From Bacteroidales bacterium (GTDB lineage: Bacteria; Bacteroidota; Bacteroidia; Bacteroidales; VadinHA17): 37,766 nucleotides of DNA. Shown here in pieces: positions 1-37,766 of this stretch (its first letter is position 1; the number at the start of each line of letters is the position of its first letter). Position numbers and translations under genes: made by a program. Location of the stretch: contig JANYIW010000123.1 of the NCBI GenBank assembly GCA_025358645.1, positions 1-37,766 of the forward strand. The letters are read 5' to 3'. The notes under the pieces are model-generated. The model was not told the DNA's origin and made no database searches. It worked only from the letters and a program-made list of their open reading frames with translations.

Positions 1-1068
1 ATTTTTAGTCTCGATGCATCCTATATGCTTGACAAAGAAACAGGATATATTAAACTGAATAAATTTGCCGCAACCACCGAGAAAGAGTTCTCAGATGCAG
101 TAACTAAACTGAAAAAGAGTAACATGAAAAATCTGGTCCTCGACTTAAGGGGAAATGGTGGAGGTTATATGCTGGCTGCAACAGAATTGGCCGATAAATT
201 CTTCCCCGATCAGAAACTGCTTGTCTATTTAGCCGGGAGAAAGACTCCAAAGCAGGAATTTAAATCAACCGGCAACGGGAGTCTTTCCTCAGCAAGGATC
301 GTGGTTCTTACCGATGAAGGATCCGCATCAGCGAGTGAGATATTTGCAGGAGCTATGCAAGATTGGGATCGTGGAGTCATTATGGGCAGACGTACCTTTG
401 GTAAAGGACTGGTTCAGAATGGATTTTACCTTACAGATGGTTCAATGATAAGACTCACAATAGCACGTTATTACACTCCTACGGGAAGGTCAATTCAAAG
501 ACCTTACAATGAGGGTTATGACAAATACATGGAGAACTTCTATAAAAGATTTACGGACGGTGAACTGATGTCCGCTGATAGTATCCGTTTACCTGATTCT
601 TTGAAGTATAAAACATTGGTTAACCAACGCATTGTTTACGGCGGCGGCGGAATAATGCCTGATGTTTTTGTATCGGCAGATACTTCATATAATTCTGCTT
701 ACTTTAACAAACTATCTGCAAAAAATGTTCTTAATACCTTTCCACTTGAATATTTCGATAGGAACAGGACAATGTTAAATTCCCAGTATAAATCATTTGC
801 TGACTTCAACATGAAATTTAAATTCAGCTCCGATGATATTAAAGCATTTATAGCAAAAGGAGAAGCCGAAGGAGTCAAGTTCAATGAAGGACAATTCAAT
901 AAATCTGAAGAGGAGATTCTGTTAATATTGAAGGGGTTTGTTGCAAGTAATATGTGGCAGACAAGTGAATTATATCAGATTGTGAATGAGAACGATAAAG
1001 TGATAGCAAAAGCGCTCAAAATTATTTCAGATAAGAAGAGTTATAATTCGATACTAGGTACTCAGTAA
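1..1068 (+). CDS. S41 family carboxy-terminal processing peptidase, 5' truncated by window
   Basis: Serine protease of the CtpA/Prc (S41) family, an envelope enzyme that cleaves near protein C termini. The frame is open to base 1, so the true start, and presumably signal peptide and PDZ domain, lie outside; the first Met (base 25) is internal. Numbered from that Met, the core shows LRGNGGG (about 41-47, substrate/oxyanion region), the serine motif GSASASE (about 99-105) and the general-base lysine in FGKGLVQ (about 126-131), spaced as in the family. The last ~130 residues form a C-terminal extension of unknown role. It ends 21 nt before the rRNA methyltransferase gene on the same strand, so the two are probably co-transcribed. 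The family call is secure; the substrate is unknown. Confidence 0.9.
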   Translation: MFSLDASYMLDKETGYIKLNKFAATTEKEFSDAVTKLKKSNMKNLVLDLRGNGGGYMLAATELADKFFPDQKLLVYLAGRKTPKQEFKSTGNGSLSSARIVVLTDEGSASASEIFAGAMQDWDRGVIMGRRTFGKGLVQNGFYLTDGSMIRLTIARYYTPTGRSIQRPYNEGYDKYMENFYKRFTDGELMSADSIRLPDSLKYKTLVNQRIVYGGGGIMPDVFVSADTSYNSAYFNKLSAKNVLNTFPLEYFDRNRTMLNSQYKSFADFNMKFKFSSDDIKAFIAKGEAEGVKFNEGQFNKSEEEILLILKGFVASNMWQTSELYQIVNENDKVIAKALKIISDKKSYNSILGTQ

Positions 1069-1089
1069 TCAGGAGTCAATAATTTAATA

Positions 1090-2232
1090 ATGAGATTTGT
1101 AGCAAAGACTCTATACGGACTTGAAAAAGTTCTTTCAGAAGAACTTATCGGTCTTGGAGCCCTCGAAGTCGTAATGGGCAACCGTGCAGTTTTTTTTAAA
1201 GGTGATATGAATCTTTTGTACAGGGTAAACTACTGTGTCAGAACTGCTTTATCGATCCTTATGCCAATAGCTGAATTCAGAATCCGATCAAAAGACGATC
1301 TGTATAATGAAGGATTGAAGATAGAATGGGACAGATTTATGGATCCTGATGATACATTTTCAATTGTACCTGTAATTAACTCTCCTCATTTTGGACATTC
1401 AGGCTATGCGGGTCTGATTCTCAAAGATGCTTTAGTCGATTCTTTCAGGAATAAAACGGGTAGGCGTCCATCTGTTGATTCAGGTGATCCCCGGATTCTG
1501 ATCAACCTTCACATTAGCAATGATCTGGCGACGATCTCACTTGACTCTTCCGTGGTTCCTTTGTTCAAACGAGGATACAGGCAGGAACAGTCAGTTGCTC
1601 CGCTTAATGAAGTTCTCGCTGCAGGTATAGTCCTCTTATCAGGATGGAATATGTCTGCTTCATTGACGGATCCAATGTGTGGATCCGGTACAATACCCAT
1701 TGAGGCAGGACTGATAGCATGCAATATTCCACCAGGCAAATTCCGTCAATTCTTTGGATTTCAGCGATGGAAAGATTTTGATGAAGATCTGTTCGAAAAG
1801 ATAAAACACGATTGTAACAGTAAAATTGTACTTTCATCTGTAAAAATATTGGGAAGCGATATTTCGGAACAAACAATACAACATGCCAGAGCCAATGTTT
1901 CAAAAGCAGGACTTAGCGACACCATATCACTTGAAGTATCTGATTTTAAGAATCTTAAATCTGTTGACGACAATGGATTCGTTTTTCTGAATCCGCCTTA
2001 TGGACAAAGAATTCAACCTGAAGAAATTGACCTTTTATATAGTATGATAGGTACAACACTGAAACATAATTTCGCCGGAACCACAGCATGGCTGATAACT
2101 TCAAATAAAGATTCACTCAAACATGTTGGTCTGAAACCTAAAGAAAAGCACACTCTTTTCAATGGCGCATTGGAGTGCGTTCTACTTAAATATGAGATGT
2201 ACCAGGGGACGAAAAAGCAGGAGAAGACCTGA
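1090..2232 (+). CDS. THUMP-domain class I SAM-dependent rRNA methyltransferase (RlmL N-half type)
   Basis: Predicted 23S rRNA guanine-N2 methyltransferase resembling the N-terminal half of E. coli RlmL/YcbY. The 380-aa protein starts with the family signature FVAKTLYGLEKVLSEEL, followed by a THUMP RNA-binding region (about 45-155) and a Rossmann methyltransferase domain. SAM-binding motif I reads DPMCGSGT (194-201) and the catalytic motif IV reads NPPYGQRI (301-308), which fits N2-guanine or N6-adenine methylation. E. coli RlmL carries a second methyltransferase (RlmK) at its C terminus; this protein stops after the first, as is usual outside gammaproteobacteria. ATG start, 21 nt after the protease gene. 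The exact modified nucleotide (G2445 in E. coli) is inferred by family only. Confidence 0.9.
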   Translation: MRFVAKTLYGLEKVLSEELIGLGALEVVMGNRAVFFKGDMNLLYRVNYCVRTALSILMPIAEFRIRSKDDLYNEGLKIEWDRFMDPDDTFSIVPVINSPHFGHSGYAGLILKDALVDSFRNKTGRRPSVDSGDPRILINLHISNDLATISLDSSVVPLFKRGYRQEQSVAPLNEVLAAGIVLLSGWNMSASLTDPMCGSGTIPIEAGLIACNIPPGKFRQFFGFQRWKDFDEDLFEKIKHDCNSKIVLSSVKILGSDISEQTIQHARANVSKAGLSDTISLEVSDFKNLKSVDDNGFVFLNPPYGQRIQPEEIDLLYSMIGTTLKHNFAGTTAWLITSNKDSLKHVGLKPKEKHTLFNGALECVLLKYEMYQGTKKQEKT

Positions 2233-2326
2233 TATCACCTTATAAATGATGTTGGTCACAGCAAATAGTTACCTTTATCAAAAATATACCCATTATTTAA
2301 AAATCCGAAAACTGTGATAGTTAAAT

Positions 2327-2356
2327 TTTGGTAGCTTTATATTTTTATTATATTTG
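2327..2356 (+). promoter_or_regulatory. Bacteroidota-type promoter of siaB
   Basis: TTTG at 2327-2330 and TATATTTG (TAnnTTTG) at 2349-2356, 18 nt apart, match the -33/-7 elements read by the Bacteroidota housekeeping sigma factor. They lie about 40 nt before the siaB ATG. The rest of the 163-nt gap after the methyltransferase gene shows nothing else I can name. This suggests siaB-siaC is transcribed independently of the upstream genes. Confidence 0.6.
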
Positions 2357-2395
2357 TTATTGGAAAAACTAGATCTTATCTAAAATGAAGCTTAA

Positions 2396-2953
2396 ATGAG
2401 CTTTAATATAGAGAATTATTTTTCAGACTTGTCTGCCGGGAATACAATCCTTTATTATAAAGGCAATGTTGATTCGGATGTCATAAATCATGTTCTTGAC
2501 ACTGTTGAGGATAAGATGGTTGCTGTTAATGAACAATCAAAGCTCAGGAAAAAAGTCTATAATGTCCTTGTTGAAAGTCTTCAGAATTTATACCATCATG
2601 TTGACAAAGTGCCCAATGACTTTGAGGATCAGACGGCTGAAAGATTTGGCCTGCTCGTAGTAAAAAAGGTCAACAACGGATATAGAATAATAACCGGAAA
2701 CTTTGTACATGCTGAAAACATTGAAAGGCTGGAAGAGAAAATCAAGAGGATCAACAGGTCTAGTCATGAGGAGATCAAGGAACTATATAAATTTATTCTG
2801 AACCACCAGCGTATTTCGGCTAAAGGAGGAGGAGGACTTGGCCTCGTTGACATTGCAAGGAAAACAGGTAATAAACTTGAATACTCTATTATAGTATATA
2901 ATAAAAATTATTCGTTCTTCTATCTTGATATTTTAGTGAGCGAAGAAATATAA
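2396..2953 (+). CDS. siaB: SiaB-family protein kinase (GHKL-type)
   Basis: In Pseudomonas aeruginosa SiaB is a Ser/Thr kinase with a GHKL ATP-binding fold that phosphorylates SiaC. This 185-aa protein has the same outline: an N-box-like VLVESLQNLYHH (E60, N64), an edge strand RFGLLVVKK, and a glycine-rich lid GGGGLGL (144-150) followed by VDIARKTG. No membrane segment is seen. ATG at 2396; a tiny upstream reading frame overlaps it. The siaC homologue follows after 22 nt, so they form an operon with the promoter at 2327-2356. The phosphatase SiaA and diguanylate cyclase SiaD of the Pseudomonas operon are absent here. The family call rests on motif pattern and on the siaC neighbour. Confidence 0.85.
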   Translation: MSFNIENYFSDLSAGNTILYYKGNVDSDVINHVLDTVEDKMVAVNEQSKLRKKVYNVLVESLQNLYHHVDKVPNDFEDQTAERFGLLVVKKVNNGYRIITGNFVHAENIERLEEKIKRINRSSHEEIKELYKFILNHQRISAKGGGGLGLVDIARKTGNKLEYSIIVYNKNYSFFYLDILVSEEI

Positions 2954-2975
2954 ACAAATTTTAAATCTGATAAAT

Positions 2976-3356
2976 ATGGAACCGATCATTATCGAAGGAA
3001 CCGCCAAAACTCCAACAGTTAAATTTGATTCTACAGAAGGTGTCTTTGAAATAAAAGGACGTTCAATTCCAGAAAACTCAGTAGAATTCTATAAGCCTTT
3101 GGTAGACTGGCTTGATACATATAAGGAGTCACCTCTTACAAAAACTGTAGTAAATATTCGCCTTGAATATTTCAACACAAGCTCATCGAAGTGTATACTC
3201 GATGTATTTAAGAAACTCGAAGCAATTCACAAAGCGAAAAATGAGGTTGAGGTGAACTGGTATTACGAGGAAGATGATGAGGATATGCTCGAGGCAGGTG
3301 AGGATTATGAATCAATAATCCGGGTACCATTTAAAATGATTGAGATTATTGAATAA
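2976..3356 (+). CDS. siaC: SiaC-family regulatory phosphoprotein (DUF1987)
   Basis: Small (126 aa) switch protein whose unphosphorylated form in Pseudomonas binds and activates the diguanylate cyclase SiaD; SiaB phosphorylates it on Thr68. Here the corresponding loop reads LEYFNTSSSK and Thr68 has the same number, in a protein of about the same length. The fold resembles a STAS-like domain: an N-terminal beta hairpin with VKFDSTEGVFEIKGRS, then PLVDWLDTY helix, the NTSSSK phospho-loop and a helix CILDVFKKLE, ending in an acidic stretch (EEDDEDMLEAGED, about 98-110). It is the last gene before a bidirectional terminator. Its output partner in this organism is unknown. Confidence 0.88.
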   Translation: MEPIIIEGTAKTPTVKFDSTEGVFEIKGRSIPENSVEFYKPLVDWLDTYKESPLTKTVVNIRLEYFNTSSSKCILDVFKKLEAIHKAKNEVEVNWYYEEDDEDMLEAGEDYESIIRVPFKMIEIIE

Positions 3357-3397
3357 CTGATTTTTAAAGTTATTATTACAAAGATCGGTTGTTATAA

Positions 3398-3439
3398 AAA
3401 TTAAAGAGGCTGTCTCTCCTAAGGCAGCCTCTTTAATTT
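3398..3439. terminator. Bidirectional rho-independent terminator between siaC and the ABC transporter
   Basis: A 15-bp perfect inverted repeat (arms 3398-3412 and 3425-3439, core AAAGAGGCTG/CAGCCTCTTT) with a 12-nt loop. The arms start and end in A/T runs, so it can form a stem followed by U-rich RNA in both directions. It sits between the two convergent stop codons. Confidence 0.88.
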
Positions 3440-3453
3440 ATCAACGTGCTGAT

Positions 3454-6400
3454 CTAATCGGAACTTTTCCGTTTCTTCCCAAATATATATTCCCCGGAAT
3501 CGAGTAGTTTTTTGAGCAACCTGAAATACAGTGCAAGGTAAAGAAAAAATGTCATAGCCCAGAGAACGATAACATTTACTATATAAGTATTAACTTTCAT
3601 ACCAAAAATCTGCTTCTCCGGTGCATAAAAATGTGCTCTGATAAATTTATATTTGGAATCCATGAATATTGGATCGAGTTTCTGAATCAATTCATCCTTA
3701 TAAATAATGGTTTTTGTCGTTTCATTTTTGTCCTTAACGAACTCCTCGATAGATTTATTAAAATAGTTATCCCTTAGTTTCAGGAATTTTTGCAGATTTT
3801 CTCCTGCCAACCTCGATTTCAAAGCTTCTTTACGGTTACTGACATCATTATAAAGATTGACATAAAGTTTCCTGATTGATTCAACATAACTTATACCTGC
3901 AGTAGCTGCTTCATTAGTAATCTTGTCGGGAGTGAGCTGATCACTATATGCAAATCTGATCTCTGGTGTCAGGGTTAGTTGTTTCCTAATCTCATTTGAG
4001 ATAAGAAGCACGTTATCTCTGAATTCATTATCCTTTACTCCTTTGTTTAGGTCGTTAATAATATTATCAAGAGCTCCTTTTATCTCTACATTCCAATAGT
4101 CTTTCTTAAAGACTGCCTTACTCATCTCCTTTTCATATAGATAAAAAGGTTTTTCATAATTATTATTAATAAACTGATTTACGGCAAGGGCTTCATAACC
4201 CCACCTGGCAGTAATGAATTCACCATATACCGGAATAGAAACCGGCGAGGAAATATTCGGATTCAGCTTCTCAAATTTGACCATTACACCACTTAAAATA
4301 ATCTGAGGAATTACAAGGAACGGAATTAATATATAAATAGTTACCACAGTCTTGAAGCTATCTGATATTACCAGTCCAAGCATATTTGCACCTGCCCAGC
4401 AAGAAAACAGTACGAGCCAGTATTCAAACATCATACCTCTTATTTCAGTAATACCGTTACCAATCAGTACAAATGTGAATGCCTGAATTGCAGATATTGC
4501 AAACTGAACGATCACCTTCGACATCAGATAACTATTCCAGCTAAGATTAAGGAAAGCCTCCCTTTTTAAAATTTTTCTATCTTTTATTATCTCTTCAGCG
4601 CTGACTGTAAGCCCCATGAAAATAGCTACAATCACCGACATGAAAATATAGATGGGAAGGTTGCTATTGTTATATAAAGTATAATGTGGGGTTTTTATGC
4701 TTTCATCAAAATATCGTATGAGGAATGCAAGAAAAAATGCCAGAATGGGCGCCTCCAGAAGTGTAATAATAAGGTATTGCGTGTCAGCAACTTTGGAGAG
4801 AACATCACGTTTAATAAAAACTATAAACTGTTTAAGTCTATTTGGTGTTTTGAAATTTATTTCTGGTATTGCATGACCTGGTTCCCTTTTATCTTCCTTC
4901 TTTTCTTCTTTATAAAGGTTACTCCAGTCTGCCGGGGATATTCTGCGTGTTTCAGAGGGTTGTCCGCTCTCGGTAAACACTTTGGTCTCGACAATATTGA
5001 ATATCTGTTCAGGATTCACATTACCGCAGACGTAACATTCGCTCTCATTGTAATTTGCCTGTTCAATTTTCCTTTTGAAATACTCTATTGAGTCAACCGG
5101 GTTACCATTGTATATAAGATATCCTCCGGTATCGAGGATAATAAGCTTATCAAACATCTTAAATATCTCGGATGAAGGTTGATGGATAACAATAAACAGA
5201 AGTTTCCCTTTTCGTGCAAGTTCTTTTAATAAGTCAAGAATATTTTCAGAATCACGGGATGATAAACCGGATGTTGGTTCATCAAGAAACATTATTGCTG
5301 GTTCGCGGATAAGTTCAAGCGAGATGTTGAGTCTCTTTCGTTGTCCACCACTTATTTTCTTGTTAAGGGGACTGCCTACCTGAATATTCCTTATTTCATA
5401 GAGTCCGAGATTTTTCAGAACACTATCGACTCGTGTGATGATTTCTACTTCTGTTAAATTATCAAAGCAGAGTTTAGCGTTGTAATAGAGATTTTCAAAA
5501 ACTGTGAGTTCCTCAATGAGAAGATCATCCTGTGAGACATATCCTATAAGCCCTTTGATCTTTTCCTTTTCATTATGGATGCTTATTCCATTTATAAACA
5601 CTTCTCCGTCATAAGGATTGCATGTGCCATTCAGAACACCGAGAAGAGTTGACTTTCCTGCTCCGCTGGCACCCATTATACCTACCATTCTGCCCGATTC
5701 TTCCTTGAAGCTCATGTGATGAATTCCCACTGTTCCGCTTTTGAACCGGTATTCAAGATTATTAACTTCATAAACTACTCTTGATGTTTTGAACTCCCCT
5801 TTCAGGAATTGCATTGTAACATCCCAGTAATATATAGGTGTTATTTTATATCCTTTGATAGATGATCCCTGACTGAATGGATATACTTTATCCTCCTGAA
5901 GGAGCTGTCCATTCATAGATAATTCACCTGAACCAATAAACCTTACAAAATATTTATTAACAGATGGCACAAATAGTATCCAGATATGACCTTTCAGCAA
6001 ATCCTTATATGCATGTTTTGCCTCTTTGCGATCAAAGTTTTTAATGCCATTAATTATTAACAGATCAGAGGTTGCAGGAATATTTAAAAACGAATTCAGG
6101 ACAAATTTTTCAATGAATTCATATTCCTCTGTGGTAATATTCAACCCTTCCGCTAGTGTACTTATAAAACCCAGTTCAAGCTGACTTACTTCCTGTCCTC
6201 CTGATTTGCAAAATTCCAGTAACTGTATAACTACTACTATTCTCTGTTCCTGGTCGAGCTGACCCTGTTCGTTGATTTCATTGCAAAGTTTTGTGATCCT
6301 GATTGCGATAGCTCCTTCACGTCTCTCTGCACTGCTTTTTTCAAGCTTTTTTCTGGCTTCTTCAAATTTTTCATCATACGTCGAGAGATATTTATTTACC

Positions 6401-6525
6401 AGTTCCTGATTGAGCTGGCGTTTGAGAAAAACTTCAACGAACCCTCTTCTTTCTATAGCGTTGCTCTGAGGTTTGGCAATAATCGCAAACAACTGCATAA
6501 GAGTTTCCAGGATCTTCTCACTCAT
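3454..6525 (-). CDS. ABCG-like ABC transporter (ATPase + permease) with N-terminal TerB-like and FHA-like regions
   Basis: Half-transporter of the ABC-2/ABCG type, 1023 aa. Residues 1-150 are helical, acidic and duplicated in feel, like TerB domains; about 160-240 is beta-rich and FHA-like. The nucleotide-binding domain has Walker A GASGAGKST (285-293), signature ISGGQRKRL (391-399), Walker B IMFLDEP (411-417) and H-loop His448. A linker carries CYVCGNVNPEQIF (about 497-509). The membrane part (from ~580) has about five helices, then roughly 180 residues of hydrophilic, mostly helical sequence, then a last helix near 985-1005, an arrangement recalling the extracellular loop before TM6 in ABCG proteins but much larger. 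Substrate unknown. ATG start; the flavin reductase gene lies 154 nt upstream on the same strand, with a possible promoter between. Confidence 0.88.
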   Translation of the reverse strand: MSEKILETLMQLFAIIAKPQSNAIERRGFVEVFLKRQLNQELVNKYLSTYDEKFEEARKKLEKSSAERREGAIAIRITKLCNEINEQGQLDQEQRIVVVIQLLEFCKSGGQEVSQLELGFISTLAEGLNITTEEYEFIEKFVLNSFLNIPATSDLLIINGIKNFDRKEAKHAYKDLLKGHIWILFVPSVNKYFVRFIGSGELSMNGQLLQEDKVYPFSQGSSIKGYKITPIYYWDVTMQFLKGEFKTSRVVYEVNNLEYRFKSGTVGIHHMSFKEESGRMVGIMGASGAGKSTLLGVLNGTCNPYDGEVFINGISIHNEKEKIKGLIGYVSQDDLLIEELTVFENLYYNAKLCFDNLTEVEIITRVDSVLKNLGLYEIRNIQVGSPLNKKISGGQRKRLNISLELIREPAIMFLDEPTSGLSSRDSENILDLLKELARKGKLLFIVIHQPSSEIFKMFDKLIILDTGGYLIYNGNPVDSIEYFKRKIEQANYNESECYVCGNVNPEQIFNIVETKVFTESGQPSETRRISPADWSNLYKEEKKEDKREPGHAIPEINFKTPNRLKQFIVFIKRDVLSKVADTQYLIITLLEAPILAFFLAFLIRYFDESIKTPHYTLYNNSNLPIYIFMSVIVAIFMGLTVSAEEIIKDRKILKREAFLNLSWNSYLMSKVIVQFAISAIQAFTFVLIGNGITEIRGMMFEYWLVLFSCWAGANMLGLVISDSFKTVVTIYILIPFLVIPQIILSGVMVKFEKLNPNISSPVSIPVYGEFITARWGYEALAVNQFINNNYEKPFYLYEKEMSKAVFKKDYWNVEIKGALDNIINDLNKGVKDNEFRDNVLLISNEIRKQLTLTPEIRFAYSDQLTPDKITNEAATAGISYVESIRKLYVNLYNDVSNRKEALKSRLAGENLQKFLKLRDNYFNKSIEEFVKDKNETTKTIIYKDELIQKLDPIFMDSKYKFIRAHFYAPEKQIFGMKVNTYIVNVIVLWAMTFFLYLALYFRLLKKLLDSGEYIFGKKRKSSD

Positions 6526-6552
6526 AATAAAGCATTTTTATAATTCAAGCTT

Positions 6553-6583
6553 TGAAGATATGAAATTAGTTGTTTGGGACAAA
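6553..6583 (-). promoter_or_regulatory. Possible promoter of the ABC transporter gene
   Basis: On the minus strand TTTG (complement of 6580-6583) is followed after 19 nt by TATCTTCA (complement of 6553-6560), a 6-of-6-minus-two match to TAnnTTTG, 28 nt before the start codon. Spacing is right but the -7 box is imperfect. Confidence 0.35.
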
Positions 6584-6679
6584 GAATCCTAATTAATGTT
6601 TTTTGCTTTACTCCATATTTTAGCCATCTAATCAGCCTGGAAAGACCGATGGTTGATGAATTCATCTGTAAAAAAAGTT

Positions 6680-7258
6680 CTATTTCTTCTTGTTTTTCTT
6701 CTCCACAGAAAAACCAAATTTACCTATTAAACTGCCTGTTTCATAATATTTTCCATGCGAATAGCAGATAGGTTCTGCGTCGTTTAATCTGAACAGGCCG
6801 GTATTTTTATCAATATATTTTTCATCGGCATTGACGGCTACCACCTCTGATATAAACATGTGGTGCGATCCAAGTTCTTTTATTTCCTTAACTATACATT
6901 CAATATTGATTGGCGATTCTTTAATCAAAGGCGCCTTTACCTTTGAAGCAGGAACAGGAGTAAGCCCCATTTCAGAAAACTTTTTATGGTCCTTTCCTGA
7001 TTTTACCCCACACCAGTCTGTTGCAAAAGCAAGTGATTTTGTCGTCAGGTTGATAACATACTCACCATTATTTTTTATTATATTATAGGAGTGACGGCCA
7101 GGCCTTACAGAAATGTAACACATTGCCGGATCACTACATATAGTACCAGTCCATGAAACCGTAATAATATTATACTCTTCAGGTACAGATCCACAACTTA
7201 CCATTACCGCCGGTAGCGGATAAATCATCGTTCCGGGTTTCCATAAAACTTTACTCAT
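6680..7258 (-). CDS. Flavin reductase family protein (FMN-binding split barrel)
   Basis: 192-aa protein of the flavin reductase-like/DIM6-NTAB family, which binds FMN and either reduces flavin with NAD(P)H or acts as an FMN oxidoreductase. Typical features in order: WKPGTMIYPLPAVMVSCG at the N terminus, NIITVSWTGTICSDPAMCYISV (FMN phosphate-binding strand region), RHSYNIIKNNGEYVINL, then ATDWCGVKSGKDHKKF and the C-terminal YSHGKYYETG. Cytoplasmic; ends in a basic tail (KKNKKK). Transcribed divergently from clpB with its own -7 box. Which electron acceptor it serves cannot be told from sequence. Confidence 0.85.
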   Translation of the reverse strand: MSKVLWKPGTMIYPLPAVMVSCGSVPEEYNIITVSWTGTICSDPAMCYISVRPGRHSYNIIKNNGEYVINLTTKSLAFATDWCGVKSGKDHKKFSEMGLTPVPASKVKAPLIKESPINIECIVKEIKELGSHHMFISEVVAVNADEKYIDKNTGLFRLNDAEPICYSHGKYYETGSLIGKFGFSVEKKNKKK

Positions 7259-7274
7259 AATTCAGAATTTGAGC

Positions 7275-7282
7275 CAAAGATA
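7275..7282 (-). promoter_or_regulatory. -7 element of the flavin reductase promoter
   Basis: On the minus strand the complement of 7275-7282 reads TATCTTTG, a full TAnnTTTG match, 16 nt before the start codon. I see no good -33 element at standard spacing; a TTTG lies about 25 nt further upstream. Confidence 0.45.
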
Positions 7283-7367
7283 GTTTTAAATCTTTGACAG
7301 ATTGGCACAAAAAGGTGATAATACGATGTCAAAAAGACATTGAAATGAAATTGATCAACACTGGCAG

Positions 7368-7375
7368 TAATTTTG
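7368..7375 (+). promoter_or_regulatory. -7 element of the clpB promoter
   Basis: TAATTTTG at 7368-7375 matches TAnnTTTG, 25 nt before the clpB ATG, giving a short leader of about 20 nt. The -33 element is weak. A small hairpin (ATGTC-AAAAA-GACAT, 7326-7340) lies just upstream; I see no CIRCE element. Confidence 0.45.
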
Positions 7376-7400
7376 CAGAACATTACTCAAACAACGCAAT

Positions 7401-9998
7401 ATGAATTTAAATAATTTCACCTTAAAAGCTCAGGAATCAGTTCAGAAAGCTTTTGACATTGCTAACGCCAAAGGCCAGCAAGCTGTTGAATGTGCACATA
7501 TTCTCAAAGGAGTAATGAGCGAGGCAGAGAGTATCACAAATTTCCTCTTCGGGAAAATGGGAGTAAATTCTGTCGCTCTGGCAAAAGAGATTGATAGTCT
7601 TATTGATTCATATCCAAAGGTTACAGGTGCAGATTCCTATGTATCGTCTTCAGTATCAGATGCATTCAGGAAAGCAAATAACCATGCCACACAAATGAAA
7701 GACAAATTTGTATCATCAGAACACTTGCTCATGGGAATCCTTGATACTGAGGACAAAGCATCGCGTATCCTTAAGGATTTGGGTGTGACAATGAAAGAAC
7801 TGAAAGCTGCTGTCAATGAACTTAGAAAAGGTGCAACTGTGGAGAGTCAGACTTCAGATGATACTTTTAATTCGCTGAACAGGTTTGCAATCAATCTGAA
7901 TGAGAGAGCGCGGTCAGGGAAACTCGACCCTGTCATAGGTCGGGATGATGAAATAAGGCGTATTCTACAGATACTCACACGGCGGACAAAAAATAATCCG
8001 CTACTGATAGGTGAACCTGGGGTTGGGAAAACAGCTATTGCTGAAGGTTTGGCTCATAGGATAATCAGGGGTGATGTTCCTGAAGATATTAAATCAAAGA
8101 TCATTTATTCACTCGATATGGGATCCCTTATAGCGGGAGCAAAATATAAAGGAGAATTTGAAGAAAGATTAAAATCAGTTGTGAACGAAGTTATCGGATC
8201 AAATGGGGAAGTAGTCCTTTTTATCGACGAGATTCATACCCTTGTTGGCGCCGGTAAATCTGAAGGAGCTATGGATGCCGCCAATATTCTGAAACCTGCT
8301 CTTGCCAGGGGTGAGTTGAGAGCGATAGGAGCAACTACCTTAAGTGAATATCAGAAATACTTTGAAAAAGACAAGGCTCTTGAAAGAAGATTCCAGGTTG
8401 TTATGGTTGATGAGCCCGACAGGACAGATTCCATTTCGATACTGAGAGGTATCCGTGAGAAATATGAAACACATCATAAAGTTATTATCAGAGATGAAGC
8501 GCTCATTGCAGCTGTAGACCTGTCAACAAGGTATATAACCAACCGGTTCTTACCGGATAAAGCAATCGACCTTATTGATGAAGCCGCATCGAGATTAAGA
8601 CTTGAGATGAATTCCGTTCCTGAAGAGATCGATGAAGCTGAAAGAACTATTACCCGTCTTGAAATTGAAAAAGAGGCGCTCAGGAGGGATGGAGATACCG
8701 TTAAGGCAGAAAAAATATCACGTGATCTTGCTGATATGCAAGCGAAAAGGGATGAGCTGAAAGCCGGATGGAAGGCTGAAAAAGAAATGATTGATAAGGT
8801 GCAGGTTAAAAAAGAGTCCATCGAGTCTCTTCGTCTTGAAGCAGAACAGGCTGAGAGAAGCGGCGACTATGGAAAAGTAGCGGAGATACGGTATGGAAAA
8901 ATAATTGAAATTGAAAAGGAAATTTCAGAACTTAAGGATCTAATCGAAAAGAAACGAACTAAAGGGTCGCTGATACAGGAAGAGGTACGATCGGAAGATA
9001 TTGCTGCCATAGTGTCTAAATGGACGGGAATACCTGTCTCCCGGATGCTCGAAAGTGAAAAAGAAAAATTGTTAAAGCTCGAATCTGAATTACACAAAAG
9101 GGTAGTCGGGCAGGATGAAGCAATTACAGCAGTTGCTGATGCAGTCCGCAGGTCGCGGGCCGGACTGCAGGACCAGAAAAAACCATTGGGTTCCTTTATT
9201 TTTATAGGAACCACCGGCGTGGGAAAAACAGAATTGGCGAGGGCTCTTGCCGGATTCCTCTTTAATGATGAAAATCTGTTGACACGGATAGATATGTCTG
9301 AATACCAGGAAAGACATTCTGTATCGAGGCTTATTGGCGCACCTCCGGGATATATTGGATATGACGAAGGAGGACAACTCACTGAGGCTGTCCGGCATAA
9401 ACCATATTCAGTAGTTCTTCTCGATGAGATTGAAAAAGCACATCCCGACCTGTTTAACCTGCTACTCCAGGTACTTGATGAGGGCAGACTTACAGATAAT
9501 AAAGGAAGGACAATAAATTTCAGAAACGTTATTATTATCATGACATCGAACCTCGGATCAGAACTTATAAGAGACAGGATGGATAAATTGGACAATAAAA
9601 TGTCGGAAAAGGAAGAGGAAATACTCAGGAAAGAAATATTTACACTATTAAGAAGAACACTCAAACCGGAATTTCTTAACAGGGTTGACGAAATTGTAAT
9701 GTTTAAACCTTTAACTAAAGAACAGATTAGGGCAATCGTGGAAATTCAACTGGTTAATATAGAGCATACTCTTGCCGGATATCAACTGAAATTAGTTGTT
9801 AGAGATGAGGCTATTGACTGGTTGGCAGAAAAAGGTTATGATCCTCAATTGGGGGCAAGACCAGTAAAAAGACTTATTCAAAAAGAGATTGTAAATGAGT
9901 TATCCAAAGAAATTATTGGTGGAAAGGTATCCAAAGAGGAGACAATAATAGTTGATGTGGAAAATGGTCATCTCTCTTTCAAAAAAAAATCCAAATGA
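7401..9998 (+). CDS. clpB: ATP-dependent disaggregase ClpB
   Basis: Hexameric AAA+ chaperone that with DnaK/DnaJ/GrpE pulls polypeptides out of aggregates after heat stress. The 865-aa length and layout are canonical: Clp N domain with two repeats (1-145), first AAA+ module with Walker A GEPGVGKT (204-211) and Walker B LFIDEIH, a coiled-coil middle domain rich in Lys/Glu (about 400-530) that distinguishes ClpB from ClpA/ClpC, second AAA+ module with Walker A GTTGVGKT (603-610) and [13 protein letters not shown], and a C-terminal domain with FLNRVDEIV and [13 protein letters not shown] start, no in-frame alternative needed. Convergent with the STAS gene, only 11 nt apart, with no obvious terminator between them. 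Confidence 0.97.
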
Positions 9999-10009
9999 AC
10001 TGAGAGTTA

Positions 10010-10342
10010 TCAGAATGACCTTAAACATGTATCAATATCAGAATAGATCTGAAAAACAGTGTGGAGGTGAAGAGTTTCGAACAACTCATTAACTCTTGGC
10101 TCAGGATTAGCAAACTTGAGAACTCCATAATTGTTCCTGGCAGCTTTCATAACTGAAAGAAAACAACCAAATCCTGAACTGTCAATATATTCCACCCCTT
10201 TAAGATCGATTATAACTTTTGAATTAGAATTATCGAGTACTTTAAGAATATCTTCTCTGATCTTATCAATGTTCAGAGCATTGATCTTATTGACAGAGAA
10301 GGATATAATGTCTATATTATCCTTTTTTTCAATATTGATCAT
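10010..10342 (-). CDS. STAS-domain protein (anti-sigma factor antagonist type)
   Basis: 110-aa single STAS domain of the SpoIIAA/RsbV type, which switches partners according to phosphorylation of a conserved serine. The phosphorylation loop reads VIIDLKGVEYIDSSGFG with Ser56 at the position of SpoIIAA Ser58. The C-terminal FANPEPRVNELFETLHLHTVF pattern (in two halves) is also typical. Its start codon overlaps the stop codon of the upstream HPt gene by 4 nt (ATGA), so translation is probably coupled. No matching RsbW-type anti-sigma kinase or SpoIIE-type phosphatase is in the window. Family secure; target unknown. Confidence 0.9.
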   Translation of the reverse strand: MINIEKKDNIDIISFSVNKINALNIDKIREDILKVLDNSNSKVIIDLKGVEYIDSSGFGCFLSVMKAARNNYGVLKFANPEPRVNELFETLHLHTVFQIYSDIDTCLRSF

Positions 10343-10704
10343 TTTTTACTTTTTAACCTGTTACTGATCAACTCATCAAGCTCCCTGATAGCTTCTTTTG
10401 TTTCACTTATATATCTCTCTAAATATGATTCATATAATTGAGTTTCTTTTCCCTCCCTGGCCTGGAGTTCAAGTGTTTTTAACATTTCGGCCAACGATGT
10501 CATCCCCATAATGGCAACTGATGATTTTGCCTTGTGAGCGAGCAATCCCAGAGAAGTATAGTTCTTTGCTGCCAGGAGGGATTTCATCTCATTATATATT
10601 TCAACAGATTGTTCTTTGAATATCACAACGATTTCATTGATGATTACGGGATCTCCTCCTGATACAGAATCAAGATAATCCATGTTTATGAATTTGTAAT
10701 CCAT
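10339..10704 (-). CDS. HPt (histidine phosphotransfer) domain protein
   Basis: 121-aa stand-alone HPt domain, an intermediate in multistep His-Asp phosphorelays. The phosphoacceptor motif reads LAHKAKSSV with His57, followed by the usual small-residue stretch (AIMGM) and a helix SLAEMLKTLELQAREG. The whole protein is helical. The start at 10704 (MDYKFINMDYL) is chosen because both promoter and length fit; a second ATG lies seven codons in. First gene of a two-gene operon with the STAS gene. No hybrid kinase is adjacent, so donor and acceptor are encoded elsewhere. Confidence 0.85.
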   Translation of the reverse strand: MDYKFINMDYLDSVSGGDPVIINEIVVIFKEQSVEIYNEMKSLLAAKNYTSLGLLAHKAKSSVAIMGMTSLAEMLKTLELQAREGKETQLYESYLERYISETKEAIRELDELISNRLKSKK

Positions 10705-10726
10705 AATTTTCAGAGAGATAAATTTT

Positions 10727-10755
10727 TAAATATAGTACAAAGAATTACAAACAAA
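10727..10755 (-). promoter_or_regulatory. Possible promoter of the HPt-STAS operon
   Basis: On the minus strand TTTG (complement of 10752-10755) precedes TATATTTA (complement of 10727-10734) by 17 nt; the latter is one base off TAnnTTTG. It lies 22 nt before the HPt start codon in the 160-nt divergent gap shared with the PorE-like gene. Confidence 0.4.
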
Positions 10756-10864
10756 TATAATAATATTTTTGTCTGTCTGTGAACAGTTTTCAGGTTATTA
10801 GTAAAGAAGGTTTCTCAGATAAAGGAAATTAGTGCTACTTTTATGAATATAAAAACCAGATTTT

Positions 10865-12937
10865 ATGAGATATTTTCTCTTGCCATTAATTGGGGTATTT
10901 ATTCTGAATTCTTCAGGCCTGGATGCCCAGACAGATATCACCATCCATCGTAAGGATTTTAAAACTGATAAATCTGGATTTGGAGAAGCATGGAAACATG
11001 TCGTTAACGCAGATGCTTATTATGGTGAAAAAGGCATCTGGTACAATGATGCATATAATGAATATCTACAAGCTCTGGTTTATAATAATTCAAATTCCGA
11101 ATTGAATTATAAGACAGGGGTGTCAGCTCTTCTCTCAGATAATAAGGAAGAAGCAGCAGGTTTTTTTCTGAAGGCTATTGAAATTAAGAAAGATGTTGCT
11201 GAAGATGTCCTTTTACTCACCGGACGATCACTTCAATATTCCGGAAAATTTCCGGAAGCAATTGAAAAATTCACTGGTTACCTGAGCTCGCCGGGAAAGA
11301 AGAGTAAGAAAAACACATCGTTGGCACGGAAATGCATACAGGAATGTAATTCCGCTATAATTATAACGAAAGATACAATGAGAGTATCAATAAAGAACCT
11401 GGGGCCAGAAATTAACTCTAATTCTGACGACTATTCTGAAGTTTTAACTGATGACGGTAATACAATGTACTTTGCTACCCGTCGTCAACTTCCAAAATCG
11501 GGTAATCGCCATTCTGACACAAAATTTGATGAAAATATCTTTATTTCGCACTTGGCTTCTGGTTCCTGGTCAACAGCCATTTCAGCAGGAAAAAACCTGA
11601 CTACAAAGCTCAATGAAGCGCCTCTTTATATAAATTCAGCTAATAACATACTCTACATTTATACCGGTTATTCAAATAATGGTGACATAAAAATGTCATT
11701 GAATAAGAAAGGAATCTGGAAAACTCCCGTAGCTATTCCGTATCACATAAATACCAGAGGTTCAGAAACTTCATTTACAATAAATCCTTCAGGGAACGAG
11801 ATTTACTTTGTCTCCGATAATGCTAAAGATAATATTGGTGGTAAAGACATCTACTATATAAAGAAGATTAATTCACGTAAGTGGTCAAAACCACAAAATG
11901 CCGGGAGTATAATTAATACTATTTATGATGAGGAGTCTGTGAGATTTTCAAAAACCGGTGATACTCTGTGGTTTAGTTCACAGGGTCACAACTCAATAGG
12001 TGGGTTTGATATATTTTATAGCATTAGAAATAAAAATGGTGCATGGGATAGTGTAAAAAATGCAGGCTACCCGGTAAACTCTCCATGGGATGAGATCTTC
12101 TATAATCCTTCACAGGTTGATGACAGCTCATTTTATTTTGTTTCGAATCGCGCAGGAGGATTAGGCGGAACAGATATCTACCACGGACAGATTTTGCCAC
12201 CTAAACCTGTTATCGTAATTCCACCGCCACCCGCACGAGATACTGTTATAATAAGGGATACCGTTTTAATTGTTGCACCACCACCACCTGTAGCCCCGGC
12301 CATCCAACCGGAAAACCCGGTTTTTCTTATAGGAAAAGTAAAAGATTCAGAGACAGGTGAACCGGTATTGGCTAAAATTGACCTCAAAGATATTTCAAGC
12401 GGGGAAGTTATTGGAACTACTGCAAGTTCGGATGAGGACGGTAGTTACAGACTGACCCTGCCTGTCAGGAAATCTTATGAGATTGATCTTCACGCAACAG
12501 GATTTTTATCAGAGACAAGGCGTATTGACGTCCCCGATAACTGGTTGAAAGAAGTTTATAATCTTAATATTGAATTGATTAAGGTAAAGGTTGGCAAGAA
12601 AGTTGTACTGAACAATATTCTGTTTGAATCCGGGAAATCTATACTGACATCAGGTTCAGATACAGAACTCGATCGTTTATTGAACATCATGAAGGGAAAT
12701 GCTCAGATGAAAATTGAAATATCCGGACATACTGATAAAACAGGAAGCGAATCACTTAACTTTAAATTATCGGGAGCGCGGGCAAAAGCTGTTGTAGATT
12801 ACCTGGGTCAGAACGGGATCGATCGCTCACGAATGGAATTCAGGGGTTATGGTTCATTACAACCTATAGCTGATAACGCCACCGTTGCCGGACGGACTAA
12901 AAACAGAAGGGTTGAGTTTAAAATCCTTGAATTCTGA
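10865..12937 (+). CDS. PorE-like TPR / beta-propeller / CRD / OmpA C-terminal protein
   Basis: 690-aa secreted protein, cleaved after a signal peptide (about 1-21, ...GLDA/QTD), no lipobox Cys. Domains in order: TPR-like helices (about 35-165), WD40-like PD40 repeats (about 180-440; repeated GGxDIYY/GGFDIFY/GGTDIYH motifs), a proline-rich linker (about 447-475), a carboxypeptidase-regulatory-like domain (about 480-565) and an OmpA C-terminal peptidoglycan-binding domain (about 575-690; ISGHTDKTGSESLNFKLSGA and NRRVEFKI). This matches the type IX secretion component PorE of Porphyromonas gingivalis in architecture and length, but paralogues with the same design are common in Bacteroidota. A near-consensus -7 box (TACTTTTA, 10836-10843) with TTTC 21 nt upstream lies before the ATG. 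No other T9SS gene is in the window. Confidence 0.82.
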   Translation: MRYFLLPLIGVFILNSSGLDAQTDITIHRKDFKTDKSGFGEAWKHVVNADAYYGEKGIWYNDAYNEYLQALVYNNSNSELNYKTGVSALLSDNKEEAAGFFLKAIEIKKDVAEDVLLLTGRSLQYSGKFPEAIEKFTGYLSSPGKKSKKNTSLARKCIQECNSAIIITKDTMRVSIKNLGPEINSNSDDYSEVLTDDGNTMYFATRRQLPKSGNRHSDTKFDENIFISHLASGSWSTAISAGKNLTTKLNEAPLYINSANNILYIYTGYSNNGDIKMSLNKKGIWKTPVAIPYHINTRGSETSFTINPSGNEIYFVSDNAKDNIGGKDIYYIKKINSRKWSKPQNAGSIINTIYDEESVRFSKTGDTLWFSSQGHNSIGGFDIFYSIRNKNGAWDSVKNAGYPVNSPWDEIFYNPSQVDDSSFYFVSNRAGGLGGTDIYHGQILPPKPVIVIPPPPARDTVIIRDTVLIVAPPPPVAPAIQPENPVFLIGKVKDSETGEPVLAKIDLKDISSGEVIGTTASSDEDGSYRLTLPVRKSYEIDLHATGFLSETRRIDVPDNWLKEVYNLNIELIKVKVGKKVVLNNILFESGKSILTSGSDTELDRLLNIMKGNAQMKIEISGHTDKTGSESLNFKLSGARAKAVVDYLGQNGIDRSRMEFRGYGSLQPIADNATVAGRTKNRRVEFKILEF

Positions 12938-13031
12938 TAATCATCAGATATTTTAAGGAAAGTATTTGTTTGCTTTGCAAAAAATATCGAATGTATCGTA
13001 ATTACTGTTTATTTTTTAAAACTAAGTTTTA

Positions 13032-14138
13032 ATGAAAAATACTGCTTTTATTAAATTTCACCAGGAGGCAGGCGCCAAAATTGTTCCTTTTGCCGGATAC
13101 AATATGCCTGTTGAATATGTTGGTATTACCGAAGAACATCTCACGGTCAGGAATAGAGTCGGGGTATTTGATGTTTCTCACATGGGTGAATTCTGGGTTA
13201 CGGGTCAGTCTTCTCTTAAATTTCTTCAATATATAACATCAAATGATGTTTCAACCCTAATTGACGGGAAGATACAATACTCTTGTTTTCCGAATGGTAA
13301 AGGAGGGATTGTGGATGACTTGCTGGTTTATAGATATAATCCTGAAAAATACCTGCTTGTAGTAAATGCAGCAAACATTGAAAAAGACTGGAAATGGTGT
13401 ATACAGAATGCTGAGCAATTCGGTCTGAAAGCAGGAAAAGAGCTTATTAATGCTTCAGATGGTATTGCCCAGCTTGCTGTTCAGGGTCCGTTGGCGCTTA
13501 AAGCAATGCAGAAGCTCACTAAAACTCCTGTAGAAGATATGGAATATTATACATTCAAGGTTCTGGAATTTGCAGGAATTAAAGATGTAATATTCTCTAC
13601 TACAGGTTATACCGGGGCCGGAGGATGCGAGATTTATGTTAAAAATGAAGATGGACCAAAGCTCTGGAAAGCAGTATTTGATGCTGGTAAAGAATTTGAT
13701 ATCAAACCTATAGGTCTGGGTGCACGGGATACCCTACGACTTGAGATGGGTTTTTGCCTTTACGGCAATGATATTAATGATCAAACATCCCCAATCGAAG
13801 CAGGATTGGGCTGGATTACTAAATTCACAAATAGTAAGGAATTTATTGACAAAGCTCTGTTGATGAAGCAGAAAGAGGGTGGAGTGGAAAAAAGACTGAA
13901 AGGATTTGTGATGATAGACAGGGGAATACCCAGACAACATTATGAAGTTGTAAATGCTCTTGGGGAAACAATCGGTGAAGTAACCTCGGGAACTATGTCT
14001 CCTATGATGAAGCAGGGAATTGGAATGGCTTACCTGATCAATAGTTACTGGAAACCAGGCACTGAAATATTTATACGAATCCGGAATAAAGATCTTAAGG
14101 CAAAGATTGTGAACCTGCCCATTTATAACAAAAACTAA
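13032..14138 (+). CDS. gcvT: Aminomethyltransferase (glycine cleavage system T protein)
   Basis: T protein of the glycine cleavage system: transfers the methylene group from the aminomethyl-lipoyl H protein to tetrahydrofolate, releasing ammonia. 368 aa, full length. Motifs include [30 protein letters not shown] (folate-barrel entry), [31 protein letters not shown], and the C-terminal barrel with [17 protein letters not shown]. No glycine riboswitch fits in the 94-nt upstream gap. gcvH and gcvP are not here. The next gene on the same strand (ComB family) starts 43 nt downstream, followed by the serine biosynthesis genes; serine and glycine metabolism are functionally linked. Confidence 0.95.
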
Positions 14139-14181
14139 AGGTGTCAGGACACAAAAAAATCATCAGGGAAGAACTTTTTGT

Positions 14182-14904
14182 ATGAGTAAAAGAAATCTGG
14201 AGACATGTTTTTCACCTGCTTTATTTGAAGCTGGGGCATACCGGGATTCAATCGTGGTAATTATTGACATTCTACGTGCCTCATCAGCTATTTGCACTGC
14301 TTTTGCCAATGGCGCTGCTTCAATAATTCCCGTTGCAGAGGTATCTATGGCAATGGATTACAAATCAAGAGGTTATCTTGTCGCAGCTGAACGCGATGGA
14401 TTTGTCCTTGATTTTGCAGATTTTGGGAATTCTCCGTTTAATTTCACCAAAGAAAAGGTTGAAGGCAAAACTATTGTTTATAGTACTACAAATGGTACTG
14501 GTATAATTAATCTTACATTATCCTCCTATATGACAGTAATTGGTTCCTTCCTGAATATTGGAGCGCTTACGCGATGGCTGATTAAACAGGACAAAGATAT
14601 ATTGTTACTATGCGCGGGTTGGAAAAACAGATTTAATATTGAAGATACTGTTTGCGCCGGAGCAATTTCAGAAATTCTTATGAACAGCGATAATTTTACA
14701 ACTATTTGTGATTCAACATTTGCTGCTATTGATCTCTGGTCGTTAGCCTGTAATGATCTTTCAGCGTATATTGAAAAAGCAGCTCAGCGAACTCGTCTGA
14801 GAGATAAAAACCTTGATGATTGCATAAAGTTCTGTCTTACACCTGATTTCACCGATAAAATTCCCATAATGAAAAATGGGGTTCTTGTTGATAATATCCA
14901 ATAA
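14182..14904 (+). CDS. 2-phosphosulfolactate phosphatase family protein (ComB-like)
   Basis: 240-aa member of the ComB family, named for the Mg-dependent phosphatase of coenzyme M biosynthesis in methanogens. Conserved features: VVIIDILRASSAICTAFANGA at the N terminus (Asp and Arg of the family's active site), LVAAERDG, FGNSPFNF, and STTNGTGIINL, with a late LLCAGWKNRF. Many non-methanogens carry this family and lack coenzyme M, so the real substrate here is unknown. ATG start, 43 nt after gcvT, no membrane segments. Probably co-transcribed with gcvT; serC downstream has its own -7 box. Confidence 0.85.
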   Translation: MSKRNLETCFSPALFEAGAYRDSIVVIIDILRASSAICTAFANGAASIIPVAEVSMAMDYKSRGYLVAAERDGFVLDFADFGNSPFNFTKEKVEGKTIVYSTTNGTGIINLTLSSYMTVIGSFLNIGALTRWLIKQDKDILLLCAGWKNRFNIEDTVCAGAISEILMNSDNFTTICDSTFAAIDLWSLACNDLSAYIEKAAQRTRLRDKNLDDCIKFCLTPDFTDKIPIMKNGVLVDNIQ

Positions 14905-14949
14905 ATATATTCATGCGGAATTAGTTAACAGAAGATATTATTATTTATA

Positions 14950-14957
14950 TATTTTTG
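14950..14957 (+). promoter_or_regulatory. -7 element of the serC-serA operon promoter
   Basis: TATTTTTG at 14950-14957 is a full TAnnTTTG match, 48 nt before the chosen serC ATG. No convincing -33 element is present. Its position argues against a TTG start at 14955, which would lie inside the promoter. Confidence 0.45.
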
Positions 14958-15005
14958 TATAATTCAGATACGGAATTATCCATTATTAATTATAAAAAGT
15001 CCTTT

Positions 15006-16076
15006 ATGAAAAAACACAATTTTTATGCCGGTCCATCAATTCTTCCTCAGTATACCATTGATAAGACGATTGAAGGGATAAAAGATTTTGCAGGTTCAGG
15101 GTTATCTGTACTTGAGATTTCTCACCGTAGTAAGGAATTTGTTGCTTGTATAAACGACACAATAGCGCTTTTTAAAGAATTACTCGAAATTCCTGCAGGT
15201 TATCAGGTTTTGTTTCTAGGCGGGGGAGCAAGTTTACAGTTCGCGATGGTTCCGATGAATATGCTGAACAGAAAAGCTGCTTATCTCAACACTGGTGAGT
15301 GGGCAGGGAAAGCTCTAAAAGAAGCAAAGTTATTTGGAGAAGTAGTAGAAGTTGCTTCTTCCAAAGAAAAGCTATTTAATTTCATCCCCAAAAATTATTC
15401 GATTCCTTCCGATGCTGATTATTTCCATATCACAACAAACAATACAATTTATGGAACAGAGCTTAAGAAAGATCTTGATGTAAAAATTCCCCTTGTAGCA
15501 GATATGTCATCAGATATATTCAGCAGACCCGTAGATATTTCAAAATATTCCATTATTTATGGAGGCGCCCAGAAGAACCTGGCGCCGGCTGGTGTCACTT
15601 TCGTCATTGTGAAGGAAGATGTACTTGGTAAAGTAACCCGCCCAATTCCATCGATGCTCGACTATCGGGTACATATTAAAGGTGAGTCGATGTTCAATAC
15701 GCCTCCCGTGTTTGCAATATTTGCCGCACAACAAACCCTCACCTGGTTGAAAAACCTTGGGGGTGTGAAAGCCATCCAGAAAATGAATATTGAAAAAGCA
15801 ACAATCCTTTATGATGAGATTGACAGGAATAAATTATTCGTACCTACAATTGCTGACCCCGAGGACAGATCTCTTATGAATATATGCTTCGTTATGGCGC
15901 CTGAGTACAAAGAGCTTGAGAAACCATTTGCCGATTTTGCCAAAACTAAAGGAATGCTAGGTATCGAAGGTCACCGTTCAGTAGGAGGTTTCCGTGCGTC
16001 TACTTATAATGCTCTTCCGAAAGAAAGTGTTGTTGCGCTGGTACATTCAATGAAAGAATTTGAATCAAAAAATTAA
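15006..16076 (+). CDS. serC: Phosphoserine aminotransferase
   Basis: PLP enzyme converting 3-phosphohydroxypyruvate and glutamate to phosphoserine and 2-oxoglutarate (second step of serine synthesis); it can also act in PLP synthesis. Start set at 15006 because the protein then begins [13 protein letters not shown], the usual SerC N terminus, and is 356 aa, the family's length. The cofactor lysine is Lys190 in [12 protein letters not shown]. Other motifs: [38 protein letters not shown], and the C-terminal [18 protein letters not shown] that binds substrate. First gene of serC-serA-DUF1015-yggS. Confidence 0.96.
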
Positions 16077-16139
16077 ATAATCATAATATTAAGAACTTTA
16101 CGGGCATCGGCAGCCTTAATATTTAATATAAACATCGTT

Positions 16140-17060
16140 ATGAAAGTACTTGTAGCTACAGAAAAAGCATTTGCCCGGGTTGCAATTACTCAGATTCGTA
16201 CAGTCACAGAGGCTGCAGGCTATGAACTTGTGTTACTCGAAAACTATAAGGATGTTTCAGATCTGCTTGCTGCTGTTTCAGATGTAGATGCCATGATCGT
16301 TCGGAGCGATCTGGTAACACCGGAGGTACTTAATTCAGCGAAAAAGTTAAAAATCGTTGTCCGTGCAGGCGCTGGTTACGATAATCTCGATCTGCCTTCT
16401 TGTTCTGCGCACAATGTAGTAGCAATGAATACTCCGGGACAAAATTCAAATGCTGTAGCTGAACTGGCATTTACATTAATGCTTTATCATGCCCGCGGCG
16501 GATTCATTGGAAAATCAGGCACTGAACTAAGAAGAAAATCAATCGGGATTCACGCATTCGGAAATGTAGGGAAACATGTTGCCGAAATAGCAAAAGGGTT
16601 TGGAATGGATATATACACCTTCGATCCTTTTGTCATTGAAAAAGATATAAAGAAGTATGGCGTTAAAGTCTGCAATACCACAGAAGAATTATACTCAAAA
16701 TGTCAGTATATCTCATTACATATTCCGGCAAACGATAAAACCCGAAAATCAATTGGTTATAACCTGTTGAAGAAAATGCCAAAGGATGCTGTCCTGGTAA
16801 ACACTGCAAGAAAAGAAGTAATTGATGAAGATGGCCTTCTGCGGATATTTGAAGAACGTCCGGACTTCAGTTACCTCGCCGATGTTGCACCTGACTGTAG
16901 CGCCTTGTTTGAGGAAAAGTATAAAGGTCGCTTTATATTTACAGCAAAAAAAATGGGAGCTCAGACTGAGGAAGCAAACATGAATGCCTGTCTCGCTGCT
17001 GCCAGGCAGATTGTCGACTATTTCAAAACAGGTAATGAGAAATATAAAGTAAACAAGTAA
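16140..17060 (+). CDS. serA: D-3-phosphoglycerate dehydrogenase, short form with active-site Lys
   Basis: NAD-dependent oxidation of 3-phosphoglycerate, first step of serine synthesis. At 306 aa it is the short type without ACT or intervening domains, so no serine feedback domain is seen. The nucleotide-binding fingerprint is GIHAFGNVGKHVA: the first Gly of GxGxxG is Ala. The catalytic Arg lies in NTARKEVIDEDGL. Where most 2-hydroxyacid dehydrogenases have the catalytic His (PHxGxxT), this protein has Lys271 (TAKKMGAQTEEA). The same replacement is known for the Lys-type PGDH of Entamoeba, which groups with Bacteroidota enzymes. Located 63 nt after serC, 21 nt before the DUF1015 gene. Confidence 0.92.
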   Translation: MKVLVATEKAFARVAITQIRTVTEAAGYELVLLENYKDVSDLLAAVSDVDAMIVRSDLVTPEVLNSAKKLKIVVRAGAGYDNLDLPSCSAHNVVAMNTPGQNSNAVAELAFTLMLYHARGGFIGKSGTELRRKSIGIHAFGNVGKHVAEIAKGFGMDIYTFDPFVIEKDIKKYGVKVCNTTEELYSKCQYISLHIPANDKTRKSIGYNLLKKMPKDAVLVNTARKEVIDEDGLLRIFEERPDFSYLADVAPDCSALFEEKYKGRFIFTAKKMGAQTEEANMNACLAAARQIVDYFKTGNEKYKVNK

Positions 17061-17081
17061 AACTTAAAATATTATAATCAG

Positions 17082-18332
17082 ATGGCAGTTGTTAAACCTT
17101 TCAGGGGGTTACGGCCCCCTCGTGCTCTGGCAAAAGATCTGGCTTGTCTGCCTTATGATGTGATGAATACTGAAGAAGCCAGAAAGATGGCAAATGGAAA
17201 AGAGTGTTCTCTTCTTCACATTACCAGATCAGAAATCGACCTTTCGGCAGACATTGATACCCATTCAGAGCAGGTGTATAACAAATCAGTCGAAAACTTT
17301 GGTAAGTGGCAGAAGAACGGCTGGCTGATTAAGGATGAGACGCCCCACTTTTATATTTATGCACAGACAATGAAAGGGCGTACTCAGTATGGAATTGCAG
17401 GATGTGCCTCCGTCGACGACTATCTTAATGGCATTATTAAAAAGCATGAACTCACGCGTCTTGATAAAGAACAGGACCGAATGGTACATGTCCGTGTCAA
17501 CAATGCTAATATTGAACCGGTTTTTTTTACATATCCTGCAGTTAAGGAGATTGATGATATAGTAAATAAGATTGTCAACTCCGAAAAACCCGAATATGAT
17601 TTTGTTTCAGAGGACGGTTTTGGCCACCATTTCTGGGTTATTAATAAAACGGAAACAATCAAACTTATAGAAAAGCTGTTTACAGAAAAGGTGCCTTACA
17701 CTTACGTTGCAGATGGTCATCACAGGACAGCTGCCGCGGCGCTTGTTGGTAAAGAAAAGAGGGAGAACAATCCATCCCATAATGGGACTGAAGAATATAA
17801 CTTTTTTCTTGCAGTTCATTTCCCTGCTGATCAATTACAAATAATTGACTATAACAGAACTGTTAAGGACCTTAACGGTCTTACCACTAAACAATTATTA
17901 GAAAGACTGGAAAGTGGATTTGTTATTGAGGAGAAGGGTAGTAAAAACTATAGACCTAAAAAACTTCATGACTTCTCAATGTATATCGATGGTAAATGGT
18001 TCAGTCTTACTGCAAAAGCCGGAACTTATGATGATAAAGATCCTATCGGTGTTCTTGATGTAACAATACTTACAACTCAGATACTCAGTCCTATACTGGA
18101 TATTCAGGATCTCAGAAGATCGAAGCGAATTGATTTTATTGGAGGAATCCGCGGTCTTCGTGAGCTCAGGAAAAGGGTAGATAGTGGTGAGATGAAGGTC
18201 GCATTCGCGCTTTATCCGGTATCAATGAATCAACTCATTACAATTGCCGATTCAGGTAACATAATGCCTCCCAAGTCAACTTGGTTTGAACCAAAACTAC
18301 GCAGCGGACTGGTTATTCATTTACTTGACTAA
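17082..18332 (+). CDS. DUF1015 family protein of unknown function
   Basis: 416-aa cytoplasmic protein recognised as DUF1015 by its N terminus (VVKPFRGLRPPRALAKDLA, CLPYDVMN), the KHELTR motif (121-126) and the hallmark ADGHHRTAAA (DGHHR, 211-215). No biochemical function is established to my knowledge. The DGHHR motif resembles the active-site GxHR of ParB/sulfiredoxin-fold proteins, some of which are serine kinases (SerK, SbnI); this is a resemblance, not proof. It lies 21 nt after serA and 9 nt before the YggS gene, in what looks like a single transcript, so a role in serine or phosphoserine handling is plausible. ATG start. Confidence 0.88.
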   Translation: MAVVKPFRGLRPPRALAKDLACLPYDVMNTEEARKMANGKECSLLHITRSEIDLSADIDTHSEQVYNKSVENFGKWQKNGWLIKDETPHFYIYAQTMKGRTQYGIAGCASVDDYLNGIIKKHELTRLDKEQDRMVHVRVNNANIEPVFFTYPAVKEIDDIVNKIVNSEKPEYDFVSEDGFGHHFWVINKTETIKLIEKLFTEKVPYTYVADGHHRTAAAALVGKEKRENNPSHNGTEEYNFFLAVHFPADQLQIIDYNRTVKDLNGLTTKQLLERLESGFVIEEKGSKNYRPKKLHDFSMYIDGKWFSLTAKAGTYDDKDPIGVLDVTILTTQILSPILDIQDLRRSKRIDFIGGIRGLRELRKRVDSGEMKVAFALYPVSMNQLITIADSGNIMPPKSTWFEPKLRSGLVIHLLD

Positions 18333-18341
18333 CAGATATAT

Positions 18342-19007
18342 ATGTCACTCATTGCTGAAAACATTAGCTTTTTAAAATCACAGATCCCTTCATCTGTCAG
18401 GCTTGTTGCAATATCCAAAACGAAACCGGCAGGCGATATCATTGAAGCCTATAATGCCGGGCAGAGATATTTTGGAGAAAATCGGGTCCAGGAACTTCTT
18501 AATAAAAAAGATCTTCTCCCCGCTGATATAGAATGGCACATGATAGGACATCTTCAGACCAATAAGGTTAAATCTATTGTGCCATTTATCAGTATGATAC
18601 AATCTGTTGATTCATACAAACTATTGGTTACCATCAACTCAGAAGCATTAAAGATAAATAGGGTAGTAGACTGCCTGTTACAGATTCATATTGCAACTGA
18701 AGAGACCAAATCCGGATTTTCTATGGCCGATCTTTATGAAAACCTGCAATCAGAGGATGTTTTACTTTTGAGAAATGTGAGAATCTGTGGTGTGATGGGA
18801 ATAGCTTCATTTATATCTGACACAAATCAGGTTATGAAAGAATTCGCAGATCTGAGAGAGTGTTTTCATTCACTGAAAGACAGTTATTTCAGATCCGTCA
18901 TTTATTTTAAGGAGATATCTATGGGAATGTCGGGAGATTATGGAATGGCGCTTAAGGAAGGAAGTACAATGCTCAGAATCGGGAGCTTAATTTTCGGTAA
19001 AAGATGA
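18342..19007 (+). CDS. YggS/PLPBP family pyridoxal-phosphate homeostasis protein
   Basis: 221-aa single-domain PLP-binding protein (TIM-barrel like the alanine racemase N domain) that buffers PLP and affects amino acid and keto acid pools; no catalytic activity is firmly assigned. PLP lysine Lys26 is in LVAISKTKPA; other signatures are YFGENRVQEL, WHMIGHLQTNKV, and the C-terminal SMGMSGDY followed by GSTMLRIGSLIFG, which binds the cofactor phosphate. It starts 9 nt after the DUF1015 gene. Position behind a PLP enzyme (SerC) fits its role. ATG start. Confidence 0.93.
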   Translation: MSLIAENISFLKSQIPSSVRLVAISKTKPAGDIIEAYNAGQRYFGENRVQELLNKKDLLPADIEWHMIGHLQTNKVKSIVPFISMIQSVDSYKLLVTINSEALKINRVVDCLLQIHIATEETKSGFSMADLYENLQSEDVLLLRNVRICGVMGIASFISDTNQVMKEFADLRECFHSLKDSYFRSVIYFKEISMGMSGDYGMALKEGSTMLRIGSLIFGKR

Positions 19008-19043
19008 GGACCTTTTAAAGATGAAACCCAGACTATCAGATAA

Positions 19044-19092
19044 AAGCTACTTATCTTTCAAGAATCGAAACTAATTCGAAGATAAGTGGCTT
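19044..19092 (-). terminator. Hairpin at the 3' end of the 53-aa minus-strand gene, possible terminator
   Basis: A 14-bp stem with one G-U pair: arms 19044-19057 and 19079-19092 (AAGCTACTTATCTT / AAGATAAGTGGCTT), loop 21 nt. Reading the minus strand it is followed by TTTTATC, which fits intrinsic termination of the small minus-strand gene, whose last codons form the first arm and loop. On the plus strand there is no T run after it, so it is a poor terminator for the YggS gene. Confidence 0.5.
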
Positions 19093-19219
19093 CTAATCCT
19101 ATTGCACCCTCAAAGGGCTTTTCCTTACGAAGCAATTCAATAGTGTCAGTTATTGTAATATTGTTATCTTTATTAATTGCTTCAACAAGCTTCTTTATCT
19201 TTTTCTCTGAGTTTATCAT
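19058..19219 (-). CDS. Small hypothetical protein, 53 aa
   Basis: An uninterrupted ATG-to-TGA frame on the minus strand in the 330-nt gap between the YggS gene and the lipoprotein gene. It encodes 53 residues, charged and helix-prone at the start (INSEKKIKKLVEAI), then ITITDTIELLRKEKPFEGAI and GLEATYLRISFDS. Composition is protein-like (balanced charges, no low complexity), and a hairpin followed by T-rich sequence sits at its end. I do not recognise the family; it may be a stand-alone small protein or the N-terminal remnant of a longer one cut by a stop codon. No clear promoter was found. The rest of the gap holds only the lipoprotein gene's -7 box. Confidence 0.45.
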   Translation of the reverse strand: MINSEKKIKKLVEAINKDNNITITDTIELLRKEKPFEGAIGLEATYLRISFDS

Positions 19220-19311
19220 TGTTAGATAATTTGAGACAAAGTTAGAAATACCAACAATTAGTTAAAGCTGTTTTTGAAAAATAAAAATATTATACTAATT
19301 TAGTCGTGAAT

Positions 19312-19319
19312 TAGGTTTG
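19312..19319 (+). promoter_or_regulatory. -7 element of the lipoprotein operon promoter
   Basis: TAGGTTTG at 19312-19319 is a full TAnnTTTG match, 18 nt before the lipoprotein ATG. No TTTG is found at the usual -33 spacing. Confidence 0.4.
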
Positions 19320-19337
19320 AAATTAAATATTTAGATC

Positions 19338-20261
19338 ATGAATAAAAAATATGGAATTTGTTCAAAAATTCTGGTAGTAGTTTTAATGTTTACCAGTCTG
19401 CTTATGGGCTGCAAGTCCGGAGGTACAAAGACAACTAAGGAAGAGGTAAAAGTTAGTATTCCAAAAGAGAACGCAACCGTAGTTGAAGATATTCAGCAGG
19501 CAGAAAAAATATTTAATGCACTGCCATCACCCCTTGAGTCAGCTATGCTCATAAAATCAGCTGGTGCAAGGTTCGATGAGTCTTTGCTCAATCCTATAGG
19601 TAATGTAAATAGTTATGTAACGAATAAAAGCATGGCTCTTAATCTGGGAATTTATACCTGCGATTTAAGTTTTGCAAGTCTATATGAACAGACTCAACTT
19701 ATTATTGATTATATGAACGCTGCCAAGAAAATGGCTGATGGGCTGGGCATTCTTAAGGCAATTGAACAGTCACAAATTGATAAATTAGAGGAAAATATCA
19801 ACAACAGTGAGGTTATTATGGAGATTGTAAGTGAGACCTTTATGAACTCTAATTCATATCTTTCAGATAATGGTCAACCCGCGATTGCAGCAATGGTACT
19901 GGTAGGCGGATGGTTCGAGGGATTATATATTTCTACTCAACTTGTTGATTTGAAGGAATTTAATGGCAATAAGCTTGTCGGCAGGATTATTGATCAAAAG
20001 CTTTCGATCGACATACTTTTAAATTTACTTGAAAGCAGTAAAGGGAATCCTGCAGTTGATGATCTGATTTTTCAGGTTAAAAAACTGAAAGTCGTTTTTG
20101 ATAAAATATCAATCACAACTTCAAAAATAAGACCAGAGTTTGACAAAGTATCAAATATGACAGTTCTAAAGTCAGAGGTTAAGACTGATATGACACCTGA
20201 AGTATTCAGGGAACTCTCAGTAACTGTTTCAGAGATAAGAAAGACATTCGTAAATAACTAG
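19338..20261 (+). CDS. Hypothetical lipoprotein, 307 aa
   Basis: I do not recognise the family. The N terminus is a lipoprotein signal: basic start (NKKYGICSK), hydrophobic core ILVVVLMFTS, lipobox LLMGC with Cys25, then a polar KSGGTKTTKEE tether. The mature part is largely helical, with a central segment NLGIYTCDLSFASLYEQTQL and a hydrophobic stretch AIAAMVLVGGWFEGLYIS (about 181-198) that may be a buried helix rather than a membrane span. The C-terminal third (FQVKKLKVVFDKISITTSKI...) looks like a long amphipathic helix. Four nt before the secreted 147-aa protein gene, so the two form an operon. Envelope-located by inference. Confidence 0.8.
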   Translation: MNKKYGICSKILVVVLMFTSLLMGCKSGGTKTTKEEVKVSIPKENATVVEDIQQAEKIFNALPSPLESAMLIKSAGARFDESLLNPIGNVNSYVTNKSMALNLGIYTCDLSFASLYEQTQLIIDYMNAAKKMADGLGILKAIEQSQIDKLEENINNSEVIMEIVSETFMNSNSYLSDNGQPAIAAMVLVGGWFEGLYISTQLVDLKEFNGNKLVGRIIDQKLSIDILLNLLESSKGNPAVDDLIFQVKKLKVVFDKISITTSKIRPEFDKVSNMTVLKSEVKTDMTPEVFRELSVTVSEIRKTFVNN

Positions 20262-20265
20262 CCCC

Positions 20266-20709
20266 ATGAGAATACTTAGAATAATTCCAATACTGGCATT
20301 ACTTGTAGTTGCTACAACTTTTAATATAAATGCTCAGTGCAAAGCATTCGCTAAAAAGGTTTGCATCCCTGAGTTGGGAGCGTATACCCATGATGGAAAC
20401 TATCATGCTGCAATACTTGTTGAAGGAGAGGAAGCCGAGCTATATAAAACATTTTATTCCGACATGGATTACAGAGTCTCAATCTGTGGAGAAGACAAAC
20501 TTCCTGATGTGGAATTCAGGGTACTGGATGCAAATAAAAATGTACTCTATTCAAATAAGGATGCGAACTTTGCTAAAACATGGGATTTCAAACTACAATC
20601 CAGTCAACAGTTAAAGCTTATTGTTAAGGTTAACTCATTTAATAAACCAGGTGAAACACCGGCAAGTGGTTGTGTGGCAATAATGTTTGGATTCAAAATA
20701 AAAAAATAA
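20266..20709 (+). CDS. Hypothetical secreted protein, 147 aa
   Basis: Signal peptide RILRIIPILALLVVATTF with likely cleavage after INA (Ala23), giving a mature protein of about 124 residues with four Cys (25, 33, 74, 136) that could form two disulfides. The middle reads as alternating beta strands (DYRVSICGEDKLPDVEFRVL, VLYSNKD, TWDFKLQSSQQLKLIVKV), like a small jelly-roll of the PPC type; it ends SGCVAIMFGFKIKK. No function is known. Second gene after the lipoprotein; a perfect palindromic terminator lies 19 nt downstream. Confidence 0.78.
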   Translation: MRILRIIPILALLVVATTFNINAQCKAFAKKVCIPELGAYTHDGNYHAAILVEGEEAELYKTFYSDMDYRVSICGEDKLPDVEFRVLDANKNVLYSNKDANFAKTWDFKLQSSQQLKLIVKVNSFNKPGETPASGCVAIMFGFKIKK

Positions 20710-20728
20710 AATATATTGGTTAAAAAAC

Positions 20729-20758
20729 AGGAGGGACGTTGCATGCAACGTCCCTCCT
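20729..20758. terminator. Perfect 30-nt palindromic terminator between convergent genes
   Basis: A 15-bp perfect dyad with no spacer (half-site AGGAGGGACGTTGCA), GC-rich, flanked by AAAAAAC on the left and TTATTTTATT on the right. It lies between the stop of the secreted protein gene (20709) and the stop of uvrA (20763), so it can end transcription from both sides. Confidence 0.85.
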
Positions 20759-20762
20759 TATT

Positions 20763-23555
20763 TTATTTATGTTTCACCAGTTTCGGCGCCAGATATCGGC
20801 CTGTGTAAGATTCTTTACATCGGGCCAGATCCTCAGGTTTTCCCTCAAAAACAACCCAGCCACCGTCTTCTCCACCTTCAGGTCCAAGATCTATAATCCA
20901 GTCGGAACTCTTTATCACTTCCTGATTATGTTCAATAAGTATCACTGAATGACCATGATCGACAAGGGCATTTATTGATTTAAGAAGCTTATTTATATCA
21001 TGAAAATGCAGTCCTGTTGTAGGTTCGTCAAAAATAAATAATATATGTCCACTGCCTCGTTCCTGACTAAGGAAATATGCCAATTTTACCCTTTGACTTT
21101 CACCTCCCGACAAAGTACTTGACGACTGTCCCATCTTGATATATCCCAAACCGACATCTGAAAGCGGTTTCAGCTTTTCAACAATCCTCTTCTCATTCTT
21201 TCCCGGATGTGAATTAAAAAATTCAATTGCTTCATCTATGGTCATCTCAAGCATATCATAAATGTTCTTATCATTATATCTCACATCGAGTATGTCCTTT
21301 TTAAACCTCATCCCTTTGCAGCTTTCACATGTCAGTTCCACATCGGCCATAAACTGCATTTCAACCCGTATTATTCCTTCTCCCTGGCATTCTTCACATC
21401 TGCCGCCTTCAATGTTAAATGAAAAATGTGATGCTTTATAATTATTCTGGACTGAAGACTGCAGCTCTGAATAAAGTTTCCGGATTTCATCATAAGCTTT
21501 CAGGTATGTAACCGGATTTGATCTGCTCGATCTACCTATAGGATTCTGATCAACCATTTCAATGCCTGTTATACTGGACGTGTCTCCAGTGATTTCTCCA
21601 TGTTGACCTGGTTTTAAATTTGTTCCGTTAATCCTGTTAGACAATACTTTATATAATATATCAGATACAAGACTTGACTTACCTGAACCGCTCACTCCGG
21701 TAACGGCAGTAATGGTATGGAGCGGAAACTTTACATCAATGCCTTTGAGGTTATTCTCCCTTGCACCATTAATTTCAATATAGCTATTCCATTTTCTTCT
21801 GGTTCCCGGAACAGGTACAACCAATCTGCCACTGAGATAGCTGGCAGTAAGTGATTTATTAGCTGTTGTAAGATCGAGCCCCCCCTGATAAACTACCTCA
21901 CCACCGAGTCGGCCTGCTTCCGGTCCCATATCAATTATTTCATCAGCGGCTCTTATAATCTCTTCTTCATGCTCTACTACAATTACTGAGTTACCCAGGT
22001 CTCTTAGCTCTTTCAATACCCCGATCAAAAGGTTGGTATCCCGGGGATGAAGTCCAATACTGGGTTCATCAAGAATGTACATCGAACCTACAAGGTTGCT
22101 ACCCAGCGAGGTAGAAAGGTTTATTCTCTGGGATTCTCCACCTGACAATGTTGCAGAGACCCTGTCGAGAGTAAGATATGGCAGACCGACCTCAATAAGG
22201 AACTTCAGCCGGACGGTGATCTCTTTGATCAGTCTTTCTGCAACCGTGGCATCACGTTCATTAAGCTCAATTGCAGAAATTACTTCATAAAGCCTTCCGA
22301 CAGGGATTGAAACAAGTTCCTGGATTGTTTTTCCACCAACCTTTACATAACCTGCCTCCTTACGTAATCTTGATCCCTTGCATTCAGGACATGTTGTTTT
22401 CCCCCGATACCGGCTTAAAAGTACCCGGTACTGAATTTTATATTTTTTCTCCTCGAGATGATCAAAGAATTTGCTTATACCATCGAAATATTTATTTCCT
22501 TTCCAGAGAAGCGCCTTTTGTTCATCAGTAAGCTGGTAGATTGGTTTATGTATCGGGAAGTTGAATGATCCGGCATTAGTTACCAGTCTTTCTTTCCACT
22601 TTTTCATTGTTTCCCCTTTCCAGCACGCAATAGCATCCTCATAAACTGAGAGATTTTGGTTGGGTATAACAAGATTTTCATCTATACCTATAATCTTACT
22701 ATATCCCTCACAAACAGGACAAGCGCCTATAGGATTATTAAAACTGAACAAATATTCAGAAGGCTCTTCAAAAAGAATTCCATCCTCTTCAAATTTATTC
22801 GAAAAGCTTTCTCTTCTCACCACATTATCATTTAGTACAACCACCTGACAATATCCTTTACCTGTTTGAAATGCTGTTTGTGCAGAGTCGGCAGCCCGGC
22901 TGAAACTATCAGGAGAATGTTCAATTACCAATCTGTCAATTACTATGTTTATCTGCTGCCCTGGTTTATATTTATTTAAAGATTCCGGCTCGTCAGTTTT
23001 GATGAGTTTGCCTTCTGATTCAATACGATTAAATCCCTGTTTTTCGAGGAATAAAAAAAATTCCGAAACTTTAATGTTTTCTGGTATCTCCGCTGAAGAA
23101 GTAATAATAACTTTAGTTCCCTCAGTCAGAGCAGCAAGAAAATCAACAATATCATCTACACTATGTTTTTTGACTTCTTTTCCGGAAACCGGAGAATATG
23201 TCCTTCCAATCCTGGCAAACAGAAGTCTCATATAATCATAAATCTCAGTCGAGGTACCTACTGTGGAACGTGGATTTCTGGAATTAACTTTCTGTTCAAT
23301 TGCAATGGCAGGAGGGATGCCGTTTATAAAATCAACTTCAGGCTTATTCATCCGGCCAAGGAACTGACGGGCATAAGATGAGAGACTTTCTACGTATCTT
23401 CTCTGACCTTCAGCATATATTGTGTCAAAAGCAAGAGAAGATTTCCCCGATCCGGATACCCCGGTTATTACAACAATTTTATTTCTGGGAATTTTAAGAC
23501 TGACATTTTTCAGATTATGAACCCTTGCCCCCCTGATTTCAATAAAACCATCCAT
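20763..23555 (-). CDS. uvrA: Excinuclease ABC subunit A
   Basis: DNA damage sensor of nucleotide excision repair; an ATPase dimer that loads UvrB at lesions. 930 aa with the canonical order: Walker A GVSGSGKSS (32-40), a UvrB-binding/insertion part, first zinc-binding Cys pairs (CPVCEG ... CPECKG), first signature TLSGGESQRINL, second Walker A GVSGSGKSS (about 617-625), the DNA-contact zinc module (CEECQGEG ... CESCKG), and second signature TLSGGESQRVKL with FIFDEPTTGLH. Start at ATG 23555; length equals the family's. Transcribed divergently from the sigma factor gene. Confidence 0.97.
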   Translation of the reverse strand: MDGFIEIRGARVHNLKNVSLKIPRNKIVVITGVSGSGKSSLAFDTIYAEGQRRYVESLSSYARQFLGRMNKPEVDFINGIPPAIAIEQKVNSRNPRSTVGTSTEIYDYMRLLFARIGRTYSPVSGKEVKKHSVDDIVDFLAALTEGTKVIITSSAEIPENIKVSEFFLFLEKQGFNRIESEGKLIKTDEPESLNKYKPGQQINIVIDRLVIEHSPDSFSRAADSAQTAFQTGKGYCQVVVLNDNVVRRESFSNKFEEDGILFEEPSEYLFSFNNPIGACPVCEGYSKIIGIDENLVIPNQNLSVYEDAIACWKGETMKKWKERLVTNAGSFNFPIHKPIYQLTDEQKALLWKGNKYFDGISKFFDHLEEKKYKIQYRVLLSRYRGKTTCPECKGSRLRKEAGYVKVGGKTIQELVSIPVGRLYEVISAIELNERDATVAERLIKEITVRLKFLIEVGLPYLTLDRVSATLSGGESQRINLSTSLGSNLVGSMYILDEPSIGLHPRDTNLLIGVLKELRDLGNSVIVVEHEEEIIRAADEIIDMGPEAGRLGGEVVYQGGLDLTTANKSLTASYLSGRLVVPVPGTRRKWNSYIEINGARENNLKGIDVKFPLHTITAVTGVSGSGKSSLVSDILYKVLSNRINGTNLKPGQHGEITGDTSSITGIEMVDQNPIGRSSRSNPVTYLKAYDEIRKLYSELQSSVQNNYKASHFSFNIEGGRCEECQGEGIIRVEMQFMADVELTCESCKGMRFKKDILDVRYNDKNIYDMLEMTIDEAIEFFNSHPGKNEKRIVEKLKPLSDVGLGYIKMGQSSSTLSGGESQRVKLAYFLSQERGSGHILFIFDEPTTGLHFHDINKLLKSINALVDHGHSVILIEHNQEVIKSSDWIIDLGPEGGEDGGWVVFEGKPEDLARCKESYTGRYLAPKLVKHK

Positions 23556-23595
23556 ATCTGATTCTTTAAAAATTTGTTAAATTTCTGTTAAAGCT

Positions 23596-23603
23596 CAAAA
23601 GTA
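23596..23603 (-). promoter_or_regulatory. -7 element of the uvrA promoter
   Basis: The complement of 23596-23603 reads TACTTTTG, a full TAnnTTTG match, 41 nt before the uvrA start codon. TTTG occurs 12 nt further upstream, closer than usual. I see no SOS-box-like dyad. Confidence 0.45.
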
Positions 23604-23710
23604 ATACTTTCAAATCAAAAAAATTGCTTTCTTTGTAATTGCAACATTTACTAACGAAAAACAGACTGCCTATAAAACATCTCTACTCTAGTTAATTAAA
23701 CCAGAGAGTT

Positions 23711-24298
23711 ATGAATAAAATGATTTCCGATTATGAACTGATTCTGAGGTTCATAAAGGGTGAGCAGTCCTGCTTTGAAAAGATAATCCATCGCCATAAG
23801 AACAAGGTTTTCGCATATATAAGTCTTTATATACGCGATCAGGCTCTTGCAGAAGATATCTTTCAGGATACTTTCCTTAAAGTTATTCAATCTGTTAAAG
23901 CGGGTAAATATTCCGATAACGGAAAATTTGTCTCCTGGGTGATGCGTATAGCTCATAACCTTATTATAGACCATTTCCGCAGGATAAAGCAGATGAATAC
24001 TATTTCTAACGATAATTATGAGTCTGATCTCTTTAATTCAAAATCGTTTGCTGAAGACAATGTAGAAGACGATATGATTAAACGACAGATACAAAAAGAT
24101 GTAAGGAATATGATTAGCCATTTACCTGATGACCAAAGAGAAGTAGTAATTCTGAGGCATTATGCAGGATTAAGCTTTAAAGAAATCGCTGATATTACTG
24201 ATGTAAGTATAAATACAGCTCTTGGCCGTATGAGATATGCCCTCATTAATATGAGGAGAATAATGGTCGAGAATAAAATCACTTTGACACTGAATTAG
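23711..24298 (+). CDS. RNA polymerase sigma factor, ECF-like sigma-70 family
   Basis: 195-aa sigma factor with region 2 (about 20-95: AEDIFQDTFLKVIQSV, core-binding and -10 recognition, ending ...VMRIAHNLIIDHFRRIK) and region 4 (about 135-185: LPDDQREVVILRHYAGLSFK, then EIADITDVSINTALGRMRYA, a helix-turn-helix for -35 recognition), and no region 1 or 3. The linker is acidic (AEDNVEDDMIK). ATG at 23711; Met4 is an alternative. No classical zinc-binding anti-sigma factor follows, only a 65-aa acidic protein 91 nt downstream. Target promoters cannot be inferred from this window. Confidence 0.93.
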   Translation: MNKMISDYELILRFIKGEQSCFEKIIHRHKNKVFAYISLYIRDQALAEDIFQDTFLKVIQSVKAGKYSDNGKFVSWVMRIAHNLIIDHFRRIKQMNTISNDNYESDLFNSKSFAEDNVEDDMIKRQIQKDVRNMISHLPDDQREVVILRHYAGLSFKEIADITDVSINTALGRMRYALINMRRIMVENKITLTLN

Positions 24299-24389
24299 AT
24301 CGGGATCATGATCGAATAAGAACATATAAATTAATTATTTAATATTACAATAATATGTAATCCGGGGCGTTTTCAATAAAACTGAGAAT

Positions 24390-24587
24390 ATGGAGCCTAT
24401 GGGATTAATTTTTACTCAATTTATCACATTCCGGGATATCAAAGTTGAAGACATAGATCTTTTTGAAGATGCAATGGGTTTAAACTTTGAATTCTTTGAA
24501 GTGATTGAACTACTCCGGCAAGTAAAACCGGTTCCGGAGAGATGTCTGACAACGCGTCTGATAAAAGAAATCAGGAAAAAAGTTTAA
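24390..24587 (+). CDS. Small acidic protein downstream of the sigma factor
   Basis: 65 aa, ATG start, TAA stop. The N-terminal half is acidic and aromatic (DIKVEDIDLFEDAMGLNFEF), the C-terminal half ends in a basic helix after PVPERCLTTRLIKEIRKKV. No membrane segment or zinc ligand set. The Pro-rich turn then basic helix is reminiscent of the segment that follows the sigma-binding helix in Bacteroidota anti-sigma proteins, but I do not recognise the family. Location 91 nt behind the sigma gene on the same strand suggests a linked function, possibly a sigma regulator; that is inference. Confidence 0.6.
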   Translation: MEPMGLIFTQFITFRDIKVEDIDLFEDAMGLNFEFFEVIELLRQVKPVPERCLTTRLIKEIRKKV

Positions 24588-24671
24588 AGGCTGCAGGTAG
24601 ATGGAAATCAATGCCAGGAACTGTTAAAAGGGAGGAATCGCGAATAACTTTATGGACGGATAGTATCTGTA

Positions 24672-25376
24672 TTATTGATTTAAAAAGTATATCGAATGGC
24701 AGGCTGCAACGCCTGCCGTTTCTGTTCTAAGACGACTTGGCCCAAGATGAACCTGAAAAAAATCTCTGTTGACTGCAGCATCAATCTCATCCCTTGTGAA
24801 ATCGCCTTCCGGTCCGATCATTATTATTACACTATCACTTTTTGAATATGCATCAGGCACCCTGCTTCTTACCATTGAATCATTACAATGAGCAATCATC
24901 CTGACGCCTTTTGAATCCATATTTATAAAATCTTTGAAATTACATGGTTCATTTAGTACCGGCTTTGTTGCTTTAAGAGATTGTTTCATTGCCGAAATGA
25001 TAAGATTGTTAACTCTTCCCGACTTTATTCCCGGCTTTTCAGTATTTCTGCAAACCAGAGGAGTAATCTCATCGATACCTATCTCAACACTCTTTTCAAT
25101 AAACCATTCAAATCGTTCAGGATTCTTTAATGGTGAGATGGCAATATGAAGCCTGTAATTCCTTTTTTCAAAATCCTTAATTTCCCCTGTGATTTCAATT
25201 CTGCACTTGTTCTGATCCGGTTCGCTTATGATTCCCTCATACAGATTCCCTTTACCGTCAATCAGCCTGACCTCAGCGCCTCTTGTCATTCTTAATACCC
25301 TGATCAAATGCCTTGACTCGTTTTCGTCAAGTGTATACGTTTTGCCAATAATATCAGGTGCATAAAATATCTGCAT
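24672..25376 (-). CDS. rsmE: 16S rRNA (uracil-1498-N3)-methyltransferase
   Basis: SPOUT-class methyltransferase that makes m3U1498 in 16S rRNA. 234 aa when started at the ATG at 25376 (QIFYAPDIIG), which matches the family N terminus; an upstream in-frame ATG at 25532 would add 52 residues of unlikely sequence that cover the divergent promoters. Motifs: HLIRVLRMTRGAEVRLIDGK (PUA-like N domain), SPLKNPERFEWFIEKSVEIG, IGPEGDFTRDEI, and LGPSRLRTETAGVAA, which forms the SAM-binding trefoil knot. Converges on the 65-aa gene 84 nt away. Its promoter -7 box is at 25392-25399. Confidence 0.93.
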   Translation of the reverse strand: MQIFYAPDIIGKTYTLDENESRHLIRVLRMTRGAEVRLIDGKGNLYEGIISEPDQNKCRIEITGEIKDFEKRNYRLHIAISPLKNPERFEWFIEKSVEIGIDEITPLVCRNTEKPGIKSGRVNNLIISAMKQSLKATKPVLNEPCNFKDFINMDSKGVRMIAHCNDSMVRSRVPDAYSKSDSVIIMIGPEGDFTRDEIDAAVNRDFFQVHLGPSRLRTETAGVAACHSIYFLNQ

Positions 25377-25391
25377 AGAAACCAGTTTATG

Positions 25392-25399
25392 CAAAATTA
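25392..25399 (-). promoter_or_regulatory. -7 element of the rsmE promoter
   Basis: The complement of 25392-25399 reads TAATTTTG, a full TAnnTTTG match, 16 nt before the rsmE start. A TTG lies 23 nt upstream of it. Confidence 0.4.
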
Positions 25400-25412
25400 G
25401 ATATTTTGAGTA

Positions 25413-25420
25413 TATCTTTG
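25413..25420 (+). promoter_or_regulatory. -7 element of the yfcE-type phosphoesterase promoter
   Basis: TATCTTTG at 25413-25420, a full TAnnTTTG match, 26 nt before the ATG at 25446. It is 13 nt from the rsmE -7 box on the other strand, so the two divergent promoters overlap and RNA polymerase may bind them exclusively. Confidence 0.45.
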
Positions 25421-25445
25421 TGCAACTTTGAGAAATCCTTTTATT

Positions 25446-25952
25446 ATGAAGATTGGTCTGCTTTCCGATACGCACGGCTGGATTCACCCACGGCTTTTTG
25501 ATCATTTTGCTGATTGTGATGAAATATGGCATGCAGGAGACATTGGAAACGTTGAAACAGCAGATAGACTTTCAAGCTTCAAACCTTTGAAAGCTGTTTA
25601 CGGTAACATTGATGATGCAGTGATAAGAAGTATTTATAAAGAGAATTTAATTTTCATGGCTGAAGAAATCAGGGTTTGGCTTACCCATATTGGTGGAACA
25701 CCCAGCCATTATGACCGCAGATTATTACCTTCTCTGAGAGAAAATCCTCCAGATCTTTTTATTTGCGGACATTCACATATCGCAAAGGTGATGAATGATA
25801 AAAAGTCAGGATTTTTATATATGAATCCTGGGGCTGCTGGTTATAACGGTTTTCATAAGTATATGACAGCAATTAGGTTTCATATTGATGGGAAAAACAT
25901 TCACGATCTTGAATTGATAGAGCTTGGCGAGCGGGGCAGGGTCATTTTATAA
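25446..25952 (+). CDS. YfcE/MJ0936-family metallophosphoesterase
   Basis: 168-aa calcineurin-like phosphodiesterase of the YfcE/MJ0936 type, two-metal enzymes active on phosphodiesters in vitro. Metal ligands are all visible: D8 and H10 (LLSDTHG), D32 (HAGDIG), N54 (VYGNIDD), H81 (THIGG), H109 and H111 (CGHSH). Start at 25446 because the protein then begins MKIGLLSDTHG as in the family; the in-frame ATG 18 nt upstream is less likely. Its last 11 nt overlap the end of the convergent 1502-aa gene. The physiological substrate is unknown. Confidence 0.92.
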   Translation: MKIGLLSDTHGWIHPRLFDHFADCDEIWHAGDIGNVETADRLSSFKPLKAVYGNIDDAVIRSIYKENLIFMAEEIRVWLTHIGGTPSHYDRRLLPSLRENPPDLFICGHSHIAKVMNDKKSGFLYMNPGAAGYNGFHKYMTAIRFHIDGKNIHDLELIELGERGRVIL

Positions 25953-28900
25953 GACCATTGAGATCCCTTGAATTATCTTCGGCTTTGTTATCCGCCATTC
26001 TCTGAAGGAATTTGCTAAGCCGGTCTTCAACTGCAATCATATATGTATAGGGTACTTTTATTGTTGATTCAGGGTGTTTCCTATCATTAAGTTTCGTTTT
26101 GGCAATAATTGTATTATAACTGTTGTTCCCCGACTGTGTCATCATCACACCTCTGAAATATGAGAAATAATACCAGGTAGATTGATCTGCTTTCAGATAT
26201 ATATCAATCAAATCACCCGATCTTCTTCTCTGAATCTCAATATAGCCGTCAACATAAACATTTACAGGTTGTGGTCCAATGAATCCGATACCTATTTTAC
26301 CTGTCGATCGGAAGGATGCTGTAGATTCATTCCAGAAGAGTTTTACATCGTTTAGAAGAAGTTCGTATTTAAATTCCTTCGGCAGGTTCCTTGTTGCGCC
26401 GAACAAATCCATGTCCTCTTTTAATTGTGATGCAATATTCACTCCCAGGAGATCCTTCATAGCCTTATTATTCAGATCTGAATTCAGATTAACAGGTTTA
26501 AGCGATGGCATCATTCTTATTTCATCTGCCATAACTTTAAGGGCTTCAGAGGAGAAATGAAAATCAAGGGCAAGGATTGTATTAATGTTAACTTTACCCG
26601 AATCAAGGACATGAACTACATTGCCGGCACTGGTAAGTTTAACAAGGTCAAGCTTTGCTCCAAAATCAATATGTCCCTCTCCCGACAATATGCAGTAGTT
26701 TTTATCAAAGCCAATCATATTCCCCGGAAGAGTCTGATCAATAAGCTTTTCACGCGAGGCGATTAAGTATCTGCCTTTTGCTTTTTCGTAGTAGAGCCAT
26801 CCATTTGAGTTTACCAGAGCAACATCGGACCAAGATTTTTGGGCAGAAAGGAAAGTCGGATATATATGAATAGAATCAATATTTATGAAAGATCCGGAAA
26901 CTACAAGATTATCATTCATGTCTCTGGGTTTCTCAACGACGGGGATCATAACATTTTTTGGATCGATCTGGTATTTGAATTTGAGTGAATAGCTCTCGAT
27001 TGTTCTGCAATTATGCAAGATACCTGCAGCTCCTGTAAAAGTAAGATTATCGGCCCTGGCTGAGAGGGCAACATCACCGGAAAATGAGAAAGCAGGACTT
27101 AGCATGAATTTTTGAGATACAGGTATATAGCCTTTCGCGTAGGTTGTTGCCGTATCGACCTCCAATTCCGGAAAATTAATTTTCTGAATCTCTTTATTTT
27201 CATCCAAATAATCGTAAATAGCGCTACCGGTATATCTTTTTGTTGATTCAATATCAATCTTTGCAGAATGCAATATGTGTCTGTGGTTCAAAGCAATGAC
27301 CGCATTCTGCATTTGTTGAATTTTAGCTCTCCGGTTAATTATAATCTTCCCATTTTCTGGTTGAATAAGTGCATCAGCAATATGAATATAATTTATGTTT
27401 TCCGCTTCAATAAATTCCTGATCAAGATGATAACTTCCTTTCCATGATGAGAAAGCGACTGTATCAGAAAGATTGTTTGTGGCAAAGAAAGTCGGCTTAT
27501 CAAGTCTGGTGAAGTCAAGCTTTATAAGTTTATCAGTTGTTAAAAGAGGAATATTCGACTTTCCCTTCTGCTCCATATTGAGAATACGGTTTTCCATATT
27601 ATAAGTAAAATCTGTCATTGTACAGATATATTGGATCTCTGGAAATTTTACAACTGATGAATCAGTATTTAGCCTGAAGTGTGCCATCTTAAGATCAAAA
27701 TTGATCTCTGTATTGGCATTTTCGGCAATAAATGAATACCCGTTTGTGGAAAGCGATTTGAGAGTATAATCAGCAGTATCGGCCTTAATTGCATTCGATG
27801 TAAAATTGAAAAGATTGGAAGTGACTCTGGAATCGGTTAAATTAATTATTCCTGTACCATTGAGTCTTGCCGGGGAAAGTGATAATTTGCCATCAAGGGT
27901 TGTTCCATTCCCGAACATATTAAAAGTCTTTCCTTCTGCGGTGGTTGCTATCCATTCATCTTTTTGAGTCAGCCATCTGACTGCAACATCCTGGCTGGTA
28001 AGTATGGGGAATATTCCTGATCCGTCTTTTTCAATATTGAAAGTCGAGGCATGGGTGATCATGGAATCAGGAAAGAATTTAAATTCATCCGATACAGTTG
28101 TGGATGTCAAATGTTTTATAGTCCCGCTTCCTATCAGTCCCTTGTTACTCATGCTAAGAGCATTATATAATATACCCCTGTTCCCATACACTTCAATCCC
28201 TTCCGAAGGGATGGTCATATTAAATCCTAACGAGTTGTTTTCCTGTATAACCAGATTCTGACGTATGGGTTTAAGAATATTTCCTCCCACAAATTCTCCC
28301 GATAACTTCAAATCCTTATTTGTGTAATGGTCTAGATTTTCGTATGTGAAAGGATCAATCTTGAAATAAAAATCCTTTTGTTTGTAAACACCCTCAAGTC
28401 CGGCTATCTTATCATAGAAAATATATGAGTTTGTAGTTGCATTTATGATCGGATACTGCTTCAGGCTCTTTAATCCGGATTTGTTATCCGGTTTATCGAT
28501 ATAAAGTTCCGCTGAACCCAGTTGAATAAGATTCTCTACATTTTGAATAATTGTATTACCCAGTTTATCCCTCTTTTCGGTCTCAACAGAGATTTTTATG
28601 GAATCGATTTTCTGAAGCCATATCTTAAATGTATCATAGCTGAATGAGAAATTATGCCCGAATACTGTAAATAGACCTGCATCAACGATACCGTCAAAAT
28701 TAATGTTTCTGTTTTTACCGATTATCAATTGTTTATTATAAGGATAAATTGCAACTTTCTGGGAATCGCTAAGCAGGACGCTGGATACACCATTTATTGT
28801 CAGACCATATTTTTTCATGTCAAGAACAGCATTATCAGCAGGCGCTCTTGTTTCGCTGACTATATTTATGATATCATAGTCTTTTTTTCTGGCATAAGAA

Positions 28901-30450
28901 TTGAGGAAATCCTTTGTTTTTTTCTTTATTGTGACCTCATTATTAATTCTATCATAGAAAATAAAACCCTTATTGGCCATATCGATGCATAAACCGGTAA
29001 CAGCCTCTACGGGCCTATTAAGCCATCTGGCAAATTCAGCAACGGGAAATGTTTCGGAGTAGAACCATTCTGCAAATTTAGTCAGCCGGTTTAAAGGATG
29101 GTATTCATCGAGTCCCATCAACTGTAAAAAATAGGCTGAATTAAAGAACGAAGTAGATTCAAATTCTGCATGTCCAAGAGAGGCTCCTCTTGCATGCGAA
29201 AGAACAATTTTAAAATCGTTCATATTCCACGACAAATATTCAAAATACATGTCAAGATTGTGAAATGAATCGAAATAGGGACTCCTGGATATCGGATTAC
29301 TTGTGCGGAAGAGATTTACCTGTCTGGTAGAAACAAAGTATGAAAACCCCAGGTTTGAATGGTATATTGAATCCTTGTCAAGATAAAGCGACATGGTAAC
29401 TTCCTGGCTGATTAATCCGGTTTTTGAGAAGAGAAATTCTTTTGAACGTATTTTGAGATAAAGAGTATCATTTCTGAAAAGAGTAATTTTCGCCAGGTCA
29501 GCATTTTTACCGGTTCCCTTCACATTAGCCCCTTCAAATGTGAGTCCACCTTCATAATTAACACCCTTGTATATGTTTTTAATCTTAAATTCTTTTGCAT
29601 AAGTTTCAAAGCGAGGATAGTTAGCTTTTTCCTTGTTCGTAAAGCTTATTGCCTGGTCGGCAAGTAAACCGGTAACCGGTTCTTTAAAATAGGTAGCATG
29701 CGTAAGTTTCGCAGAATCAACGGTGAAACTGCTTTTCGTCATATTTATTGCATAACCGGTGAGTTCAGCAAAAACTTCATTACGCGGATATCCGGCTTTT
29801 TCCCAGGTAACAACACCTTTTGTGCCCCTGAATTGCTGGGTTTCAGGATAGTAACTTCCCGTGACATTGTAAATTTCTGTACTGTCTTTTTGAGAATAGC
29901 ATGTTAGTGTAGCGTTGGAAACAGTAACATAAATAGCAGTGTCGTGCAAAAATTTAAGAGTATTATTCTTTACCTTCCATTTAACACTTCCAGATTCGAA
30001 GAGCACATTTTCTTTGACCATCAGACCGCTATTCTTAAAATACCGATCGATATTGTCATTTGTAAACGTCTGACTGAATGCTAATTCACTTAAGCCTTTA
30101 AACCAATTTGTGAAAAAAGAGACGTCACGTTTATATTCGATGAAATAATTCAGGGTCAACAGAAAATCATTAAAGTGGGGTACAGGTCTCATTTGTCTCG
30201 ATGATAACTGAACCGAAACATTAATTATTCTATTCATTATATCAGAACTGAAAGCAGAGCTGTCCCATCTGGAAAGGAATGTATTAAGGTTTGCAAGCTG
30301 ATCGGCATTAAGGTTCGGTCCCATATAAGATGTGAGTTCGGTTCTGAACTTTGCAGGATCTCCGGAAAATGCAGATTTGGCCTGGGAATGCAATATCCCG
30401 GTAAAAACCAAAAAGATTAACGGAATCAGAATTACCAGCTTTTTTGACAA
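25942..30450 (-). CDS. Giant secreted protein of unknown function, 1502 aa, apparent TTG start
   Basis: One of the largest genes here and not one I recognise. It starts at TTG (complement of 30448-30450): between the tpiA stop, which is in frame, and this codon there is no ATG, and the next residues SKKLVILIPLIFLVFTG form a signal peptide ending ...LHSQA. Residues about 30-125 are helical; about 140-430 and 560-1440 are rich in alternating beta strands with recurring TxxxS/N-x-G turns. Between lies a mixed segment (about 440-540, LGHAEFES, RLNRPVEAVTG, KKKTKDFLNSYARKKDY). The end (VEDRLSKFLQRMADNKAEDN) is helical and charged; there is no type IX sorting domain and no aromatic C-terminal outer-membrane signature. 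It is predicted periplasmic or outer-membrane associated. Lies 21 nt behind tpiA. Confidence 0.85.
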   Translation of the reverse strand: MSKKLVILIPLIFLVFTGILHSQAKSAFSGDPAKFRTELTSYMGPNLNADQLANLNTFLSRWDSSAFSSDIMNRIINVSVQLSSRQMRPVPHFNDFLLTLNYFIEYKRDVSFFTNWFKGLSELAFSQTFTNDNIDRYFKNSGLMVKENVLFESGSVKWKVKNNTLKFLHDTAIYVTVSNATLTCYSQKDSTEIYNVTGSYYPETQQFRGTKGVVTWEKAGYPRNEVFAELTGYAINMTKSSFTVDSAKLTHATYFKEPVTGLLADQAISFTNKEKANYPRFETYAKEFKIKNIYKGVNYEGGLTFEGANVKGTGKNADLAKITLFRNDTLYLKIRSKEFLFSKTGLISQEVTMSLYLDKDSIYHSNLGFSYFVSTRQVNLFRTSNPISRSPYFDSFHNLDMYFEYLSWNMNDFKIVLSHARGASLGHAEFESTSFFNSAYFLQLMGLDEYHPLNRLTKFAEWFYSETFPVAEFARWLNRPVEAVTGLCIDMANKGFIFYDRINNEVTIKKKTKDFLNSYARKKDYDIINIVSETRAPADNAVLDMKKYGLTINGVSSVLLSDSQKVAIYPYNKQLIIGKNRNINFDGIVDAGLFTVFGHNFSFSYDTFKIWLQKIDSIKISVETEKRDKLGNTIIQNVENLIQLGSAELYIDKPDNKSGLKSLKQYPIINATTNSYIFYDKIAGLEGVYKQKDFYFKIDPFTYENLDHYTNKDLKLSGEFVGGNILKPIRQNLVIQENNSLGFNMTIPSEGIEVYGNRGILYNALSMSNKGLIGSGTIKHLTSTTVSDEFKFFPDSMITHASTFNIEKDGSGIFPILTSQDVAVRWLTQKDEWIATTAEGKTFNMFGNGTTLDGKLSLSPARLNGTGIINLTDSRVTSNLFNFTSNAIKADTADYTLKSLSTNGYSFIAENANTEINFDLKMAHFRLNTDSSVVKFPEIQYICTMTDFTYNMENRILNMEQKGKSNIPLLTTDKLIKLDFTRLDKPTFFATNNLSDTVAFSSWKGSYHLDQEFIEAENINYIHIADALIQPENGKIIINRRAKIQQMQNAVIALNHRHILHSAKIDIESTKRYTGSAIYDYLDENKEIQKINFPELEVDTATTYAKGYIPVSQKFMLSPAFSFSGDVALSARADNLTFTGAAGILHNCRTIESYSLKFKYQIDPKNVMIPVVEKPRDMNDNLVVSGSFINIDSIHIYPTFLSAQKSWSDVALVNSNGWLYYEKAKGRYLIASREKLIDQTLPGNMIGFDKNYCILSGEGHIDFGAKLDLVKLTSAGNVVHVLDSGKVNINTILALDFHFSSEALKVMADEIRMMPSLKPVNLNSDLNNKAMKDLLGVNIASQLKEDMDLFGATRNLPKEFKYELLLNDVKLFWNESTASFRSTGKIGIGFIGPQPVNVYVDGYIEIQRRRSGDLIDIYLKADQSTWYYFSYFRGVMMTQSGNNSYNTIIAKTKLNDRKHPESTIKVPYTYMIAVEDRLSKFLQRMADNKAEDNSRDLNGLIK

Positions 30451-30471
30451 ATTATCAGTATTTCTTAACGG

Positions 30472-31230
30472 TTAAAATGCTTCCACTATAGCTGTAAAAT
30501 CCTCTTTTTTAAGAGCTGCACCACCTATCAATCCACCATCAACATCTGGTTTAGAAAAGATTTCATTGGCATTTGATGGTTTGCAGCTACCTCCATAAAG
30601 AATCGGAAGTTTTTTTGCGCAATCATTGCCATATTTCTCTTTAACCAGATCACGGATGTACTTATGCATTTCCTGCGCCTGATCAGGCGTTGCAGTCAAT
30701 CCTGTTCCGATTGCCCAAACTGGTTCATAAGCCAGAACAATCATATCCATTTGTTCCTCAGTAAGGTTGAATAATCCTTCCTGAAGTTGTCTTTTTACAA
30801 TAAGAAAATGTTGTCCGGCTTCCCTTTCTTTTAATACTTCACCTATGCAAAAAATAACCTTCAATCCGCTGTTAATAGCTAGTAAAGTCTTTTTATTCAG
30901 AAGTTTATCATCCTCATGATAGTAAGTTCTTCTTTCAGAATGCCCTATTATAACATACTGGGCGCCGGTACTTTTTACCATCCAGGCTGAAACTTCACCT
31001 GTAAAGGCACCGGAAGCCTCGGCTGCACAGTTTTGAGCGCCAAGCGCTACCTTCCCGTGTTTAAGAATTTCGCCCACTCCAGCCAGATGTATAAACGGTG
31101 GACATAAGATAACCAATGCTTTATCCGAAGGAGTTTCCCTGAAATACTTTTCAATCGATCCGGCGAACTTCATGCCTTCTGCCAGATCCATATTCATTTT
31201 CCAGTTACCGGCAACAATCTTCTTTCTCAT
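30472..31230 (-). CDS. tpiA: Triosephosphate isomerase
   Basis: Interconverts dihydroxyacetone phosphate and glyceraldehyde 3-phosphate in glycolysis and gluconeogenesis. 252 aa, complete TIM barrel, with catalytic Lys11 (GNWKMN), His97 (IIGHSERR) and Glu169 (AYEPVWAIGTG), and the phosphate-binding loop YGGSCKPSNA and GGLIGGAAL near the C terminus. ATG start. Sits 72 nt after the DoxX/thioredoxin-like gene and 21 nt before the giant secreted protein gene on the same strand, so all may share transcription. Confidence 0.97.
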   Translation of the reverse strand: MRKKIVAGNWKMNMDLAEGMKFAGSIEKYFRETPSDKALVILCPPFIHLAGVGEILKHGKVALGAQNCAAEASGAFTGEVSAWMVKSTGAQYVIIGHSERRTYYHEDDKLLNKKTLLAINSGLKVIFCIGEVLKEREAGQHFLIVKRQLQEGLFNLTEEQMDMIVLAYEPVWAIGTGLTATPDQAQEMHKYIRDLVKEKYGNDCAKKLPILYGGSCKPSNANEIFSKPDVDGGLIGGAALKKEDFTAIVEAF

Positions 31231-31302
31231 ATAAATTAATGTTTTAAGATGTAATTATATTTAAATGTATTTAATCAAATAAACTGACTTTTATGAGTGG
31301 CC

Positions 31303-32412
31303 TCATCTTTGTATGTTTAGTTTTCCAAACCATTCTGGTTCAGGAACATTTGCCCATGACCATTTTTTAATAATTATTCCATCTTTAAGCAAAATATAAC
31401 CCGGATTTGCTCTTACCATTGTCTTCAAAGTAGTCTCATCTGCGGAACAGAAATTCAACCCGTTTTCATAACTTTTCACCTCATCTGTTCCTGAAGAGGT
31501 GAGAATATAAAAGTTAATTCCGTTTGACACGCAATAATTGCCAAGTTTAAATCCTTCAGATAAAGATCTTTGTCCTGCCTCAGAAAGTTTTTTAGTTATC
31601 ATTAAAACAGAATAGCCGGAGTAAGATAGTATATTTTGAGTAAGATCCTCTCCATTTAATGCAGTTATGATAAAATCATGTATAGGAGGTTTGTATCCTT
31701 TTTTTATCAGGACGGATTTCTGATCAACAAACTTCCATGTTGAATCATCAGCCGGATAGTTATTAATGTTAAAATCCTTTTTGACGCCGTTTTTTTCATA
31801 AATAAATGTAGTGCTGTACTCATCGCCCGGAACTCCGTCGGGGGTAATCATTTTATCGGCAATTTTCACTCCTGATTTATACGGGAGGAAATCAATAACA
31901 GGTAAATATCTGAGGTTTGCCAGTGAAAAAATAACAAAAATAACAGTAGTTATAATTATTATAATCCATTCAGTTGTTTTCCCCTGGATACTCCTAATCT
32001 GGTTTGTACCTGTATAAAGTACTATCAATAAGGAAACTAAGACTATATTTTTTCCAAATGTCTGCCAATTTGTAAGATGGATTGCATCGCCGAAACAGCC
32101 ACAGTCTGAAACGGGATTAGTCAGAGCAAGCATGAATGTAAGAGGAGTAAAGATTACCAGAAGAATAAAGACTCCCAGGATTCCTGTTTTCTGCCTGAAA
32201 CCTGTAAGTAATGAAAAACCTGCGATAAATTCAGCCGTACACAGGAGGATGGAAAGAGGGAGGCTTAGATTATTAAGAAACCCAAGATGAAAAGCCTGAA
32301 AATAATCATGGAATTTATACGCGGAGCCCAGCGGATCAATTGCTTTAACTACTCCGGAGAAGATAAATACCAGACTAATTATTATTCTGCTCAGAATCCT
32401 TATAATCTTCAT
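31303..32412 (-). CDS. DoxX/MauE-type membrane protein with C-terminal thioredoxin-like region (BT_3928-like)
   Basis: 369 aa from the ATG at 32412, one nt after the tmk stop; an ATG at 32442 would add ten residues and overlap tmk. The N-terminal ~140 residues hold four membrane helices of the DoxX/MauE redox-associated type (IIISLVFIFSGVVKAIDP, LPLSILLCTAEFIAGFSLLTG, LGVFILLVIFTPLTFMLAL, VLVSLLIVLY) with a CGCFGD motif between helices 3 and 4. A further helix (IIIIITTVIFVIFSLANL) leads to a periplasmic region of about 190 residues whose end resembles a thioredoxin fold (YILTSSG, NFCSADETTLKTMVRANPGY, ILLKDGIIIKKWSW) but lacks a CxxC. Probably an envelope redox or electron-transfer protein. 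The family name is from memory. Confidence 0.78.
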   Translation of the reverse strand: MKIIRILSRIIISLVFIFSGVVKAIDPLGSAYKFHDYFQAFHLGFLNNLSLPLSILLCTAEFIAGFSLLTGFRQKTGILGVFILLVIFTPLTFMLALTNPVSDCGCFGDAIHLTNWQTFGKNIVLVSLLIVLYTGTNQIRSIQGKTTEWIIIIITTVIFVIFSLANLRYLPVIDFLPYKSGVKIADKMITPDGVPGDEYSTTFIYEKNGVKKDFNINNYPADDSTWKFVDQKSVLIKKGYKPPIHDFIITALNGEDLTQNILSYSGYSVLMITKKLSEAGQRSLSEGFKLGNYCVSNGINFYILTSSGTDEVKSYENGLNFCSADETTLKTMVRANPGYILLKDGIIIKKWSWANVPEPEWFGKLNIQR

Positions 32413-32413
32413 T

Positions 32414-33103
32414 TCAAACGCGCTTTTTATTATTGAAAACATTTAATATAAGATTAAATATTTCAGAAGGAGTAAGCATCGTCCCATTGCTGTTACCACA
32501 ATTGACAACCGCCAGCCGGTCATCCGATTTTGAAACTCTCAGATAAATATCCCTGACCTTTTTCTGAAATACTATACTCTCTTCATGGATATCACGGATT
32601 CCGTTAAGATAATTCCGGTCATTTCCGGTTCTTGTTTTCATTAAATTTTTTTCTGCAAAAGCAAATGGAACATCGAGGAAAATATTAAGGTCGGGTTTTG
32701 GAATTGCAAAATGATTAAACTCGAGAGACAAAATCCAGTTCATAAGTTTATCCTGGCTCTTTATATCATTTAACTTGGCACATTGATACGCTATATTTGA
32801 ATATGTATATCTGTCGAGCAGGACAATCTTTCCTTCAGTCAGCCAATTGCTGATTATGGCTGAAGCATCTTTTCTGTCACCTGCATAAAGCATTGCAACC
32901 AGGTATGGATCAACATCGTCCAATAATCCGAATTCACCTCTTAAAAACCTTGCAATAAGCTCTCCGAAGTATGGGGTTTCAGTTCTGGGGAAGTGCATAT
33001 ATTCACAGTCGTACCCTTTCTTTGATAAAAAGTCTCTTAACAACTTAATCTGTGTTGATTTGCCGGCGCCATCCACCCCTTCAATAACTAAAAGCTTCAT
33101 CAT
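32414..33103 (-). CDS. tmk: Thymidylate kinase (dTMP kinase)
   Basis: Phosphorylates dTMP to dTDP with ATP. 229 aa, P-loop GVDGAGKST (9-17), the dTMP-binding arm HFPRTETPYFGELIARFLRG, and the DR(Y/H) motif LLDRYTYSNIAYQ, then FLDVPFAFAEKNL and the lid KTRTGNDRNYL. Two adjacent ATG codons at the start; the first is used here. First gene of the minus-strand group tmk-DoxX-tpiA-giant protein, with a full TAnnTTTG box 21 nt upstream. Divergent from folP, another thymidylate/folate-related gene. Confidence 0.93.
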   Translation of the reverse strand: MMKLLVIEGVDGAGKSTQIKLLRDFLSKKGYDCEYMHFPRTETPYFGELIARFLRGEFGLLDDVDPYLVAMLYAGDRKDASAIISNWLTEGKIVLLDRYTYSNIAYQCAKLNDIKSQDKLMNWILSLEFNHFAIPKPDLNIFLDVPFAFAEKNLMKTRTGNDRNYLNGIRDIHEESIVFQKKVRDIYLRVSKSDDRLAVVNCGNSNGTMLTPSEIFNLILNVFNNKKRV

Positions 33104-33123
33104 TTAATTGATTTCAATCAGTA

Positions 33124-33131
33124 CAAATATA
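33124..33131 (-). promoter_or_regulatory. -7 element of the tmk promoter
   Basis: The complement of 33124-33131 reads TATATTTG, a full TAnnTTTG match, 20 nt before the tmk start. TTTG occurs 12 nt upstream of it, closer than the usual spacing. Confidence 0.45.
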
Positions 33132-33207
33132 ATAACCACAGGGCAAAGATGGAAATGTATGATTGGTTTATTGCAAATTTCGTTAATTTCGTCTATTCTT
33201 TAAAACT

Positions 33208-34068
33208 ATGTTTCCGGAAAAACCTCAGTATATTAACGCGGGGGGCAAACTGCTTGACCTTGCAATCCCCAGGGTGATGGGAATATTAAATATTACACCT
33301 GACTCTTTCTATTCCGGAAGTCGATATAATACCGATGAAGAGATACTTAGTGCCGCAACACGAATGTTAGAGGATGGTGCAGATATACTCGATATAGGGG
33401 GATACTCCTCACGTCCGGGAGCAGCAGATATCTCAATTCAGGAGGAGAGTGCACGTGTACTGAAGGCTATAAAACTTATAAACAGGGAATTCCCTGAGGC
33501 GATTATATCAGTTGATACTTTTCGTGCCGATATTGCCAGGGAGGCTGTTGTTGAATGCGGCGCTACTATGATAAATGATATCTCTGGGGGTGACGCTGAC
33601 AGCGAAATGTTCTCTACTATTGAGAAGCTGAATGTTCCATATATATTGATGCACATGAAGGGGAATCCGCGCTCGATGCAGAATAAACCGGTTTATGAAG
33701 ATATTGTAGCAGATATTCTTAAATGGTTTGGTGAAAGGATCTTCAGATTAAACTCTGCAGGACTAAAGGATATTATAATTGATCCCGGCTTAGGATTCGG
33801 TAAAACCATTGATCATAACTTTGAACTTCTGAGGAGACTCGGCGATTTTTCAATAGCCGGGTTGCCGGTTCTCGTTGGTATATCACGAAAATCGATGATC
33901 TGGAAGACACTTGATATTTCTGCTGATGAGGCTCTGAATGGAACTACTGCGCTTAATGCAATAGCGCTTTTTAATGGCACTGATATTTTAAGGGTTCATG
34001 ATGTAAAAGAGGCAGTACAAACTGTACAATTAATTTTGAGGATCAGAAATTCCGGAAATAAGTTATAA
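33208..34068 (+). CDS. folP: Dihydropteroate synthase
   Basis: Joins p-aminobenzoate to hydroxymethyldihydropterin pyrophosphate in folate synthesis; target of sulfonamides. 286 aa TIM barrel. Motifs: VMGILNITPDSFYSG (23-37), DILDIGGYSSRPGA, ISVDTFRADIAREAV, MINDISGG, YILMHMKGNPRSMQN, IIDPGLGFGKTIDHNF and VLVGISRKSM. ATG start; a near match to the -7 box (TAATTTCG, 33184-33191) with TTG 18 nt upstream lies in the 104-nt divergent gap with tmk. Followed by the diadenylate cyclase gene after 145 nt. Confidence 0.95.
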   Translation: MFPEKPQYINAGGKLLDLAIPRVMGILNITPDSFYSGSRYNTDEEILSAATRMLEDGADILDIGGYSSRPGAADISIQEESARVLKAIKLINREFPEAIISVDTFRADIAREAVVECGATMINDISGGDADSEMFSTIEKLNVPYILMHMKGNPRSMQNKPVYEDIVADILKWFGERIFRLNSAGLKDIIIDPGLGFGKTIDHNFELLRRLGDFSIAGLPVLVGISRKSMIWKTLDISADEALNGTTALNAIALFNGTDILRVHDVKEAVQTVQLILRIRNSGNKL

Positions 34069-34213
34069 AGACAAAAGTGAAAAATCAAAATAAACTCCCT
34101 TTTCGGAGGGGTCTCAAATATTTAAACATCAATATTCGGACTTAAGTCTATGGACCATTAAGTTTACGCTTTAAAATATTTCTTCATTATTAACGATAAT
34201 TTAGATTATAATT

Positions 34214-34990
34214 ATGCCATTTCATATAACCATTCTTGATATTATTGATATTGTTCTTGTTGCAATAGTACTCTTTCAGCTTTATCGTCTTATCAGAGGT
34301 ACAGCAGCTTTCAGCATCTTTCTGGGGATCTTTTTTATCTACCTTTTCTGGCTTGTTGTAAAAGCTCTGAATATGGAGTTGATAAGCGCTTTACTCGGTC
34401 AGGTAATTGGCGTTGGAGTTATTGCTCTTATTATTGTGTTTCAACAAGAAGTCAGAAGGTTTTTACTGGTAATTGGAAACAAGTATATCACAAGGAGCAG
34501 ATTCTCTTTCAGCAGGTTGTTCTCTTTGGTTACAAATAAACCAGGAAGCCCCGGAGAAGCCGAGGAAATTGTAAAAGCATGTGAAAGACTTGCATCAAAG
34601 AAAACCGGAGCTCTGATAGTGATTGGCAGAAAAAGCAGTCTTGATCTCTTTTCTGAAGGAGGGGAGATACTTAAGGCACGGATAAGTGCAGAATTACTTG
34701 AAACAATATTTTTCAAGAATACTCCATTGCACGACGGGGCAGTACTGATAGAAGGCGGATTGATACTAGCTGCCAGATGTCCCTTACCAACTACTGACCA
34801 GGTCACTTTACCTCCCCGATTCGGGATGCGTCACAGGGCTGCAATCGGTATGTCGGAACACTCTGATGCACTTATTGTTGTACTATCCGAAGAATCCGGA
34901 TTTATTTCCGTCGTTGATACAGGTAAAATCAGGGAAAATATCACGCCAAACGATCTGCGGAATATTCTGCTTATGGAGAAGGTGTGGTAA
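34214..34990 (+). CDS. cdaA: Membrane diadenylate cyclase (CdaA/DacA type)
   Basis: Makes cyclic di-AMP from two ATP; this messenger controls potassium and osmolyte transport and cell wall balance. 258 aa: three membrane helices (about 10-28, 33-50, 58-78), then the DAC (DisA_N) domain with the catalytic HDGAVLIEGG (DGA 174-176) and RHRAAIGMSE (RHR 206-208) motifs. In Firmicutes this gene sits before cdaR and glmM; here it follows folP and no cdaR is seen, an arrangement I associate with Bacteroidota. ATG start. The 145-nt gap after folP holds a weak hairpin (around 34090-34106) and no clear promoter. Confidence 0.95.
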   Translation: MPFHITILDIIDIVLVAIVLFQLYRLIRGTAAFSIFLGIFFIYLFWLVVKALNMELISALLGQVIGVGVIALIIVFQQEVRRFLLVIGNKYITRSRFSFSRLFSLVTNKPGSPGEAEEIVKACERLASKKTGALIVIGRKSSLDLFSEGGEILKARISAELLETIFFKNTPLHDGAVLIEGGLILAARCPLPTTDQVTLPPRFGMRHRAAIGMSEHSDALIVVLSEESGFISVVDTGKIRENITPNDLRNILLMEKVW

Positions 34991-35031
34991 GGCCCCATGC
35001 CACATACCCTATAGAAAAATAACCCCTGTTG

Positions 35032-35063
35032 CTTGATAGTTATTATTTTAAAATGTAAATTTG
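35032..35063 (+). promoter_or_regulatory. Bacteroidota-type promoter of the 77-aa membrane protein gene
   Basis: CTTG at 35032-35035 and TAAATTTG at 35056-35063, 20 nt apart, fit the -33/-7 pattern; the ATG is 36 nt downstream. This separates the gene from cdaA transcription. Confidence 0.5.
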
Positions 35064-35098
35064 GTATAAAATGATGTCCATCTGAAATAATTATAACT

Positions 35099-35332
35099 AT
35101 GAAATCTAAATTCTTAAGACTTAACAGTCGCGATTTTATAAACGGGTTGATAGTAGTAATGTTTTGCACGTTCATAACCGGATTATATCAACTTATTGTC
35201 AATGGAGGCGTTATTAACTGGCTGACAATTAAGCCAGTAGTAATAGCGGCAATTGGCTCTGGCGTAGCTTACCTGACTAAGAACCTTCTCACAAATTCGA
35301 AGGGCAGGTTTATGATGAAAGAGGCAAATTAA
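35099..35332 (+). CDS. Small two-helix membrane protein, holin-like in outline
   Basis: 77 aa. A basic N terminus (KSKFLRLNSRDF) is followed by membrane helix 1 (LIVVMFCTFITGLYQLIV), a short loop (NGGVINWLTIKP), helix 2 (VVIAAIGSGVAYLTKNLL) and a basic tail (TNSKGRFMMKEAN). Two close helices with charged ends are the plan of small holins and of short Bacteroidota phage-type membrane proteins, but no lysis or phage gene is nearby and the family is not certain. Own promoter at 35032-35063. Unlike its neighbours it is not a housekeeping gene; it marks the change to the less conserved right end of the window. Confidence 0.6.
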   Translation: MKSKFLRLNSRDFINGLIVVMFCTFITGLYQLIVNGGVINWLTIKPVVIAAIGSGVAYLTKNLLTNSKGRFMMKEAN

Positions 35333-35693
35333 TACTAATTAATCTCATACATCATCAAAGATTCTGAATCCTTTATATATATCTTATCTCCTTTTGTTAG
35401 ATTTTCTTTTCTCCAGACTAATTCCCTTCGCCAGATAAGTGCGATCGGGTTACTTGTTCATATCTGGAATAGATGGATTGCTTTAGGGTTTAAGGCAACG
35501 TCCCAATTAAATAGTTACCTTGCAAAAGTGAAATGAGCAGCCTAGGGTTGTACTGGCTGCTTGTTAATGAACCGCTGAAATAGATTAAAAAGGTTGTGGA
35601 AGTTTTGTATTCAGTGGAGATGTGATTAATTGTAAAAGTTACAAATGTTGAAATAAATTGAGTTGAATTAATAAATACGTTAACAATTTGTAA
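35333..35693. other. 361-nt region without an intact gene
   Basis: Between the 77-aa gene and the PAS kinase gene. It holds a minus-strand coding-like remnant (35335-35457), a 7-bp hairpin (arms 35536-35542 and 35555-35561, AGCAGCC/GGCTGCT) with no T run after it, and an AT-rich leader before the kinase gene. No full TAnnTTTG box is seen; the nearest is ACAATTTG ending at 35690. The 73-codon open frame on the minus strand here looks non-coding. Confidence 0.5.
35335..35457 (-). pseudogene. Possible decayed gene fragment, 40 codons
   Basis: On the minus strand a 40-codon open stretch ends at TAG (complement of 35335-35337). It reads SNPIALIWRRELVWRKENL then TKGDKIYIKDSESLMMYEI, which looks like real protein (amphipathic, few rare residues), yet it has no start codon: a TGA (complement of 35458-35460) precedes it. 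Upstream of that TGA the same frame continues LNPKAIHLFQI and is also plausible protein. This suggests the 3' end of a gene broken by a stop codon. I do not recognise the family. Its stop is next to the stop of the 77-aa gene. Confidence 0.3.
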
Positions 35694-37766
35694 ATGAAGC
35701 CTATTAAACATAAATATACTAATCAGGAAATGGCTGTTAAACTGAAAATATTGTTTGTAGAAGATGTTAAGTCCGATGTAGAATTAATCTGTCATGAAAT
35801 TGAGAAAAACAATATCTCTTTTTCAAAAGTGCTGATAGATACAAGAGAAAATTATCTTACGAACATGAAAGATTTCGAACCGGATATAATTATTTCCGAT
35901 TATAAACTTCCTCAGTTTGATGGGATGTCAGCTCTTCTGCTTCGCAACGAAATGGCACCGTTAATTCCTTTCATCCTGGTAACAGGGTCATTCAATGAAG
36001 AAGTTGCAGTTGATTGTATTAAGGCGGGAGCTGATGATTATATTGTTAAGGAAAATCTGTCACGGCTTGTACCGGCGATTACTTCTGCAATAAATAAAAT
36101 AAAATTTGCGAAAGAGAAAAAGACAGCTGAAGATGAATTACAAAAGAGTAAAATACGGCTTCATAAAGCTCAGTTCATTGCACATGTTGGAAACTGGGAA
36201 CTTGATCTTTCTTCCAAATTAATCTGGAGTTCTGATGAAGCATTAAGAATTTACGGATATGATAATGAGAATCATGAAATTCCCCTTGAATTGGCCAGGA
36301 TATGTCCTCTTCCCGAATACCGTGCCATGCTTGATGAATCGTTAGATCGTCTGTTGAAATACAACGAGCCATATGATGTAGAGTTTAATATTGTGCGTGT
36401 AAGCGATGGAGCCATCAGATCAATTCATTCAAAAGCTGAACTGGTCGTTGTCCCTGGTGGAGACCAAGTGACGATAATTGGAGTTATTCAGGATATTACT
36501 GACCGCAAAAAGGCAGAAGAGTTATTGAACATTGAACGGAGATTGTTACGAACAATAGTTGATCTTATTCCTGACGCGATCTATGTAAAAGACGCAGAGT
36601 GCAGGAAGATTATGTCCAATATTGCAGATGTGACCTATATCGGATCCGGGGAAGAAGATGATGTTCTGGGCAAGACTGATATTGATCTTTATCCCGGTGA
36701 AACAGGTCTTCGGGGTTATGCTGATGATAAAGAAGTGATTAACTCAGGAAAAGCATTTTTTGAACGGGAAGAAGATTTTGTTGATAAAAATGGGGGAATG
36801 ATCCGGATGCTAACCTCAAAAATTCCTTTTTATGATAAGGATGGAAACATCACAGGACTGGTTGGTGTCGGGCGTGATATAACTGATAGAAAGAGAGCAG
36901 AAGAGGATCTGAAACAAAGTCTTGGCTTTAGTGAATCATTGCTTAAAACCATCCCTTTCGGAATGGATATCGTTGATGAATCAGGGAATGTCGTATTTCA
37001 AAGTGATAATTTTGTAAGACTCTTCGGAGAGAAAGCTATCGGGGAAAAGTGCTGGGAATTGTATAGGGAAGATAAAAAGCAATGCACGGACTGTCCTTTA
37101 ATCAGGGGTATAAATATTGGTAAAACAGAGGCTTATGAATCTCACGGGGTTTTTGGAAAAAGGATATTTGAGATAAGCCATACAGGCATGATGTACCAGG
37201 GTAAAAAGGCAATACTGGAAATTTTTCAGGATATCACAGACAGGAAAGAGAATGAGGAGGAATTGATCAGAGCAAAAGTAAAAGCGGAAGAAAGCGACAA
37301 ACTTAAAACCGCATTCCTGCATAATATTTCACATGAAATCAGAACACCCATGAATGCCATTGTCGGATTTTCAGCGCTTCTTGGGGAGCCTGAAATTGAT
37401 GAACGGTCGCGTAAATCATACATTGAAATAATTATGCAAAGCAGTAATCATCTGCTATCGATAATTACCGATATAGTAGATATTTCAAATATCGAAGCTA
37501 ACCTTATTAAGACTGTGAAAAATGAAATTAATATTAATAAAATACTTAAATATTTATTTAATCAATTCATTGCTAAAACTAATGAGAAGAAAATAAAGCT
37601 GGTTTGTGACGCCGGATTATCCGATCCCGAAGCCCTGATTCTGACAGACAGAATCAAATTAACACAGATTCTTTCAAACCTGATAAGTAATGCATTAAAA
37701 TTCACAGATAAGGGAATTATAAAAATTGAATACAGGTTAAAAGAGAATTTTCTTGAATTCTGCGTT
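35694..37766 (+). CDS. Receiver-PAS-PAS-PAS sensor histidine kinase, 3' truncated by window
   Basis: Open frame of 691 codons running off the right edge. Start ATG 35694 or the in-frame ATG 35730, after which the sequence AVKLKILFVEDVKSDVEL begins a receiver domain; numbering from the second Met: acidic pair E11/D12, phospho-Asp57 (IISDYKLPQFDG), T85, K107. Then three PAS domains, each ending in a DITDRK motif (WELDLSSKLIWSSDEALRIY; IPDAIYVKDAECRKIM; IPFGMDIVDESGNVVF), the last with CTDC (bases 37083-37094). The dimerisation helix carries the phospho-His in FLHNISHEIRTPMNAIVGFS (codon at 37332-37334), and the ATPase domain has begun (N-box ILSNLISNALKFTDKG). No membrane helix, so it is a cytoplasmic sensor regulated through its own receiver. 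Ligands unknown. Confidence 0.9.
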   Translation, partial: MKPIKHKYTNQEMAVKLKILFVEDVKSDVELICHEIEKNNISFSKVLIDTRENYLTNMKDFEPDIIISDYKLPQFDGMSALLLRNEMAPLIPFILVTGSFNEEVAVDCIKAGADDYIVKENLSRLVPAITSAINKIKFAKEKKTAEDELQKSKIRLHKAQFIAHVGNWELDLSSKLIWSSDEALRIYGYDNENHEIPLELARICPLPEYRAMLDESLDRLLKYNEPYDVEFNIVRVSDGAIRSIHSKAELVVVPGGDQVTIIGVIQDITDRKKAEELLNIERRLLRTIVDLIPDAIYVKDAECRKIMSNIADVTYIGSGEEDDVLGKTDIDLYPGETGLRGYADDKEVINSGKAFFEREEDFVDKNGGMIRMLTSKIPFYDKDGNITGLVGVGRDITDRKRAEEDLKQSLGFSESLLKTIPFGMDIVDESGNVVFQSDNFVRLFGEKAIGEKCWELYREDKKQCTDCPLIRGINIGKTEAYESHGVFGKRIFEISHTGMMYQGKKAILEIFQDITDRKENEEELIRAKVKAEESDKLKTAFLHNISHEIRTPMNAIVGFSALLGEPEIDERSRKSYIEIIMQSSNHLLSIITDIVDISNIEANLIKTVKNEININKILKYLFNQFIAKTNEKKIKLVCDAGLSDPEALILTDRIKLTQILSNLISNALKFTDKGIIKIEYRLKENFLEFCV

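Follow-up and report, generated by a model that had tools for sequence, protein, structure and literature searches.

The DNA analysed here, hereafter the window, is a stretch of 37,766 nucleotides from contig JANYIW010000123.1 of a Bacteroidales bacterium in VadinHA17 (assembly GCA_025358645.1). On its minus strand, at positions 25942-30450, lies a coding sequence for a protein of 1502 aa that begins with TTG (30448-30450) and ends with a stop codon at 25942-25944. The gene encoding triosephosphate isomerase, tpiA (30472-31230, minus strand; Pfam TIM, E = 1.6e-91), is located 21 bases upstream. A sequence-only reading of the window had described an open reading frame of this length behind tpiA; the frame exists, and its orientation is corrected here: translated on the plus strand, the interval is full of stops, and the open frame belongs to the minus strand.

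In the window, as at most loci of the same genus, the gene for the 1502-aa protein is preceded by tmk, a MauE-domain gene and tpiA, in that order, and followed by a convergent phosphoesterase gene and rsmE; the neighbours differ from this order at one locus of the genus (L023). The phosphoesterase gene (Metallophos_2; 25428-25952, plus strand) runs towards the 1502-aa gene and shares 11 bases with the 3' end of that gene, while its other end is overlapped on the opposite strand by an open reading frame for an rsmE-like RNA methyltransferase (24672-25532). The MauE-domain membrane protein is encoded between tmk and tpiA (31303-32442, minus strand), and a MauE-like gene was also observed shortly upstream of tpiA in many distant loci. 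Elsewhere in the window, on the plus strand, were a 690-aa protein with PD40, CarboxypepD_reg and OmpA domains (10865-12937) and a 307-aa open reading frame (19338-20261) with an N-terminus that looks lipoprotein-like by eye and with no Pfam match at E 0.001.

Inspection of the sequence between the tpiA stop and the signal peptide revealed no ATG, in agreement with the TTG start proposed from sequence alone. The nearest relative (L002, 97% identical in protein sequence) has ATG where the window has TTG, as do three further loci (L007, L011 and L026, at 80%, 73% and 72% identity), and at most of the other loci shown an ATG lies one to a few codons away. Because relatives use ATG at or near the same codon, we consider the TTG start sound and very likely the true one. 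The dN/dS ratio relative to the window's gene was 0.06-0.10 (dS was computable for 13 of 23 pairs), by which measure the gene is under purifying selection.

The only strongly hydrophobic 19-residue segment in the protein is its N-terminus, with a Kyte-Doolittle value of 2.1 as compared to a maximum of 1.0 outside residues 1-30; this bears out the signal peptide of the sequence-only reading, and the same scan revealed no second membrane segment. The signal peptide comprises residues 1-22 (30385-30450, minus strand, as are all parts of the protein given below), with cleavage predicted before Gln23 on the basis of hydrophobicity and of the alignment. Gln occupies this column in 59 of 63 alignment rows, and in 53 of those 59 the preceding residue is A, G or S. 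Under the Bacteroidetes Q-rule (PMC5837995, PMC10653852), proteins cut by signal peptidase I begin with Gln once mature, and the predicted site fits that rule. Given the predicted Q-rule cleavage and the single hydrophobic segment, the cleaved form is probably a soluble periplasmic protein.

Behind the signal peptide, the predicted models divide the protein into a helical N-terminal domain (residues ~30-147; 30010-30363; block pLDDT 78-91), a first beta stretch (residues 149-431; 29158-30006) that appears LptA/LptC-like over residues ~252-410, a putative embedded winged-helix domain (residues 437-525; 28876-29142), and a long beta region (residues 526-1320; 26491-28875) with predicted Lpt-like jellyrolls at ~526-740 and 794-1009 and a remainder that was not reliably modelled. 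The C-terminal part (residues 1321-1485; 25996-26490) is delimited by conservation, its fold being uncertain; it includes a conserved RRRSGD...YLK...WYYFSY stretch at residues 1408-1431. Both the helical N-terminal region and the long beta stretches anticipated from the sequence thus appear in the predicted model. Several Pfam helix-turn-helix models matched weakly, each in one of 31 relatives, their positions not being given.

Searches of profile libraries and sequence databases support the earlier impression that the protein belongs to no known family. No Pfam or NCBIfam model reached its cut-off, no PHROG or PADLOC model matched at E 0.1 or better, and no Pfam or NCBIfam match was common to more than two of 31 diverse members. 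Sequence searches of the PDB returned only chance matches, with a best E of 2.4 for the protein itself and 0.72 for a 63-row profile. Two weak candidates, CAP12 TIR (E 0.018, in one of the 31 members) and archaeal DPS (E 0.005, in two of the 31), were dismissed, both lying far below cut-off. No OstA/Lpt, TamB or AsmA Pfam model was among the matches of the protein or of the 31 members. The sequence-only reading had named the bridge-like AsmA/TamB and LptD/OstA folds for comparison; no sequence homology to OstA/LptA or TamB emerged: against 21 OstA_2 proteins, the best hhalign P was 0.078, on the signal peptides, and 0.083 over 50 columns; for 18 TamB proteins, trimmed to 941-984 aa, it was 0.14. 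The literature matches listed include no description of the family. We therefore regard it, on the evidence of the libraries searched and the literature matches listed, as previously undescribed.

The family is widespread nonetheless. All 27 loci found in a search for related loci carried the title Bacteroidales, Bacteroidia or Bacteroidetes. In a sample of 60 relatives the gene was present in 52 genomes, namely the window's own, 34 of 35 congeners and, from the rest of the order, 17 of 24. Of the 34 positive congeners, 29 encode an almost complete protein, 57-97% identical and in one case with an internal stop, and five have it in pieces; the sole congener without it is a genome of 78% completeness. 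The patchiness among close relatives that the sequence-only reading had set as grounds for its own rejection is thus absent. Across the class the gene was found in 245 of 295 genomes (208 of 253 good ones), mostly, among the matches listed, as open frames near 1,500 residues, and mostly at one locus per genome. Outside the genus, members with about 24-37% identity align collinearly along nearly 1,500 residues. That a protein of ~1,500 residues can lack a Pfam or NCBIfam model despite its presence in 245 of the 295 Bacteroidia genomes sampled is itself worth recording.

The gene is not universal: 50 of the 295 class genomes (45 of the 253 good ones) gave no match, and in a phylum-wide sample the gene was found in only 10 of 247 genomes, the window's own included. 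The phylum sample comprised very complete genomes only, and 20 of its 237 negatives were listed; we therefore draw from it no verdict on the family outside the class. When 80 genomes (54 previously negative, 26 positive) were searched with the 63-row profile, no gene was recovered in the 54. Judged by these samples, the protein family is old in the class Bacteroidia and stable within the genus, and certain taxonomic families lack it.

Some members are broken. Two orthologs are split near positions 7028-7101 (L019) and 7341-7401 (L021) of their loci, the former at a deletion and the latter at an NN with a local duplication, and both splits look like assembly faults; these two loci, with L025 and L028, were left out of one of the alignments. 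In a one-contig genome of 2.27 Mb (G141), the orthologous region (L250, 283-4892) is divided into three frames of 542, 364 and 618 aa, with one frame break near the boundary between winged helix and beta region; gene fission, decay and sequencing error are all candidate explanations.

Gene order across the class retains traces of an old neighbourhood. In distant members the order is tpiA-prmA-gene-plsY, and for one of them (L059) Pfam confirmed both PrmA and G3P_acyltransf. Among 60 loci, fetched for their spread over families and not at random, plsY, the gene for glycerol-3-phosphate acyltransferase, followed directly on the same strand in 23, with a gap of <80 bases or an overlap in 21 of these; prmA lay at most two genes upstream at 39 loci, and either tpiA or prmA at most three genes upstream at 44. 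These counts are lower bounds, as each kind of neighbour was identified by BLAST against a single reference. Within the window's own genus (stretches L002-L048), neither plsY nor prmA was recognised near the gene. The core operon proposed by the sequence-only reading therefore stands as regards tpiA, whose linkage is old, but prmA and plsY join the group in other lineages and were not recognised in this one. Proteins of ~650-2,130 aa that match the window's 690-aa OmpA-domain protein locally were encoded at most three genes downstream in 15 of the 60 loci, after plsY in 11 of the 15.

On the gene tree, adjacency to plsY occurs both in the window's own order and elsewhere, and accounting for it requires 15 changes, at least 10 of them forced. 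Shuffled labels required 17.8 changes, and 30 of 500 shuffles were as low as 15; the label is thus only weakly clustered and is scattered on the tree. The tree was built from 63 rows (56 of the 60 fetched loci, the window and six related loci), 21 of them with plsY; L083, L101, L115 and L118 were left out, and the dropped L115 and L118 also have plsY. Because the same adjacency occurs in so many branches, the natural reading is that plsY was an ancestral neighbour that was lost many times, which would explain the pattern better than repeated gain. Genomes without the gene were compared as well: none of 20 prmA regions fetched from them contained it, tpiA-prmA was kept in six of the 20, and in one (L244) prmA is directly followed by plsY, an empty site. 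In this set, the open reading frames of L241 did not show its prmA, and L233 ends ~2.5 kb after prmA. Given these prmA regions and the negative whole-genome profile searches, the absences look like true losses rather than divergence beyond detection.

Structure was predicted in two overlapping models from 24 sequences each, covering residues 1-1000 (model 1; mean pLDDT 68.5, middling) and 530-1502 (model 2; 47.5, poor). In model 1, the signal helix and six more helices reach to residue 147; beta structure then continues to 431 and resumes beyond a small helical or winged domain at 437-525. In VIA-align comparisons of model 1, ranks 1-7 were all chains of LptA, LptC or LptD, matched on two parts of the protein (~526-743 and 858-966). 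The Z scores of these and of the Lpt matches below, at 8-10, exceed by only a moderate margin the 7-8 that models lacking a clear match usually reach. The matches included LptD at residues 526-734 (Z 9.4, rmsd 4.1, 153 aligned), LptC at 527-680 (Z 9.3, rmsd 2.9, 115 aligned) and LptA at 858-964 (Z 9.8, rmsd 3.3, 100 aligned). The first beta stretch matched LptH at rank 9 (residues 252-396; Z 8.5, rmsd 3.8, 120 aligned) and LptC at rank 14 (residues 279-410; Z 8.1). Most other rows were winged-helix chains, mostly of the MarR family.

For model 2, the first ten VIA-align rows were all Lpt proteins. Five (9ia5, 9kn3, 9rpr, 9ia2 and 8h1s) have rmsd values of 20-21 because distant parts were joined. 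The tight matches were LptD 5iv9 (residues 794-1009; Z 9.9, rmsd 3.7, 150 aligned), LptH 4uu4 (residues 846-992; Z 9.8, rmsd 3.4, 124 aligned), 4q35 (Z 9.8, rmsd 5.3, 156 aligned), LptD 7omm (Z 9.1, rmsd 4.2, 155 aligned) and LptC 6mit (Z 8.1, rmsd 2.7, 138 aligned); 4q35, titled 'a membrane protein', we take to be LptD. By Foldseek, neither model had a match at E <= 0.001; its first four rows for model 1 were LptD chains (4q35 included), and for model 2 ApoB, teneurin and OspA ranked above LptD, which was 48th. TamB and AsmA chains were absent from the structural rows listed for both models, which is no evidence against that fold. Taken together, these comparisons make an Lpt-like fold in parts of the protein somewhat more likely than not, a claim that covers residues up to 1009 and leaves 1010-1502 aside.

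Two further analyses of the beta regions gave no support. A candidate internal repeat (~277-422 versus 822-964; hhalign P 2.4e-4, score 35.5, the best of 36 pairs) was rejected: without insert states it scored 25.9, below the eight best (28.5-36.7) of 200 block-shuffled controls made without inserts. Beta-type alternation of hydrophobicity gave z values of 4.5 for residues 526-1320, 1.9 for 150-435 and 7.5 for TamB, but -0.4 for OstA_2, so that the measure is no marker of Lpt-like proteins and was given no weight. Roughly 80 strands can be counted outside the winged helix from both models, the last 24 of them from the poor one; by our estimate, two stacked sheets of such strands at 4.8 A could approach the width of the periplasm.

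PlsY starts phospholipid synthesis, and it is the old linkage to plsY, together with an exported protein of Lpt-like predicted fold, that makes a lipid conduit our best single guess: a soluble periplasmic protein, tied to the supply of outer-membrane lipid, that would channel or hold an acylated substrate between the inner and outer membranes. We offer this tentatively, at a little short of an even chance. The protein would be exported by Sec and cleaved by signal peptidase I, leaving an N-terminal Gln, presumably as pyroglutamate; its N-terminal helices would form a docking domain, followed by an extended LptA/LptC/LptD-like beta-jellyroll (beta-taco) sheet that the winged helix interrupts. 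The cargo, given the old plsY linkage, would probably be a phospholipid or another lipid derived from glycerol-3-phosphate, and because the protein seems to have no membrane anchor, docking to partners at both ends would be needed. In this account the gene, its conservation and its synteny are established, the cleaved signal and the lack of a further membrane segment are sequence predictions, and the Lpt-like fold of parts is backed by predicted structure; lipid binding, the span across the periplasm and the substrate are what we infer. The best structural likeness, to the jellyrolls of LptA, LptC and LptD, is to one of the bridge-type folds that the sequence-only reading named, but a periplasm-spanning function is in our account, too, a matter of inference. 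Several points weigh against the conduit: the middling and poor models with their moderate Z scores, the Foldseek results, the negative profile comparisons, the failed internal repeat, and a plsY linkage that was seen in a minority of the 60 loci and was not recognised in the window's own genus. In addition, genomes without the gene live without it. Compensation by AsmA is not supported, as there is no AsmA surplus in such genomes: 40 of them gave 67 AsmA matches as compared to 73 in 40 genomes with the gene (one protein may give several matches), and no AsmA match was found in 10 of the former 40 and two of the latter.

The Lpt-like predicted stretches might also suggest that the protein is the lipopolysaccharide bridge itself, in place of LptA. 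This is very improbable, since open frames for OstA_2 (LptA-like, 526 aa), LptD_2 (911 aa) and TamB (1516 aa) are present separately in the same genome, and OstA_2 occurs regardless of the gene (in 40 of 40 genomes without it and 38 of 40 with it), so that the two do not replace one another; the protein is an extra envelope component. A more serious contender, though one we think unlikely, is that the protein serves in the periplasm as a chaperone or scaffold for proteins of the outer membrane or the cell surface, in the manner of TamB or as an accessory to the type IX secretion system (T9SS), its groove handling polypeptide instead of lipid. For Bacteroidota TamB, which also has a predicted beta groove, one account discusses substrates passing along it and does not exclude transport of outer-membrane proteins (PMC12045153). 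The T9SS translocon SprA was found in all 26 gene-bearing genomes tested, but also in 45 of 54 without the gene; the T9SS therefore does not need the protein, and a requirement of this kind was rejected, as T9SS dependence fails to explain the distribution. Nor was linkage to T9SS or BAM genes recognised at the 60 loci, where only neighbours resembling a small reference set were named.

Less probable again is a secreted structural or adhesive surface protein of irregular beta fold, in which the likeness to Lpt would be a by-product of long antiparallel sheets. The single-layer sheet proteins OspA and TCP10 do reach Z 6.7 and 7.6 in model 2, OspA is among the Foldseek rows, and confidence in the fold is limited. 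The constraint on the gene, its usually single copy, its collinearity in members outside the genus and its conserved housekeeping neighbours argue otherwise, and the protein's Pfam and NCBIfam matches include no T9SS C-terminal domain model. Returning to the lipid conduit, we would add a bolder form of it, which we rate as unlikely: a third kind of bacterial lipid bridge between the two membranes, next to the AsmA/TamB and MCE proteins, in which a soluble single chain of Lpt fold and about 80 predicted strands spans the Bacteroidota periplasm, carries phospholipid and was ancestrally encoded with plsY. Such a bridge could have been overlooked because it is absent from the families that dominate the most complete genomes. 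The route of phospholipid to the outer membrane in Bacteroidota is unsettled, and a concrete candidate is offered by this envelope protein, which is conserved and under constraint, has a predicted fold resembling Lpt and has plsY as an old neighbour.

Among known systems, the closest in predicted structure are the N-terminal jellyrolls of LptA, LptC and LptD (the OstA fold), which are likewise exported and are the best VIA-align matches of both models. LptA is soluble, as is expected of the 1502-aa protein, which is about nine times the length of LptA of E. coli. The differences are that the 1502-aa protein forms one long chain with a predicted helical N-terminal domain and embedded winged helix, that its genome encodes an LptA-like protein and LptD besides, and that it has no detectable sequence homology to LptA/OstA, the likeness of fold coming from middling and poor models. 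The winged helix itself (residues 437-525) superposes on MarR-type chains with Z up to 8.5; unlike them, it sits inside an exported protein, so that DNA binding is unlikely and a protein-protein module is the more probable role. The resemblance to TamB and AsmA is one of length (close to that of the genome's own TamB frame), of a long beta-rich periplasmic chain and of a possible groove. TamB and AsmA are anchored in the inner membrane (PMC12045153), whereas in the 1502-aa protein a predicted signal-peptidase site with Gln at +1 and the lack of another hydrophobic segment would weigh against such an anchor; it also has no Pfam match to TamB or AsmA, and the profile comparison with TamB was negative. 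Given these negative sequence comparisons, and an apparently cleavable signal in place of an anchor of the TamB type, we file the protein under neither LptA/OstA nor TamB/AsmA; if our reading is right, it works in the manner of the Lpt and bridge-type carriers.
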